Source of the DNA: Chloroflexota bacterium
Lineage (GTDB): Bacteria; Chloroflexota; Dehalococcoidia; JACVQG01
NCBI GenBank assembly: GCA_016210545.1
Contig: JACQTY010000166.1
Span: forward strand, 1-50,169
DNA length: 50,169 nucleotides
Direction of reading: 5' to 3'
Shown here: positions 1-50,169 of the stretch, piece after piece
How the letters are laid out: every line of letters begins with the position of its first letter
How positions within the stretch are numbered: the first letter of the stretch is position 1
The notes under the pieces: model-generated
Databases searched by the model: none
What the model saw: the letters and a program-made list of their open reading frames with translations, nothing else
What the model was told of the DNA's origin: nothing
Made by a program: the position numbers and the translations under genes

Positions 1-103
1 CAATGACGGGGGTTGTTTGTTTTCAGAGCAGTAACCGCGACCAATGTCCCACAACCCCGAAATCCCCCTGTGTCCAGCAACCCAGGATATGGGTAAGGGT
101 CAG

Positions 104-117
104 TTTACTAAAGGGGG
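104..117. repeat. Copy of a TTTA-TAAAGGGGG dispersed palindrome
   Basis: This short element (TTTACTAAAGGGGG) lies in the gene-free first 155 bases. Related copies occur at 12021-12036, 13137-13155 and 28825-28844, the latter two being complete palindromes with CCCCC and GGGGG arms. It looks like a dispersed intergenic repeat; no gene was seen in positions 1-155. Confidence 0.45.
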
Positions 118-155
118 AGGCTCCGATTCGTGCGTGATGAATCGGAGCGGGGGAT

Positions 156-1412
156 TTAGCTGGTTTCTAGCTCCGCCAGCCACTCTCTCACCAGGCCCGC
201 CTCATCGTCACGCGTTGGCGCCTCCCCGTCCAGTTTGGCCGCAAGCAAACGGTCCAGCAACCCGCCGAGCCGCGGCCCAGGCGCCAGGCCCATCTCCATG
301 AGGTCGCTCCCCTTCAGAGATACCTTTACATATCGCAGCTTGTCCAGGTAAAGGCGCAGCTTCTCCTGCACCTGGGACGAGCCGCCGACCAGGGCGTTGG
401 CCAGGATAGCCGTCGGCGAATGGCCCCCCAGCAGGCGATAGATACCGCTGGTGCGCTCAGCGCGGGCCAGGAGCGGCAGCTTCTTCTTGACCTCAAGCGT
501 ATCCCGCATCGCCTGGGCCGTCTTCGCCGGGAAGCGTAACCGGGCGATGAACCGCTCAAGCCAAGTCGGCTCCTGCAGGTATGCCAGCAGGCACAGGTAT
601 AGCGTCGGCGAAGGCCCGACCTGTCTCGCCAGCCCAAAGCGGGCCTCAAGCCCCTCGTCCAGACCCCAGGTAAGCAATCGGGAGAGGGCGCCAACGTCCT
701 CCAGCCGCCACAACACCTTCTCCGGGTATGGCTCTCGCAAAATAAGCTCCAGCTCGCGACGCAGCCGGTCGGCGGAGATAGTGTCCAGCATGGCCACGTC
801 CCGCCGCATAAGCTCCGCTGTTCTCTCTTCAAGGCAGAACTCCAGGCGTTGCTCGTAGCGGACCGCCCGCAGGATGCGAGTGGCGTCGTCCACAAAGCTC
901 CCGGGGTGAAGAACGCGGATGAGGCGAGCTTCCAGGTCCTTCAGGCCTCCGTGAGGGTCCACCAGCTCACCTAAGGGTCCCGGTTCCACCTTGAAGGCCA
1001 GGGCATTGATAGTAAAGTCGCGACGGAAGAGGTCGTCGGTGAGATTGCCGGGCTGCACCACGGGGAGAGCGCCGGGGCGCGGGTACTCCTCGCGGCGGGC
1101 AGTGACCACATCCAGTACCCATCCCTCGGAGTAGAGCTTGGCCGTCCCGAAGCGAGAGTGGACCACTAACCTGGCATCCAGACCTGCCGCGAGCCGCCGG
1201 ACCACCTCCACGGCATTCCCTTCCACCACCAGGTCCAGGTCGAGGGTAGGCCGGCCCAGCAGAAGATCGCGCACCGCCCCGCCAACCACGTGCAGTTTGA
1301 CACCCAGGTCGCGGGCTATTTCCCCGGAGGCCTCCACCAGGGACAACATGGAGGCGGGCCAGCGCTCGCGGATGAGGGGCAACAAATCAGACGGTGGACG
1401 TGCTGTCGGCAT
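156..1412 (-). CDS. cca: CCA tRNA nucleotidyltransferase / poly(A) polymerase family protein
   Basis: Adds or repairs the 3' CCA end of tRNAs (class II nucleotidyltransferase); a poly(A) polymerase role cannot be excluded from sequence alone. The N-terminal head holds the signature GGAVRDLLLGRP followed by LDLDLVV, with the metal-binding DxD, and then RRDFTINALAF. The next segment (DPHGGLKDLEARLIRVL and DDATRILRAVRYEQRL) is the conserved neck that binds the incoming nucleotide. The C-terminal half is helical, as usual. At 418 residues it has ordinary family length. I chose the ATG at 1410-1412 because a TATAAT box ends 12 bases upstream and the 15-residue extension in front is not family-like. 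It is transcribed away from the rest of the window, downstream of the divergently encoded or unlinked protease. Confidence 0.93.
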   Translation of the reverse strand: MPTARPPSDLLPLIRERWPASMLSLVEASGEIARDLGVKLHVVGGAVRDLLLGRPTLDLDLVVEGNAVEVVRRLAAGLDARLVVHSRFGTAKLYSEGWVLDVVTARREEYPRPGALPVVQPGNLTDDLFRRDFTINALAFKVEPGPLGELVDPHGGLKDLEARLIRVLHPGSFVDDATRILRAVRYEQRLEFCLEERTAELMRRDVAMLDTISADRLRRELELILREPYPEKVLWRLEDVGALSRLLTWGLDEGLEARFGLARQVGPSPTLYLCLLAYLQEPTWLERFIARLRFPAKTAQAMRDTLEVKKKLPLLARAERTSGIYRLLGGHSPTAILANALVGGSSQVQEKLRLYLDKLRYVKVSLKGSDLMEMGLAPGPRLGGLLDRLLAAKLDGEAPTRDDEAGLVREWLAELETS

Positions 1413-1424
1413 AGCTTCACGTGG

Positions 1425-1430
1425 ATTATA
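1425..1430 (-). promoter_or_regulatory. -10 box of the cca promoter
   Basis: Perfect TATAAT on the minus strand, 12 bases before the cca ATG. The transcript would start about 5 bases before the start codon, giving an almost leaderless mRNA. No clear -35 box was found at 16-18 bases. Confidence 0.5.
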
Positions 1431-1597
1431 ACACAGAAGCACCGGCCAGGAAGACACGCTATGTCTTGGATTCCGGGGTATGGCCAGGACCGAACTCAGG
1501 CCGGGGCATTGGGCGACGACAGATCTTCAGCGCACACGGCCAGCCCGTGTTGTCTGGAGCCTTTCCTGGCGCGGCAGGTTGGCGCCGAGGTCGGTCT

Positions 1598-2755
1598 TTA
1601 CGGTGCGGCCAGGAGAGAGGGAAGGAGGTCTTTAATGGAATTGATGGATATGGCGAAGCCTATAGACTCAATTGGCGTGCCTGTTTTTCCCCGGATTACC
1701 GCCCGGTTCATGCCGATAACCTCGCCCTGGGTGTTCAACAGGGGGCCGCCGCTATTGCCAGGGTTCAGCGGGGCGTCTATTTGGATCACGTCTACGCTTT
1801 TGTCTCTTCGTTTCGCTGAAACGACACCTTTGCTCAACGACGCCTGACCGGCCAGCGTGGAACCAAGGGCGTAGCCTATTGCCAGAACCTCATCCCCCAC
1901 AGCCGCTTTGTCGCTGTCGCCGAAGGCCAGGGAGGCATCGTGCTGGATATTCAACTTTACTACGGCCACGTCTCTGACCTCATCCCGAGCCACGACGTCG
2001 CCGACAAAGGAACGGCTGTCCCCCACCACCACCGTGACCTTCCCGTCGGCGCCAACAACATGCGCATTGGTCAGGATATGCCCCTCCGAGTCAAAGAAGA
2101 AACCTGAGCCGCTTCCCCTGGAGTTCCTGATCCTGACGACACACCTGCTGGCCTGCGCAAAGACCTCGGCCGTTGTGAGTAGCCTCGGGGACTCCCTGCT
2201 ATTGGAAGACTGAAGGAGCGTTAGCTGGGACCGGAGATCAAGCACCTGCCGGTTGAGAGTCCCATTTGAGCCATTCGCCTGAGACAACTCAGCTTTCAGG
2301 CTGTCGATTTGGCCATTCAGGGCACCGTTGGTCTGCCTGGCCTCGCTCAAGTTGCTGGCAAGGTCCGACACATCCTTCCTGTACAGCTCGAAAGAGGTCT
2401 GCAGGCTCGCCAGTTGCTTCTCCAGGTCTGTATTACGGCCCTGCGCCGCCGACAGTTCGGCCAAGAGGCCGTCCCGTTGGGAAACGACCTCTCCCGATCT
2501 CCCCTGCTCCCTGGACACTTCAGCGGTGAGACGGGTGACCTCTGTTTGCTGGGCGGCAAGCTGCCTTTGAGTTTTGTTCAACTGGGACCGGAGTTCCTCG
2601 TGGGCATCGCTAGAGACGCAGGCTGAGGAAGCTATTACGAGGACACCCACGATGAAAGCCAACGCCCTCAAGGACGGCCTGTCCAGGCGGAAGGCGCCTC
2701 CGTGGCTTCCACAGGGCTGAGAACCGGTTATCGCAGATGATGATGTCATAAACAT
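1598..2755 (-). CDS. HtrA-like (S1C) trypsin-type serine protease, membrane- or lipid-anchored, with coiled coil
   Basis: Envelope protease of the HtrA/DegP type, probably for protein quality control. A hydrophobic stretch (RALAFIVGVLVIASSAC) near the N-terminus is either a membrane anchor or a lipoprotein signal with Cys at its end; the box SSAC is not ideal. A long Gln/Glu/Leu-rich coiled coil of about 130 residues follows. The C-terminal protease domain shows the triad: His in TNAHVV, Asp in RDVAVVKL and Ser in NPGNSGGP. There is no PDZ domain after it, unlike DegP, so the coiled coil may do the oligomerising or substrate presentation. Upstream Met codons exist in the same frame up to 2818; the one at 2755 leaves the signal segment close to the N-terminus. 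It diverges from glnB. Confidence 0.88.
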   Translation of the reverse strand: MFMTSSSAITGSQPCGSHGGAFRLDRPSLRALAFIVGVLVIASSACVSSDAHEELRSQLNKTQRQLAAQQTEVTRLTAEVSREQGRSGEVVSQRDGLLAELSAAQGRNTDLEKQLASLQTSFELYRKDVSDLASNLSEARQTNGALNGQIDSLKAELSQANGSNGTLNRQVLDLRSQLTLLQSSNSRESPRLLTTAEVFAQASRCVVRIRNSRGSGSGFFFDSEGHILTNAHVVGADGKVTVVVGDSRSFVGDVVARDEVRDVAVVKLNIQHDASLAFGDSDKAAVGDEVLAIGYALGSTLAGQASLSKGVVSAKRRDKSVDVIQIDAPLNPGNSGGPLLNTQGEVIGMNRAVIRGKTGTPIESIGFAISINSIKDLLPSLLAAP

Positions 2756-2925
2756 GCGGGTACATGTAACAGAAACATGCTTGGCGACCAATATAGCCGA
2801 AAGTCCGGGAAAAATCAAATCACTTACCCGAGCGGCCAGCCCGTAACCAAAAGTTCATCGGTCTGTAACATGTCTGAAATATTTCCCCGCTATTGTTGTA
2901 TATGTGTAAGCTGCAAAGAGGGCCA

Positions 2926-3261
2926 ATGAAGAAGATCGAGGCAATCATCCGCAGGGAACGTCTGGGACCGGTGCGCAAGGCCCTGGAGGCAGTCGGTTAC
3001 CCGGGAATGACCCTTACCGAGGTCAAAGGCCACGGCAGGCAGAAGGGCCGTCTCAACGGCCAGAGCGACACGGCCCGGTCGGAGTACCTGCCCAAACTCA
3101 AGCTGGAGATCGTAGTCGACGATGCGGAGGTGGCGCCGATCATGCGGGCGATCATGAGCAAAGCCCACACCGGTGAAATCGGCGACGGCAAGGTGTTCAT
3201 ATCCAGCATAGACACGGCAGTGCGGGTCAGGACTGGCGAAGAGGGCGAACAAGCCCTCTGA
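2926..3261 (+). CDS. glnB: P-II family nitrogen regulatory protein with atypical T-loop
   Basis: Signal protein that reads 2-oxoglutarate and ATP/ADP and controls nitrogen metabolism, acting as a trimer in the cytoplasm. The fold is plain: KKIEAIIRRERLGPVRKALEAVG at the start, GRQKG before the T-loop, the B-loop TGEIGDGKVF and a C-loop ending VRVRTGEEG. The T-loop is unusual: between GRQKG and LPK it is one residue shorter than in E. coli GlnB and has no tyrosine at the position equivalent to Tyr51, so classical uridylylation is not expected. I chose the ATG at 2926, which has GAGGG seven bases ahead, rather than the ORF opening 33 bases earlier. It sits 45 bases before glnA, the usual glnK/glnB-glnA pairing. 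Confidence 0.93.
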   Translation: MKKIEAIIRRERLGPVRKALEAVGYPGMTLTEVKGHGRQKGRLNGQSDTARSEYLPKLKLEIVVDDAEVAPIMRAIMSKAHTGEIGDGKVFISSIDTAVRVRTGEEGEQAL

Positions 3262-3306
3262 GACCCGAGACCCGCTTATCGCGGCAGCAATAAGAGGAGG
3301 CAAACA

Positions 3307-4773
3307 GTGACAACCACCAAGGGACCCGCCAGGAGGACGTCCAGAGACGTCCTGCAGTTGGTGGAAAGCAAGAACCTGCGCATGGTGGACCTCAAGTTCA
3401 TCGACCTTCCCGGGACATGGCAGCATTTCTCCATCCCGGCGACGGAGTTGAGCGAGGACCTGTTCACGGAAGGCATCGGGTTCGACGGCTCCAGCATCCG
3501 CGGGTTCCAGAAGATACACGAGAGCGACATGCTCCTGTTCCCCGACCCGACAACGGCCATTGTAGACGTGGGCTGCGACATGCCCACACTGAGCCTGGTG
3601 TGCAATGTCAAGGACCCGATGACCGGCCAGCCGTACAGTCGCGACCCCAGGTATGTGGCCCAGAAGGCGGAAGCCTACCTCAAGTCTACGGGCCTCGCCG
3701 ACGTTAGCTACTGGGGGCCGGAGCTGGAGCACTTCATATTCAGCAGCATCTCCTTCGACCAGACCAGCCACAGCGGCTACTATTTCATAGACTCCGAAGA
3801 GGGTATCTGGAACTCCGGCGAACAGGGCAACAAGAACTCAACCAACGGCCATGACCGCAACCTGGGCTACAGGCCACGCCACAAGGAAGGCTACTTCCCC
3901 GTCCCACCCATCGACAAGCTACAGGACCTGCGCTCAGAGATTGCCCTCAAGATGATAGACTCGGGCATCAACATCGAGGTGCATCACCACGAGGTGGCCA
4001 CCGCCGGTCAGGTAGAGCTGGACATGCGCTATGATACGCTGACCAAGATGGCCGACAATGTCCTGCTATTCAAATACATAACAAAGAACATGTGCCTGAA
4101 AAAGGGGTACACGGCGACATTCATGCCTAAGCCGCTGTTCCAGGATAATGGCTCCGGTATGCACGTCCATCAGAGCCTGTGGAAGAATGGCGTGAACCTT
4201 TTCTACGACGCCAAGGGCTACGCCCAGATCAGCCAGTTAGCCAAACACTACATCGCGGGGTTGCTGGCTCACTCGCCGGCTCTTCTGGCCCTGGCCGCCC
4301 CAACCACCAACTCTTATCGCCGCCTGGTGCCGGGCTACGAGGCCCCCATCAACCTGGTGTACTCGCAGCGCAACCGGAGCGCCTGTGTGCGCATCCCCAT
4401 GTATTCCACCAATCCCAAGACCAAGCGCATCGAGTACCGTTGCCCGGACGCCACGTCCAACCCTTACCTGGCCCTCCCGGCGATGCTCATGGCCGGCCTC
4501 GATGGCATCAAGAGAAAACTGGACCCGGGCACGCCGATAGATAAGGATATCTACGAGTTGCCGCCCGAGGAGAAGGCCAAGATCAAGTCCACGCCCGGTT
4601 CCCTGGGCGAGGTGCTGGACGCCCTGGAGAAGGACCATGCCTTCCTGCTGGAGGGCGGGGTCTTCACGCCGGACCTTATCGAGACCTGGATTGAGTACAA
4701 AAGGAAGAACGAGATGCAGCAGGTGGCCCTGCGGCCGCACCCGTACGAGTTCTACCTTTACTACGACGCCTAG
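3307..4773 (+). CDS. glnA: Glutamine synthetase type I
   Basis: Makes glutamine from glutamate and ammonia with ATP; dodecameric cytoplasmic enzyme. The protein starts at GTG with GGAGG nine bases ahead. The N-terminal beta-grasp domain contains GFDGSSIRGF, and the catalytic domain shows EVHHHEVATAGQVE (metal-binding Glu/His), the NGSGMHVHQSL loop, the ATP-binding segment PTTNSYRRLVPGYEAP, and RIEYRCPDATSNPYLA. A tyrosine in IYELPPEE, near residue 413, matches the adenylylation site NLYDLPPEE of GSI-beta enzymes, so covalent control by GlnE is possible. At 488 residues it is slightly longer than E. coli GlnA. It is the last gene of the glnB-glnA pair and is followed at once by a strong terminator. 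Confidence 0.97.
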   Translation: MTTTKGPARRTSRDVLQLVESKNLRMVDLKFIDLPGTWQHFSIPATELSEDLFTEGIGFDGSSIRGFQKIHESDMLLFPDPTTAIVDVGCDMPTLSLVCNVKDPMTGQPYSRDPRYVAQKAEAYLKSTGLADVSYWGPELEHFIFSSISFDQTSHSGYYFIDSEEGIWNSGEQGNKNSTNGHDRNLGYRPRHKEGYFPVPPIDKLQDLRSEIALKMIDSGINIEVHHHEVATAGQVELDMRYDTLTKMADNVLLFKYITKNMCLKKGYTATFMPKPLFQDNGSGMHVHQSLWKNGVNLFYDAKGYAQISQLAKHYIAGLLAHSPALLALAAPTTNSYRRLVPGYEAPINLVYSQRNRSACVRIPMYSTNPKTKRIEYRCPDATSNPYLALPAMLMAGLDGIKRKLDPGTPIDKDIYELPPEEKAKIKSTPGSLGEVLDALEKDHAFLLEGGVFTPDLIETWIEYKRKNEMQQVALRPHPYEFYLYYDA

Positions 4774-4792
4774 ACCAGGGTAACTGAAGGTT

Positions 4793-4843
4793 GTCATGAC
4801 CGGGGCCGTCCCCGATTGAACCGGGGGCGGCCCCGATCATGAC
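4793..4843 (+). terminator. Strong hairpin terminator of glnB-glnA
   Basis: Long inverted repeat: GTCATGA then CGGGGCCG/CCCCG pairs across a short loop with CGGGG/CGGCCCCG and TCATGAC. It begins 20 bases after the glnA stop and is followed by a T-rich run (CTCTTCTTTT). Confidence 0.85.
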
Positions 4844-5072
4844 GTGTTAACTCTTCTTTTCGGGCTTGGCGGCTGGAGTGGAGCATGCTTTTAGGCCACG
4901 GCGATCAACGCCAAAAGGCCAGACGCATCGCCATCCGTGTCTGCAGATACGGGCCGCCTTTCAAACTCAGAGTTTCAATTTGCACGCCGTTGCATGGGGC
5001 TAACCCAGCCATCTGAACGTGGAATGCACCCCGTAAGGGCGGGTTTGAACCTCCCCGACCACATTGCTCCGC
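4844..5072. other. Gene-free stretch with several small inverted repeats
   Basis: Lies between the glnA terminator and the next promoter. On the minus strand it contains small hairpins (AAACTC-T-GAGTTT near 4965-4978, CCGT-ACGG near 4936-4953) and a T-arm-like string GGTTCAAACC near 5042-5051, but no cloverleaf can be drawn. It could be an unrecognised structured RNA or simply spacer. I cannot assign it. Confidence 0.25.
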
Positions 5073-5101
5073 TTGCGATAAGCGCCTGACCCCTGTATGA
5101 T
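5073..5101 (+). promoter_or_regulatory. Sigma-70-like promoter for the membrane protein / MBL pair
   Basis: TTGCGA (5073-5078), a 17-base spacer and TATGAT (5096-5101). Transcription would start near 5108, some 20-50 bases before the possible start codons of the next gene. Confidence 0.5.
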
Positions 5102-5160
5102 AAACGCGGGGGGCAAAACCTCTTTCTGTGGGCAGTAAGAGCCACCCTGCTGGTGTACAC

Positions 5161-5688
5161 ATGGGCATTAGACGGTTTCTGAAGGGCAGCCACCGGCTCC
5201 GCCGGCTGCTCAGGGTCAAGACCAAGGGCCGGGCCTTCGCTGTCCTGGTCATAGTCGTCAGCATTGTCCTGGGGTACGTCTTCTTTCTCGCTAGCTGGCT
5301 TTCCGGGTTCTTCATAGCCAAGTGGCTATCTGGCCGAGACACGGGCAAACGGGGGATAGTGCCTTCCATCAAGCTGCCCCTGGGCCGCTACAGGCTCCAT
5401 CTGCACCACTGGTTCATATCATCGGTGTTAATGGCATGCACACTCATCGTGGGAGGCCTGGCCATCCCCGGGCAACTGTTCTACGGGATTGCCGCGGGAA
5501 TAACGTTCCAGGGGATCTACTCCTATAGAGACTGGCATACTATCATTGTACGACAGGTCAAGCGGACCGACGCCTCCATGCAGTCCATAACAAGCGGGCC
5601 GGGGCCGGGTCCAGCCCGCCACACGGACGTCTTCGCCGGGAACGCCCCCTCGCTCGTCGAAGGAGATAACGCTGACCATCCTGCATAA
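5161..5688 (+). CDS. Small integral membrane protein, function unknown
   Basis: I do not recognise this protein. It has a basic N-terminus (GIRRFLKG, RLRRLLRVKTKGR), a strong hydrophobic segment around AVLVIVVSIVLGYVFFLASW, then an amphipathic part with HLHHWF followed by a second hydrophobic stretch (ISSVLMACTLIVGGLAI) and a third weaker one. The HLHHWF cluster of histidines next to a membrane helix could bind metal or haem. The C-terminal 45 residues are Gly/Pro-rich and probably disordered. The ATG at 5161 is used; a GTG at 5128 in frame is possible. Its 3' end overlaps the likely start of the MBL-fold gene, suggesting translational coupling. Confidence 0.6.
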   Translation: MGIRRFLKGSHRLRRLLRVKTKGRAFAVLVIVVSIVLGYVFFLASWLSGFFIAKWLSGRDTGKRGIVPSIKLPLGRYRLHLHHWFISSVLMACTLIVGGLAIPGQLFYGIAAGITFQGIYSYRDWHTIIVRQVKRTDASMQSITSGPGPGPARHTDVFAGNAPSLVEGDNADHPA

Positions 5689-6307
5689 CGGGGAAGTCCG
5701 TATCGAGCGCCTGGCCCTGGGGCCGTGGGACTCCAATTGCTATGTGGTGTCCGACCCTACCGGGAAAGACGCAGTCATTATCGACACGCCCGCCGACGCT
5801 GAAAAGATCCTTCAGGCCGTCGACGGCCTGGGCGTGAAATTCATCCTCATCACCCACGGGCATTCCGACCACCTGGGCGCGCTAAGCGAGGTCAAGGCGG
5901 CGCTGAACGTCCCTGTGGCAGTGCACCCCGAAGACGCCAGCCGCCTGCCTGTTTCTCCAGACATGATGCTGGAACACGGACAGTCGCTTCCCCTGGGCAA
6001 ACACAAGCTGAAGGTGGTCCATACCCCAGGCCACACGCCGGGCAGCGTCTGCTTTCTGCTGGCAGGTCACCTCTTTGCCGGCGACACCCTCTTCCCCAAC
6101 GGGCCGGGAAAGACCAACTCACCCCGGGACTTCGACGTCATCATGGAGTCGCTGGTGCATCAGGTGTTCGTCCTGCCCGGCGAGACCGTCGTTTACCCCG
6201 GCCACGGGGGGAGCACTATCCTGGGCAAAGAAAAGAAGCTGTTCGAGGCCTTCAGCAAGCGGCCGCGGAAACAGGGGTTGTGCGGGGACGTGGTGTGGAT
6301 GGCATAG
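5672..6307 (+). CDS. MBL-fold metallo-hydrolase (glyoxalase II-like), probable CTG start
   Basis: Zinc hydrolase of the YcbL/glyoxalase II type; the substrate, perhaps a thioester, is not known. The motifs are complete: THGHSDHLGAL (HxHxDH), VHTPGHTPGS, FAGDTLFP and VYPGHGG. The first ATG/GTG/TTG in frame is a GTG at 5744, but it falls after the conserved opening strand (RIERLALGPWDSNCYVV), which is clearly coding. The only good ribosome site, AGGAG at 5661-5665, lies six bases before a CTG at 5672, so I place the start there. The gene then overlaps the upstream gene by 17 bases. With this start the protein has 211 residues, normal for the family. Confidence 0.85.
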   Translation: MTILHNGEVRIERLALGPWDSNCYVVSDPTGKDAVIIDTPADAEKILQAVDGLGVKFILITHGHSDHLGALSEVKAALNVPVAVHPEDASRLPVSPDMMLEHGQSLPLGKHKLKVVHTPGHTPGSVCFLLAGHLFAGDTLFPNGPGKTNSPRDFDVIMESLVHQVFVLPGETVVYPGHGGSTILGKEKKLFEAFSKRPRKQGLCGDVVWMA

Positions 6308-6815
6308 GCGCAGCTTCAACCCAGGCAAGCCGTAACTCCCAAAGCATCGGAACCACCTGAATCCGCCATCAAATCCCTCTCAATCTCCCTTTTCCAAAGG
6401 GAGAGATGGGTTGGCCGCCTATTTGCCGCAAGGCGCGCGCGGACCAAGGTGCTGCACCAGCCAGGTGAAGAATCGTTCCGTTTCGTGAGATTGAATAGGC
6501 GGCGGATTTTGGAACCATGATCATCCTTGACAGATGGCCGAAACCCCCCATCCCAATTCAGCGGGTGAATCACCCTGACAATCGTCTATCACTTCCAACG
6601 GGAGAATGCTCGGCGGAAGACCCAAAATGGGGCGCCAAAGGCGCCAAGCCCCTTGGCAAAGTCTAAATCCGATGCATCCGGATTCCTCTTGAATGGCCCG
6701 AAGGTCTACCCTTCTGGCTACAGACCCTTCGCCCAGCTCAGGGCCAGCTCTCGAGGGCGCAGCCTTGAACCCCCTTCCTGAGGCTAAGACACAATCAAGA
6801 TAGCAGGAGACGCAA
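6308..6815. other. 508-base gene-free region with repeats
   Basis: No convincing gene. It holds a hairpin TCTCCCTTT-TCC-AAAGGGAGA (6384-6404) and patches of dispersed-repeat sequence. Open frames here (for example 6521-6856 minus) show repeat-like, low-complexity translations and lack ribosome sites. Confidence 0.5.
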
Positions 6816-7025
6816 ATGATCCAATTGCTATTCGCATTAGTCACGGTATTTGCCATCGGAATGCTGATAAGGTGGGGCGTCAGGAAGCGCAGGAAGCAGC
6901 ATTCAGCCGGCCCCGCTGCACCCCCAACCTCTACGGCTGCGCCACCGGCGTTCTGTCCCCAGTGCGGTCAGCCGGCCGGACCTGATTCCGAGTTTTGCGC
7001 CGGTTGCGGCTCCAAACTCAGATAA
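6816..7025 (+). CDS. Small membrane-anchored zinc-ribbon protein
   Basis: A 69-residue protein: one N-terminal membrane helix (IQLLFALVTVFAIGMLI), a basic stop-transfer patch (RKRRKQ), a Pro/Ala/Ser linker and a C-terminal zinc ribbon FCPQCGQPAG...FCAGCGSKL with two CxxC pairs. The ribbon would face the cytoplasm by the positive-inside rule. AGGAGA lies six bases before the ATG. It begins a run of zinc-ribbon genes; the next start is 20 bases downstream, so the two are probably co-transcribed. Function unknown; zinc ribbons of this kind often mediate protein contacts or regulate a neighbouring domain. Confidence 0.8.
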   Translation: MIQLLFALVTVFAIGMLIRWGVRKRRKQHSAGPAAPPTSTAAPPAFCPQCGQPAGPDSEFCAGCGSKLR

Positions 7026-7045
7026 TAATCCGAAGGAGCTGCCCG

Positions 7046-7624
7046 ATGTATTGTCCGAAATGCGGCGCATTAACTCAGGATGACTCACAATTCTGCCCTT
7101 CGTGCGGGGCCCCGGTTGCCCCACCCGCATGTCCCAATTGCGGACGTCCAATTAAGGCCGACGCGCGGTTTTGCGCCGGCTGCGGACAACAATTGACCGG
7201 CGGCCAGACGGCGCCGGGTCCGCGCCCCCCTTCTCCAGCGCCCGCAGGAATAGCCTCTGACCTGAAAGGGCTTGAGCCTGGAGAGGTTGTCCTGATGGAT
7301 ACCGGGTTTTTCCCGATAACCTATGTAAAGAACTTTGCCAGTTCAACCAACGGCAAGCTGTATCTCACCAACCGCCGGCTTGTTTTTAAGGCAGGTAAAC
7401 TCCAGGGGGTGGGCGGAGTGGCGGCGGGCGGCATCTTCGTCCCCAACCTGAAGGACGTCAACAAGTCGAAAGAGTTCTTTGCCATCGCCCTGTCTGACAT
7501 AACCGCGGTAGATACGGTATGGGCTGGTATAACCGTGAATGCGGCGGGACAGAAATATAAATTCGGCGGCATGCGCAAGACTAACGAATGGCAGGAAGCC
7601 ATCAGCAGGGCCATGAATAGTTAG
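7046..7624 (+). CDS. Double zinc-ribbon protein with C-terminal GRAM/PH-like domain
   Basis: A 192-residue soluble protein. Residues 1-50 contain two zinc ribbons (YCPKCGALTQ...FCPSCGAP and CPNCGRPIK...FCAGCGQQL), joined by a Pro-rich linker to a domain of about 115 residues (EPGEVVLMDTGFF, GKLYLTNRRLVFKAG, IALSDITAVDTVWAG, GMRKTNEWQEAI). The pattern 'GxLYLTNRRLVF ... I.L.DI..V' is typical of bacterial GRAM/PH-like domains that bind membranes or proteins. The start ATG has AAGGAG nine bases ahead; a longer frame from 6995 overlaps the previous gene and is not needed. Probable partner of the flanking membrane proteins, but role unknown. Confidence 0.82.
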   Translation: MYCPKCGALTQDDSQFCPSCGAPVAPPACPNCGRPIKADARFCAGCGQQLTGGQTAPGPRPPSPAPAGIASDLKGLEPGEVVLMDTGFFPITYVKNFASSTNGKLYLTNRRLVFKAGKLQGVGGVAAGGIFVPNLKDVNKSKEFFAIALSDITAVDTVWAGITVNAAGQKYKFGGMRKTNEWQEAISRAMNS

Positions 7625-7644
7625 TATTTCCAGAAACCCTTTGA

Positions 7645-7650
7645 TATAAT
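7645..7650 (+). promoter_or_regulatory. Extended -10 promoter of the large membrane protein gene
   Basis: TGATATAAT: a perfect TATAAT with a TG one base upstream, the extended -10 form, which can work without a good -35 box. It lies about 27 bases before the probable start codon, after the stop of the GRAM-domain gene. Confidence 0.6.
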
Positions 7651-7677
7651 ATGTAAAGTTGTTTGGAGAGGATGCGC

Positions 7678-10074
7678 ATGGATAAGTCACACGGCCGCGA
7701 GATAACGCGGGCCACGCAAGCGATGTTGGCCGTTGCCTTCGCGTTGGTCATGGTGGTATCCTTTTTTTTACCCGCAGGACACGCTCTGGCTGACCAGCCA
7801 GTTTCGGTTGCCAACGACCTTGGGGCGCGGGGTACCGTGCTTATTACTTCCCTGGCTGACGGGCAGACCTGGCCTGCAACTGGAATGAAGATCCCGGTAA
7901 ACGTCTTCTATACGATTGATGGTTACGGAACGCACGGCTCTGGTGAGTATTGGGAGGTCTCAGTTATCGGCAATCTTGGGGACAGTCCCCTATGGTCGGA
8001 TAAGAAGCGGGTTAGCGGCAGCCAGGGTGAGGTTTCTTTTACTATAGACCTGTCCAGATACGGCTCCGAAATAGCCCCTGGCCAGTTTACAGTTAAAGCG
8101 AACCTGTATGCCAACTTTGGCGGCGCAGGCTCATTCCCCAGAACAGTCGCGATGCACAGGATATCGCTCAATATCGTTTCTGGCTCTAAGCCGTCATCAG
8201 GCGGCGCTATCCCGGGAAAGCCGCCGGGGGGATTACCAGGCGGCGCCAACCCGGTGACGCGGCCGCCGCCAAATTCCGGTAATTCGGACTCTGATGGCGC
8301 CAGCCCCATCGTCCCCATCGCCGTCGCAGCGGGTGGGGCCGCGGCCGCCGGGCTTGTCGTCAAGAAAATAATCGATAGGGTGAGGAAGCCAAAGAAACGG
8401 AATAAGCTCCGCTCTAAGGAAGACGAAATTCAAGTTGCCGGGAGTACTGAAGAAGCCGAAGGAAGGCAGAAAACACAACGAATTCAAGATGCTGCCCGGA
8501 AAATTGATGAGGCCGACAGGAGGCAGGAAACAATTGAAGCCTTGCGCAGCACTGACAAGGGGGCGCTCAAGGACCGGGAACAGCTCGACCGGCTGAATAA
8601 GATCAGGAATGCCGTCGCCGATGATATCAGGCTGAGCGAATTTGTGAACGACGCCCATAAGAGCATTGTGGATGGCCACGGCCATGTGGATAAAGAAAAG
8701 CTGGACAAGCTCGAAGGCTTGCTGAAACGGTGGATAGTCAGGGACAAGTTAAAAGTTCATATGCCCGACTACACCACATCCGATGCTTTCTACGATACCG
8801 TCCGGCAGGGTTCCGGGAACATCGTCATAAGAGGGGGCGCCGCCTATCTCAGCGCCGGCTACTCCGAGATGGCGCTGAATCCCATCTCCGCTCTCTCGAC
8901 GATGAGACAGGGAATCATGGATGGCAAATCCAGTCTGAGAGCGGTGGCCGAGGGTTTTGCCCAGTCCTCCTTCGAACTGGCGCTGGGCGAAAGCGGCCGC
9001 CTGTTCAAATACGCCGAGCCTTACCTCGAAAAGATAAGGGAAAGCCGCAATCTCGCCAAACTGGCCGATGCCAGCCCGGACCTGGCTTCCGAAGTGTCCA
9101 CCATCAACCAGTTGGCCAGACAGTCTGACGACCTGGGGAAGTACAGCCGGGACGCCTTCATTAAAAGAACGGATGTGGTACAGTTGGGCAAGACTGCCCC
9201 GGCCAGGCTGGATGACCTGGAGAGGGCGGCCTTGAACCTTAATAACAATCCGGAATTCAGGCAACTGCTTTCCAAGAACCCGGACCTGGTCCCGGGCAGG
9301 GTCAAGGACATCATGGGTTCGGCCAGGCAGAAAGCCTATCAGCAGGCCAGAGACAATGCCATCGGCGATGTCATTAACCAGATGAGCAAAGATGGCGTCC
9401 CGGTAGGCGACAACCCATTTTTTATCAATCAGACCGGCACTCATGCCCGCCCCGGGAACCCCGGCTGGAATCCCGTGAAGAGCGATTTCGACCACACGGT
9501 CAACTTCGGCGAGAAGTACAACAAGTTGTACGAGCAGCGATTGAATACCCATCTGGAAAGCCAGGGGACCTCGGCGTCGGCGCTTGATGTCAACGTGTAC
9601 GGTCCGGGTACCAGCGCACGGGGATCGTATACCGGCGGCGCCACCAAGATCGTCGAGAACTATAACCAGACGACGGGAAGCGATGTTATGATCCGAATCA
9701 GGGACGGCGTACCCACCATCAGCCGGGAAACGCCGCAGACATCCACCTCGCTGCTCTCCACCGTGAAACCGGCAGATTTGCCCAGCGCCAGGTCCAATCT
9801 CCAGAGCTTCTTCGGGAAGAGCCTGGATAAGGGCGGCTCGGTGGAAAACATGTTACAGAATTCCTCCAAGGAGGTCTCGCGCATGAGTGCGCTGGACCGT
9901 GTAGCGTACTTCCAAAAGACGGGGAGAACGGATTACGTGGCGCCTGAAGCCGTCCAGGTGGCCCACATGGTCAAGAACTGGGGGCTGTCCGTTGATGACG
10001 CCATTCATGAGGCGGGGTACAGCGGCAGCAAGATGCAGCTTCTCAGTGATTATAAGAAGTATATGGGGTTGTAA
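7678..10074 (+). CDS. Large single-span membrane protein with extracellular beta domain and unknown C-terminal domain
   Basis: Not recognised. About 798 residues in this order: signal peptide (hydrophobic core then GHALA cleavage-like site); an extracellular beta-rich domain of about 140 residues; a Gly/Pro linker (GKPPGGLPGG); a membrane helix (IVPIAVAAGGAAAAGLVV) followed by KKIIDRVRKPKKRNK; a charged helical region rich in Glu/Lys/Arg; an Ala-rich helical region; and a C-terminal domain with SDFDHTVNFGEKYNKLYEQR, VNVYGPG and a final helical part ending SDYKKYMGL. The layout puts most of the protein inside the cell. ATG at 7678 follows GGAGAGG by six bases; ATG 7672 and TTG 7663 are alternatives. 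The next gene starts one base after its stop, so the two are certainly coupled. Confidence 0.8.
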   Translation: MDKSHGREITRATQAMLAVAFALVMVVSFFLPAGHALADQPVSVANDLGARGTVLITSLADGQTWPATGMKIPVNVFYTIDGYGTHGSGEYWEVSVIGNLGDSPLWSDKKRVSGSQGEVSFTIDLSRYGSEIAPGQFTVKANLYANFGGAGSFPRTVAMHRISLNIVSGSKPSSGGAIPGKPPGGLPGGANPVTRPPPNSGNSDSDGASPIVPIAVAAGGAAAAGLVVKKIIDRVRKPKKRNKLRSKEDEIQVAGSTEEAEGRQKTQRIQDAARKIDEADRRQETIEALRSTDKGALKDREQLDRLNKIRNAVADDIRLSEFVNDAHKSIVDGHGHVDKEKLDKLEGLLKRWIVRDKLKVHMPDYTTSDAFYDTVRQGSGNIVIRGGAAYLSAGYSEMALNPISALSTMRQGIMDGKSSLRAVAEGFAQSSFELALGESGRLFKYAEPYLEKIRESRNLAKLADASPDLASEVSTINQLARQSDDLGKYSRDAFIKRTDVVQLGKTAPARLDDLERAALNLNNNPEFRQLLSKNPDLVPGRVKDIMGSARQKAYQQARDNAIGDVINQMSKDGVPVGDNPFFINQTGTHARPGNPGWNPVKSDFDHTVNFGEKYNKLYEQRLNTHLESQGTSASALDVNVYGPGTSARGSYTGGATKIVENYNQTTGSDVMIRIRDGVPTISRETPQTSTSLLSTVKPADLPSARSNLQSFFGKSLDKGGSVENMLQNSSKEVSRMSALDRVAYFQKTGRTDYVAPEAVQVAHMVKNWGLSVDDAIHEAGYSGSKMQLLSDYKKYMGL

Positions 10075-10075
10075 T

Positions 10076-11269
10076 ATGGAAAATTCGCGCCCCCCCGGGG
10101 TCACCGCGGCGGCCATCTCCGATGGCGAGCTATCCGCGCTGTTGAGCTTGTCCGGAATAACGCCGGAGAAGGCGTCGCCGCTGGCGCAAATCAGCAGCCA
10201 GCCCGCAGCGCCCGATGCGGTCCGCAAGTTGCAACAATCCGGCCTCATGGACGCCGGCAGCCGGCCTACCCCGGGATGTCAGGAGTGTCTCAGGATCCTG
10301 GCCAGCCCGGGCGTTGAGATGGACCTGGTCTGGGGTAATGCGGAAGGCGTTAGCCTCAGCAAGGTATATGCCGCCGGTGAGAACAGCAAATTGGTCTCTT
10401 TCACCAGGATTGACGGCAGCAATCACCTGTCTTATTTCCTGTCTCCGCAGGACATCACCGACCTGATTGTGGAGAAGACGGCGGGGCCTTCAATTCGGGA
10501 AGCTGTAGACCTTTCGATAGAGACCAGTGTAGAGGCCATGCCGGTCTTCTTTGCCTTGCTTGACTCATGCCGGGAGTCACAGCTCAGAACGGCCCTGGAG
10601 CGGAGGCGGGAAGCCGAAGTGACGGTAACCGCCGATGACGCAAATCGCATTACGCAAACGGCCAAAGTGGAGCTCGACATGAGCTGGTACGCTCCGGTTG
10701 CCTACGTGGCGGTACCAATGGACACGCCGATAACTGGGAACAGCATCGCTGAAGGTATAAAAACCCTGAACCGGGAAGGAATTATTGGCGCAAACGGCGT
10801 CTTGAATGCGCGCCTGGTTTCCTTTGCCCGGGCCGCTTTCCCATTGGTTTCATTTGTGGGCGTAAGGGTAGTAAGAAGAAGCTCCGCCTCCCTTGAGAAG
10901 ACACAGTTGGCTCTCTTCCGGGGCTTCTCGACACTGCTGCTGGTACAGATGTCTTCGGACGGCGCTGCGAAACAGGTCCTCATAAACTCGATATCTACTT
11001 CGCAATTGCCGGAGCTGCTTTTTAGCCTGGCTACACGCCCGTTTGAAGTTGAGGCTCTGAAGCCCGCTCCACAGACGCAAGCGGCAACATCGGGGCCCGG
11101 CCTTGTGTGCGCCAAGTGTGGCGCCCCGAGCCCGGGTGGCGCAGGGTTCTGCGTAAAGTGCGGAGCGCCGCTTCCGCTGCCATCAACTGCCAATTTCTGC
11201 CGCAAGTGCGGCCGTCCGGTGACAACCGGGGCGAAGTTCTGCAATAAATGCGGCGCCCGGTTAGATTAG
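10076..11269 (+). CDS. Unknown protein with C-terminal tandem zinc ribbons
   Basis: A 397-residue soluble protein, not recognised. The N-terminal 330 residues form an alpha/beta region without familiar motifs (VEMDLVWGNAEGVSLSK, FTRIDGSNHLSYFLSPQ, YVAVPMDTPI). The last 65 residues hold two zinc ribbons with CxxCG pairs: VCAKCGAPSPGGAGFCVKCGAP and FCRKCGRPVTTGAKFCNKCGARL. The ATG starts one base after the stop of the large membrane protein, so translation is coupled and a physical complex is likely. The ribbons resemble those of the two upstream small proteins. Its 3' end overlaps the convergent gene on the other strand by four bases. Confidence 0.8.
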   Translation: MENSRPPGVTAAAISDGELSALLSLSGITPEKASPLAQISSQPAAPDAVRKLQQSGLMDAGSRPTPGCQECLRILASPGVEMDLVWGNAEGVSLSKVYAAGENSKLVSFTRIDGSNHLSYFLSPQDITDLIVEKTAGPSIREAVDLSIETSVEAMPVFFALLDSCRESQLRTALERRREAEVTVTADDANRITQTAKVELDMSWYAPVAYVAVPMDTPITGNSIAEGIKTLNREGIIGANGVLNARLVSFARAAFPLVSFVGVRVVRRSSASLEKTQLALFRGFSTLLLVQMSSDGAAKQVLINSISTSQLPELLFSLATRPFEVEALKPAPQTQAATSGPGLVCAKCGAPSPGGAGFCVKCGAPLPLPSTANFCRKCGRPVTTGAKFCNKCGARLD

Positions 11270-11883
11270 ACTTCGCGGAGGCTCTGGTAAGTGGCGTGTG
11301 ATTTCCGGACCACCGGCACGAATTCCCAACCGTTGTCTTCAACCGCTTGCTTGATCGGGTCACGGACATAGCCGACATCAAACTTGTATTCGTAAATCTT
11401 GCCCGGCTTCAGATTCTCCTTCAGGCCGTACTGCACCCCCCAGGACTTCTGGAAAAGGATCCTGCCCCGGAAGAACTGACGCTGATAGGCTAGCGTCGGC
11501 GTCGGATGCCCGTCAGTGCCGGCCAACCATTGCACCGTGACTAGCTCCTCACAATAGCGGGCGGCCCGGCGTGACTCATCCAGAACGATGAAAGCGCGGT
11601 AGATCTTGCTCAGGCGTTCCCTGGCGAATACGGCAAACCACTTTGCGTCGACAATCTTCCATTCCACCAGCAGATCCGTCTCGCTCGTTGGCTTTATTTC
11701 ATACGGCAGCTCGGGCGAGTTCAGGCCAAGCAGCCGCTGTTTCAGGCTATCCTTACCTGTAAAGATGTCGGTCTTGCTCTTCCTCCCCCCAAGGTACTCT
11801 CCAATACCCAGAGCAAGGAACATGGCCCACACGCCAATTACGGCGCCGAGCACTCCAGCAGCCGCGCCAATCAGAACGAGCAT
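11266..11883 (-). CDS. Membrane-anchored hypothetical protein
   Basis: A 205-residue protein of unknown function. An N-terminal Gly/Ala-rich membrane helix (LVLIGAAAGVLGAVIGVWAMFLALG) is followed by a soluble domain with many aromatic residues (LLVEWKIVDAKWFAVF, YRAFIVLDESRRAARYCEEL, RGRILFQKSWGVQYGL, YEYKFDVGYVRDPIKQ). The ATG at 11883 follows GGGGAGG by five bases; the longer frame from 11976 has no such site. It is convergent with the zinc-ribbon cluster and may or may not belong to it. Confidence 0.7.
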   Translation of the reverse strand: MLVLIGAAAGVLGAVIGVWAMFLALGIGEYLGGRKSKTDIFTGKDSLKQRLLGLNSPELPYEIKPTSETDLLVEWKIVDAKWFAVFARERLSKIYRAFIVLDESRRAARYCEELVTVQWLAGTDGHPTPTLAYQRQFFRGRILFQKSWGVQYGLKENLKPGKIYEYKFDVGYVRDPIKQAVEDNGWEFVPVVRKSHATYQSLREV

Positions 11884-12020
11884 TACGGCCTCCCCACCAT
11901 AGGCATGGACTTGTACCACTTTCGTGCGCCAGCAGCGCCGCAAATCCGGCCGGGTGCACAGTATCGAGTGGCGCAACCCACAAAAGCCTCCTCACATTCT
12001 GTCAAAGACCATCATCGGGA

Positions 12021-12036
12021 TTTACGTAAAGGGGGG
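12021..12036. repeat. Copy of the TTTACGTAAAGGGGG dispersed palindrome
   Basis: Half of the CCCCCTTTA-TAAAGGGGG element, in the 296-base gap between the membrane-anchored protein and the PIG-L gene. Nothing else was recognised in this gap. Confidence 0.45.
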
Positions 12037-12179
12037 TCCATGGGGTTCCCTTCGCAGCACATCTCCACGAGCGAGCAACGCCGGCGGGACTGACAAGTCA
12101 CAAACTTTCGTCCCCTACGCCGATCAAGCGCCCCCCGATACATCGCGGCGAGTTCCCCAGGAGCTTGGTTCTCAATGTT

Positions 12180-12869
12180 TTAGAAAGGCACCACCACGTG
12201 ATAGAACGCCTCCGCCAGCGGTATGCCCTTCTCTTTGCCCCAATCGGCCGCCCGCTGCCTGGCCCGCTGTTCGACATCGAGTCCGGGATGGTTCTTGATC
12301 TGGCTCAGATGGCACCTTATGGCCCGGACTTTTTGTCCAAACGTAGATGTTATGTCAACATACAGGTTAGGCTCGTCGGCAGCCCAAAAATAGATATCCT
12401 CCACCTTGTGGGGCTTCAGCCCGGCGGCCTCATGCTCTGGATAGGAAAGCCGGTCACGGGCATAGGGGAAGATGGCATCCAGGGCGACTCTGCCGGTGAT
12501 GCGATGGTCGCGGTGCCAGACGTATTTGCGGTAGGGGTCGGCGGTGGCTACTGCTTTGGGCCGGTAATACCGGATGAGCCGCACCAGGTCACCGCGGAAC
12601 TGGGGGGTGTCCTCCAGGCCGCCGTCGGGGTAGTCCAGAAACACCACTTCTTTCACCCCCAAAACGTCAGCGGCAGCCTGCTGCTCTTTGCGGCGGACCT
12701 CGGCCAGCCTCTCTGAGGTCATCTTCGGGTCGGTGGTACCCTTGTCCCCGTTGGTACATATAGCATAGAAGACCTCTTTGCCTTCGGAGACCCATTTGGC
12801 GATGGCGCCGCCGGCGCCGAACTCGGCATCATCGGGATGGGGACAAATTGCCAGAATTCTTTCACTCAT
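12180..12869 (-). CDS. PIG-L / LmbE family deacetylase
   Basis: Zinc-dependent N-acetylglucosaminyl deacetylase family (MshB, BshB, PIG-L, LmbE). The zinc motif is CPHPDDAEFGAGG, with the second zinc ligand in VWHRDHRITG, and ICTNGDKGTTDP after the second strand is also typical. In thiol biosynthesis such enzymes deacetylate GlcNAc-inositol or GlcNAc-malate; many others act on glycans or antibiotics. A GT4 glycosyltransferase of MshA-like appearance lies 3 kb away, but on separate transcription, so a thiol pathway is only a weak idea. GGAG lies six bases before the ATG. Length (229 residues) is normal. Confidence 0.93.
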   Translation of the reverse strand: MSERILAICPHPDDAEFGAGGAIAKWVSEGKEVFYAICTNGDKGTTDPKMTSERLAEVRRKEQQAAADVLGVKEVVFLDYPDGGLEDTPQFRGDLVRLIRYYRPKAVATADPYRKYVWHRDHRITGRVALDAIFPYARDRLSYPEHEAAGLKPHKVEDIYFWAADEPNLYVDITSTFGQKVRAIRCHLSQIKNHPGLDVEQRARQRAADWGKEKGIPLAEAFYHVVVPF

Positions 12870-13178
12870 AGTTGCTCCGAAAATGGCGTTCTCCTATTCC
12901 CGCGCGGCGAAAGAGGGCGTCCCGTAGGGGCACGATGCATCGCGCCCCCTTCTACGGTGACGGGCACGGCATCGCCGTGCCCCTACGCACGTCACACATT
13001 TTCATTCTTGATGGCGCCCCTGTGGGGGAGCATGTGCGATTCCCCAGAAAGCAGAACGCCCTCGGACGGGCGAGGGCGATTCGTGAATCGCCCCTACGGG
13101 AATCCTCCGTTCAGATGCGCGGGGCGCTTCTGAACACCCCCTTTATTAAAGGGGGCAGGGGGGATTCGCGCCCCGCAT
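12870..13178. other. Gene-free region with palindromes
   Basis: Contains a hairpin GGGCACGGC-GCCGTGCCC (12962-12982), a GGGCGATTCGTGAATCGCCC palindrome near 13075, and the perfect CCCCCTTTA-TAAAGGGGG element at 13137-13155. No coding frame looks real. Confidence 0.5.
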
Positions 13179-13760
13179 TCAGCCCCTGGAAGCGGCCCTC
13201 GACAACAGATCCTTCAGTTCCTTGACCGTCTCCTGTCGCCAGGCATCGGCCATGGGCGCGTTGCGCTTGCGCCGCTCCTGGCGCATCTCATCATCGCTCA
13301 GCTTCTTCTTCGACAACTCGGCGGCTATCTCTTCCATAAACTTGGCAGCGACCGCCGGGCGCTCGATCCAGTGGCACAGGGGCTTAAGGTCCTTGTCGAA
13401 GAAGGCTAACACTGGTATCGACTGGAACTTGCCCTGGTTGAGATACAGATTGATGATGTCGGGGTTCTTGTCCCGGTAGAAGACGCGAAGCTCCATGCCG
13501 CTGGCCCGGGCGATCTTGGCGATGACGGCCAGGCCGCGGTGGGCATCGGGGCACCAGTCCTCAACGATGGCGAGCACCTTCACGCCGCCCAACTTCTTCA
13601 CGACGTCCTTGAAGGACCCGCCGTCGGCGTCCGATAGCTTGAAGACGGCCTCGTGCTGTTGGACCAGCTCCCGGTTAGAGGACATCTGGGCCAGGTAGCT
13701 CTCGTAGGTGAACCCCTGCGAGAACCGCTGAGAAGTGATGACCTTTGATGTGTCTGGCAT
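13179..13760 (-). CDS. Thioredoxin-fold protein with single-cysteine WCPDAH motif
   Basis: Thioredoxin-like protein (Thioredoxin_9-type family), 193 residues. The fold is shown by KVLAIVEDWCPDAHRGLAVIAKIA, then GMELRVFYRDKN, and the cis-proline region SIPVLAFFDKD. The redox motif is WCPDAH: the first cysteine is present but the second of the usual CxxC is missing, so it cannot make the normal intramolecular disulfide and may use a monothiol mechanism or a partner. The C-terminal 50 residues are basic and helical. AAGGAG lies seven bases before the ATG. It is downstream of the FTR-like gene on the same strand, 63 bases away, suggesting that the reductase acts on it or a related thiol. Confidence 0.87.
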   Translation of the reverse strand: MPDTSKVITSQRFSQGFTYESYLAQMSSNRELVQQHEAVFKLSDADGGSFKDVVKKLGGVKVLAIVEDWCPDAHRGLAVIAKIARASGMELRVFYRDKNPDIINLYLNQGKFQSIPVLAFFDKDLKPLCHWIERPAVAAKFMEEIAAELSKKKLSDDEMRQERRKRNAPMADAWRQETVKELKDLLSRAASRG

Positions 13761-13823
13761 AGCTTACTCCTTCTTTGAGAAATGGGAAGTGAGAGGCGAG
13801 AAGTGGGACCCAGACTCACACTC

Positions 13824-14111
13824 TCATATCCCGCTTTTCCCCACAATCAGATTGCAGAAGCACGTCCCCATCATATCGACCAGCCCGTTGCGCACCGGCT
13901 GGCAGACGCACACCGTCTCGGGAAGCCGCTGCGGCTGGCAGGTGCAATAGAAGTCGCCGGTCAGCTTCTTCATGTTGACGATGTCGCGCAGGATGCTCTC
14001 GGCCTGCGGCGACAGGTCGTAGCCGGCCTCGGCGCAGAAGGCCGTCACCCTCTGCCGGAGTCGTTCCAGGTCTCGGTCTTGAGTCAGGTTGACTGCCCTG
14101 CTCTTGCGCAA
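13824..14111 (-). CDS. Ferredoxin-thioredoxin reductase catalytic-subunit-like iron-sulfur protein
   Basis: Small (95 residues) Fe-S protein related to the catalytic beta subunit of ferredoxin:thioredoxin reductase, which uses a [4Fe-4S] cluster beside a redox disulfide to pass electrons from ferredoxin to thioredoxin. The helical N-terminus (LERLRQRVTAFCAEAGYDLSP) and three CxC pairs (FYCTCQ, VCVCQP, GTCFCNLIV) match the family order. The spacing is atypical: 9 residues between the first and second pair and 13 between the second and third. No variable subunit is present, as in many bacterial and archaeal versions. The start is TTG at 14111. The thioredoxin-fold gene follows on the same transcript. 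Confidence 0.85.
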   Translation of the reverse strand: MRKSRAVNLTQDRDLERLRQRVTAFCAEAGYDLSPQAESILRDIVNMKKLTGDFYCTCQPQRLPETVCVCQPVRNGLVDMMGTCFCNLIVGKSGI

Positions 14112-14136
14112 GTTTGTGCGGCCCCCTTATAGGCGG

Positions 14137-14166
14137 ATTATAGGGACGAAAGGGAGGAAAAGTCAA
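14137..14166 (-). promoter_or_regulatory. Promoter of the FTR-thioredoxin pair
   Basis: On the minus strand TTGACT (14166-14161), an 18-base spacer and a perfect TATAAT (14142-14137). Transcription would begin about 19 bases before the TTG start codon. Confidence 0.65.
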
Positions 14167-14220
14167 CTGCCTGACCAAGCCCCCGGATGGGTAGCATCGC
14201 CAAACGGTGGGCACAGGCGC

Positions 14221-14249
14221 TTGACACGGCATATAGAATAGGCTAATCT
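14221..14249 (+). promoter_or_regulatory. Possible promoter of the cupin gene
   Basis: Perfect TTGACA (14221-14226), 17-base spacer, then a weak -10 TAATCT. It faces away from the FTR promoter and would give a leader of about 170 bases; the -10 is poor, so the call is tentative. Confidence 0.35.
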
Positions 14250-14423
14250 GCGTCCGACTTGAGCGTGGGCGGGGTCGGTGATGTTGGCGCCCCCTGGCAA
14301 GGTGCAGACCACGCTCAAGGCAAGCAAGGCGCAGTCTGGCGGACGCCAACGTCAAACAGTCTTGGAATGTTCCATCGGGACGCCCAGCGCCATCGAAATA
14401 TTGGGAGAAGGGAAGCCATCACC

Positions 14424-14954
14424 ATGGAAAGAGTACTGGAAAGGGGCAAAGAGCCCGAGCCCGAGCAGTCCATCTACGATAAGATCTACAACCAGCGGGC
14501 GGAGTTCCGCCGGCTGCGGGAGCAAGGCAAGGTAGTCATAAAGGGCAAAGACCTGCAGTGGCGGCAGGACCGCCAGGCCCTCTCACGGTATTACTCCTAC
14601 TATGAGCTCTGGCCGGAACTGGCGGCGCCTTTCTGGATACTATTCCAGATCCGTGTCTTCAAGCAGTCCGGGAAGCACACTCACCAGGGAGGACTGGCCC
14701 TATTTGTCCTCGACGGGAAAGGCTATTCGATAGTAGATGGGGTACGATACGACTGGGAGGCCGGCGACCTGGTGATACTGCCCGTCAAACCCGGGGGCTG
14801 CGAGCACCAGCACTTTAACGCCGACCCCGACAGGCCAGCCGAATGGCAAGCCTTCATCTTCGATATCCATTCCGCCTCCATGGGACATCCGCTGGAGCAA
14901 AAGGAAGAGGTGAAGGACTGGCAGAAAGGTCCGAATGTGGGCCACCGGGCGTAG
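14424..14954 (+). CDS. Cupin-domain protein
   Basis: A 176-residue protein with one central cupin barrel. Motif 1 is KHTHQGGLALFVLDGKGY, with two histidines and no usual glutamate; motif 2 is GDLVILPVKPGGCEHQHFN. These suggest a mononuclear metal site. The N-terminal 70 residues are charged and helical, with an aromatic patch (RYYSYYELWPEL), and the C-terminal tail is hydrophilic. Such proteins may be dioxygenases, isomerases or sensors; the substrate cannot be read from the sequence. The ATG at 14424 follows GAAGGGAAG; the longer frame from 14259 is not supported. It is transcribed alone. Confidence 0.83.
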   Translation: MERVLERGKEPEPEQSIYDKIYNQRAEFRRLREQGKVVIKGKDLQWRQDRQALSRYYSYYELWPELAAPFWILFQIRVFKQSGKHTHQGGLALFVLDGKGYSIVDGVRYDWEAGDLVILPVKPGGCEHQHFNADPDRPAEWQAFIFDIHSASMGHPLEQKEEVKDWQKGPNVGHRA

Positions 14955-15281
14955 GGCACGGGGGCCAAAGCTGCCTGCGGCCGGTCACTTGGGCAGGCGG
15001 CCATACCCCTGCCGGGGGCGTCACGACCTCGTTAGTTGCGACTTGGCAACGGGTGCCGGACGGATTCTGCCGACGGTCCGAGGGCTGGACACCAGCGGCG
15101 TCAATCGGGGACTCTCCGCGGCTTTGCCTCCTCATTGCGCCGCCGCCACAATCAAATGCGACCGGAAGAAATCGCGCGGGCAGTCTGCGACCTGCGCATG
15201 GCAGTCCTCAACGGTAGTCATGCGTACCTGGCCACGAAAGAACACAAAGAACGCAGAGGTAATATCCTCAAATAGGAGCGG
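14955..15281. other. Gene-free region with host-type dispersed repeat
   Basis: No gene seen. Near 15229-15256 it contains GCCACGAAAGAACACAAAG and neighbours, a member of the 'cacaaag' type of repeat that also lies on the other side of the GxxExxY gene (near 15743). Confidence 0.45.
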
Positions 15282-15683
15282 TCACGTTCTCTGCGCACCT
15301 TGCGTTCCCTGGCGGCTCATGACATATTTCTTGATTTCGAACTTGTAGCTTCCAAAGTTTATCAACAGCCCATCCTCAATCCGTGCCGATCGCAGGTAGC
15401 CCAGGATTTGCGCCGTGTGCTCGTCGGCCAGCGCACGGCACGCCTTCAACTCCACGATCAAGCACGCCTCCACGATGAGATCGGCGAAAAACTCGCCGAT
15501 TAATGTGCTGTCCTCGTCGTAGACTGTGAGCGGCTGTTGCTGCGTCACCTCGATGCCGGCCTTCCGCAGCCGGTGGGCCAGTGCATTCTCGTACACCTTC
15601 TCCATGTGCCCATGCCCATGATAAACATGGATAGCGTACGCTATGTCCCGCACCAGGTCGCAGAGTTCGTTAATCGTCTTCAT
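15282..15683 (-). CDS. GxxExxY family protein (PD-(D/E)XK nuclease-like)
   Basis: Small protein of the GxxExxY family, named after the motif seen here as GHMEKVYENAL. The family has a PD-(D/E)xK nuclease-type core: here GEFFADLIVEACLIVELKACRAL, with Asp, Glu and Lys in the expected order (FADLIV...IVELK). QILGYLRSARIEDGLLINFG is the usual C-terminal signature. Its role in the cell is unknown; these genes are very often found as isolated copies embedded in dispersed 'cacaaag' repeats, as here on both sides, which suggests a mobile or selfish habit. Start at ATG 15683; ATG 15704 in frame is possible. The last residues (SRQGTQGAQRT) are encoded by repeat sequence. Confidence 0.85.
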   Translation of the reverse strand: MKTINELCDLVRDIAYAIHVYHGHGHMEKVYENALAHRLRKAGIEVTQQQPLTVYDEDSTLIGEFFADLIVEACLIVELKACRALADEHTAQILGYLRSARIEDGLLINFGSYKFEIKKYVMSRQGTQGAQRT

Positions 15684-15704
15684 CGCTGGTAGCGGGTGCT
15701 CCAT

Positions 15705-16150
15705 CGCGGCCTATCAAGTATCTCCTGATATGGATTTGGCCGCCAAAGAGCACAAAGAAGGCAGAGTAACTGACCTTTCAATCCGCTCGGCGCAAACTTA
15801 GCCTGTATTCTCAATTCATCCCTCTCCATAGTTTCCGGTATTCGCGCCCGGATAACCCACCTCTGCTGTCCCAGAAGTCTAGCCGAAAACCCCTTTTTGA
15901 CGTGATTTAGGCTCCAAAATCGTATCCGCGACGGGGCGAAATTTCGGCCATTTTGGACTTTTCGGCTGCGTCTCTAGTCTCTCTATCGTGCTCTTTGCGT
16001 TCTCTCGCGGCTAAATAGAATCGGCTACCAAACACCACAAAGAACATGATAACGCACTTCTTAATCAGCGCGGGCTAAACCCACCCGGTACTCTCCGTTC
16101 CTTACCTTCTATGGGGCCCCACATTCGCCCCCACATACCCCCACCCCTCC
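15705..16150. other. Gene-free repeat region
   Basis: 446 bases without a gene. It carries a 'cacaaag' repeat piece near 15748, another near 16030-16045, and the first copy (15982-16011) of a 30-base sequence repeated exactly at 16154-16183. Confidence 0.55.
15982..16011. repeat. 30-base direct repeat, copy 1
   Basis: Begins TCTATCGTGCTCTTTGCG and ends CTCTCGCGGC. It is identical over 30 bases to 16154-16183, 142 bases further on; flanking bases differ at both ends. Confidence 0.85.
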
Positions 16151-17497
16151 TCATCTATCGTGCTCTTTGCGTTCTCTCGCGGCCCGCACCGCCGCGTGGG
16201 AGACCACTGTAGCCAGCCTCCCGTACTCTCCGGCCAACCTCTCGGCCACGCTGGCCCAGCTCAGTCCCGCCACGCGGGAACGCGCCGACCGAGAAAGTCG
16301 CTGTTGCAGGCCCTCGTCTTCGAGGAAGCGGCCCAGCGTATCGGCAAGACCGCGGGGCGACAGGTCATCGGTGAGCAGGCCCGCCCCTCCGTCCTGGACC
16401 AAAGTGGGCATGACTCCTACAGGCGCCGCCACCACCGGCAGTCCGCAGGCCATGGCCTCCAGGGCCACCAGCCCGAAGGTCTCGTAGCGGGAGGGCAGCA
16501 CCATGACATCGGCGGAGGAGTAGTAGAGGGGCAGCTCATCCTGGTCGATGGCCCGGTGGAAGCGGACCATTGACTCGATGCCCAGGCTGTGGCTCAGGCC
16601 ATACAGCTCGGTCAGTTCCTCCGGCTCCGAGTCATCGCCGCCCACTATCATGAGATGGACCGGCCTCTGCTCCGATACGATGGCCGTGGCTTCCAGAAGC
16701 TGGTGGACACCTTTTTCACCCCCCAGACGTCCCACGTAGAGCACCACCGGCAGCCCATTCAGGCCCACAGCCCGCCGCGCCCACGCCTTTGGCAACGGAC
16801 GGAACGTCTCCAGGTCTACGCCGCAGGGGATTACTGCGGTCTTCGAAGGCTCGACACCATACAGTTCGGCGAGGTCCTGTTTCTCGGCGTCGGTGGAGGC
16901 CACGACCAGATCGGCTAAGGACAAGACCTGCTGCTCCGTGACAGCCCGCAGACCCGGCTCCGCCGTGTAGCCCAGGCGCCGCTCCTTGCCGCGGGCCGAG
17001 GTGTGGAGCATGGTCACGTGCGGGACCTGCCACTGTTCAGCCAGCGCCATTCCCACCCACCCGGATAGCCAGTAATGGCTGTGAACAATGTCGTAACCGA
17101 TGCCCTCAGCGTCGCGGAAGCGGTCTACCGCCTCGGCAAACTCCGGCAGGTAAGGGAACATATCCGTTTTACTCGGATTGCCGCCCAGCGGCAGGTGGAT
17201 AAGCCGGGCGCGCTCCCCCAACCCCACTACATCAGCCGACCCCGGCTGGTGCCGGCGAGTGAAAACGTCCACGGCAATGCCCAACTGCCCCAGATCGCGC
17301 GCCACGTTCTGCACGTAGATGCTCATGCCCCCCGTATCGCGCGTCCCTGGCCTGCCCAGAGGGCAGCTATGGACGCTGAGCATGGCTACTCTCAAAGCGC
17401 CGCGCTGACCGCTCTCAGCCTGTCTAAGGGAAGTCCCGACAGGTCGGGATTCGACAGGTTCAGCGCGGCGAGTAACTGCCCTGCGTTGTTCCTTCAT
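16151..17497 (-). CDS. GT4 family glycosyltransferase
   Basis: Retaining GT-B glycosyltransferase, similar in style to MshA or sucrose-phosphate synthase-like enzymes. The N-terminal domain has the acceptor-side motif DTGGMSIYVQNVARDLGQLG and DIVHSHYWLSGW; the donor domain has VVLYVGRLGGEKGVHQLL and the EX7E-type signature SRYETFGLVALEAMACGLPVV. Acceptor and sugar are unknown. Both ends are built from dispersed repeats: residues 10-33 come from a CGCCGCGCTGA-type element and the last ten residues (AARERKEHDR) plus the stop region from the 30-base repeat. It overlaps the acyltransferase gene upstream by four bases (ATGA), so the two are translationally coupled. Confidence 0.9.
   Translation of the reverse strand: MKEQRRAVTRRAEPVESRPVGTSLRQAESGQRGALRVAMLSVHSCPLGRPGTRDTGGMSIYVQNVARDLGQLGIAVDVFTRRHQPGSADVVGLGERARLIHLPLGGNPSKTDMFPYLPEFAEAVDRFRDAEGIGYDIVHSHYWLSGWVGMALAEQWQVPHVTMLHTSARGKERRLGYTAEPGLRAVTEQQVLSLADLVVASTDAEKQDLAELYGVEPSKTAVIPCGVDLETFRPLPKAWARRAVGLNGLPVVLYVGRLGGEKGVHQLLEATAIVSEQRPVHLMIVGGDDSEPEELTELYGLSHSLGIESMVRFHRAIDQDELPLYYSSADVMVLPSRYETFGLVALEAMACGLPVVAAPVGVMPTLVQDGGAGLLTDDLSPRGLADTLGRFLEDEGLQQRLSRSARSRVAGLSWASVAERLAGEYGRLATVVSHAAVRAARERKEHDR
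16154..16183. repeat. 30-base direct repeat, copy 2, inside the glycosyltransferase 3' end
   Basis: Exact copy of 15982-16011. Read on the minus strand it encodes the final ten residues of the glycosyltransferase, ending one base before the TGA stop. Confidence 0.85.
17398..17470. repeat. CGCCGCGCTGA-type inverted repeat containing a TCCCGAC-GTCGGGA core
   Basis: Outer arms read GCGCCGCGCTGA and TCAGCGCGGCG, inner core GTCCCGAC-AG-GTCGGGA (17433-17449). It lies inside the N-terminal coding part of the glycosyltransferase. Related copies are at 23045-23068, 24501-24524 and 48955-48991. Confidence 0.7.
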
Positions 17498-18525
17498 TGC
17501 CGCACAACCTCCGGGACACTGGACTTGCCCGGCTGGGTCACGATCGTGCAGCGGTACACCGGCGTGGGCTTGCCGCCCAGGTGCGCCTTGTAGTCTTCAG
17601 CCCCCCGCAGGAAGTCGTACGCCCTTTCCCCCTCGGATATGGCCGTCTGGATGGACAGGACCTTGCACAGCAGGCCAACGCTGAGCCCCTGGTAGGCGGG
17701 CTCAAAACCGCTGTTATACAGATACAGGGTACCGTTGAAATTGAAACAGAAGGCGGCAGCCACGCGCCTGCCATCCAGCTCCATGAAATACAGCCGCAGC
17801 CAGCCGCGCTCGCCCGTCGCCTGGTACAACTGGCGGAAGAAGGCTTCCCTTCGGGGGGTGAGAAACTCATCCTTGGATGCCCGGCTGATACGGAAGAGAC
17901 GAAGGAAATCCTCTAAGTCCTCAGAAAGGGAATGACTGGCATAGAAACGTACCTGTCCGGCCCGCTCCAGCCGGCGCAGCTTCCGCTTCAACTCGTGGCG
18001 GTCCTTGCCGTGGAGGCTCTCCAGGTACTCATCCCAGGAAGAGGGCAGGGGCATGCCGTAGGAGACATCAAGGGGTTCGGTATGGGTGACACAGCCAAGC
18101 TCTCTGGCCAGTGGGACGACATTCAGCGATGCTGTGGAATCTGGAAGCAGGGGATGAAGGTCAAGGGAGCAGCCTCCGTTACTGGCAAACCGAATTAAGG
18201 CGCCGGCGACGATGTCTCCCGCGCCGACCGCAGCGATGATGTCCAGGTAATCGCAGACCTCTTTGTCGCCCAGCAATCGTAGGGTGTCGCCTTGGCGCAC
18301 CAGAGGGACAATGCCCACCACGGCGCCGCCATGCCTCACCGACAGCAGGTGAAGCTCCCCGGCGCCGAGGTTCTGCCACCACGAGCGGCCCCAGCAAGGA
18401 GTGAAGAAGATATGCCGCGCCGGGCTGCTGGCCAGGACCCGATGCCAGTCGGCCTCCAGGGAATCGAAGTCGTCGAGGTGGTCTTGTATCGTTGCTGTAG
18501 ATGGAAGAACGGTCAATGTCTCCAA
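17494..18525 (-). CDS. GNAT-fold acyltransferase of the CelD/BcsL/FemAB-like type
   Basis: A 343-residue protein of the Acetyltransf_6 (CelD/BioF2-like) family, which use acyl-CoA or aminoacyl donors, often for cell-surface glycans. Two GNAT-like halves can be seen; the second contains HELKRKLRRLERAG, then FLRLFRISRASKDEFLTP, RRVAAAFCFNFNGTLYLYNSGFEP and the typical GLLCKVLSIQTAISEGERAYDFLRGAEDYKAHLG split over the last 80 residues. The stop overlaps the start of the glycosyltransferase (ATGA), so both probably act on one surface product. The start is TTG at 18525 with no clear ribosome site; a TATAAT box lies about 40 bases upstream (18569-18564 minus). Confidence 0.88.
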   Translation of the reverse strand: METLTVLPSTATIQDHLDDFDSLEADWHRVLASSPARHIFFTPCWGRSWWQNLGAGELHLLSVRHGGAVVGIVPLVRQGDTLRLLGDKEVCDYLDIIAAVGAGDIVAGALIRFASNGGCSLDLHPLLPDSTASLNVVPLARELGCVTHTEPLDVSYGMPLPSSWDEYLESLHGKDRHELKRKLRRLERAGQVRFYASHSLSEDLEDFLRLFRISRASKDEFLTPRREAFFRQLYQATGERGWLRLYFMELDGRRVAAAFCFNFNGTLYLYNSGFEPAYQGLSVGLLCKVLSIQTAISEGERAYDFLRGAEDYKAHLGGKPTPVYRCTIVTQPGKSSVPEVVRQ

Positions 18526-18563
18526 TCTCGTGGGAGTGATTACGGGCCAGACCTTGAGATTTC

Positions 18564-18569
18564 ATTATA
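18564..18569 (-). promoter_or_regulatory. -10 box for the acyltransferase-glycosyltransferase pair
   Basis: Perfect TATAAT on the minus strand, 38 bases before the TTG start codon. No clear -35 box. Confidence 0.4.
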
Positions 18570-18760
18570 GCGCAGGAGTAAGGGGCAGGTATAGTAGGAG
18601 ACCTTACCCTCTCCGAAATCGCGACTAGTCGGGTCTTTACGCAGTCTCGTCGAAGACTCTCCCGCGAGCGGGATCTCCGATCGGAACGGAGATGAGCAAA
18701 GCGTCATCGGACTGGCCCCCTCTCCGACATGGGGCGTTGCCTCAAATGTCATTCTGAGGA

Positions 18761-18857
18761 GTCCCGACGTGTCCCGATGTATCGGGAAGAATCTGGGTCC
18801 CGATTTATCGGGATTCGTATCTGATTGACCCTCCACCCCATCCCGACTAGTCGGGAT
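18761..18857. repeat. Cluster of TCCCGA-TCGGGA dispersed palindromes
   Basis: Three adjacent or nested palindromes of the same family downstream of mutL. Other members: 25920-25937, 29092-29107, 39901-39918. Confidence 0.65.
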
Positions 18858-18938
18858 TCGCTACACTCAGGGTGACAGTGAGGGCACTTTTGGGGCAAAG
18901 CCCCGACATGGGAGAGGGGAATGGGGGAGAAGTCTGTC

Positions 18939-20672
18939 CTACCGTCTCCCGAATTCCTTCTCCAGTTGCGAGGCGCTCAGGTGCACCATGGTCGGCCGGC
19001 CGTGGGGGCAGGTGCGGGGCATAGCCGCCTTCTCCAGCAGCCTCACCAGCTCCCGCATCTCCTCCGGGTCGAGCGATTGGCCCGCCTTCACCGCCCCGTG
19101 GCAGGCCAGCGACGCCTCTATGCGCTCTTCCCACCCCGTGCGGCGGCCCTCGGCCAGCGCATCCGCTATTTCCTTCAAAGCCTCGGCCAACCCCTGTCCA
19201 GAGTTCTTCGACGAGGTTGCCAGGACCGCGGGAATAGAGCGCACCAGGAAGCTCTTATCGCCAAAAGGCTCCAGGGCAAAGCCGTACGCCTTCAGGTTGT
19301 CTACCTCGGCGTTCAGGATGTCCTGCTGCTGTGGACTCACCTCCAGCACGAACGGCTCCAATAACCCCTGCTCCTCGACCTGCTGTCTGGCCCGCTGCGA
19401 GTGGACCTTCTCGAAGAGGACGCGCTCATGTGCGGCGTGCTGGTCGATGAGGTAAACGCCCTCCGGCCCCTCGGCGATGATGTAGCAGTTGGACACCTGG
19501 CCAAGGACCCGGAGAATTGGGATCTGAGATGTGGGAGGTCGGATGTGGGAGGTGGGGGACGGAAAAAGCGAATCGACAGAATTGTCATCTCCGGAGGGCG
19601 AAGCCTTGAGCACGCCCTGGATCGGGAGGGGCGACAGCTTCAGCGGTGCAGCCGCGGGGACTTCCATTTGCGGAACGGGCATCCTGGCGACAAGCGCCGC
19701 CCGCACGGCCTTCTGCGCGGCAGCAAAGACTATGTGCTCGTTTCGGAAACGGACCTCGGCCTTGGTGGGATGCACGTTGACGTCCACCTCGGTAGGGTCC
19801 AACGTGATATTCAGTATGGCCACCGGGTGCCTGCCCGTCATGAGCAACCCGTGGTATGCCTCTTCCACGGCATAGGCCAGCACAGGGCTTCGTATCCAGC
19901 GGCGGTTGAGGAAGAAGCTCATGTAGCCCCGGTTGGAGCGCGCCGCCTGCGGCGGCCCGATGAGGCCGCCCACCTTCGGCGAGACATCCTGGTCATTCGG
20001 GGCTATCTCGATCAGCTCCTGGGCCAGCTCCAGACCGTAAAGCTCCACGGCGGCATCACGCAGGCTGCCACTCCCTGGCGTACGCAAAGAGACCCGGCTC
20101 TCTATGTACAGCGTGAAGCGGACCTCGGGGTAGGCCAGGGCGTACTCGGACACCACCGCGGAGATGTGGCTGCTCTCGGTGGCCCACGACTTGAGGAACT
20201 TGCGCCGCGCCGGCACATTGTAGAACAGGTTGCGCACCGTGATTGTGGCGCCCCGCGGACGGCCCCTTGCCATCCGTTCAATCACTTCCCCGCCCTTCAG
20301 GCTGAGGAAGGCGCCCGCAGCGTCGTCCGCGGTCTGGGTAAATAGCTCCACCAGGGACACCGAGGCGATGGACGGCAGCGCCTCGCCGCGAAAACCGAGA
20401 GAGGATATCTTTTCGAGGTCCTCCAGCGAGGTTATCTTGGATGTGGCATGGCGCTGGAAGGCCACGTCGACCTCGCCCGCAGGGATGCCGCAGCCGTTGT
20501 CGGTAACGCGGAGCAGCGTGATACCGCCGCCGCGGACCTCCACAGTTATCTGGGAGGCGCCGGCATCCAGGGAGTTCTCGATAAGCTCCTTGACCACCGA
20601 GGCTGGCCGCTCGATGACCTCGCCGGCGGCGATCTTGGAGACAAGGTCAGGGGAAAGGACTTGAATGGGCAT
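18939..20672 (-). CDS. mutL: DNA mismatch repair protein MutL
   Basis: Couples mismatch recognition by MutS to strand removal. The GHKL ATPase domain is complete: ERPASVVKELIENSLDAGA, TDNGCGIP, FQRHATSKI, GFRGEALPSIASV, then RGATITVRNLFYNVPARRKFL. The C-terminal part contains DQHAAHERVLFE, the endonuclease motif DQHAx2Ex4E, together with ACHGAVKAGQ and CPHGRP, which complete the metal site. It should therefore be a nicking MutL, fitting the absence of MutH in most bacteria. The length of 577 residues is normal. The ATG is only five bases after a TATAAT box, so the mRNA is probably leaderless. mutS is upstream on the same strand but separated by toxin-antitoxin-like genes. Confidence 0.97.
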   Translation of the reverse strand: MPIQVLSPDLVSKIAAGEVIERPASVVKELIENSLDAGASQITVEVRGGGITLLRVTDNGCGIPAGEVDVAFQRHATSKITSLEDLEKISSLGFRGEALPSIASVSLVELFTQTADDAAGAFLSLKGGEVIERMARGRPRGATITVRNLFYNVPARRKFLKSWATESSHISAVVSEYALAYPEVRFTLYIESRVSLRTPGSGSLRDAAVELYGLELAQELIEIAPNDQDVSPKVGGLIGPPQAARSNRGYMSFFLNRRWIRSPVLAYAVEEAYHGLLMTGRHPVAILNITLDPTEVDVNVHPTKAEVRFRNEHIVFAAAQKAVRAALVARMPVPQMEVPAAAPLKLSPLPIQGVLKASPSGDDNSVDSLFPSPTSHIRPPTSQIPILRVLGQVSNCYIIAEGPEGVYLIDQHAAHERVLFEKVHSQRARQQVEEQGLLEPFVLEVSPQQQDILNAEVDNLKAYGFALEPFGDKSFLVRSIPAVLATSSKNSGQGLAEALKEIADALAEGRRTGWEERIEASLACHGAVKAGQSLDPEEMRELVRLLEKAAMPRTCPHGRPTMVHLSASQLEKEFGRR

Positions 20673-20677
20673 ACCAG

Positions 20678-20707
20678 ATTATAGCAGTTGGGACGGAGGG
20701 ATGTAAT
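20678..20707 (-). promoter_or_regulatory. mutL promoter, leaderless arrangement
   Basis: On the minus strand ATTACA, an 18-base spacer and TATAAT (20683-20678), with the mutL ATG five bases later. Transcription should start at or within a base or two of the A of the ATG. Confidence 0.6.
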
Positions 20708-20925
20708 CCCGATGCATCGGGACGCCGGTGGGCGATGGAGGAGGGACGAGCACGCGGCGCAACTCCAGAAAGCCGGGGTAGATATGGCACAAAGGAGGTA
20801 AGAGGCGCTCCCGCAAGCGGGATAAACTATGCCCCTGAGGGCAATGTCCTGACGCCCCAGGTTTTCTCAACCTCAGACCTGGAACTTGGACCGTGCTCCA
20901 CCACCCCGGCGAGAAATATTATACT

Positions 20926-21165
20926 TTATCTGTTCTCTTCTTCCAATAGGGTGCGGATTTCCTTAAAGACTTCATCGCCGGGTATGGTCTTGACTTTGCC
21001 GGTCTTGATTTCACTAACTCTGTTCTCAGCTTCCTCTGCCCATAATGCGTCTATTTCTTTTTGCGAGGGATGCAAGCTATTGAGAATCTTCTCAACCAAC
21101 ATAGTCTTTAAGTCCACAGGCAAAGACTCGACCATTGAAATTAGTTCGTCCGTCTTAGTACCCAT
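20926..21165 (-). CDS. Addiction-module antitoxin-like protein, orphan
   Basis: A 79-residue acidic protein similar to the 'putative addiction module component' family (TIGR02574 type), which pairs with RelE-like toxins. The features are the helical start DELISMVESLPVDLKTMLVEKILNSL, then the signature HPSQKEIDALWAEEAENRVSEIKTGKVKTIPGDEVF split over the rest, which in family members reads 'W..E...R..ei..Gk....s.eev'. No RelE-type toxin is next to it: the following 250 bases toward mutL hold only repeat sequence. It may be a remnant or may act in trans. GAGG lies seven bases before the ATG. Confidence 0.8.
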   Translation of the reverse strand: MGTKTDELISMVESLPVDLKTMLVEKILNSLHPSQKEIDALWAEEAENRVSEIKTGKVKTIPGDEVFKEIRTLLEEENR

Positions 21166-21205
21166 GAGATCGCCTCACTTTCCCACATATTAGCATAACG
21201 CAGGG

Positions 21206-21727
21206 TCAGCGGCTGGCAGAAGCGCCCAGCGGTAAAGCTGCTCCGTCGGACAGCAATTCTGCCAAAGGCCGTCCCAGCCCGTGGGCCAGGGCCACAAGTG
21301 TCTCGTAGCGCGGTGACTGCTCGCCGTTCTCAATGCGCACCAGCGTAACCCGGCCTATCCCCGCAGCAGTAGCCAGGTCCCTTTGCGACATGTGCGCCGT
21401 TTTCCTTAGCTCGCGAATCCGGCTGCCAATAGATTGCCTTCCTCGTGCTGCGACGGCTTCCATGCGCGGCCGGTAAGAAACGTCACAATAGTGGCGAACG
21501 AAGTCCCACGGCAACTCTACCGCCTTGCCCCCGGCAGAGCGCAGAATTACCTCATAAGGGTTGGGCAACTCGATCGCGGAGAGACTGGCAAGGTCGCCAA
21601 TATCGGGTATATCAGCAAACGGAATAATACCCGTGCAGCCATCCGCGAAAGAAAGCTCAATACCTTCCTTCAGCGGGTTTGCTGAAGTCATCATCCTGTC
21701 TGCGTTCCTGACTAGCACTGCACCCAT
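21206..21727 (-). CDS. DUF2442 plus XRE-type HTH protein (antitoxin-like)
   Basis: A 173-residue two-domain protein. Residues 10-85 resemble DUF2442 (ANPLKEGIELSFADGCTGIIPF, NPYEVILRSAGGKAVELPWDFVRHYCD). Residues 105-165 are a helix-turn-helix of the Cro/C1 type (IRELRKTAHMSQRDLATAAGIGRVTLVRIENGEQSPR). DUF2442 proteins are commonly paired with DUF4160 proteins as presumed toxin-antitoxin sets; the HTH would bind the operator at 22026-22043. The start ATG lies 10 bases after the stop of the DUF4160 gene, so they form one operon. A longer frame from 21862 overlaps that gene and is not needed. Confidence 0.85.
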   Translation of the reverse strand: MGAVLVRNADRMMTSANPLKEGIELSFADGCTGIIPFADIPDIGDLASLSAIELPNPYEVILRSAGGKAVELPWDFVRHYCDVSYRPRMEAVAARGRQSIGSRIRELRKTAHMSQRDLATAAGIGRVTLVRIENGEQSPRYETLVALAHGLGRPLAELLSDGAALPLGASASR

Positions 21728-21737
21728 GTTGGCATCT

Positions 21738-21974
21738 TTACCTCTTGTGGACGTTGTCCCAGGTTTTCCTGATTGCCTCAGCATATTTTCTATAGACTCG
21801 CAAGATCGCGCCGTAGTCGCCGGATGGCGGCTCGTCCATGAATCCCCCGCTGTTGAGATCAATCCGGCAGACGTCTTCGTTGCCGACCCACACGTGAACG
21901 TGGGGCGCCTCGAAATCGTTCTCCCGTGTGTACACCACGAACCGGAACTGCCCCTCTGTAGCTACAGTTGGCAT
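21738..21974 (-). CDS. DUF4160 family protein (putative toxin)
   Basis: A 78-residue protein of the DUF4160 family: FRFVVYTRENDFEAPHVHVWVGNEDVCRIDL is the family core, with the EAPHVHV signature, and the C-terminal YGAILRVYRKYAEAIRKTWDNV helix follows. DUF4160 genes usually stand directly before DUF2442 genes, as here, and are thought to be the toxin half, but activity is not established to my knowledge. First gene of its operon, with a promoter and palindromic operator about 50 bases upstream. Confidence 0.85.
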   Translation of the reverse strand: MPTVATEGQFRFVVYTRENDFEAPHVHVWVGNEDVCRIDLNSGGFMDEPPSGDYGAILRVYRKYAEAIRKTWDNVHKR

Positions 21975-22021
21975 CCACTACACCTGCGCACAGCCCGCCA
22001 ATAGCCCGTAAGCCTATCGTT

Positions 22022-22051
22022 AGTATGTATCATAAACGATACACATGTCAA
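22022..22051 (-). promoter_or_regulatory. Promoter of the DUF4160-DUF2442/HTH operon
   Basis: On the minus strand a perfect TTGACA (22051-22046), 18-base spacer and CATACT (22027-22022). The leader would be about 40 bases. Confidence 0.65.
22026..22043. promoter_or_regulatory. Palindromic operator in the toxin-antitoxin promoter
   Basis: TGTATC-ATAAAC-GATACA, a 6-base-arm inverted repeat that fills the spacer between -35 and -10. It is the natural target for the HTH domain of the second gene (autoregulation); this link is inferred. Confidence 0.6.
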
Positions 22052-22302
22052 GGGGACGGAAGTTCAGTTTCAGCATGAACCTCTGTCAACGGATTGACTA
22101 TTAGATCTACCTCGTAGTCGCGCAGATTGGGTGCTGGTCGAACATCGATGGTTTTCATTCCCGGCGGCAGTAACGCGCGCCAGTCTGAGGCCAGGAATTC
22201 TTCCTGTGCTCCCGCCGTCTTACTATCTCCTGCAGCAAGTGCCCCGACCTTAGGATGTTTGAATCTTGTCTTGACGAACGCTCTAGCCAGGCATGAATTC
22301 AC
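22048..22302 (-). CDS. Short hypothetical ORF, doubtful
   Basis: An 84-residue frame following the truncated PIN gene. The second half (PPGMKTIDVRPAPNLRDYEVDLIVNP) looks protein-like, but I recognise no family, there is no clear ribosome site and the 3' end overlaps the toxin-antitoxin promoter. It could be the remnant of a gene joined to the damaged PIN gene by deletion. Confidence 0.3.
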   Translation of the reverse strand: MNSCLARAFVKTRFKHPKVGALAAGDSKTAGAQEEFLASDWRALLPPGMKTIDVRPAPNLRDYEVDLIVNPLTEVHAETELPSP

Positions 22303-22334
22303 TGATCCAGAAGCCGACGCCTACAGCAAGAGAC

Positions 22335-22670
22335 TCAGAATGAAGCCAAAAGAGTTAATGGGCCAGACGTAAACATACACTCTTCGGCATTGATTACCCT
22401 GGCGTAACGGGAGACTTCTTCAGGACGAGGGTCAGGGCAGACCTCGGGTGGATAGAGGACCAGAAGCTCCTGCAACGCGATGACTCTGGCCGGCATCTTG
22501 CTTCTCACTGCTCTTATCACTTCTTCCAGGACTAACCTGGATATGACGGCCTCGAATCTGTTGTCGAGGAAGAGCGATATTACCTTGCCGGGCGCGCCCC
22601 GCGGAGAACACACGGCAGAGTATATTATGTTGCTGTCGAGGAGCGCCCTAATCCTCGTACTCCAAGCCAT
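22335..22670 (-). pseudogene. PIN-domain toxin (VapC-like), apparently truncated
   Basis: The N-terminal two thirds of a PIN ribonuclease: LLDSNIIYSAVCSPRGAPGKVISLFLDNRFEAVISRLVLEEVIRAV with the first catalytic Asp and the Glu of LEEV. PIN domains then continue with 'AEDaphlaAAi...D.lVTGDkdLL', which supplies the other acidic ligands; here, after RVINAEE, the frame runs into CMFTSGPLTLLASF and stops. The active site is therefore incomplete and the gene is probably broken by a deletion or frameshift. Its start overlaps the 3' end of the AbrB-type antitoxin gene by 23 bases, the usual arrangement of antitoxin then toxin. Confidence 0.75.
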
Positions 22671-22935
22671 AGCGTTCCTTGATAAGCTCCTTCCTGATCT
22701 TCCTGCCCTCCTCGATTAGTTCTTCCTCCGCTATCCCCGACCTCTGGAACGCCTCCTGGATCTCCCGCAGGGCGTTGAGGGCTAGCACCTTTTTGGGCGT
22801 GACTACCAGCTTTGAGTCCTCCACCGATAGCTCCAGCTTGTCACCAGGGCTTAGCTTCAGTCTCTCGCATATCTCCCTGGGCAAGGTAAGCTGTCGCCGA
22901 GGGCGCAGTTGTATATCCACAGTCGTCTTGGCCAT
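22648..22935 (-). CDS. AbrB/MazE-type antitoxin
   Basis: A 95-residue protein with an N-terminal swapped-hairpin AbrB DNA-binding domain (VDIQLRPRRQLTLPREICERLKLSPGDKLELSVEDSKLVV) and a charged helical tail (EEELIEEGRKIRKELIKERYG) that would bind the toxin. It precedes and overlaps the PIN-domain gene, forming an AbrB-PIN module. GGAG lies eight bases before the ATG. With the toxin truncated, the antitoxin may now be free-standing. Confidence 0.88.
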   Translation of the reverse strand: MAKTTVDIQLRPRRQLTLPREICERLKLSPGDKLELSVEDSKLVVTPKKVLALNALREIQEAFQRSGIAEEELIEEGRKIRKELIKERYGLEYED

Positions 22936-23044
22936 ATACTATCTACTCCTACGATATATCTAATGTCTGACATCAGACGTGCGATGGCAGACAGCCGCAT
23001 TGTGGTGGGGTTGAGCGCGGTTGTCAAATGTAAGGCGAAACGCG

Positions 23045-23068
23045 CGCTGCGACAGGCTCAGCGCGGCG
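23045..23068. repeat. CGCCGCGCTGAGCCTGTCG repeat after mutS
   Basis: Reverse-oriented copy (23 of 24 bases match) of the element at 24501-24524; it ends exactly at the mutS stop codon. Confidence 0.75.
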
Positions 23069-25687
23069 TTACCCCTTCCCCTCCGCCTTCTTCTTCAGTT
23101 CGTACAGCCTGGTCAGGGCCTCCAGGGGCGTCAGCGAATCGATGTCCAGTCTGGCCAGCTCGTCTTCTACCTGAGAGCGGGCAGGCAGCAGCGGCAACTG
23201 CTCCACCGGCGCCTTCCGCCCAACCCGTTCAACTCTGCCGACTCTATGGACCGCAGAAGCCCCGCGGACCTGGCCGCTCTCCAACTCCGAGAGTATCTCC
23301 TGCGCCCGGTGGATCACCGCCCGCGGCAGTCCGGCCAGTTGCGCCACATGGATGCCGTAGCTCTTGTCGGCGCCGCCGGGAACGATCTTGCGCAGGAAGA
23401 CGACCTTGCCCCCTTCCTCCACCACCCCTACATTGAAGTTCTTCACCCGCGGCAGGAAGGCCGCCAGGTCTACAAGCTCATGGTAGTGGGTGGCGAAGAG
23501 GGTCTTGGCCCCGAGCTTAGGGTGGTTGTGGATGTACTCGGCCACGGCCCGGGCGATGGATATGCCATCATAGGTGCTGGTACCGCGGCCAATCTCGTCG
23601 AGGATAATGAGCGACCTTGATGTAGCGTTGTTCAGGATGTTGGCCGTCTCGGTCATCTCCACCATGAATGTGGACTGCCCGGCCGCCAGGTCATCCATGA
23701 GGCCGACGCGGGTGAAGATGCGGTCCACCAGCCCCATGGCCGCCGACTCCGCCGGCACAAAACTGCCGATCTGGGCCATGAGCACAATGAGGGCCACCTG
23801 TCGCAGATAGGTGGATTTCCCCGACATATTCGGTCCGGTAAGGACGATAAGCTGCGACTCCTGGTTGGAGAGCAGGGTGTCATTGGGGACAAACTCTTGC
23901 ACGGTACACTCGACCACCGGATGGCGCCCTCCCCGGACATCTATCCTGTCGCCGTTGTCCAGCCGGGGCCGGACATAGTTCTGTCTTACGGCCACCTCGG
24001 CCAGCGCAGCCAGCACGTCCAGTTGCGCCAGAGCCTCGCCAAGCGCCAGCAGCCGCTCGCCGCCGGCCCCCACCTGCTGGCACACCTGGCGAAAGAGCGT
24101 TCCCTCCAGATCCTCGATCCTCTCCTGGGCGTGGAGCACCTGGGTCTCATACTCCTTGAGCTCCGGCGTGAAGAATCGCTCGGCATTGCTCAGGGTCTGC
24201 TTCCGAATATAGTGGGACGGCGCCTGGTCGATGTTAGGCTTAGACACCTCGATGTAGTAGCCGAAGACCTGGTTGTAGCCCACCTTCAGCGACCTGATAC
24301 CCGTCTTCTCCCGCTCCTGACGCTCCAGGTCGGCCAGGAACTGTCTGGCATTTTGTGAGAGAGAACGGAGGCCATCCAGTTCCGGAGAGAAGCCGGGCCG
24401 GATGACATGGCCCTCCGAGGGATCGTCGTCGATGGCCTGGGCAATCAAGGCTGCCACCTCGGGACATGGCTTGATCTGGCCGGAAACCCATTCCAAACCA
24501 CGCCGCGCTGAGCCTGTCGAAGCGAGGTTGTTCTCCAATTCAGCCTTAATCTGTGGCACTCTCTCCAGGCTGCGCCGGAGGCTGACCACCTCCCGCGGCA
24601 GGGCCAGACCGGAGCGGACCCGGTTGGCCACGCGCTCCAGGTCGGTGATCTCTCCCAGATGCTGGACCAACCTCCCCCGGGCGATGGTGTTGTCGTGAAG
24701 CCACTCCACCCCGTCCAGCCGGCGCTCCAGGCCAGCCAGGTCCAGTAACGGCTGGCCGAGCCACTTCTTCAAAAGACGGCCCCCCATAGCTGTCTTTGTC
24801 AGGTCGAGGACCGCTAGCAGCGCCCCGCCCGCCCCCAGCCTGCCACCCTGGAAAAGCTCCAGGTGACGCCGCACCGGACCATCGAGGAACATGAAGGACT
24901 GCGTGGAGTAGGTGGACAAACGGTTGATCTGGCCCAGCGACCCCTTCTGCGTCTCCTGAAGATAGTGGACTATGGCCCCGGCGGCCCGTATGGCCAGGGG
25001 CAGCCCGGCGCAGCCGTAGCCTTCCAGGGTAGCCGCCTCGAAGTGCCTGAGGAGCAGGTCGCGGGCCGTCTCCAGGTCGAACCAGATGTCGTCGAGGTTG
25101 GTCAGGGGGGCGGTTGGGCTGCCGTTGGCGCCGGTCAGGCTTTGGACCAGATCCCGGGAGGCCAGGACCTCCGAGGGGCGCAGCCGTTCCAGTTCAGACA
25201 GGAGCTTGTCCCTGGGGAGCTGGGTAGCAGCGAACTCGCTGGTGGTGATGTCGGCGTAGGCAATGCCCGCTGCGTCCCCGTCCACCACCACCGAGGCCAG
25301 GTAGTTGTTGGCCTTGCCCTCCAGGAGTCCCGGGTCTACCACGGTGCCGGGGGTGACCACCCTCACCACATCCCGCGGCACAATGCCCTTCACCGAGCCG
25401 GGGGACACCAGTTGCTCGCAGATGGCCACCTTATAACCCCGCCCTACCAGCCGGCCCAGGTAATTGTCCAGGGCATGGTAGGGAATGCCGGCCATGGGCA
25501 CCCGCTGCCCCTTGCCCATCCCCCGGCCGGTGAGGACGATCTCCAGTTCTTTGGACACAAGCTTAGCATCCTCGTCGAACGTCTCATAGAAATCACCGAG
25601 CCTGAAGAGGACGATGGTATCGGGGTAGCTCCGCTTCACCTGGAGGTATTGGCGGCGGATGGGGGTGATGTTGTCTTCTGTCGACAT
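23069..25687 (-). CDS. mutS: DNA mismatch repair protein MutS
   Basis: Recognises mismatches and recruits MutL. The N-terminal mismatch-binding domain has LFRLGDFYETFDEDAKLVS (the Phe-x-Glu that probes the mismatch is F-Y-E) and VPMAGIPYHAL. The ATPase domain holds Walker A TGPNMSGKSTYLRQ, then FTRVGLMDDLAAGQSTFMVEM, Walker B LIILDEIGRGTSTYDG and the FATHYHEL switch. The C-terminus carries a helix-turn-helix dimer region and ends LTPLEALTRLYELKKKA. Near residues 387-395 the sequence LASTGSARRG is encoded by a dispersed repeat (24501-24524) inserted in frame between core helices. ATG 25687 is preferred over an upstream in-frame Met at 25759 because TAAAAT lies 10 bases ahead and MutS proteins usually begin near here. 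Confidence 0.97.
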   Translation of the reverse strand: MSTEDNITPIRRQYLQVKRSYPDTIVLFRLGDFYETFDEDAKLVSKELEIVLTGRGMGKGQRVPMAGIPYHALDNYLGRLVGRGYKVAICEQLVSPGSVKGIVPRDVVRVVTPGTVVDPGLLEGKANNYLASVVVDGDAAGIAYADITTSEFAATQLPRDKLLSELERLRPSEVLASRDLVQSLTGANGSPTAPLTNLDDIWFDLETARDLLLRHFEAATLEGYGCAGLPLAIRAAGAIVHYLQETQKGSLGQINRLSTYSTQSFMFLDGPVRRHLELFQGGRLGAGGALLAVLDLTKTAMGGRLLKKWLGQPLLDLAGLERRLDGVEWLHDNTIARGRLVQHLGEITDLERVANRVRSGLALPREVVSLRRSLERVPQIKAELENNLASTGSARRGLEWVSGQIKPCPEVAALIAQAIDDDPSEGHVIRPGFSPELDGLRSLSQNARQFLADLERQEREKTGIRSLKVGYNQVFGYYIEVSKPNIDQAPSHYIRKQTLSNAERFFTPELKEYETQVLHAQERIEDLEGTLFRQVCQQVGAGGERLLALGEALAQLDVLAALAEVAVRQNYVRPRLDNGDRIDVRGGRHPVVECTVQEFVPNDTLLSNQESQLIVLTGPNMSGKSTYLRQVALIVLMAQIGSFVPAESAAMGLVDRIFTRVGLMDDLAAGQSTFMVEMTETANILNNATSRSLIILDEIGRGTSTYDGISIARAVAEYIHNHPKLGAKTLFATHYHELVDLAAFLPRVKNFNVGVVEEGGKVVFLRKIVPGGADKSYGIHVAQLAGLPRAVIHRAQEILSELESGQVRGASAVHRVGRVERVGRKAPVEQLPLLPARSQVEDELARLDIDSLTPLEALTRLYELKKKAEGKG
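24501..24524. repeat. Dispersed CGCCGCGCTGA repeat inside mutS
   Basis: CGCCGCGCTGAGCCTGTCGA and four more bases, within the coding sequence, read in frame on the minus strand. Related copies lie at 17398-17470, 23045-23068 and 48955-48991. Confidence 0.75.
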
Positions 25688-25697
25688 CTTAGAGCCT

Positions 25698-25703
25698 ATT
25701 TTA
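25698..25703 (-). promoter_or_regulatory. -10 box of mutS
   Basis: TAAAAT on the minus strand, 10 bases before the chosen ATG; transcription would start about 3-4 bases before the start codon. No clear -35. Confidence 0.4.
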
Positions 25704-26123
25704 GCAGAACCGGGGCGCTGCGGTGAGGTCAAATTGGGTGCAGGCACCATTGACCGCAATAGTTTCCCATTTCATACTGTGGGCAGTTGATCCTGAATCA
25801 CGATCTCTAAACAGGTCCGAATGACCTGAGTCGAGGCCCTAAAGGTAGAGAATCGTTTATGCACGCTTGCGCCGGGCGCAGCGAAGCATAAAGTAGCCTG
25901 GCGCTGTCATTCTGATGGAGTCCCGACGTGTCGGGACGACTGAAGGATCTGGGGCGGAGTAATCCCCGAGCATCCCCAGACCCTTCGTCCCGATGCATCG
26001 GAACTCAGGCTGACAAGAAGCGGCTATTTTCGGGGGAGGGGCTGTCGGGTCATGCGGCCTGTATCTTGTTTGAGATTTGGGGCCCGGGATTTGGAATCTT
26101 CTGCCCGGAAAGGATCCAGAGTT
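25704..26123. other. Gene-free region with palindromes
   Basis: Holds the perfect palindrome GTCCCGAC-GT-GTCGGGAC (25920-25937) and a TCCCGATGCATCGGA element near 25988. No gene seen. Confidence 0.5.
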
Positions 26124-27002
26124 GTGAGTAAGCCGTCGCGCCTTGTCCTTCCTTTGGGCCTTGCTGTGGCACTGGTCGTCGCCGCGCCCGGCTGCTCCGA
26201 CTTCGACGCCCTGCCCGGCGCACCCTCCGACCTGCAGACACAGGGCTTCGACATGTTCAAGAAAAGCACCTTCAAGGAGAAGGCCGACGAGTTCAATGCG
26301 AGATATACGAGTACGCTGGATGACCTTCTCGCCTACCAGGAGAATGCTGACCTGGACAAGATCGAGGCAAAGCGAGAGGAACTGGTGTCAGAAGCCAATG
26401 CCCTGGTAGCCAAGCTGCAGGCCGCGGCCGAGGGGCTGCAGGTGAGCCTTGATCGGTCGACCCAACAGGCGGCAGCAAACCAGCCCGGCGCGCAGACCAG
26501 GGGCACAGACATGGCCTTCCGGAATGCCCTTCAACAGAAAGCCGACGAGTTCTATTCGCAGTATACGGCCGTGGTGGACGATATGCTGGAGTACGAGAAG
26601 GACGGAGACCTCCAGAAGCTGGAAAGAAAACGACAACAGCTTATATCTCAGGCCGACGCCCTTAAATCGAAACTAATAGAGCTGGCAAACAGGCTCCAGC
26701 CGAGGAAGGACAACCCCCCCACGGAGGAGACCACCGGGATCAAGATAGCTGGCATCGACCCTCTGGATAGAAAGGCAGCCGAGGACAAGGCCGAGGAGTT
26801 CTACACAAGATACGCGGCCACAATCGACGACATGCTGTCCTTCCAGGAGCAGCCGGATTACAGGAAGGCCGAGGAGAAAGGCCAGCTACTGGCGACCGAG
26901 GCAAATACACTGGCCTCCAAATTTCGCGAGACGGCTACCAGGCTCCAGGCTACCCTGGACAGACTGAGAAGGCAGGGATTTGGGCCAGGCAGGCAGCAGT
27001 GA
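26124..27002 (+). CDS. Lipoprotein with three coiled-coil repeats (paralog 1)
   Basis: A 292-residue exported protein, not recognised. A signal peptide (RLVLPLGLAVALVVAAPGC) ends in a lipobox-like APGC, so it is probably lipid-anchored. Three repeats of about 60 residues follow, each with the pattern 'kADEFy.rYt..vDDml.yqe..d..k.E.krq.L..eA..L..k..e.A.rLq': residues near 52-112, 133-195 and 217-280. Each unit is likely a helical hairpin, giving a three-unit helical rod, joined by short Pro/Gly linkers. Start at GTG 26124. The next gene encodes a paralog with the same three-repeat plan, and their ends overlap by a few bases or sit adjacent, so they are one operon. Function unknown, probably envelope structural. 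Confidence 0.8.
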   Translation: MSKPSRLVLPLGLAVALVVAAPGCSDFDALPGAPSDLQTQGFDMFKKSTFKEKADEFNARYTSTLDDLLAYQENADLDKIEAKREELVSEANALVAKLQAAAEGLQVSLDRSTQQAAANQPGAQTRGTDMAFRNALQQKADEFYSQYTAVVDDMLEYEKDGDLQKLERKRQQLISQADALKSKLIELANRLQPRKDNPPTEETTGIKIAGIDPLDRKAAEDKAEEFYTRYAATIDDMLSFQEQPDYRKAEEKGQLLATEANTLASKFRETATRLQATLDRLRRQGFGPGRQQ

Positions 27003-27088
27003 ACCTGGCGGGGGGCGTGTCTGTGGCGCAACCTGGCGACACCGGATATGTGGGCGGAACGAGGTGCAAGGGACGGCGGAGTAACCAG

Positions 27089-28018
27089 ATGGAACATGTG
27101 TCCAGGCCAGACCGGCGGGTCCGAGGCCGGCCAGTCTACTTCATACTGCTGACAGCCCTGCTGTTGGCCTTACCGGCCGGCATCGCCGGTTGTTCCCTTT
27201 TTTCGGGCGAGCTCGCCGGCGCGGACGAGTCCGATACACCAGGTCTGGAAACCCTCACCCGCAAGGCCCTCCAGGAGAAGGCCGATGAGTTTCAGGTCAG
27301 ATACCGGGGACTGCTGGACGACATAGCTTCGTACCAGAAGGACCCCGACCACAAGAGGGCCGAGGGGCAACGTCAGAAGCTCATTATCGAGGCCAACTCC
27401 CTTGCGTCCGGTTTTCACGAACTGGCCGATGCGCTGCAGTTGAAACTCGAACAGCCGGCGCCCGATGGGGCCGGCAGCGCTCCCCCATCGGAGATCGGTG
27501 GCATCGACATACTGAATAGGAAAGCCTACGAGGCGCAGGCCGACGAACTCCGCCGGAGATACACCGGGATCGTCGATGACCTCAAGTCCTACGAAAAGGA
27601 CCCCAACTACCAGAAGGCCGAGGAGAAACGGCAACAACTCATTTCAGAGGCCCGCGCCCTGGCCGCCGGTTTCAAGCAACTGGCTGACAGCCTCGATCCC
27701 AGGCGAGTCAGGTCTGGGACCCCTGAGGACTTCCCCGCCGAACTCGGCGCGCAGACCCTCGGCATAGACATATTCGACAAGAAGGCCGTGCTGGCCAGGG
27801 CCGATGAGTTCTATTCCAAATACACGGGGGCAGTGGAAGACATTTCATCTTATCAGAGCAATGCCGACTACAAGAGGGCCGAGGAACAGCGGAGGAACAT
27901 GGTGGCCCAGGCCGACTCCCTGGCCTCGTCGTTCTACGACCTGGCCAACAGGCTCTTGAAAGTGCTGGGTAAACTTGTCCCCGGTATTGAGGAGGTAGGC
28001 AAGCTGCCACCACGGTAA
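27089..28018 (+). CDS. Lipoprotein with three coiled-coil repeats (paralog 2)
   Basis: A 309-residue protein, paralog of the preceding gene. A basic N-terminus and hydrophobic stretch (FILLTALLLALPAGIAGC) end in a good lipobox GIAGC. Three repeats follow: KALQEKADEFQVRYRGLLDD, KAYEAQADELRRRYTGIVDD and KAVLARADEFYSKYTGAVED begin the units, and each closes with 'A..LASgF.eLAd.L'. Linkers contain the repeated phrase GIDI(L/F). ATG 27089 is chosen; the longer frame from 26999 starts inside the previous gene's stop region and lacks a signal-like start. Units in the two proteins are more alike than expected by chance, so the pair arose by gene duplication after the internal triplication. Confidence 0.8.
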   Translation: MEHVSRPDRRVRGRPVYFILLTALLLALPAGIAGCSLFSGELAGADESDTPGLETLTRKALQEKADEFQVRYRGLLDDIASYQKDPDHKRAEGQRQKLIIEANSLASGFHELADALQLKLEQPAPDGAGSAPPSEIGGIDILNRKAYEAQADELRRRYTGIVDDLKSYEKDPNYQKAEEKRQQLISEARALAAGFKQLADSLDPRRVRSGTPEDFPAELGAQTLGIDIFDKKAVLARADEFYSKYTGAVEDISSYQSNADYKRAEEQRRNMVAQADSLASSFYDLANRLLKVLGKLVPGIEEVGKLPPR

Positions 28019-28063
28019 GCAACTCTTCGGGCGGCAGACCGCTATTCTTTTTTCCCAGGGGTA

Positions 28064-28092
28064 TTGCAATTTGCCTGGGAGTGGTTTATAGT
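28064..28092 (+). promoter_or_regulatory. Promoter of the zinc-ribbon protein gene
   Basis: TTGCAA (28064-28069), 17-base spacer and TATAGT (28087-28092). The start near 28099 gives an untranslated leader of about 140 bases. Confidence 0.55.
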
Positions 28093-28239
28093 AGGTTCGG
28101 TAGAGCCGATTTCGATGCCAGCTCCGTTATCCAAATGGCGAGGTGTGAGAACCTCAACTCAGGTTAAGGGTCTTGAGCCTCAGGGGACTGCACAGAAACC
28201 AGGCAAGCCAATTAACAGGAAAGGAGGTGCAGAATCCCT

Positions 28240-28539
28240 ATGGCCGACAAGAACTTAACGTGTCGCGACTGTGGCAAGACCTTCGTGTTCACTACTGGTG
28301 AGCAGGAGTTCTATCAGAGCCGTGGGCTCATGAACGAGCCCACCCGCTGTCCGGAGTGTAGAGCTTCGAAGAGGCAGGAGCGTTCCAGAGGTGGCTACGG
28401 CGGCGGAGGCACCCGTGAGATGTTCACGGTGACCTGCGCAGCGTGTGGCAAGGAGACGCAAGTCCCCTTCCAGCCCCGACAGGATCGCCCAGTCTATTGC
28501 AGCGACTGCTACAGCAAGACGAAACCAGCCAGGCGCTAA
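28240..28539 (+). CDS. Two-domain zinc-ribbon protein (zf-trcl plus CxxC-x17-CxxC)
   Basis: A 99-residue cytoplasmic protein. The N-terminal half (LTCRDCGKTFVFTTGEQEFY, then RCPECRASKRQE) is a probable treble-clef zinc ribbon. After a Gly/Arg linker (RSRGGYGGGGT) comes VTCAACGKETQVPF...YCSDCYSK, in which the two CxxC pairs are exactly 17 residues apart, matching the CxxC-x17-CxxC domain. Such proteins are common and often highly expressed in Chloroflexota and other anaerobes; a nucleic-acid-binding role is suspected from the RGG-like linker but not shown. AAAGGAGGT lies 12 bases before the ATG. A perfect terminator follows the gene. Confidence 0.88.
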   Translation: MADKNLTCRDCGKTFVFTTGEQEFYQSRGLMNEPTRCPECRASKRQERSRGGYGGGGTREMFTVTCAACGKETQVPFQPRQDRPVYCSDCYSKTKPARR

Positions 28540-28617
28540 ATGGGCCTTCGGTAGCACTGGCGACTAAATGAAATTATCGTCAGTTAGCTCAGTGAAGTAA
28601 GCTCAATTGGTGACCCG

Positions 28618-28656
28618 AAAGGGGCCGCCCCGGTGTGATACCGGGGCGGCCCCTTT
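28618..28656 (+). terminator. Perfect 17-bp hairpin terminator
   Basis: AAAGGGGCCGCCCCGGT pairs completely with ACCGGGGCGGCCCCTTT around a GTGAT loop and is followed by ATTTTA. It lies about 80 bases after the zinc-ribbon gene. Confidence 0.88.
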
Positions 28657-29453
28657 ATTTTACCCGCGTGCCGTCGTCGCCATAGGAACCTCACGGGCGG
28701 TTCGCGAATCGCCCTCACGACGGCTCGAAACAACCTCTTTGCCAGCTAGCGTCTCGACTGGACATTAACTTACGGTGTATCAACGTCTTGGGTCTGGACT
28801 CTTGCGCGATGGAGAAAACCCCAACCCCCTTTACGTAAAGGGGGCGCCGAAGGTCGGCGTTGCGGACCCTCGCTGGCGGAGCGGGGGATCTTGTACACTG
28901 GATTCCCGCTTCCGCGGGAATGGGGAAATAGCTGTTTTCGGGTGAACCGTTCATGCCCGCTTGCGCTGAGCGCCGCGAAGGATGAAAATAGCCCGCCCGC
29001 GGCCCGTAGTCGCCCAATTCATTGGGCAGACCCTGCCCCGACCTGTCGGGGCAACTACATTTTCACGGGGCTATTTTCGGGAGAACTTCCATCCCGACCA
29101 GTCGGGACAACGCAGATATGAAAATGGCTGCCACCGTCATTTCGAGTCCCGAATCGGCTGGGGGGCATCCCGGTAGGGTGGGACGAAGTCCCGAAGCACC
29201 GGGACTCCTGGATGAACGGTTGGCGCTAACGTCATGAGATTGCTTCGCGGAGTTTTACCCTGTCCGAGTAAAACATCGGACTCCGTGCGCGGAGAGCAAC
29301 GCGAAGGGCTCGCAATGACAACAAGGTCTATTTTCGGGAATCCCTCAGTTCCTGCTTGTCAGGCCGGGAATGTCGCCACGTCGGTAGGCGCCATATTGCC
29401 ATCATGTAAAGACATGTCAGGACACTGGGTCCGACCGTTTTGGTAACCCCGCC
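28657..29453. other. About 800 bases without a gene, rich in repeats
   Basis: Contains the perfect CCCCCTTTACGTAAAGGGGG element (28825-28844), the TCCCGAC-GTCGGGA palindrome at 29092-29107, a CCCGACCTGTCGGGG copy at 29037-29051, and a GATTGCTTCGCGGAG...CAATGACA type dispersed element at about 29240-29325. The small frames here translate repeat sequence only. Confidence 0.55.
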
Positions 29454-29482
29454 TTGACTGCCCTCTTTCCCCAAGCTATGCT
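29454..29482 (+). promoter_or_regulatory. Promoter of the alpha/beta hydrolase gene, leaderless arrangement
   Basis: TTGACT (29454-29459), 17-base spacer and TATGCT (29477-29482). The ATG starts six bases after the -10 box, so the transcript should begin at the start codon. Confidence 0.65.
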
Positions 29483-29488
29483 AGGCGC

Positions 29489-30256
29489 ATGAGCGCTGAG
29501 CAAGTCACCTTACATGTTGACGGCCTCGCCATCGCCGGAGAGATCCATCTTCCCGTATCTGAGCATTCCACTTCCCACTTCCCATGTCTCATCCTGTGCC
29601 ACGGCATACCGGCCGGCCCCTACGACCCTTCGGACAGGAGCTACGCACAATTGGCGGAAAGGACAACGGGGCTGGGCTTCGCCGTCTTCATCTTCAACTT
29701 CCGCGGCGCCGGCCTCTCCCAGGGCAACTTCGATATCCTGGGCTGGGCGCACGACCTCCACGCCGCCATCGACTACGTGCATGAGCGCGAGGAGATAGAC
29801 AGGAGACTGCTCTTTGTCCTCGGCTCCAGCGCCGGCGCCGCCGTCTCGGTCTACGTTGCCGCCCACGATCCACGGGTGTCTGCGCTGGCCTGCCTGGCCT
29901 GCCCCGCCCGGTTCGGGGTAGAGAAAGGCGACGCCAACCGGCTCCTGGACCAGTCGCGGCGGGTCGGCATTATCAAGGACCCGGCCTTCCCGCCATCGGT
30001 AGAGGAATGGAGGGCCAACTTCCGAGAGGTCAGCCCTATCCGCTGGATCGATAGGGTGTCGCCGCGGCCGCTATTGCTCATCCACGGGGAGCAGGATGAG
30101 CTCATCCCGGTGGGCCAAGCAAGCGCCCTGTTCGACAAGGCAAAGGACCCTAAAGAACTGGTGCTTCTGCCGGGGCTGGGCCACCGGCTGCGTCGGGAGG
30201 AGAAGCCGATGCAGGTAGCGCTGGAACGGTTCCGAAGACTCTCCTCTACCACGTAG
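29489..30256 (+). CDS. Alpha/beta hydrolase
   Basis: A 255-residue cytoplasmic hydrolase, probably an esterase or acyl-peptidase type. The oxyanion strand reads CLILCHGIPAGPYDP; the nucleophile is Ser in LGSSAGAAVS; the acid is Asp in IHGEQDELIP; the catalytic His is in LPGLGHRLR. The cap region is small. Substrate unknown. The next gene (TfoX-like) follows 74 bases later on the same strand with its own ribosome site. The promoter directly abuts the ATG. Confidence 0.9.
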   Translation: MSAEQVTLHVDGLAIAGEIHLPVSEHSTSHFPCLILCHGIPAGPYDPSDRSYAQLAERTTGLGFAVFIFNFRGAGLSQGNFDILGWAHDLHAAIDYVHEREEIDRRLLFVLGSSAGAAVSVYVAAHDPRVSALACLACPARFGVEKGDANRLLDQSRRVGIIKDPAFPPSVEEWRANFREVSPIRWIDRVSPRPLLLIHGEQDELIPVGQASALFDKAKDPKELVLLPGLGHRLRREEKPMQVALERFRRLSSTT

Positions 30257-30330
30257 GGGACAATGGGGGCGCGCTGAGGTGAGCCGGCTTTGGCGCGGCA
30301 GTTCAGGGCCGGCAAAGGAGGCGCTAACAA

Positions 30331-30732
30331 ATGGAATGGGAAAAGGCTTCCCCGGAGCTGAGCCGACTGCTCGATGCCGCCACGAAACCGTTTGCCTGCC
30401 AGAAGAAGACCATGTTCGGAGCGCCGGTCTACGTCGTCGGCGGCAACATGTTCGCCGGGGTCCACGCCGATAGCATCTTCATCCGCCTGTCTGAGCCTGA
30501 CAGGAAAGAGATTGCCGCGTTGCACGCCACGTCCCCCTTTGAACCGGTGAAGGGGCATGTTATGAAAGAGTATGTCAGCCTAACCCAGGCTGTCTATCGG
30601 GATGAGAAGGCTATGCAGGCGTGGCTGGAACGCGCCTTCGAGTTTGCCCGGGCCCTTCCCCCCAAAGAGCCAAAACGCCGGCCCTCCAAAGCCGCGCCAG
30701 GCGAGATAGAGGACCACGAAGCTGAGAGCTAA
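30331..30732 (+). CDS. TfoX/Sxy N-terminal domain family protein
   Basis: A 133-residue protein like the TfoX N-terminal domain: KKTMFGAPVYVVGGNMFAGVHADSIFIRLSE, then EPVKGHVMKEYVSL and a C-terminal helix (MQAWLERAFEFARAL). In gamma-proteobacteria TfoX/Sxy regulates competence, but the short stand-alone domain is widespread and of unknown role, so no competence function should be assumed. The C-terminal 30 residues are Lys/Arg/Pro-rich. AAAGGAGG lies eight bases before the ATG. Confidence 0.85.
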   Translation: MEWEKASPELSRLLDAATKPFACQKKTMFGAPVYVVGGNMFAGVHADSIFIRLSEPDRKEIAALHATSPFEPVKGHVMKEYVSLTQAVYRDEKAMQAWLERAFEFARALPPKEPKRRPSKAAPGEIEDHEAES

Positions 30733-31358
30733 CTGACTATCCCCTTCAGGTCTCTCCCCAGACACACTGCTCCACGACCGAGCCTATCCGTCGCCTTCCC
30801 TCACCGGTCCCCTCCCACCGTAGGGGTCGTCATGTCCCCCCTCACCGCGCCCCGGAGAATGAAAACATCAAGCACGGCGCTTTGCACGGGGACGGCGTAA
30901 CTCCCACTCCCCTCTTCAAGAACAGCGCTCTTCATTCGCCCTCAGCCGGCGAGGCTGACATTCGGGCTATGTCACCGGGGACGCATCGCATCCTATTCCT
31001 CTCCGGGCCTGCATCGGCCATCCGGTCATCGCCAGATCTCTTCGGTAACGTTACTTCCCGACGGATGCCACGCGCTGAGACGACAAGAAATGTGCCATTT
31101 GGCCTATTTACAGGCCCAGTATGCAACGGTATAGTAGTGGTTGCGTATCCTATTACTAGCGTTAATTTCTGTTAAGAACTGTATAGGCATCGTTAATACT
31201 CCGTATAAACTCCTGAGGCGGTCCAGGCCGGCTTTATCAACGTGTCGACGGGCGCCTTTCCACACAAAAGGGGGTGAGAGCGCGGAACCAAAATACGGGC
31301 ATTACCCACACCTGCATCCCAGGAGAGCCAACTCAGATCTACAAGAAAGGAAAAATCG
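30733..31358. other. 626 bases without a recognised gene
   Basis: Upstream part is GC-rich spacer; 31129-31210 is distinctly AT-rich and could hold the promoter of the secreted protein gene, but no clean -35/-10 pair was found. The frame at 30882-31175 has no family features. Confidence 0.4.
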
Positions 31359-31994
31359 TTGAAAACCAAACTATTCGTGATAGCTCTAGCCGTCATGCTG
31401 TTGGCAGCAGGGACGGGCGGCGACCTGGCTTCCGCGACGGGCAACGGCGCCCCCAGCGGCGAGCACTATAACCTGAACATCATCGGCGTGCCCAAAGCAA
31501 AGACCGCAGACATGACCAACGACGACGGTCACAGGATCTTTGTGGCCCTGGGGAACAAGACAGGCGATCCGGTCAACACCAAGATAGCTCTGTCCCAGAG
31601 CACAGATGGCACATTCCGTGTGCTGGATGCTAACGGGACCGACGGCAAGGCGGCCTTCCAACTGCCAGCGCCAGGCTCCTACACTATCTGGGCGCGGCCC
31701 CTCGGCCAGCCTGGCGGCCAGGCCAAGGTGACCACCTGCGCCATAGACCCTGTTACCGGCGAGGAAGTATGCTCCACCTCGTTTGAGGTATTTGTCCGCG
31801 GCGCCGGCCAGTCCAAATTCACCGACGTCACCACGAACCTGACCTTCATCGTGTTGGACCCGTCCCTGACCGAGCTAATCACGGCTTGCGACGGCGCCAC
31901 CGTCAGCCTCTTCAGCCCCTGCCTGCAAGGCTATTTCTGGAACTACGCCAACAACGGCCTGAAGCTGCTGCAACTGCGGTTCTACCCCAACTAG
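31359..31994 (+). CDS. Conserved secreted protein, function unknown
   Basis: A 211-residue exported protein. It starts at TTG (31359), after AAAGGA, with a short signal peptide (KTKLFVIALAVMLLAAGTGGDLASA). The mature part has the phrases HYNLNIIGVPKAKTADMTNDDGHRIFV, then FRVLDANGTDGKAAFQLPAPGSYTIWARPLG and, at the end, LQGYFWNYANNGLKLLQLRFYP. I recall similar proteins annotated only as hypothetical in several environmental bacteria; no activity is known to me. Beta-sandwich-like composition with two Cys pairs. Transcribed alone and followed by an inverted repeat at 32024-32055. Confidence 0.75.
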   Translation: MKTKLFVIALAVMLLAAGTGGDLASATGNGAPSGEHYNLNIIGVPKAKTADMTNDDGHRIFVALGNKTGDPVNTKIALSQSTDGTFRVLDANGTDGKAAFQLPAPGSYTIWARPLGQPGGQAKVTTCAIDPVTGEEVCSTSFEVFVRGAGQSKFTDVTTNLTFIVLDPSLTELITACDGATVSLFSPCLQGYFWNYANNGLKLLQLRFYPN

Positions 31995-32023
31995 GGTAAC
32001 CCTCACGGCAGCACTGAATGCGC

Positions 32024-32055
32024 CGCAGAAGCCGCGAGAGCTCGTGGCTTCTGCG
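32024..32055 (+). terminator. Probable hairpin terminator of the secreted protein gene
   Basis: CGCAGAAGCC-CGAG pairs with CTCG-GGCTTCTGCG (one mismatch, two-base loop), 30 bases after the stop. There is no T-run, so it may terminate inefficiently or just stabilise the mRNA. Confidence 0.5.
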
Positions 32056-32195
32056 TTCGCGCCGCTGAGGCCTCCCTCAACGGATGTCCTCGAACCAATC
32101 CCCCAACCCAACACGACGCAAAAGATCTCTATCGCCCCCCCCGCTCAGCCGTTGAATAATTTACCAAGACCGTCAACAATCTCTGGCCTTACCTC

Positions 32196-32224
32196 TTGAC
32201 AACCTTCCTTTTCGCCTCTATAAT
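32196..32224 (+). promoter_or_regulatory. Consensus sigma-70 promoter of the Pst-like/CysH operon
   Basis: TTGACA (32196-32201), exactly 17 bases, TATAAT (32219-32224): a full consensus promoter, the strongest in the window. Start near 32231; the leader to the first gene is about 144 bases. A promoter this strong normally needs repression, see the half-sites at 32224-32255. Confidence 0.85.
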
Positions 32225-32255
32225 GTTGATGTTTTGAATCAACAATACTGTTGAT
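32224..32255. promoter_or_regulatory. Operator with three TGTTGAT half-sites
   Basis: TGTTGAT (32224-32230), its inverse ATCAACA (32238-32244) and TGTTGAT again (32249-32255). The first overlaps the last base of the -10 box and the second and third form a perfect 7-bp-arm palindrome over the start of the transcript, a position suited to repression. The regulator is not encoded nearby. Confidence 0.6.
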
Positions 32256-32374
32256 GGCGGCCTGTGACCAATGGTGGGGTAGGTAAGAGAAGGACGCCGA
32301 CCAGACTTACTGCCCGGTACTTCGAGTTTCCTTCGGGAGGCACAGTGAAGCCGCAGGAAGAACCAAGAAGGGAC

Positions 32375-32518
32375 ATGCCCGAATACGTGCCTGGGTTGCC
32401 TGTTGGTGAGATTGTTAGGGCGCTCAACAGTGTCCGGTTCGGGGAGGTGCGCATAGTCCGTCAGAACGCGAACATCGTACAGATCGACAAGATTGAAAAG
32501 ACGCGGTTCACTCAGTAA
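32375..32518 (+). CDS. DUF2292 / YezD family small protein
   Basis: A 47-residue protein: LPVGEIVRALNSVRFGEVRIVRQNANIVQIDKIEKTRF. The 'I...L..v.yGsV.i...dg.ivQIdk.EK.Rf' pattern is that of YezD/DUF2292, small proteins that occur beside sulfate and cysteine assimilation genes. I use the ATG at 32375, with AAGAAGGGA just ahead; the longer frame from 32264 runs over the operator leader. It is the first gene of the Pst-like/CysH operon, which fits a sulfur link. Molecular function unknown. Confidence 0.8.
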   Translation: MPEYVPGLPVGEIVRALNSVRFGEVRIVRQNANIVQIDKIEKTRFTQ

Positions 32519-32606
32519 CCCGACAACGGGCGATGGCATGGAAAACTCAAGTATTTGGCCTGCTGACCGGACATCTGGAGGCCTGGGCCGAGAGAGGTTT
32601 GTTCAA

Positions 32607-33647
32607 ATGAAGGGTCTCATCAAGGGTAAGCAGGCTTTATCGTTGAGCGCAATACTCGGAATACTGATGGTCATCAGCGCTTGCGCCCCCAGGGAGCCGG
32701 TATCTTCAACACCAGCACCGTCCCAGCCGGCCTCTTCATCTCTGCCGGCGCGGCCATCGGGAACAGGCCCCACGCTAACGGGTAAGATCACTGTGTCCGG
32801 CGCCTGGGCGCTCTATCCTATGATGGTGAAATGGGCTGAGGAGTTCCAGAGGACAAACCCCGGCGTGAAGATCGATGTGTCGGCGGGGGGAGCGGGAAAG
32901 GGAATGGCTGACGCCTTGTCCGGCCTGGCGGACATCGGCATGGTAAGCCGCGAGGTTTACCCTGTGGAGATCGACAAAGGGGCGTTCTACGTGCCATCGG
33001 TGATAGATGCCGTGGTCGCGGTTGCCAGCGCCGGGAATCCGTTCAAAGACGATATCCTGGCCCGGGGCATAGGGAGGCAGGCTTTCACTGGTATCTGGAT
33101 AAACAGGAACGTAGCTAACTGGAGGGACGTTTTCCCGGGGGCAAAGGCTTCCGGCAAGACCGACATTCACGTTTATACCCGCAGCGACGCCGCGGGCGCG
33201 CCGGAGACCTGGGCCAAATACCTGGGTGCGAAACAGGAAGACCTCCTCGGGACCGGCGTCTATGGCGACCCGGGACTGGCCGAGGCAGTGCGGAGAGACC
33301 CGCTGGGGATTGGCTTCAACAACATCAGCTATGCCTATGACATCAGGTCCGGGAAACAGGTGGATGGATTGGTGGCCATCCCCATCGACGTCAACGAGAA
33401 TGGCAAGATCGACCCTGAGGAGGCAGTTTACGGCTCCCTGGACGACATAACCCAGGCAATAGCCAAGGGGGTCTATCCATCCCCCCCGGCCAGAGAGCTC
33501 AATCTGGTGACCCTCCGGGAGTTCAAGGGAGTCACCAGGGAGTTCATCAAGTGGATTCTAACCGAGGGGCAGAAATATGCTCCGGAGGCGGGCTATATTC
33601 CGCTGTCTCAGGCAAGGGTGGATAGCCAGCTTCCCAAACTGCGGTAA
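32607..33647 (+). CDS. Pst-like ABC transporter substrate-binding lipoprotein with altered anion site
   Basis: Periplasmic-type binding lipoprotein of the PstS superfamily, 346 residues. Signal LSLSAILGILMVISAC has a lipobox, followed by a Ser/Pro linker. The fold is PstS-like (ISGAWALYP-type opening after KITV, ADIGMVSREVYP, FTGIWINRNVANWRDVFPG, FIKWILTEGQKYAPEAGYIPLS). The loops that bind phosphate in PstS with Ser/Thr hydroxyls are changed: the first reads GAWALYP, the second AGGAGKG, and the third, normally DGSGT, reads SDAAGAPETW. It should therefore bind a different ligand; given the operon, a sulfur oxyanion is the best guess, tungstate or molybdate less so. ATG 32607 is preferred to the longer frame from 32493. 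Confidence 0.85.
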   Translation: MKGLIKGKQALSLSAILGILMVISACAPREPVSSTPAPSQPASSSLPARPSGTGPTLTGKITVSGAWALYPMMVKWAEEFQRTNPGVKIDVSAGGAGKGMADALSGLADIGMVSREVYPVEIDKGAFYVPSVIDAVVAVASAGNPFKDDILARGIGRQAFTGIWINRNVANWRDVFPGAKASGKTDIHVYTRSDAAGAPETWAKYLGAKQEDLLGTGVYGDPGLAEAVRRDPLGIGFNNISYAYDIRSGKQVDGLVAIPIDVNENGKIDPEEAVYGSLDDITQAIAKGVYPSPPARELNLVTLREFKGVTREFIKWILTEGQKYAPEAGYIPLSQARVDSQLPKLR

Positions 33648-33678
33648 ACGCGATCTAACGACGTGTTGCGAGGCGCAG

Positions 33679-33702
33679 GGGCGCAGCATGCTGCGCCCCT
33701 AC
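33679..33702 (+). repeat. Perfect palindrome between the binding-protein and permease genes
   Basis: AGGGGCGCAGCATGCTGCGCCCCT, 12-bp arms without loop bases to spare. No T-run follows. It may protect the 3' end of the upstream message so that the binding protein is made in excess, a common arrangement in ABC operons. Confidence 0.6.
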
Positions 33703-33729
33703 TGCGGGCAAACCTCGTTCTCCGGGTGA

Positions 33730-34602
33730 GTGTTTGATTTGATATCTAAGAGAAGACTGGCAGACCTCGTATCGACGAGGCTGATGCTGGCGGCGACGGC
33801 CCTTGTCGGCGTCACCGTCCTGTTCATAGCCGTCATGCTTTTCTTGAAAGCCAGGCCTATTCTGGCAACAAACTCGTTGGGCGACCTGTTCCTTTCGTCT
33901 TCGTGGCGTCCCTCCAGGGGCGAGTTTGGCCTGTTCCCCTTTATCATGGGCACCCTGTGGGTGACGGTCCTGGCGGGCATTATTGCTCTGCCGGTCAGCA
34001 TTTTGGGCGCCCTTTACATTACGGAATATGCTCCGCCCAGGGTGCGGGCTGTAGCCAAGCCCGTCGTTGACGTTCTGGCCGGAATCCCGCCGGTAGTGTA
34101 TGGCGTCTGGGGCCTGGTGGCGTTGTCCATCGGCGGCATCGCGATCGGGTTCAACGTGCTGTCCGGCAGCATAGTGTTGGCGATAATGGTAATACCGGTG
34201 ATACTGGGTGTGTCGGAGGAGGTATTCCGGATGGTGCCCCAGGATGTCAAGGAGGCATCTCTGGCAGTGGGGGCCACCAAATGGGAGACAGCCAGGAATG
34301 TGGTCATACGGAGCTCCCTGCCGGGGCTGGCGGCGGCGACGATCCTGGGTTTCTCCCGCGCCTTTGGCGAGACTATGGCGGTGCTCATGGTGGTGGGGAA
34401 CATCGCCAGGGTACCCTCATCGCCGTTGGACCCGGCATACCCCCTGACAGCGCTGATCGCCAACAACTACGGAGAGATGATGTCCATTCCCCTCTACGAC
34501 TCGGCCATCCTGCTGGCGGCCCTGGTGCTGCTTCTGGTAGTGCTGTTCTTCAACATCGCCGCAAGGCTGGTCCTGATAAAGGTCCAGCAGAAGTGGGCCT
34601 AG
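33730..34602 (+). CDS. Pst-like ABC transporter permease (PstC type)
   Basis: Inner-membrane permease, 290 residues, with about six helices. The cytoplasmic coupling loop carries the binding-protein-dependent permease motif: EEVFRMVPQDVKEASLAVGATKWETARNVVIRSSLPG (EAA-loop type, split here). The N-terminal part (SSWRPSRGEFGLFPFIMGTLWVTVLAGIIALP) matches PstC. It would pair with the next permease and the ATPase. The start is GTG 33730; the ribosome site is weak. The stop is directly followed by the ATG of the next gene (no gap), so they are coupled. Normal features of PstC; ligand selectivity comes from the binding protein. Confidence 0.9.
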   Translation: MFDLISKRRLADLVSTRLMLAATALVGVTVLFIAVMLFLKARPILATNSLGDLFLSSSWRPSRGEFGLFPFIMGTLWVTVLAGIIALPVSILGALYITEYAPPRVRAVAKPVVDVLAGIPPVVYGVWGLVALSIGGIAIGFNVLSGSIVLAIMVIPVILGVSEEVFRMVPQDVKEASLAVGATKWETARNVVIRSSLPGLAAATILGFSRAFGETMAVLMVVGNIARVPSSPLDPAYPLTALIANNYGEMMSIPLYDSAILLAALVLLLVVLFFNIAARLVLIKVQQKWA

Positions 34603-35454
34603 ATGCAGCGGAGGAAGACAGAAGAGGCCGTCTTCAAAGGCTTGATGATAGCCTCGGTGTCCATCGTGGCGGCGGGCCTGCTTACCATCGTGGCCGTGAT
34701 AGCCTGGAAGGGTGTTCCGGCCCTCAGCATTGGCATGATAACGCAGACCCCTAAAGGCGGGTTCTACCTGGGCAAAGAGGGGGGCATCCTGAACGCAATT
34801 GTTGGCTCTCTCTACCTGGCCGGGGGGGCTACGTTGCTGGCCCTGGTCATCTCTCTGCTGGTGGCCCTCTTTCTACAGCGGGAATACATAGGTAAGAGTC
34901 GGTGGGCTGGCGTTGTCCGTTTGTCGCTGGACGTCCTGTGGGGGGTCCCGTCCATCGTCTACGGCGCCTTCGGTTTCGTCATTATGGTCTATCTGGGCAT
35001 GAGGGCGTCACTGCTGGGGGGCATTATAGTCCTGACGCTCCTGGAGATACCCATCATGGCCAGGGCCCTGGACGAGGTATTGAGAGCGGTGCCCAGGGAG
35101 TTGAAAGACGCCTCATATGCCCTCGGGACGACGCGTCTGGAGACCAGTTTGAACGTCGTGACCAGGCAGGTATTGCCCGGGATCTTGACCGCCGTGTTAC
35201 TGGCCTTCGGCCGGGGGATCGGCGACGCCGCTTCGGTGCTATTCACCGCCGGATATACGGACCGCATCCCGACCTCATTGCTAGACCCGGTGGCCTCCCT
35301 GCCGTTGGCCATATTCTTCCAGCTTGGCACGCCGTTCCCCGAGGTGCAGGCCCGGGGCTACGCCTCGGCGGTCGTCTTGCTGGTGATTGTACTTCTGATC
35401 GCGGTGGGATCCCGGGTACTGTCCCGGAGACTCACCAAATACGTGGTCAAGTAG
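34603..35454 (+). CDS. Pst-like ABC transporter permease (PstA type)
   Basis: Second permease subunit, 283 residues and six predicted helices. Typical PstA parts: FYLGKEGGILNAIVGSLYLAGGATLLALVISLL, WGVPSIVYGAFGFVIMVYLG, the EAA loop DEVLRAVPRELKDASYALGTTRLETSLNVV and the following GILTAVLLAFGRGIGDAASVLFTAG. It begins immediately after the stop of the first permease and ends 17 bases before the ATPase gene. It forms the heterodimeric channel with the preceding protein. Confidence 0.9.
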   Translation: MQRRKTEEAVFKGLMIASVSIVAAGLLTIVAVIAWKGVPALSIGMITQTPKGGFYLGKEGGILNAIVGSLYLAGGATLLALVISLLVALFLQREYIGKSRWAGVVRLSLDVLWGVPSIVYGAFGFVIMVYLGMRASLLGGIIVLTLLEIPIMARALDEVLRAVPRELKDASYALGTTRLETSLNVVTRQVLPGILTAVLLAFGRGIGDAASVLFTAGYTDRIPTSLLDPVASLPLAIFFQLGTPFPEVQARGYASAVVLLVIVLLIAVGSRVLSRRLTKYVVK

Positions 35455-35471
35455 AAACGAGACAGCCGTTA

Positions 35472-36467
35472 ATGAACGACATCTGCCTCCGCATCCACGG
35501 TCTTAACGTCAGCTATGACGGGCACACGGCCCTCAAGAATATATATCTTGACATCCCGCACCGGCAGATCACCGCCATCATCGGGCCATCGGGCTGCGGC
35601 AAAACGACCCTGCTCCGGTCCATTAACCGGCTGATAGACCTCACCGACGGGGCCAAGATCCGCGGCGAGATATGGCTGGACGGACACAACGTGATGAGCG
35701 ACAGGGAGGACGTCACCTCGATAAGGAAAAGGATAGGGCTGATCTCCCAGAAGCCATCCCCGTTGCCCATGTCCATATACGACAACGTGGCCTACGGCCC
35801 TCGCATCCACGGGATGCGGGATAGGAAAGAGCTGGACAAGACGGTGCGTAGCTGCCTGGAGACTGCCGGGCTGTGGACCGAGGTGAAGGACAGGCTCCAG
35901 TCACCGGCAACCAGGCTATCGGTGGGGCAACAGCAACGTCTGTGTCTGGCCCGGAGCCTGGCCGTCAGGCCTGAGGTCCTCTTGTGCGACGAGCCTACAT
36001 CGGCGCTCGACCCGGTGTCGTCGCAGAACATCGAGAATAGGCTCATCGAACTCAAAAAGGACTACACCATCGTGATAGTCACCCATAACATCCACCAGGC
36101 GATGAGGCTCGCCGATTACGTCGTCCATCTCTATCTGGGCGAACTGGTGGAACACGGCCCGGCCAGCGAGGTGTTCCAGAGGCCCAAGCAGGACCGCACC
36201 CGGGCCTATATCAACGGCACTGTCCTTACGAAGCCACGGACCGACGTTGAGATCAACCTGAAGGGGAAGGTGTGCCCCTTGAATTTCGTCTTCGCCAAAG
36301 CGGCGCTGGAGAACCTGGAGATCGGGCAGGTGCTCAAGGTAATAGTCGACTACCCGACGGCGATAACCGAGGTGCCCCGGGCCATGGAGTACGATGGCCA
36401 TAAGGTGCTGGGGGTGAAGCAGCTTAACGAGACCGATTGGGAGGTAATCATACAGAAACGAGAATAG
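35472..36467 (+). CDS. PstB-type ABC ATPase fused to a C-terminal TusA/SirA-like sulfur-carrier domain
   Basis: A 331-residue fusion. Residues 1-250 are a PstB-like ATPase: Walker A GPSGCGKTTLL, Q-loop region GLISQKPSPLPMS, signature LSVGQQQRL, Walker B LLCDEPTSALDP and the switch His in VTHNIHQAM. Residues 260-331 are not part of PstB: VEINLKGKVCPLNFVFAKAALENLEIGQVL, then VIVDYPTAITEVPRAMEYDGHKVLGV and WEVIIQKRE. This is the TusA fold pattern, with Cys in CPLN at the place of the CPxP persulfide cysteine. TusA proteins relay sulfur and are found with thiosulfate and other sulfur transporters. The fusion links the pump physically to sulfur handling. The ATG at 35472 follows the permease stop by 17 bases; a longer frame opening at 34902 is an artefact overlapping it. 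Confidence 0.9.
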   Translation: MNDICLRIHGLNVSYDGHTALKNIYLDIPHRQITAIIGPSGCGKTTLLRSINRLIDLTDGAKIRGEIWLDGHNVMSDREDVTSIRKRIGLISQKPSPLPMSIYDNVAYGPRIHGMRDRKELDKTVRSCLETAGLWTEVKDRLQSPATRLSVGQQQRLCLARSLAVRPEVLLCDEPTSALDPVSSQNIENRLIELKKDYTIVIVTHNIHQAMRLADYVVHLYLGELVEHGPASEVFQRPKQDRTRAYINGTVLTKPRTDVEINLKGKVCPLNFVFAKAALENLEIGQVLKVIVDYPTAITEVPRAMEYDGHKVLGVKQLNETDWEVIIQKRE

Positions 36468-36559
36468 GGACCACCGTAGCCTCTCCCCCATGGGAGAGGG
36501 AATCCCACCCGCCTCTTGTGCGGCGCCAACATGAAGATGGAAAGGAAGGTCAAGGTCAA

Positions 36560-37285
36560 TTGAGAGACAATGTTAGCCTGGAAGAACTGAAGGAGTTGGT
36601 CAACGGCCTGAACTTCGCCGAGAAGGTCGACCGCTCCCTGAGACTCATCGATGAGGCATACAAGGAGTACGGCGACCGCCTGGTGGTCGCCAACAGCCTG
36701 GGCAAGGACTCCGTGGCAGTATGGCACCTGGCCAAGCGGGTGTCGCCGGAGATCCGCGGCTTCATAGTCACCACCCGCTACAAGCCAAAGGAGACCGTGG
36801 AGTTCATGAACCGGGAGGTCACCCGCTATCCGGAGTTGAAGGTGTTCCGTAACGACGCGCCGATACCGGAAGAGCTTTACCGCACCGACCCCGACCGCTG
36901 CTGCGACGTGCTCAAGGTGCAGCCGGTGCAGTGGGCCATAGAGCAGATGAACGTCGGCTGCTGGGTAACCGGGCTGCGCTGCACCGAGGGCAGGACCCGC
37001 ACCGACTACCGCGAGATCGAGGAGCGGGACGAGGGGCTCATCAAGCTGAACCCCATCCTGCTGTGGCATGAGCGCGAGGTGTGGCAGTACCTGGCCATCA
37101 ACCAGGTGCCGGTCAACCCACTGTACGCCAAAGGGTATCGCTCGCTAGGCTGTCTGCCGTGCACCCGCATCACCAACGACGCCAATGAGCGCGCCGGTCG
37201 CTGGGTGGGTACCAGCAAGTGCGGCGGCGAGTGCGGCATTCATACCCGTCCCTTGAAGGTCGGCGCTTCAAGTCAAAGGAGCTAG
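36560..37285 (+). CDS. cysH: CysH-type phosphoadenylyl/adenylyl-sulfate reductase
   Basis: Reduces activated sulfate (APS or PAPS) to sulfite. Residues around 45-60 have the PP-loop VANSLGKDSVAVWHL. Downstream come RCCDVLK, TGLRCTEGRTRTDY and LGCLPCTRIT, so the CC...CxxC set for a [4Fe-4S] cluster is present; this favours APS as substrate, as in assimilatory APS reductases. KCGGECGIH at the end is the catalytic ECGIH motif. The length of 241 residues is normal. The start is TTG 36560, with AAAGGAAGG ahead; the longer frame from 36437 reads through a CCTCTCCC-GGGAGAGG hairpin and is not coding. It is the sixth gene of the operon begun by the DUF2292 gene. Confidence 0.92.
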   Translation: MRDNVSLEELKELVNGLNFAEKVDRSLRLIDEAYKEYGDRLVVANSLGKDSVAVWHLAKRVSPEIRGFIVTTRYKPKETVEFMNREVTRYPELKVFRNDAPIPEELYRTDPDRCCDVLKVQPVQWAIEQMNVGCWVTGLRCTEGRTRTDYREIEERDEGLIKLNPILLWHEREVWQYLAINQVPVNPLYAKGYRSLGCLPCTRITNDANERAGRWVGTSKCGGECGIHTRPLKVGASSQRS

Positions 37286-37287
37286 CT

Positions 37288-37623
37288 TTGCAGTTGGACA
37301 AGGTTCGCGAATGGCTGCCTTTTTTCCGGGGGCACGGCATCTGCTCCAAATGTCACCTTCGTGTGGAGTTCACCGGCGTCCCTCCGGGGAATCCCGCCGA
37401 AGAACTCATAGCAAAGGTAGCTGGCAGCCGCAGGTCGGTGTCGTTGCACTGGCTGGAGGAGCGGCTGGCCGATGCCCTCTACTATGCCGAACTGGACAAG
37501 GGCGGCGGGGTGAACGACATCGGAGTGTGGGGCTGCGCTGTGTTCTGCAAGGAGTCGGCCCGAATGATAGGGGAGATGCGACCGGAGTTTGCCGTGGTGC
37601 GAGACGCAAACTCCGGTCACTAG
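37288..37623 (+). CDS. Unknown CxxC protein at the end of the sulfur operon
   Basis: A 111-residue soluble protein, not recognised. It starts at TTG 37288 with AAAGGAG six bases ahead, overlapping the end of cysH, so it is clearly co-expressed. Visible features: GICSKCHLRVEF with a CxxC near the N-terminus, a predicted helical middle (NPAEELIAKVAGSRRSVSL, LEERLADALYYAELDK) and WGCAVFCKESARMIGEM with two more cysteines. The four cysteines could bind zinc or an iron-sulfur cluster, or take part in sulfur transfer or electron supply to the reductase. A terminator follows. Confidence 0.75.
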   Translation: MQLDKVREWLPFFRGHGICSKCHLRVEFTGVPPGNPAEELIAKVAGSRRSVSLHWLEERLADALYYAELDKGGGVNDIGVWGCAVFCKESARMIGEMRPEFAVVRDANSGH

Positions 37624-37663
37624 GGGCGCGGCGCGCCGCGCCCGCGTCGCCCGGGGGCAAAAC

Positions 37664-37695
37664 GAAAGCCCACCTTCTTGAGAAGGTGGGCTTTC
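37664..37695 (+). terminator. Terminator of the Pst-like/CysH operon
   Basis: GAAAGCCCACCTTCT pairs completely with AGAAGGTGGGCTTTC (15 bp), followed by TCATTT. It lies 40 bases after the last gene and closes the transcript from the promoter at 32196. Confidence 0.85.
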
Positions 37696-37939
37696 TCATT
37701 TCCGGTCACCCCGACTATGTCGCTCGGGGGTTGGCGGGTTCCGCTTCGCTTCACCTTGCCCTCTACAACTGATTATCAACGGAACGCCCGTTGGCGCCCC
37801 CTCTCTCTATGACTCTCTCCCTCGCTCCGCGCGACGGAGTGTTCGATGGGGGCGAGAGAAAACCCTGCGCCCCGGCATCTCCGCGCCCTCTGCGGTGATA
37901 GCCTGTGGCTGATGGACACGGGCCAACCTCGGCCCGCCT

Positions 37940-39112
37940 CTACTTGACAGCTTCGAACGCGTTCACCCTCCCCAGATTCGAGGTGAAACCCACGACGGGA
38001 TTGGTAGAAGCCAACACGTGACTCTTCACCTGGACGTTAGTCCAGTCCGGATGCATGGCAAACAAAAGGGCGATTGTCCCCGCCACATGCGGCGCCGCCA
38101 TGGAAGTGCCGGTAAGATAGCCGTAGTTTCTCAGTCCCATGAGGTTCTCATGGTTGGGAAAGGTTGAAAAGATGTCAACGCCGGGGGCGGCCACGTCTAC
38201 CCAGTCTCCGAAGTTAGAGAAAAACGCTTTGACATCGTTGGGGTCAGTAGCGGCCACGGCAATAACATTATCGTAAGAGGCGGGATATACAGGAGAAGAA
38301 CTATTATCGTTTCCGGCCGCTGCTACCAGGACCGCCCCCTTGCTCCAAGCATAGTTTATGGCGCTTTCCAGGGTGCTGGACGTGGCGCTCCCAACGAAGC
38401 TCATGTTGATTACCTTAGCGCCTTGGTCCGCCGCGTAGACTATGCCCTGGGCAATGGAGCTGTGATTTCCCGAACCGCCGTCGTCCAGCACCTTTATATT
38501 CACTAGAGCGGAATCGAAGGCCACCCCTGCCACGCCTTTGCCGTTGTTGGTGGCCGCGGCGGCAATTCCGGCCACGTGTGTGCCATGGCCGAAGAGATCA
38601 TCAACACTGCTGGCGGTGGTGAAGTTCTTGTTGTCCACTATCTTCCCCTTGATGTCGTCATGGTCCTGGTCAATGCCACTGTCCAGAATGGCGATTTTCA
38701 CGTCCCGACTACCTGTGATCAGGTCCCATGCCTCCGGAGCCTGTATTCTGGATATTCCCCATTGCAGGCCAAAAGACACGTCGGTGGAAGTGAGCATCGC
38801 GTGAGCCACGTAGTCCAACTCGGCGAAGGCTACTTCTGGCTCCTTGCCATAATCGTCCCTTTTCCTCTTGGACTCGCCCTTGCCTACCTGTACCACTTGC
38901 ACATCGACGCCGGGGACCACCTGCACCACCCTGCCGCCGTGCTTCCCATGGACCTTTCCTTTGGTAACCTCATCCGTCCCACGGCGAAACTTCACCAGTA
39001 TTTGCCCGGAGTCAAATTCATCCGGGCCTATCTGGCTTTGGCCAGAAGCGGTTACGGGAAGGAGAAGTACAGCTACGAGTACAACTGCCGTCACCCAATA
39101 CCTTCCCCGCAC
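37940..39112 (-). CDS. Secreted subtilisin-like (S8) serine protease
   Basis: Extracellular protease, 390 residues. A signal peptide (YWVTAVVLVAVLLLPVTASG) is followed by a propeptide of about 90 residues (ILVKFRRGTDEVTKGKVHGKH, then EVAFAELDYV, an inhibitor I9-like pattern). The catalytic triad is clear: Asp in AILDSGIDQDH, His in GHGTHVAGIAAA and Ser in GTSMAAPHVAGT, with the oxyanion Asn in AAAGNDN. No C-terminal extra domain is present. The start is GTG 39112 with AAAGGAG eight bases ahead. It would be autoprocessed outside the cell. Transcribed alone. Confidence 0.95.
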   Translation of the reverse strand: MRGRYWVTAVVLVAVLLLPVTASGQSQIGPDEFDSGQILVKFRRGTDEVTKGKVHGKHGGRVVQVVPGVDVQVVQVGKGESKRKRDDYGKEPEVAFAELDYVAHAMLTSTDVSFGLQWGISRIQAPEAWDLITGSRDVKIAILDSGIDQDHDDIKGKIVDNKNFTTASSVDDLFGHGTHVAGIAAAATNNGKGVAGVAFDSALVNIKVLDDGGSGNHSSIAQGIVYAADQGAKVINMSFVGSATSSTLESAINYAWSKGAVLVAAAGNDNSSSPVYPASYDNVIAVAATDPNDVKAFFSNFGDWVDVAAPGVDIFSTFPNHENLMGLRNYGYLTGTSMAAPHVAGTIALLFAMHPDWTNVQVKSHVLASTNPVVGFTSNLGRVNAFEAVK

Positions 39113-39500
39113 GGAAGTCTCCTTTTACAACATCTGTTCGCTAACTTTCAGCCCAGGTTGGCGGACAATAAATGCTTTCTCGGCGACCGGCCAGCGCCTC
39201 ATTTATTAATACTAATAGTTAGCATTACCTATTAAGATTGTACAGCATCTCTCTTTGGGAGTCAATAGTAGCACATAGTCACCCCGATACGGACAGGTCA
39301 CTACATCGAGGGGTTTGGGCTCCCCGTTTCGATTGGAGATCCGTTCGCGGGAGGGTCTTCGCAGGGCATGCCTAACTCTCTCCCTCATAAGGACGAGAGA
39401 AAATCCTCCCCTCCCCGGCATCTCTGCGCTGTCCGCGGCCTCCGCGTGAGAGCCTGCGGCTTATGGACACGGGCCGCCCCCACCAACTAAACTATAAGCT
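39113..39500. other. Divergent intergenic region
   Basis: About 390 bases between the protease (minus) and the metallopeptidase (plus). An AT-rich stretch at 39205-39240 (many TTAATA/TATTAAG strings) probably holds the protease promoter, but I could not fix a single -35/-10 pair. No gene seen. Confidence 0.4.
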
Positions 39501-40325
39501 GTGGCCAGAAGAACCCGCCCTCGCTTGACCCCCATCGGGACCTCCGAAGCCTGCCTTGACGGCCGGGTCGTTACTTACTGCATCAAGCGCAGCCCCCGGG
39601 CCTGTCGAGTCCGGCTGGAGGTCAGGTCGGACACGGGCCTGACAGTGGTGATCCCCCGGGCTTATCAAATACGTGACCTCCCTGACGTGCTTCAGCAGAA
39701 GAAACGCTGGATCCTGGGCAAGCTGGCGGAGAGCGCCAGGGCCAGGACTGCCGCCAGCGGGGGACTCCGACACGGCGATGCCGTTCCATACCTGGGCCGG
39801 GAGCTGCAGGTGGTCCAACTGCCCCGTTCCGAGGGTCTTCGACACGAGGACCCGGCCTGGCTCGGCGTCCGCCTGGAAGGTGACAGGCTCGCCGTCAGCT
39901 GTCCCGATTTGTCGGGACCCGGAGATGCGGCGCTCGGCTCTATGGTGGAGAGATGGTACCGGGCGCAAGCTCTGAACATAGTTAGCCGGAAGGTGGAGGA
40001 GGCGAGCCGGGTGGTTGGGGTGGACATCTGCCGCATCACCGTCCGGGAGCAGCGGACCCGGTGGGGTAGCTGCTCTCGGAAGGGAAACCTGAGTTTCAAT
40101 TGGAAGCTGCTTATGGCGCCGGAGCCGGTGATGGACTACGTCGTCATCCACGAGCTTTGCCATCTGAAGGAGATGAACCACAGCAAGCGGTTCTGGCAGG
40201 TGGTGGCCCGCTACTGTCCCCGGTGGCGGGAGCACAAGAAGTGGCTGCGCGACCATGGGGTGGAACTGGCAGCCGCCGGTGAAACCCTAAATCCGAAGCT
40301 CCAAACCTCAAACCAACCTCAATAG
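39501..40325 (+). CDS. YgjP-like (DUF45) M48-type metallopeptidase
   Basis: A 274-residue zinc peptidase-like protein of the YgjP/DUF45 family. RVRLEVRSDTGLTVVIP and QKKRWILGKL form the N-terminal part, and TRWGSCSRKGNLSFNWKLL with YVVIHELCHLKEMNHSKRFW gives the zinc site (HELCH plus a downstream His/Glu). The cellular role is unknown. A TCCCGATTTGTCGGGA palindrome of the dispersed family lies inside the gene (39901-39918) and encodes part of CPDLSGPG. The last dozen residues (LNPKLQTSNQPQ) come from the intergenic inverted repeat. The start is GTG 39501 without a clear ribosome site; a start slightly downstream is possible. Confidence 0.85.
   Translation: MARRTRPRLTPIGTSEACLDGRVVTYCIKRSPRACRVRLEVRSDTGLTVVIPRAYQIRDLPDVLQQKKRWILGKLAESARARTAASGGLRHGDAVPYLGRELQVVQLPRSEGLRHEDPAWLGVRLEGDRLAVSCPDLSGPGDAALGSMVERWYRAQALNIVSRKVEEASRVVGVDICRITVREQRTRWGSCSRKGNLSFNWKLLMAPEPVMDYVVIHELCHLKEMNHSKRFWQVVARYCPRWREHKKWLRDHGVELAAAGETLNPKLQTSNQPQ
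39901..39918. repeat. TCCCGA-TCGGGA palindrome inside the metallopeptidase gene
   Basis: GTCCCGA-TTTG-TCGGGAC, a member of the dispersed palindrome family, in frame within coding sequence. Confidence 0.65.
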
Positions 40326-40372
40326 CGGCGCCCGGATTAGTTTGAAATTTGGTGCTTGGTGTTTGGAGCTTC
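40295..40372. terminator. Long-range inverted repeat between convergent genes
   Basis: GAAGCTCCAAAC (40295-40306) pairs perfectly with GTTTGGAGCTTC (40361-40372). It spans the ends of the metallopeptidase and rhodanese genes and may act as a bidirectional terminator; the sequence style (ccaaacctcaaacc) is that of a dispersed element. Confidence 0.5.
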
Positions 40373-41210
40373 ACTTCTCTATTGGCGCCCCTACCAGATT
40401 GCCCCACTCGTTCCAGGAGCCGTCGTATACTCGCACCTCACTGTTGCCCAGTACGTACTTGAGAACGAACCAGGAGTGAGAGGCGCGCACCCCCAGACGG
40501 CAGTAGGTAATGACTTCTTTGTCTCTGGTGATGCCCAGCGACCGGTATAGTTGCTCCAGATCCTCCAGAGACTTGAACGACCCATCCTCCTTGAGGGCTT
40601 CTTCCCAGGGACGGTGGGCAGCGCCGGGGATGTGGCCCAGCCGCCGTATGCCGGTCTGCGGATGCTCGGGGTGGTCCCGGCCCTCGAACTCCTCTCGCGT
40701 GCGGACGTCGAGTAGCGCAACCGATGGCTTGCCGATAACGCGCAGCACCTCCTCGCGAGTAGCCCGCACGGAAGGGTCAGTCCCTTGGACCTGATAGCGG
40801 GTGGGCGTGACCGAGGTCCTTTTCCGGGTCAGTGGCCGCCCCTCCTTCTCCCATTTTTTCTTGCCGCCGTTGAGCAGTCGCACGTCCTTGTGCCCGAACA
40901 GCTTCATGACGAAGAAGGCCCACGTGGCGTGGCGGTTAAGGCCATCGCCATAGAGTACGACGGCGCTGTCTTCAGCGATGCCCGACCTGGACATAAGGGC
41001 CGAGAACTGCTCCTGGGACGGGACATCGGCCCGTACCGGGTGCTCCAGGTCCTGCTCCCGCTCCCACCCTACCGCCCCGGGGATATGTCCTCGCAGATAC
41101 TCGGAGACGTTTCCGTTCACCTCCACCACGCGAAGGCCGGGGTCATCGAGATGGCGGGCCAGCCATTCCGTCTCTACGATAGCCTCCGGATGTGCATAGC
41201 GGGTCGACAT
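40371..41210 (-). CDS. Two-domain rhodanese (thiosulfate/3-mercaptopyruvate sulfurtransferase)
   Basis: Moves sulfane sulfur from thiosulfate or mercaptopyruvate to cyanide or other acceptors. It has two rhodanese domains: the first (LRVVEVNGNVSEYLRGHIPGAVGW) is inactive, and the second (VALLDVRTREEFEGRDHPEH, GHIPGAAHRPW) carries the active loop TYCRLGVRASHSWF, with the catalytic Cys and a CRxGxR form that suggests thiosulfate as substrate. The length of 279 residues is standard. GGGAGG lies six bases before the ATG. It sits 3 kb from the sulfur operon but on the opposite strand; a functional link is possible, as both handle sulfur. Confidence 0.93.
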   Translation of the reverse strand: MSTRYAHPEAIVETEWLARHLDDPGLRVVEVNGNVSEYLRGHIPGAVGWEREQDLEHPVRADVPSQEQFSALMSRSGIAEDSAVVLYGDGLNRHATWAFFVMKLFGHKDVRLLNGGKKKWEKEGRPLTRKRTSVTPTRYQVQGTDPSVRATREEVLRVIGKPSVALLDVRTREEFEGRDHPEHPQTGIRRLGHIPGAAHRPWEEALKEDGSFKSLEDLEQLYRSLGITRDKEVITYCRLGVRASHSWFVLKYVLGNSEVRVYDGSWNEWGNLVGAPIEK

Positions 41211-41285
41211 GGCACGCCTCCCTTTACATTGCCCTTCCGGGGACCCAGCTTCACTCCAGCCACCCGTCGATCGTTGATGGTGGCA

Positions 41286-42515
41286 TTACGGGGCGCGGTG
41301 TTGCACGGGGCCTCCCCCTTGCCTCACAAGGGGAGAATGCCGCCGGACTCTAATCAGCCACAGCGCCGCCGCCGCCGCTGTCACCAGCAGGGCGAACAGG
41401 GCCATCGTCCCGAAGCCGGAAGTGTAAGAGCCGGTGACGTCGCGGCTCAGGCCCACAAGTTGAGGCCCGACGGCGACCCCAACGTTGTTTACAGTGGACA
41501 CGATTCCGAACCCCAGTCCCAGCCGCTCCGGCCTGACCACGTCCGGCGCCAGCGAGAAAACGGCAACCGGGACAAGCGCGGCAGCAACTCCGATTGCCGC
41601 CATGAGAAGCACCATACGGTCTGTGCCGCCGGGCACCAGGACCAGGAGCAAAGCCATGCCCAGCCCACCCGCCGCGATGAACGCTTCTTTGCGTCCTACC
41701 TTGTCGATAAGGTACCCGATGGCCGGGCCCAGGACCAGGGAGCCTACCATGAGCAGGCTGACGTTGAAGCCGGCGGAGGTCAGGTCCAGGCCCTGGCCCA
41801 CCATGAAGTCCGGAGCGAAGGTGAACAGGGCTATGAACGAGGCGTTGAATAGCCCCCAGGCCAGTCCCACCAGCCAGATGGGAAGCCCGTCTCTACCTAT
41901 GTCGGAAATGCTCCACTTTGTCTTCGGCCCGCCGTGGGCGCCTGCGGCGGATGGCGGCGAGAAGAACAGGGTAAAAACGATGAGGGCCGCCACGCTGACC
42001 GCCACTGTTACCCAGATACTGGACCTCCATCCTGAACCGGCGGCCATCGCCGCCAGGGCGTTCAGGGTAAAAATCGTTCCTACCGGCATGGCGGTGTTGA
42101 ACACCCCCATGGCTGTACCCGTCTCCTTGTTCATGAAGCACTGGGCTATGGCCTGGGGGCAAATGATTACCAGGCTCAAGGCGCCGATGCCGGCGATCAA
42201 CCTGCCCGCTGCCAGTAGCGCGAACGTTGGACCGGTGGCAACCATTACCGAGCCCGCGATGGTAAGCGCCAGACATACAACGCCTACTCGTTTGATGCCC
42301 ACCCGGTCGGCGAGGATGCCGACTGGCAAAGAGATGATTACGCCAGGCAGCGCAAACAGGCTCATGAGGAGCCCGGCTTGCTGGTACGAGATGTCGAACT
42401 CCTGGATGATGAGGCTCAGCACGGGGGGAATTGACTGGAAGACCAGCGCGAAGGCCAGCATGCACAGGTACATTATCGCCAGGACGGCCCAGCGGGAGGG
42501 GTTTCTATCTTGCAT
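41286..42515 (-). CDS. Major facilitator superfamily transporter
   Basis: A 409-residue, 12-helix inner-membrane transporter. The first half holds the typical MFS loop signature GILADRVGIKRVG, and the second half the counterpart YLIDKVGRKEAF. Helices are evident throughout (FALVFQSIPPVLSLIIQEF, LLAAGRLIAGIGALSLVIIC, SGFGTMALFALLVTAAAAALWL). It resembles CynX/nitrate-type or oxalate/formate exchanger-like MFS proteins but the substrate cannot be named. The ATG 42515 with AGAGGA ahead is better than the frame opening at 42569. It stands alone, divergent from the small zinc-ribbon gene. Confidence 0.9.
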   Translation of the reverse strand: MQDRNPSRWAVLAIMYLCMLAFALVFQSIPPVLSLIIQEFDISYQQAGLLMSLFALPGVIISLPVGILADRVGIKRVGVVCLALTIAGSVMVATGPTFALLAAGRLIAGIGALSLVIICPQAIAQCFMNKETGTAMGVFNTAMPVGTIFTLNALAAMAAGSGWRSSIWVTVAVSVAALIVFTLFFSPPSAAGAHGGPKTKWSISDIGRDGLPIWLVGLAWGLFNASFIALFTFAPDFMVGQGLDLTSAGFNVSLLMVGSLVLGPAIGYLIDKVGRKEAFIAAGGLGMALLLVLVPGGTDRMVLLMAAIGVAAALVPVAVFSLAPDVVRPERLGLGFGIVSTVNNVGVAVGPQLVGLSRDVTGSYTSGFGTMALFALLVTAAAAALWLIRVRRHSPLVRQGGGPVQHRAP

Positions 42516-42718
42516 CGGTCCTCTTGCTGAAATGGTCCACGCAGTCAGCGGTCCCCGAGCATGGCGCATCCGTCACCAGGGCAAGTCCCGGTCCGTTGGG
42601 ATGACGTCTCACCCCGCATTCTACCCGAACGCCTGTATCATGGCAAGGAACGGCGACGATTTCCACTTATTGCCGGAATACCCTATGATAGGAGGAACTA
42701 AGGAAAGGAGGTGTTGCA

Positions 42719-42874
42719 ATGAAACTGAACGTCAAGAAGGTAAATTGCCGGAGCTGCCGCCGGTTGGTGGCGGCGCGCGAAGAGAAGATAGCAAACGGCA
42801 ACGTGCGACTGCTGTGCATGAAGTGCGGCAATCCCGTGTACGAGTGGAATGGCGCAATCTGGCGGCCAATCTAA
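42719..42874 (+). CDS. Tiny zinc-ribbon protein of 51 residues
   Basis: Too short for usual gene calls but well supported: ATG 42719 follows a perfect AAAGGAGGTG by six bases. The protein begins MKLNVKKVNCRSCRRLVAAR and contains CRSC and CMKCG pairs 20 residues apart, ending VYEWNGAIWRPI. It is a single zinc ribbon, maybe a nucleic-acid or protein-binding factor. A TATGAT -10-like box lies 30 bases upstream. A strong hairpin (42950-42985) separates it from the next gene. Confidence 0.75.
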   Translation: MKLNVKKVNCRSCRRLVAAREEKIANGNVRLLCMKCGNPVYEWNGAIWRPI

Positions 42875-42949
42875 CAGGGTTCCTGACACGATGACCATTG
42901 TTACGTTTTGTTATGAATGCAGAGGTGCAGCGGGCCTCCAGCGGGCCAG

Positions 42950-42985
42950 GGTCTGCGGCGGCGGGCGTGGCCGTCGCCGCAGACC
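42950..42985 (+). terminator. Strong hairpin after the tiny zinc-ribbon gene
   Basis: GGTCTGCGGCG pairs with CGCCGCAGACC (11 bp) around a GC-rich loop. No T-run, so it may be an attenuator-like structure before the next gene rather than a true terminator. Confidence 0.45.
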
Positions 42986-43050
42986 CACGGGGCAGATACG
43001 TGGGCAGGGCAGCGGTGAGCGGCGGGGCCCCCGCACGGGGAGATGATAAC

Positions 43051-43890
43051 ATGACGGACTTGGAACTGCAGAAGCCGAAGTTCTCGGAGAGAGACTTGGA
43101 CTTCGTCGTCGAGGGAGCGGCCCCAGAATTTAAGGATAAGACGAAGCTGAAACGTCTCATCACGGAAGACGAGGCTTTCAGAAAAGGTCTCGTGGGCGAT
43201 GAGAAGGTATTCAAGAAAGTGATGACGGAAGAAGATGCCTTTCTGAAGATTTCTCCGCCCCTGTATTTCGAGATACTGCTGAGAAAAGCGCTCAAGGAAC
43301 TGGAGAGGGCAAGCCACACCGTCGAAAGGACAGGGACTCAGGTTGTTGCCGTGTTTGACACCAAAGAAGTGGTGGAGCTTTTTGCACGGGAAGTCGTCGT
43401 CGATTACCTGGCGGAAATGATGTCGTCGTTTACCAGAGTTGAAAGCTATTCGATACCCGTCAGGGTAAGGGAAGGCACCTGGCGTAAGCTCAGATTCAAC
43501 GACATGGATATTGACAGCCTGACGAAGTTCGCTGAGGCGGTGGAAGAGGAGTACAGGTTCGGGTTCTACAAGAGGATAGCGGACGTCTGTCTCTTTACCC
43601 TGGGCGTATTCCCGGAATATGCCCACTTCGACTACCGTTATCCCTTCTCGGGAGAAGCGCGACCGGCGATCAGCGGCAGGGCGCGCCGGGGCATGGAGGA
43701 GTACGAGGAAGAGGGCAGGAAGTTCTACAAGCTGGCAGCGGACCACCGTTCGGCTGCCGACCTCGGCCTAACTGAGGTCATGGGGATCCTCCGGGACAAA
43801 CTCAACGTGGCCAAGAAGCCGCTGAATTTCGTTTCGGACCATTACCTGAACTACAAGAAAACGACCCTATTCGGGCTGGAGGCGCAGTGA
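43051..43890 (+). CDS. Conserved hypothetical protein
   Basis: A 279-residue soluble protein I cannot assign. It is rich in Glu, Lys and aromatic residues and looks helical: FVVEGAAPEFKDKTKLKRLI, FLKISPPLYFEILLRKALKELERA, VVELFAREVVVDYLAEMMSSFTRV, RKLRFNDMDIDSLTKFAEAVEEEYRFGFYKRIADVCLF (split), and a C-terminal YYL...NYKKTTLFGLEAQ-type tail. No transmembrane segment, signal or metal motif was seen. The ATG at 43051 follows GGGGAG; the longer frame from 42898 reads through the hairpin. It is preceded by the tiny zinc-ribbon gene. Confidence 0.7.
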   Translation: MTDLELQKPKFSERDLDFVVEGAAPEFKDKTKLKRLITEDEAFRKGLVGDEKVFKKVMTEEDAFLKISPPLYFEILLRKALKELERASHTVERTGTQVVAVFDTKEVVELFAREVVVDYLAEMMSSFTRVESYSIPVRVREGTWRKLRFNDMDIDSLTKFAEAVEEEYRFGFYKRIADVCLFTLGVFPEYAHFDYRYPFSGEARPAISGRARRGMEEYEEEGRKFYKLAADHRSAADLGLTEVMGILRDKLNVAKKPLNFVSDHYLNYKKTTLFGLEAQ

Positions 43891-43999
43891 ACGGGCGTCC
43901 CATGCTGACAATTCGGTCTCATTCTTGAAGAGGAATTTACCGAACAATCAAGTGAAATGCCTACGTGTCAGATCATTTAGGTAAGTACCCTCCAGCCTA

Positions 44000-44028
44000 T
44001 TGACAAGCAAGAAATCGTATGGTATATT
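44000..44028 (+). promoter_or_regulatory. Strong promoter of the Thr-rich membrane protein
   Basis: TTGACA (44000-44005), exactly 17 bases, TATATT (44023-44028). The transcript would begin near 44035, giving a 30-base leader with GAGGGG seven bases before the ATG. Confidence 0.8.
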
Positions 44029-44063
44029 TTGGTTTGTTAAATGCGTAACTGAGGGGTAACTAC

Positions 44064-44321
44064 ATGATTTCAACAATCACGACAACCACGGTCACCACGG
44101 TCACCACGGTAACTTCCGCTGTAGGGGTTAGCCCGATCGGAGCTTTCAGCCTCGTGTCGGCGCTCGCTCTGGTAGGCTATCTCTGTACAAGGGAAGTGCT
44201 GGGCGCCAAGCGAAACAAGGGTGGGTTTTCGGCTTCATTCCTGTATATTGGTGTGGTGCCGCTCAGCATTGCCTTCTCAGTTTGGGCCGTCGTAAAGGTC
44301 TTGTCTGCCGTTAGATTGTAA
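44064..44321 (+). CDS. Small two-helix membrane protein with a Thr/Val-rich N-terminus
   Basis: An 85-residue protein. The N-terminus is a run of Thr and Val (ISTITTTTVTTVTTVT) encoded by a tandem 9-10 base repeat (accacggtc). Two hydrophobic segments follow (FSLVSALALVGYLCTREVL and LYIGVVPLSIAFSVWAVVKV) around a basic loop (GAKRNKGG). Small membrane proteins of this type occur in many anaerobes with no known role. The promoter and ribosome site are both near consensus, so expression should be high. Its last 11 bases overlap the convergent protease gene. Confidence 0.75.
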   Translation: MISTITTTTVTTVTTVTSAVGVSPIGAFSLVSALALVGYLCTREVLGAKRNKGGFSASFLYIGVVPLSIAFSVWAVVKVLSAVRL

Positions 44322-45138
44322 GCAGGCCCGGGATAACTACATAGAGAAAGGTATTCGCCAAGCCGTGCGCCAGGCTCACTCCCAAGAGTGAGCCTGATTT
44401 TTTTGCCGCCCAGGCGAAGTAGACGGCCACCGCGAATACGAAGAGCACGTCAGCTATTGCCAGGAACCCCAGGTGGAGAACGGCGAATAGCAGGGAGACG
44501 TACAGCCAGCCCCAGGACCCCAGCGTGTCCTCCGACAACTTGCGCAGGACGCCCCTGAAGATCAGCTCCTCCACAAATCCCGTCGTTGCTATGATTATGA
44601 AAGCAGGCAGCCAGGCCCTTTGCAGAGTGAACGGCGGCAACACCAGCCCATCCGGCGCCAGGATGAGGTACTCGACCAGCCCCAGAAACGGCCCTGAGAG
44701 GATGATAAGCATCTGGAAGGGGACCTTGCCCCATCTGAAGCCTATTTCCTTGAACGGAAGGCGAAGGGTTACCGCAGCGATTATGGTACCCGCCAGCAGC
44801 GGACCGTATATGAGGGGAAACCATGTGACCTGCGGAAAGGTCTGCAGGGGCATGGCAAGGCTGAGTATGCGCGTTAAGGGCGCCAGGGTAAGGCCCAGAA
44901 GCAGCCTGGCGCCAGGTTCCCTGAAGCGAACAGAGCCATGGACCAGCAAGGCCGTGAGCACCACTACATGGAAAATGATGCCCAGCAGAGGCCGGCTGAA
45001 GACCACTACGATCTCTGCCGCGGTGATTACTGCCAAATAGACCAAAGGCGCCAGCAGCGAACGCTGCCGGGCAATTGCGCTATACAACATGACTCCTGTC
45101 TGTCGGACTGCGGTGCGAAATGGGATGCGAATTCCCAA
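44311..45138 (-). CDS. CPBP-family intramembrane metalloprotease (CAAX protease-like)
   Basis: A 275-residue integral membrane protein with about eight helices. The C-terminal half shows the family motifs: EELIFRGVLRKL (EExxxR), FAVLHLGF (FxxxH) and SLAHGLANT (HxxxN), which make the intramembrane metal site. These enzymes cleave prenylated proteins or process bacteriocin peptides; here no such gene is adjacent. The frame opens at TTG 45138, 15 bases after the stop of the DUF457 gene; ATG 45090 in the same frame is an alternative with AGGAG close by. It likely forms an operon with the DUF457 gene. Confidence 0.88.
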   Translation of the reverse strand: MGIRIPFRTAVRQTGVMLYSAIARQRSLLAPLVYLAVITAAEIVVVFSRPLLGIIFHVVVLTALLVHGSVRFREPGARLLLGLTLAPLTRILSLAMPLQTFPQVTWFPLIYGPLLAGTIIAAVTLRLPFKEIGFRWGKVPFQMLIILSGPFLGLVEYLILAPDGLVLPPFTLQRAWLPAFIIIATTGFVEELIFRGVLRKLSEDTLGSWGWLYVSLLFAVLHLGFLAIADVLFVFAVAVYFAWAAKKSGSLLGVSLAHGLANTFLYVVIPGLLTI

Positions 45139-45153
45139 CCCAAGCGTGGCCGA

Positions 45154-45789
45154 TCATCGGGTAACTTGCGCCGCCGGGTGGTCGAGGCGCCCGGTCTTCA
45201 AGGCGTACAAGAACCGTCTGGTGTGGAATACCCTCACGGCAGCAAACACAAGAAAGCCGATGCCGATAAGCTCCGGAACGAAGGCTTCGGGGTCACTGAT
45301 GAGGGCCTGGAGCATGTTCCCGAACCACCCGTTCAGGTCCTCCCGGGGGAAGGCCCACCCTTTCAGCGGCCACCACATGACGCTGGGCCACCGCCACATC
45401 TGGTCCTCCAGGTCGTGCATCAGAGAACCAAAGGCCAGGATGAGCAGCCAGCTTCTCCGCCGTGTCCTGAACAGCCACAGGCCCGGTATGCCGGTGATGA
45501 GCGCGAACAAAAAAGTGTGGGCGTGGATGCGGCCGTAGCTGAAGGTATCCCTCAACAAGGCCTGTCCCAACGGCTTGTCGATAATATCGGGGAGAAGGCT
45601 TGCTACCAGAAGCAGCCTGTAGTCCATCCATTCCCTGATGGGTAGAAAACCGCGCCAACCCGCCCTTGACCGCCTGTCTCCGTGATTATCTGTTGCGGCG
45701 GGTGTCACGTTAGCCCGCTGGCGGGAAGTCAGGGCATCGGCGATCATGGCCATACCGATTGTGATACCCGCGTGTCCGAACACAAACAT
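45154..45789 (-). CDS. DUF457/YdjM-like membrane-bound metal-dependent hydrolase
   Basis: A 211-residue protein similar to the LexA-binding inner-membrane putative hydrolase YdjM (DUF457). HAGITIGMAMIADAL at the start, LLPDIIDKPLG and GRIHAHTFLFALI give the conserved His/Asp residues. Three to four membrane helices (LLLVASLLPDII, FLFALITGIPGLWLF, LILAFGSLMHDLED, FVPELIGIGFLVFAAV) are seen, with conserved Asp/His in SLMHDLED. Function unproven. Start at ATG 45789; the downstream CPBP protease is 15 bases away. Confidence 0.8.
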   Translation of the reverse strand: MFVFGHAGITIGMAMIADALTSRQRANVTPAATDNHGDRRSRAGWRGFLPIREWMDYRLLLVASLLPDIIDKPLGQALLRDTFSYGRIHAHTFLFALITGIPGLWLFRTRRRSWLLILAFGSLMHDLEDQMWRWPSVMWWPLKGWAFPREDLNGWFGNMLQALISDPEAFVPELIGIGFLVFAAVRVFHTRRFLYALKTGRLDHPAAQVTR

Positions 45790-45822
45790 TTCGTTCGAAA
45801 TCTAGCTGGAGGTCGTAAGGGT

Positions 45823-46758
45823 TCAGCGCCCGCTGCCGGAAGCGGAAACGCGATAGTGGGCGACCGTCCTCGCCAGTCCTTCCTCAAGGGAAACCAGGGG
45901 TTGCCACCCCAACGCAGCCCTGGCCTTAGAATAATCGAGACAGATACGATAGATCTCCCCTTTGCGCACCGGGGCGTAGTTGGGTTCTTCCCCGTAGCCG
46001 ACAACCCTGGCTATCAGATCGAATATGCGGCGGTCCGATGTTTCAGCAGCCGTGCCCAGGTTGAGAATACCCACCGCTGGCGCCTTCATAGCCAGCACAT
46101 TGGCCCGGGCGATGTCGTCCACGTAAGCATAGTCCCGCGTCTTGTCCCCCTTGCCGAATATGGTGGGGCGTTCTCCTCGTAGCATCTGGCCGGTGAAGAT
46201 AGCAATAACCCCCGCCTCGCCCAGAGGGTTCTGCCGCGGGCCATACACGTTGGGGTACCGGAGGGCCACATACTCCAGGCCATTCTGAAGCCAGTACAGG
46301 TGAAGGTAATGCTCCACAGCATGTTTGGCGGCGCCGTACTGAGACAGAGGATTGACGGGATGACCTTCATCTACCGGCAGGTGCTTTGGCTCGCCGTAGG
46401 CGGCCCCCCCGGAGGATGCGTAGACTATCTTCTTCACCCCGAACTCCAGGCCATTGCAGATTATGGCAAGGCTCCCCAGTATGTTCACCCGGGCATCGAA
46501 GAGCGGGTCAGCCACCGAGCGGCTGATGACCGCCTGGGCCGCCTGATGGCTGACCACCTGAGGTTTCTCCAGTTCAAAGACCTTGCCCAGATCGGACGAG
46601 CAGATGTCTGCCTCGTAGAAGCGGGCCTTGGGGTTTACGTTGCGCCGGGAACCGGTGCTCAAGTTGTCAACAATAGCGACATCGTGCCCTTCGGCGAGCA
46701 AGGCATCTACGATGTGGGAACCGATAAAACCGGCCCCACCTGTAACCAGCACCTTCAA
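45823..46758 (-). CDS. NAD-dependent epimerase/dehydratase (UDP-glucose 4-epimerase-like)
   Basis: An SDR-extended sugar nucleotide epimerase, about 311 residues. KVLVTGGAGFIGSHIVDALL is the Rossmann NAD site; DNLSTGSRRNV follows the second strand; SSGGAAYGEP and SQYGAAKHAVEHYLHLY contain the catalytic Ser/Tyr-x3-Lys; RYPNVYGPRQNP and RDYAYVDDIARAN are typical of GalE-like enzymes. It may make UDP-galactose/GalNAc or a related sugar for the nearby glycosyltransferases. TTG 46758 (directly before KVLVTGG) has GAAGG ahead; the frame also opens with TTG at 46779. It diverges from the DUF1616 gene over a large inverted repeat. Confidence 0.9.
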   Translation of the reverse strand: MKVLVTGGAGFIGSHIVDALLAEGHDVAIVDNLSTGSRRNVNPKARFYEADICSSDLGKVFELEKPQVVSHQAAQAVISRSVADPLFDARVNILGSLAIICNGLEFGVKKIVYASSGGAAYGEPKHLPVDEGHPVNPLSQYGAAKHAVEHYLHLYWLQNGLEYVALRYPNVYGPRQNPLGEAGVIAIFTGQMLRGERPTIFGKGDKTRDYAYVDDIARANVLAMKAPAVGILNLGTAAETSDRRIFDLIARVVGYGEEPNYAPVRKGEIYRICLDYSKARAALGWQPLVSLEEGLARTVAHYRVSASGSGR

Positions 46759-46781
46759 CTGCCGTCCGCCTTCAAGCAAAA

Positions 46782-46816
46782 TTCGAGATCGTTCGGCGAG
46801 GCCAAACGATCTCGAA
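46782..46816. promoter_or_regulatory. Large inverted repeat in a divergent promoter region
   Basis: TTCGAGATCGTTCGGC, loop GAG, GCCAAACGATCTCGAA: 16-base arms with one mismatch, between the divergent epimerase and DUF1616 genes. It could be a regulator site or a cruciform/transcript hairpin. Confidence 0.55.
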
Positions 46817-46856
46817 ATTCACGCTATTTCCGTTCCATATGTTACAATATTAGCTG

Positions 46857-47732
46857 ATGGAAAGCAAAAAGACCATACGCATCACCGCTCGCGTTGAGCT
46901 TATCTCGGTCATCTCCTTCGTCGCCCTGCTGGCGTTATCGATTGCAGTCCCCTGGATTGTCCCCCGCGTAGTCCTTGGTATTCTGTTTGTCCTGTTTGTA
47001 CCTGGATACACATTGCTCAGCACTCTTTTCCCACGGAAAAAGCCTCTGGACTTGTTGGAAAGGCTGGTGATCAGTGCAGGCTTCTCTCTGATCGTCGTGA
47101 GTCTAATCGCCTTTGTCATGAACTTTACCCCGTGGGGCCTGCGCCTGGCGCCCCTGTTCATTGGCTTCTCCGCGTTCGCTGTAGGCATGACCCTGGCTTC
47201 TTACCTGGTGCGCAGGCGCATACCGGAGGGGGAACGTTTCGAAATAGTAATACCCGTCAAGCTACCGGTATGGGAGGGCGCGAACCGCTGGAGCAAGGCA
47301 TTATCGCTAACGTTGCTGGCTTCCATCGTGATAGCAGTTGGCAGCATAGGCTTTGCCATAGCCAGGCCCAAAGCAGGAGAGAAGTTCACCGAGTTCTACG
47401 TTCTCGGGTCCCAGGGCAAAGCTGCGGATTACCCTCAGATGATCAAGATGGGGGAAACGGTCTCCATCAAGGTGGGCGTTATCAACCGCGAGCAAAGGCC
47501 TGTGGCCTACCGGCTGGAGGTGCTGATCGGCGGCGCCCGCGCCGTGAGCAGAGGTCCGATAACGTTGGACGATGGCGAGACGTGGGAAGAGGACATACCG
47601 CTGAAACCGACAAGGGCAGGGCAGCAACAGAAGGTGGAGCTTAACCTGTATCGGCCCGAGGACGTCCAGCCCTATGAGTTTCTGATTCTATGGGTTGACG
47701 TGCCCGAAGCCGGGGTTTCGCTCCCGGGCTAG
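46857..47732 (+). CDS. DUF1616 membrane protein
   Basis: A 291-residue protein: four N-terminal membrane helices (LISVISFVALLALSIAVPWIV, VVLGILFVLFVPGYTLLSTLF, LVISAGFSLIVVSLIAFVM, LAPLFIGFSAFAVGMTLASYLV), a fifth (ALSLTLLASIVIAVGSIGFAI) and a C-terminal extracellular beta domain (FTEFYVLGSQGKAADYPQMIKMGETVSIKVGV...YRLEVLIGG). This matches DUF1616, which is common in archaea and Chloroflexota beside surface-glycan genes; function unknown. A TACAAT -10 box lies eight bases before the ATG, with no ribosome site, suggesting a leaderless transcript. Its end overlaps the convergent glycosyltransferase by 45 bases. Confidence 0.87.
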   Translation: MESKKTIRITARVELISVISFVALLALSIAVPWIVPRVVLGILFVLFVPGYTLLSTLFPRKKPLDLLERLVISAGFSLIVVSLIAFVMNFTPWGLRLAPLFIGFSAFAVGMTLASYLVRRRIPEGERFEIVIPVKLPVWEGANRWSKALSLTLLASIVIAVGSIGFAIARPKAGEKFTEFYVLGSQGKAADYPQMIKMGETVSIKVGVINREQRPVAYRLEVLIGGARAVSRGPITLDDGETWEEDIPLKPTRAGQQQKVELNLYRPEDVQPYEFLILWVDVPEAGVSLPG

Positions 47733-48926
47733 CGTCGCGTAAAGCTCCTCAGCTTCGCTGGCTCGGGCGTCCAGACCGAAACCGCTTCGCACAAACTGTT
47801 TCCCTGCTTCGCCCATGCTCGCCATCCGGCTCTTGTCCTGGAGAAGGCCCAATAAAGCCCCGGCCAGTTCCCTGGCGTCCCCGGGCGGCACGAGGGATCC
47901 CGTTTTGCCACTAAGCACAATCTCGGGTATGCCACCGACGGCGCTGGCTACGGCCGGCCGGCCCATGGCCATGGCCTCCAGAATGGAGATGGGGTAGTCG
48001 GCGATGCCCTCGATGGTGATATACGGCGCGACCATGACGTCGCACGCCGCCATTGCCGCCGGCATATCCTGCACGATTCCCAGGGGCACTACGTTGGCAT
48101 CAAGGCCGTCTTGATGGAAGCGGGTCTTGACCTCGAAAGTCCCTCCCGCGTAGGCCTCCAGGGGCATGTTCACCGCCAGGAGAAGTCTGATCTCCGGGAA
48201 GCTCTCTTTCACGGTCTTCAAAGCGGCCGACAGCACCGAAAGGCCTCGCCGCGGCGTCAGATCGCCCACCGCCAGGACAAAGGGGCCTGTTCCCCGCAGA
48301 CCGAGGCGACGGCGCGCTTCCTCGGCCGAAATGGCCCCGCTGAAACGGGTCAGGTCGATGCCTGGGGGCGTTAGCCTCACTTTGCTGGCCGGGACGCCGA
48401 TCCCCTTCACAGACTGCAACGTATTCCGGCTGAGCACCCCGAGGCAGGTCACGGAATTCAGGTACATTCGGGCCAGAGCCGAATGGGATAATACCTGGTA
48501 AGGGCGCCAGCCCTTCACCGGCAAGATAGGACAGTACAGCGTGTGCAATGACGGCGTAGCAGTCCGGCGGCCCGCCAGGCCGGTGATGAGGGCGGGCATC
48601 GGGTAGCCGGAGTGTCCGTGGATAACGTCGAACCGCCCGAAGCGAGAGAGGCGCTTGACTTCGCCCACCGCCTTTGTCATCCAGCCCAGCCCATATCTGA
48701 GGGAAGCGTACGTCCCCGGGATACGCAGGGAATGGACCTCAGCCCATTCCAGGCCGGTATGCGCGTCGCCCGGCCGGGAGTGGAGATGGGGGGTTGTCAC
48801 CACGGTGGTCTCGTGGCCGCGCTCGGCCAGCGACTTCGCTATGCGTACTGCATTATTCTCGTGCCCGCCCACGAATGCCTTTCCCCCGGCGTTCCCCAGT
48901 CCCGGGCAAATCACGCAGACCCTCAT
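47688..48926 (-). CDS. GT4 family glycosyltransferase
   Basis: A 412-residue GT-B enzyme. MRVCVICPGLGNAGGKAFVGGHENN opens the acceptor domain; DVIHGHSGYPMPALITG follows; the donor domain begins FVLAVGDLTPRRGLSVLSAAL and ends with the EX7E-like region EGIADYPISILEAMAMGRPAV and GSLVPPGDARELAGALL. Sugar and acceptor unknown, probably surface polysaccharide or glycolipid assembly with the next gene. ATG 48926 follows GGGGGGAAG; the frame continues upstream to 49142, but that part translates a dispersed palindrome (48955-48991) and is not glycosyltransferase sequence. It runs antisense into the DUF1616 gene for 45 bases. Confidence 0.9.
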   Translation of the reverse strand: MRVCVICPGLGNAGGKAFVGGHENNAVRIAKSLAERGHETTVVTTPHLHSRPGDAHTGLEWAEVHSLRIPGTYASLRYGLGWMTKAVGEVKRLSRFGRFDVIHGHSGYPMPALITGLAGRRTATPSLHTLYCPILPVKGWRPYQVLSHSALARMYLNSVTCLGVLSRNTLQSVKGIGVPASKVRLTPPGIDLTRFSGAISAEEARRRLGLRGTGPFVLAVGDLTPRRGLSVLSAALKTVKESFPEIRLLLAVNMPLEAYAGGTFEVKTRFHQDGLDANVVPLGIVQDMPAAMAACDVMVAPYITIEGIADYPISILEAMAMGRPAVASAVGGIPEIVLSGKTGSLVPPGDARELAGALLGLLQDKSRMASMGEAGKQFVRSGFGLDARASEAEELYATLARERNPGFGHVNP

Positions 48927-48954
48927 TTCTTCCCCCCGGGGCAAGACGAACAAG

Positions 48955-48991
48955 CGCCGCGCTGAGCCAGTCGAATCCCGACAGGTCGGGA
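48955..48991. repeat. CGCCGCGCTGA element with TCCCGAC-GTCGGGA core
   Basis: CGCCGCGCTGAGCCAGTCGA followed by TCCCGAC-AG-GTCGGGA, the same composite as at 17398-17470. It lies just upstream of a glycosyltransferase start. Confidence 0.7.
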
Positions 48992-49080
48992 TGGCCGCCA
49001 GTCCTTCGACACGCCCAGGATGGCGGCTCGAATCCCGCCCCCGGCAGCCATCCTTCTCGGTACCCCCCAATGAAACGAGG

Positions 49081-50169
49081 TCATGTGGGATGCCCTCTGT
49101 CTCTATCGTTGTCCCTGTCTTCTGCCACTTCCTCGTAGACACCTGTGATCCTGGCCAGGACTGAGTCCCAACCGTAGTTCGCCAGGGCGTCTCGTCGAGC
49201 CCGGGCCCCCAGCTTCGCCCTCAGTTCCGGGCTGGCCAGCAGCAGGTCTATCTTCTGCGCCAGGTCCCGGGGGTCGCCCGGTGTGCACAGCAGCCCGTTG
49301 GCGCCATCCTGGATGGCATCGCAGTTGCCCGGTATGTCGGTGGCCACGATGCCCTTGCCGTAGGCCATAGCCTCCATGACTACGATGGGCAGGCCCTCGA
49401 TGAAAGAGGGCAGGGCAAATACATCGGTCGCCAGATAGGCTGGCTCCAATTCGTCGCGGGTGAAATGTCCCAGGAAGAGGACGTCCTTGTCTACGCCCGC
49501 CTCGACGGCCCTCTGTTTCAGGAACTCCTGGTGGCCGGCGAACCCGGGTATCTCGCCGCCGACCAGCAATAACAGCGGCTTCGACGTGGTATAGCGAAGG
49601 GCCTCTATAAGATACTCCACACCCTTCCTGGGGATAAGCGTGCCCACGAACAGCACCGTCTTCCTATCGCCGATGCCGTACCTGGACCTGAACGTCCTGC
49701 TGTCGCCATCAAGATGAAAGCGACTTAACTCAATGCCCGGCGGAATAATACGAATGTCCCTCCGGCGTGCGCCCAGGCCCTGGAGGATATCCGCTTGCGT
49801 GGGCGATAGTGCGATGACCCTGTTCATGGCCTTCAGGGTCCAGTTGCCGGCGGTAGCATTGTAGACTATCTCCATGCCGCGTTTCCAGCCGCCGTAGCCG
49901 GGGATGGCGCCGTGGGAAGTCAACACCATCGGGAGGCGGTTAAAACACCTGGACAGGGCAGCCATATTGCTGGAGAGGAAAACGTGGCTATGAACGTGGA
50001 CTACGTCATACCTGTTCCTGCCGAGCAGTCTCAGGAACAGTCCGGGGACGAACTGGTTGTTAAGCGGTCCGAACCAGGAGCGGAAACGGTTGACGTGGAC
50101 ACCGTGGTCACCCGCACGCCTGGCGGAGGGCGGCACGTTGGAGGTGTATACAGTGACCTGGTGCCCGGC
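49081..50169 (-). CDS. GT4 family glycosyltransferase, N-terminus beyond the window
   Basis: The gene is open at the right edge: upstream of the first internal GTG (50136) the frame continues as AGHQVTVYTSN, the normal opening strand of a GT4 enzyme, so the true start lies outside. The 362 residues seen include FDVVHVHSHVFL-type acceptor motif (YDVVHVHSHVFLSSNMAAL), VIALSPTQADIL, the donor-domain start TVLFVGTLIPRKGVEYLIEAL and the EX7E region SFIEGLPIVVMEAMAYGKGIVATDIPG. The last residues (DRDNDRDRGHPT) are low complexity. It is followed 155 bases later by the second glycosyltransferase on the same strand and probably belongs to the same glycan pathway. Confidence 0.92.
   Translation of the reverse strand, partial: AGHQVTVYTSNVPPSARRAGDHGVHVNRFRSWFGPLNNQFVPGLFLRLLGRNRYDVVHVHSHVFLSSNMAALSRCFNRLPMVLTSHGAIPGYGGWKRGMEIVYNATAGNWTLKAMNRVIALSPTQADILQGLGARRRDIRIIPPGIELSRFHLDGDSRTFRSRYGIGDRKTVLFVGTLIPRKGVEYLIEALRYTTSKPLLLLVGGEIPGFAGHQEFLKQRAVEAGVDKDVLFLGHFTRDELEPAYLATDVFALPSFIEGLPIVVMEAMAYGKGIVATDIPGNCDAIQDGANGLLCTPGDPRDLAQKIDLLLASPELRAKLGARARRDALANYGWDSVLARITGVYEEVAEDRDNDRDRGHPT

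Follow-up and report, generated by a model that had tools for sequence, protein, structure and literature searches.

The closest described relative of the locus analysed here is the phosphate importer PstSCAB (TIGR02136, TIGR02138, TIGR00974 and TIGR00972), with which it shares the fold of the substrate-binding protein (SBP), the gene order, the type of permease and ATPase, and an arginine, Arg192. However, compared with PstS, the SBP of the window, i.e., the whole stretch of 50,169 nucleotides from a Chloroflexota bacterium that was analysed, is devoid of the four ligand hydroxyls, carries a lysine at position 98 (K98), scores far below the family cut-offs and has sulfur genes adjoining it. 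The Sbp/CysP-CysTWA importer of sulfate and thiosulfate (TIGR00971 and partners) is alike in the proposed job, the uptake of sulfate by an ABC system, but the permeases of the window match PstC and PstA far better than CysT and CysW, and TIGR00971 gives no match to the window SBP at an E-value of 0.1. That a relative of phosphate transporters can carry sulfate has a precedent in CysP of Bacillus subtilis, a sulfate permease of the PiT family according to the passage of PMC11535334 that cites Mansilla and de Mendoza 2000, although CysP is a single-protein permease unrelated to ABC importers. The sulfate importer TK06_RS10770 (PMC11535334) belongs in turn to the TauE family, an unrelated protein family and not an ABC system. 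A full-text search limited to open-access literature found no paper describing such a system. The window SBP and its PstCAB partners probably constitute an ABC importer of the Pst type with a binding protein remodelled for sulfate, judging from the comparisons of sequence and gene context presented below.

The SBP gene leads a same-strand cluster that continues with PstC, PstA, PstB-TusA, CysH and a small open reading frame, all on the + strand. The SBP itself (32607..33647) is a Pst-type lipoprotein of 346 amino acids with a lipobox-like ISAC at about residue 26. It is matched by Pfam PBP_like_2 (5e-28) and is weakly PstS-like, with 95.9 bits against a cut-off of 206.6 for TIGR02136 and 68.7 against 205 for TIGR00975. 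The PstC-type permease (33730..34602) reaches 246 bits with TIGR02138, above the cut-off of 196, while the PstA-type permease (34603..35454; TIGR00974, 189 bits) and the PstB-type ATPase with a C-terminal TusA domain (35472..36467; TIGR00972, 340.6 bits) remain just below theirs, 193 and 343, respectively. With PstC, PstA and PstB scoring so near or above the phosphate cut-offs, automatic annotation would tend to assign these components to phosphate transport. The CysH-type (P)APS reductase that follows (36560..37285; Pfam PAPS_reduct, 1e-40; NF002537 above cut-off) likely starts at a TTG at 36560, a position set by comparison with locus L186. The SBP is encoded beside a gene of sulfate assimilation, as is usual for Sbp/CysP proteins. 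The small conserved open reading frame after cysH (37231..37623) belongs to no known family and has no Pfam match, and its homologues also adjoin cysH in L186 (61%) and L035 (38%). No Rfam element was found in the window. Elsewhere in the window, at 26052-28018, there are two tandem lipoprotein-like genes built of repeated units.

An AlphaFold model of the window SBP, made with 56 aligned sequences, has a pLDDT of 93.9, and its top Foldseek matches are all PstS (TM, by query, of about 0.6-0.73), indicating a PstS-type fold; the 50 nearest solved structures listed include no Sbp. Scanning a single genome for each GTDB species retrieved 156 relatives, of which the best 80, at about 45-70% identity, were kept. 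These 80 come from Chloroflexota, Omnitrophota, Bacteroidota, Thermodesulfobacteriota, Planctomycetota, Acidobacteriota, Bathyarchaeota, Thermoplasmatota and others, and in most of them dedicated PstC, PstA and PstB genes come after the SBP gene; the rebuilt version is thus shared by many anaerobes that are not related to one another. In Prevotella's order, the family is present in 69 of 198 sampled species. Tandem pairs of family SBP genes were also observed (G456:C153, 25380-27270; G588:C21, 32252-34107). In a quick maximum-likelihood tree with a short search, the family forms one clade, on one side of a branch with an SH-aLRT of 99; an unusual control on a long branch lies beside it and, therefore, the exact root of the family is unsure.

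The three anion loops had been read in the original prediction as GAWALYP, AGGAGKG and SDAAGAPETW, which is confirmed in the translation of 32607-33647 (+), and its claim that the phosphate-holding Ser/Thr loops are lost agrees with the alignment, where Ala occupies all four phosphate-hydroxyl positions. Loop 1 (SGAWALYP, residues 64-71; 32796..32819, +) has A68 in place of Thr10 of E. coli PstS; loop 2 (AGGAGKG, residues 93-99; 32883..32903, +), which reads SAGGAGKG with the preceding Ser (residues 92-99), has A96 in place of Ser38, and K98 is new; and loop 3 (RSDAAGAPETW, residues 192-202; 33180..33212, +) has A196 and A198 for Ser139 and Thr141 and keeps R192, the equivalent of E. coli R135. 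T10, S38, S139 and T141 are the phosphate-ligand hydroxyls of E. coli PstS, in the numbering of the E. coli protein. The alignment compares the family with 28 control PstS sequences (MAFFT), and the placement of T10 at A68 was made by hand, MAFFT having set the short E. coli row one column off there.

Among the best 80 of the 156 relatives, Ala is found in 80/80 at each of positions 68, 96 and 198 and, because of this invariance, its presence in the window SBP is not due to chance. Position 196 (codon 33192-33194) is Cys in 72/80, Ala in 7/80 (the window and six others) and Ser in 1/80. A thiol is thus kept in the periplasmic site of most members, at the position where PstS has Ser139. In the same set, K98 is present in 79/80, and D102, the pair N238-N239 and R192 in 80/80. 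Control PstS proteins keep Ser or Thr at the four positions in 26/28, 28/28, 28/28 and 28/28 cases, and all four hydroxyls are kept in 24/24 true PstS from genomes that carry the family (carrier genomes). Of the two patterns used in the family scan, WALYPMM and V[KR]W[AS]EEFQ, the second is clear of loop 1, and A68, A96 and A198 are present in 47/47 loci found by it only and in 20/20 relatives from a pattern-free profile search. A hydroxyl loss that is family-wide, and the same in pattern-independent loci and in a profile-only sample, indicates that the change is old and was selected, rather than the outcome of decay.

The PstS fold and the Pst permeases would also suit a protein that has kept phosphate, alone or together with arsenate, as its ligand, held by the loop amides, the invariant R192 and the new K98; retention of phosphate by backbone amides and R192 is indeed conceivable, and this counts against sulfate. 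The ligand set of a phosphate binder can change, as the PstS of SAR11 exemplifies, the R135-type Arg being absent from some true PstS including that one (PMC12421899). Moreover, the family SBP is the only PstS-type match in 8/40 carrier genomes and, therefore, phosphate use is possible in those carriers. However, the window SBP lacks the four hydroxyls, and the family as a whole lacks three of them, while none has been lost in the PstS of carrier genomes, and most carriers have a separate PstS, which exceeds the family cut-off in 24/40. Such a canonical PstS, accompanied by PstC and PstA and adjoining a histidine kinase (L002, named by motifs and neighbours), is likewise encoded in the window genome, which is assembled into 263 contigs totalling 3.3 Mb and is 94% complete.

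The gene neighbourhood also makes binding of phosphate improbable. A cysD, cysN, cysH or Rrf2 gene occurs at 36/80 family loci (best 80 of 156) versus 0/20 true PstS loci, these being loci of canonical PstS from carrier genomes (p = 4e-5); with cysD, cysN and cysH alone, the comparison is 16/80 versus 0/20 (p = 0.02), and Rrf2 by itself is not specific to sulfur. Clustering of the neighbours of the same 80 loci gave 20 loci with Rrf2, 14 with CysD/CysH and 12 with CysN, and the metabolic genes that recur beside the family are cysD, cysN, cysH and that of sulfite reductase. A recurrent order in deltaproteobacteria and Bacteroidales is SBP-PstC-PstA-PstB-CysD-CysN(-CysH), where both CysD and CysN exceed their NCBIfam cut-offs: in the former, CysD and then a CysN-CysC fusion come directly after PstB, and in the latter a porin precedes SBP-PstC-PstA-PstB-CysD-CysN-CysH. 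The porin beside some Bacteroidales loci is Porin_O_P, a family named for phosphate, which counts against sulfate. In one Prevotella, the PstC and PstA genes continue into cysD, cysN, cysH and sulfite reductase, and the family SBP is located on that contig too, with a porin. In a pattern-free sample from Prevotella's order, cysD, cysN or cysH is nearby in only 4/20 family loci, again a point against sulfate, and, hence, many loci show no sulfur gene.

Several other arrangements were observed around the family. In a Prevotella, L240 (12340-14658) encodes a sulfite reductase that ends in a TusA domain, and its operon also comprises cysD, cysN, cysH and genes for Pst-type permeases. In the Chloroflexota loci L043, L053, L061 and L090, the Pst-type genes are followed downstream by genes for a second, distantly Sbp-like binding protein, for a Usp protein and for one resembling Na/Pi cotransporters. 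A short CysD (~270 aa) and a short CysN occur near the importer or in a carrier genome (L036, L044, L084, L095 and L234), alongside a phosphodiesterase-family protein in L044, L084 and L095; these short sets may serve sulfate activation for sulfation.

The import of another sulfur oxyanion, e.g., thiosulfate or sulfite, would be compatible with the sulfur-gene context, with the TusA domain on PstB and with a window genome that has a sulfite reductase and in which no ATP sulfurylase was found. However, at other family loci no neighbours from sulfur metabolism are commoner than the sulfate-activating CysD and CysN, and thiosulfate and sulfite need neither CysD/CysN nor CysH, which makes such a substrate quite improbable. 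A metal oxyanion (molybdate, tungstate or chromate) or selenate would be allowed by the oxyanion-binding fold, and hydroxyl loss alone cannot separate sulfate from larger oxyanions. Nevertheless, no molybdenum or tungsten genes are among the recurring neighbours, and in the window genome a TupA-type tungstate system, named from motifs and neighbours, is encoded separately at L001, so that tungstate was dropped as a candidate ligand and this class as a whole seems very improbable. The original prediction that the ligand is not phosphate, but rather sulfate, thiosulfate or a metal oxyanion, is thus favoured by the family-wide change and the gene context; among the ligands that it offered, sulfate is the best supported, because of the recurrence of cysD, cysN, cysH and sulfite reductase as metabolic neighbours, and metal oxyanions the least, because of the separate TupA-type system.

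The usual sulfate-binding protein is above cut-off in only 1/40 carrier genomes, SulP is present in 14/40 and absent from 26/40, and family searches of the window genome found neither SulP nor Sbp. Moreover, the position beside a window-type cysH is occupied by different importers. A Pst-type importer is found there in the window, G001, G048 and G050; at L184 (genome G002), a TauE permease replaces it beside an 81% identical cysH; and PiT permeases take this place at L233 and L235 (genomes G104 and G113). A TauE protein and a PiT protein each rescued an E. coli cysA mutant (PMC11535334). To our mind, unrelated, sulfate-capable importers filling one slot beside cysH are the best pointer to sulfate.

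Window CysH contains the catalytic ECGIH and the Fe–S Cys motifs RCCD and GCLPCT, corresponding to ECGxH, CC and CxxC. By motif comparison, it also has an intact PP-loop, SLGKDS (36695..36712, +), which is not kept in the ordinary CysH proteins compared. The window genome has one PAPS_reduct protein and one sulfite reductase, the latter in a cluster with an Rrf2 regulator, ThiF, a cysteine-synthase-like PALP enzyme and a JAB-domain protein, and family searches detected no Sat/ATP sulfurylase in it, an awkward gap that speaks against sulfate. Neither Sat nor full CysD was found in 7/7 genomes with an intact-PP-loop CysH that were searched for both, two of these genomes being of one genus and two only 66-73% complete, and sulfite reductase is present in 6/6 of the seven that were searched for it; of the 11 genomes searched that have an ordinary CysH, 8 have Sat and the other 3 an additional PAPS_reduct protein of CysD size. 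Three further carriers include one with neither Sat nor full CysD, one with Sat and one with short CysD and CysN. A strict rule by which an intact PP-loop in CysH means no sulfurylase, drawn from the 7 versus 11 genomes, was therefore dropped, since two further genomes break it. The CysH subfamily with S-x-G-K-D-S and ECGIH comprises the window, L155, L156, L157, L034, L035, L186, L187, L233, L235 and L236, and is usually, not always, found in genomes lacking Sat or full-length CysD. It is conceivable, though unlikely, that the importer feeds a one-protein sulfate reductase, in which CysH would adenylate sulfate and reduce it to sulfite; if CysH adenylated sulfate itself, no ATP sulfurylase would be needed.

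For the preferred reading, a Pst-type importer of sulfate, the following mechanism could be envisaged. Sulfate, which has no proton to donate, would be bound in the closed cleft through main-chain amides in the three loops together with R192 and K98, and perhaps with W67 or N238/N239. PstCAB would then pump the bound sulfate in, and CysH together with the sulfite reductase encoded elsewhere in the genome would reduce it for cysteine synthesis. The TusA domain on PstB (residues 260-329; 36249..36458, +; Pfam, 1e-17), which has a Cys-Pro motif, CPLN, might sense the sulfur load and shut the pump, or else receive sulfur, although this is a guess. Within the best 80 of 156 loci, the complete PstB-TusA fusion occurs elsewhere only in L034 (4312-5322) and L035 (6535-7545), and a same-genus relative has it in a shortened form, perhaps due to assembly; the fusion was seen only in close relatives of the window.

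The large, old SBP family, the TusA domain on PstB and the unusual CysH go beyond the original prediction. If the proposed function is true, a large number of genes that carry a phosphate-transport annotation would really be devoted to sulfate transport, and a gap in sulfate uptake would be filled for many uncultured anaerobes and gut bacteria. Moreover, the family would represent a natural experiment in the conversion of a phosphate site into a sulfate site, with four hydroxyls out and one Lys in.

Follow-up and report, generated by a model that had tools for sequence, protein, structure and literature searches.

A Pst-derived, sulfur-linked ABC importer with a TusA-superfamily domain fused to its ATPase

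Introduction

The window analysed here is a 50,169-nucleotide stretch of DNA from a Chloroflexota bacterium of the Dehalococcoidia (assembly GCA_016210545.1, contig JACQTY010000166.1, positions 1 to 50,169), and it encodes an apparent phosphate importer whose ATPase does not stop where PstB normally stops. The original prediction, made from the DNA letters, held that the extra residues form a TusA-like domain with VCPLN in place of the CPxP motif, and that the fusion either ties a Pst-family importer directly to sulfur transfer or lets it sense the sulfur state of the cell. This locus raises two questions: whether the fusion is a real protein, and why the motor of a Pst-type importer would carry a sulfur-carrier domain.

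A TusA domain on a PstB-type ATPase

The fusion is encoded by a single open reading frame on the forward strand (35472-36467, ATG start at 35472), and its 331-residue product divides into a PstB-type ABC ATPase (35472-36221), a linker of about nine residues (36222-36248), which neither the TIGR00972 nor the PF01206 match covers, and a TusA domain (36249-36464). The first part is assigned by its profile match, its intact motifs and its position in the NBD tree described below. The PstB profile TIGR00972 spans residues 6-250 with 340.6 bits, just under its cut-off of 343.2, while the CysA model TIGR00968 reaches 126.5 bits against a cut-off of 342.75. Walker A, the signature LSVGQ, Walker B and the H-loop are all intact, and a structure alignment gives 48% identity to E. 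coli PstB. When the full-length model was used as a Foldseek query, the best 50 matches listed were all ABC ATPases.

The C-terminal domain belongs to the TusA superfamily PF01206, as its score, the order of its fold and its Cys-Pro pair agree, and the claim that the stretch past the PstB end is TusA-like therefore stands. PF01206 covers residues 260-329 (36249-36458) with 64.2 bits and an E-value of 1e-17, and it scores 67.9 bits on the isolated tail, against a cut-off of 28.6. Among solved structures, TM0983 (1jdq, E 2.7e-12) matches the tail best, followed by the TusA half of the TsuA-TsuB chain (8k1r/8j4c). An AlphaFold2 monomer model of the full-length protein, built from a 31-sequence alignment and with a mean pLDDT of 77, folds residues 259-328 into strand 259-262, helix 270-280, strand 287-293, helix 297-307, strand 311-317 and strand 322-328, which is the TusA order of elements.

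The active-site motif is CPLN, as the original prediction had read it, with Cys268 encoded by TGC at 36273-36275. Cys268 and Pro269 are invariant across the 31 aligned fusions, and every fused copy read has CP[LYF]N with a sole exception (locus L210, SPEN); the asparagine replaces the second proline of CPxP in all fused copies. The segment PR.xE..G is near-invariant, as are the cysteine, the first proline and the asparagine. The fused domain stays below the NCBIfam cut-offs for TusA (25.6 against 78 bits), TsuB (32.5 against 147.5) and YedF (45.3 against 79). The CPxN motif excludes it from TusA proper, the CPxP sulfurtransferase, rather than from the superfamily, because CPxN, CPYT and CPFV also occur in free members of PF01206. 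It shares profile, topology, active-site cysteine and first proline with TusA, TsuB and YedF, but differs from them in its asparagine, its scores against their models and its place on an ABC ATPase. The exception at L210 (5792-6784, reverse strand) is an intact archaeal fusion and a natural Cys-to-Ser variant.

The ATPase-TusA fusion is a genuine gene and no accident of assembly: dozens of genomes, each assembled independently, carry the same pair of domains in one protein, which rules out chance and misassembly.

The operon in the window

Upstream of the fusion, all on the forward strand, lie genes for a small OscA-like protein with a C-terminal DUF2292 (32264-32518; PF10055, 42.5 bits, above cut-off), a PstS-like substrate-binding lipoprotein with an altered anion pocket (32607-33647; PF12849, 98.5 bits), a PstC-type permease (33730-34602; TIGR02138, 245.7 bits, above cut-off) and a PstA-type permease (34603-35454; TIGR00974, 189.0 bits, cut-off 193.45). 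The DUF2292 protein scores 28.4 bits on the OscA model NF033785, whose cut-off is 85, and at L033, another Dehalococcoidia locus, a homologue precedes the operon. In Pseudomonas, OscA homologues have been associated with the transport of sulfate and with starvation for sulfur (PMC2996968).

Directly after the fusion comes a forward-strand gene for a CysH-like protein of the APS/PAPS reductase family (36560-37285; PF01507, 139.8 bits; NF002537, 167.3 bits, cut-off 154), which in an alignment to 2goy shows the CC...CxxC and ECGIH motifs and an intact SLGKDS PP-loop. A 134-residue protein (37219-37623, forward strand) overlaps the end of this gene; it has no Pfam match, and homologues lie near CysH in L014, L062 and L033. 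A double-rhodanese protein, a possible source of sulfane sulfur, is encoded 3.9 kb downstream on the reverse strand (40371-41210). The expectation that the surroundings would not be plain pho/pst holds: sulfur genes adjoin the importer, and neither PhoU nor PhoBR was found between 32 and 38 kb of the window.

An altered anion pocket

The binding protein is closest in fold to PstS structures but departs from them where phosphate is held. Residues T10, S38 and T141 of E. coli PstS are replaced by W/F, A and A in all aligned members, fused and unfused, and S139 is lost in many; in the window protein T10, S38, S139 and T141 have become W, A, A and A. It also scores well below the PstS cut-offs (TIGR02136, 95.4 against 206.6 bits; TIGR00975, 68 against 205). 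The same genome encodes a second pst operon on contig C175, in which inspection recognises PhoU-like and PhoB/PhoR-like genes, and its pho-linked PstS retains Ser/Thr at the phosphate-hydroxyl positions. A further candidate discriminator, D56 of E. coli PstS, was dropped, since the pho-linked PstS also has a serine there. Plain phosphate import was rejected on the altered pocket, the separate pho-linked paralogue and the sulfur context, and the importer clade is probably not for phosphate.

Two family loci carry an apparently circularly permuted binding protein. At L071 (4887-5915, genome G180) the second half, with the RSD..GA lobe, precedes the first in one reading frame and is followed by PstC and PstA, and the pieces at L072 (4615-5343, genome G349) have the same permuted order.

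Distribution and origin of the fusion

A search for the same two-domain architecture, which the original prediction had proposed, finds it in Dehalococcoidia and in the archaeal Methanoperedens order. A genome scan with the ATPase tail gave 33 loci, almost all from Candidatus Methanoperedens and ANME-2-like archaea, with a few from Dehalococcoidia. Full-length fusions are present in 31 of the 186 genomes of the Methanoperedens order, separated from ordinary PstB by a sharp gap in score, and a further fusion in this order is split across two contigs (genome G800, L211). Within the Dehalococcoidia the family binding protein occurs in six of 393 genomes and the fusion in five, namely the window genome and those of L033, L057, L059 and L062. 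Three of these fusions are intact; the gene is broken in its TusA part in L014/L062 (G001) and in its NBD part in L015/L059 (G014). The interruptions in L059 and L062, taken as they stand in these assemblies, may reflect sequencing error or decay. A search of viral contigs for relatives of the fusion found none.

Relatives occur in 15 Chloroflexota genomes besides that of the window, among 400. Wherever their contigs are long enough to show it, they keep the order SBP-PstC-PstA-PstB, and all 13 PstBs that are readable stop before the TusA domain. An NBD tree of 61 rows (31 fused, 13 unfused and 17 other Chloroflexota PstBs) joins the fused and unfused ATPases in one clade; the branch between this clade and the other PstBs has a length of 0.8 changes per site and support of 100/100. 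The fused ATPases form a single clade (99/96) that splits into Dehalococcoidia and archaeal branches. This clade is nested among the unfused ATPases, which indicates that a pre-existing importer gained the TusA domain once. Judged from the tree, the importer then moved between domains of life.

In one archaeal genome, G879, the whole operon is duplicated on one chromosome; the two copies (L208 and L209) are near-identical, and both are flanked by IS transposases. Such IS-flanked copies are a possible route for transfer between domains of life. In both copies an IS1-like element cuts off the TusA domain just before the CPxN motif. A protein of about 100-130 residues with the motif GV.HIR.LKRINF recurs near the Methanoperedens operons (L045 130-420; L047 1772-2161; L048 2948-3268; L053 1418-1714, reverse strand; L054 23-319; L038 1896-2249) and, in the four copies scored, has no Pfam match above cut-off.

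Sulfur context and likely cargo

The predicted tie between importer and sulfur is borne out by the neighbours of both unfused and fused operons. At the unfused Chloroflexota locus L102, the operon reads cobA-cysH-sat-SBP-pstC-pstA-pstB. At most unfused loci whose upstream DNA could be read, Rrf2 regulators are encoded close to the SBP; their best specific model is CymR, below its cut-off. TauE/SafE proteins adjoin the pump at L089 and L100. Four of the five fused Dehalococcoidia have CysH next to the operon, the contig of the fifth being short. The constant company of cysH and DUF2292 that had been supposed does not extend further: this neighbourhood was found in Dehalococcoidia only, and CysH was not found on the contigs of the archaeal fusions. 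At the archaeal locus L210, CysK and a CysE-like hexapeptide protein are encoded upstream. The models for CysA, CysT and CysW of the SulT system fall far below their cut-offs for the importer subunits. The cargo of this Pst-derived importer, as far as context tells, is most likely sulfate or a close sulfur oxyanion.

Every genome checked among the fused Methanoperedens (ten) and the unfused Chloroflexota (six) has ATP sulfurylase (Sat). In the five fused Dehalococcoidia, one of them the 94% complete window genome, it went undetected. In the window genome SulP and CysD were also not found, and CysN-like GTPases appeared only below cut-off. Sulfate use by the fused Dehalococcoidia hosts is thus not secured, because Sat was detected in none of them and the window genome has neither CysD nor a CysN above cut-off. 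Either the CysH-like protein activates sulfate in these hosts, or another sulfur oxyanion is imported, or Sat is missing from the assemblies. The CysH-like proteins of the window, L033, L057 and L062, whose hosts are among those without detected Sat, have an intact S[LF]GKDS PP-loop together with CC/CxxC and ECGIH. The CysH of L102, which shares its operon with Sat, has lost the S[LF]GKDS PP-loop. On these motifs the CysH-like protein could possibly combine sulfate activation and reduction in one protein.

Free proteins with the CPxN motif

The CPxN form of TusA also occurs as a free protein. On contig C187 of the window genome (L107, L002), a free CPMN TusA follows a small siroheme-type NIR_SIR sulfite reductase, in a cluster that also holds an Rrf2 regulator, ThiF and two cysteine synthases; a JAB protein is encoded farther along. 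In Methanoperedens, free CPxN proteins lie directly beside the small NIR_SIR reductase at L142, L143 and L151, and also at L152; at L153 one is found with CysK, ThiF, ThiS and JAB. In M. nitroreducens (L140, L141) the motif of the reductase-linked TusA is CPFP. A TusA tree, built from a short alignment, groups the fused domains with free CPxN proteins and TsuB, away from most CPxP proteins, weakly (84/89). Operons that combine a sulfate ABC transporter, PAPS reductase, sulfite reductase, ThiS, JAB and E1 have been reported always to hold a SirA/TusA protein (Iyer et al. 2006, PMC1779556).

A proposed sensor on the motor and its rivals

The best explanation, to which we give a probability of a little under one half (about 0.48), is that the system is a Pst-derived importer of sulfate or another sulfur oxyanion in which the TusA domain borne by the ATPase reports to the motor on the cell's pool of reduced sulfur. 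When downstream assimilation is charged, the cysteine of the domain may be persulfidated, or a cysteine-dependent partner may be bound; the charged domain, positioned like the regulatory domains of MetN and ModC, would then keep the two motors apart and slow import. When sulfur is short, the cysteine would be free and the pump would run. The fusion with its conservation and single origin, the sulfur neighbours and the altered pocket are observed; sulfate as cargo, persulfidation and inhibition are the steps that we infer here. More tentative is a bolder form of this reading, that sulfate is imported by a branch of the Pst family not recognised before and that the charge on the TusA cysteine gates the pump in the Dehalococcoidia/ANME-2d lineage, which would make it the first ABC importer under the control of a sulfur-carrier domain.

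Several features suggest a sensor. Firstly, the TusA domain sits at the C-terminus of the NBD after a short linker, as do the C-terminal ATPase domains of the MetN and ModC importers, which are sites of transinhibition (PMC10710835). Secondly, the domain is an accessory, since unfused importers exist and L210 keeps the fusion with serine for cysteine; its loss to the IS element in L208 and L209 likewise speaks for dispensability. Finally, sulfate cannot donate a persulfide, and this, together with the dispensability of the domain, leads us to favour feedback sensing over the direct sulfur transfer that had also been proposed. The near-invariance of the cysteine, the first proline and the asparagine is in keeping with a sensor too, but the strictly kept cysteine itself fits transfer as well as it fits sensing. 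The serine of L210 also counts against the sensor reading, in that the cysteine can be dispensed with in at least this copy.

The main rival to sensing, possible though we regard it as doubtful, is docking or delivery: the TusA domain would dock or serve CysH, the sulfite reductase or the ThiF/ThiS/JAB cysteine route as a carrier sited at the membrane. The free CPxN proteins beside the small reductase and, at L153, beside CysK, ThiF, ThiS and JAB fit such a role, as do the weak grouping of the fused domain with free CPxN forms and TsuB and the constant presence of SirA/TusA in sulfate-assimilation operons. The same genomes, however, already have a free CPxN TusA, and a carrier tethered to a low-copy pump makes poor catalytic sense. 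Nor is CPxN the exclusive form beside the reductase, given the CPFP motif in M. nitroreducens.

A lesser rival, which we consider improbable, is a thiosulfate importer in the manner of TsuA-TsuB, in which the fused cysteine would accept sulfane sulfur at the inner face of the membrane. The natural TsuA-TsuB fusion as second-best structural match of the tail and the double-rhodanese protein of the window are in keeping with it, and so is the failure to detect Sat in the five fused Dehalococcoidia, since a substrate already reduced would need no such enzyme. An unfused relative (L102), however, shares its operon with Sat and CysH, and so with sulfate reduction, and Sat is present in every fused Methanoperedens checked. 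Moreover, ABC cargo exits through the permeases, away from the far end of the ATPase, and the TsuB model score is far too low.

It is less probable still that the TusA domain is a neutral passenger without function in the pump. The IS1-like insertion in the archaeon with two near-identical operons, the serine of L210 and the interrupted domain of L062/L014 would all be tolerated by a passenger, but about 36 genomes from two domains of life retain the domain, and in them CPxN and PR.xE..G are near-invariant. Least of all do we expect plain phosphate import by a pump that was fused to TusA by accident. Pst models score highest for all subunits and the binding protein has a PstS-like fold, but the lost pocket hydroxyls, the separate pho-linked pst operon and the sulfur genes next door make this reading very unlikely.

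Relation to known systems and significance

With feedback sensing as the preferred reading, the importer can be set beside the systems that it resembles. It has the gene order and subunit folds of PstSCAB (TIGR00972, TIGR02138, TIGR00974, TIGR02136) but differs in its pocket, its sulfur neighbours, its own clade, the TusA domain on its ATPase and a locus with no PhoU adjoining. With SulT (CysPTWA, Sbp) it has a probable cargo and pathway in common, yet its ATPase and permeases, by their model scores, belong to another subfamily. MetNI and ModBC also have an extra C-terminal domain on the ATPase (PMC10710835); here that domain has the TusA fold rather than that of the MetN C2 or ModC domain, and the proposed signal is cysteine-borne sulfur rather than the cargo. 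In the SirA-containing sulfate-assimilation operons (PMC1779556), TusA/SirA is described as a separate protein, whereas the importer of the window has it built into its ATPase. TsuA-TsuB (8k1r, 8j4c) likewise joins a TusA-family domain to a sulfur importer, but TsuA is a YeeE-type channel and the importer described here is an ABC pump with PstC/PstA permeases. We read the system, in sum, as an importer of Pst descent, linked to sulfur, whose motor bears a sulfur-carrier domain. In the literature searched, a scope outside which most subscription journals lay, no description was found of a TusA-ABC fusion or of a Pst-type sulfate importer.

Because the family models assign the system to the phosphate importers, annotation would label it as one. 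For Methanoperedens, Yu et al. (2018, PMC6286981) listed only putative, uncertain sulfate transporters. If the importer does carry sulfate, it would be a concrete candidate for the route by which sulfate enters the methane-oxidising Methanoperedens, and the TusA domain on an ABC motor would directly link the sulfur-carrier charge of the cell to import.
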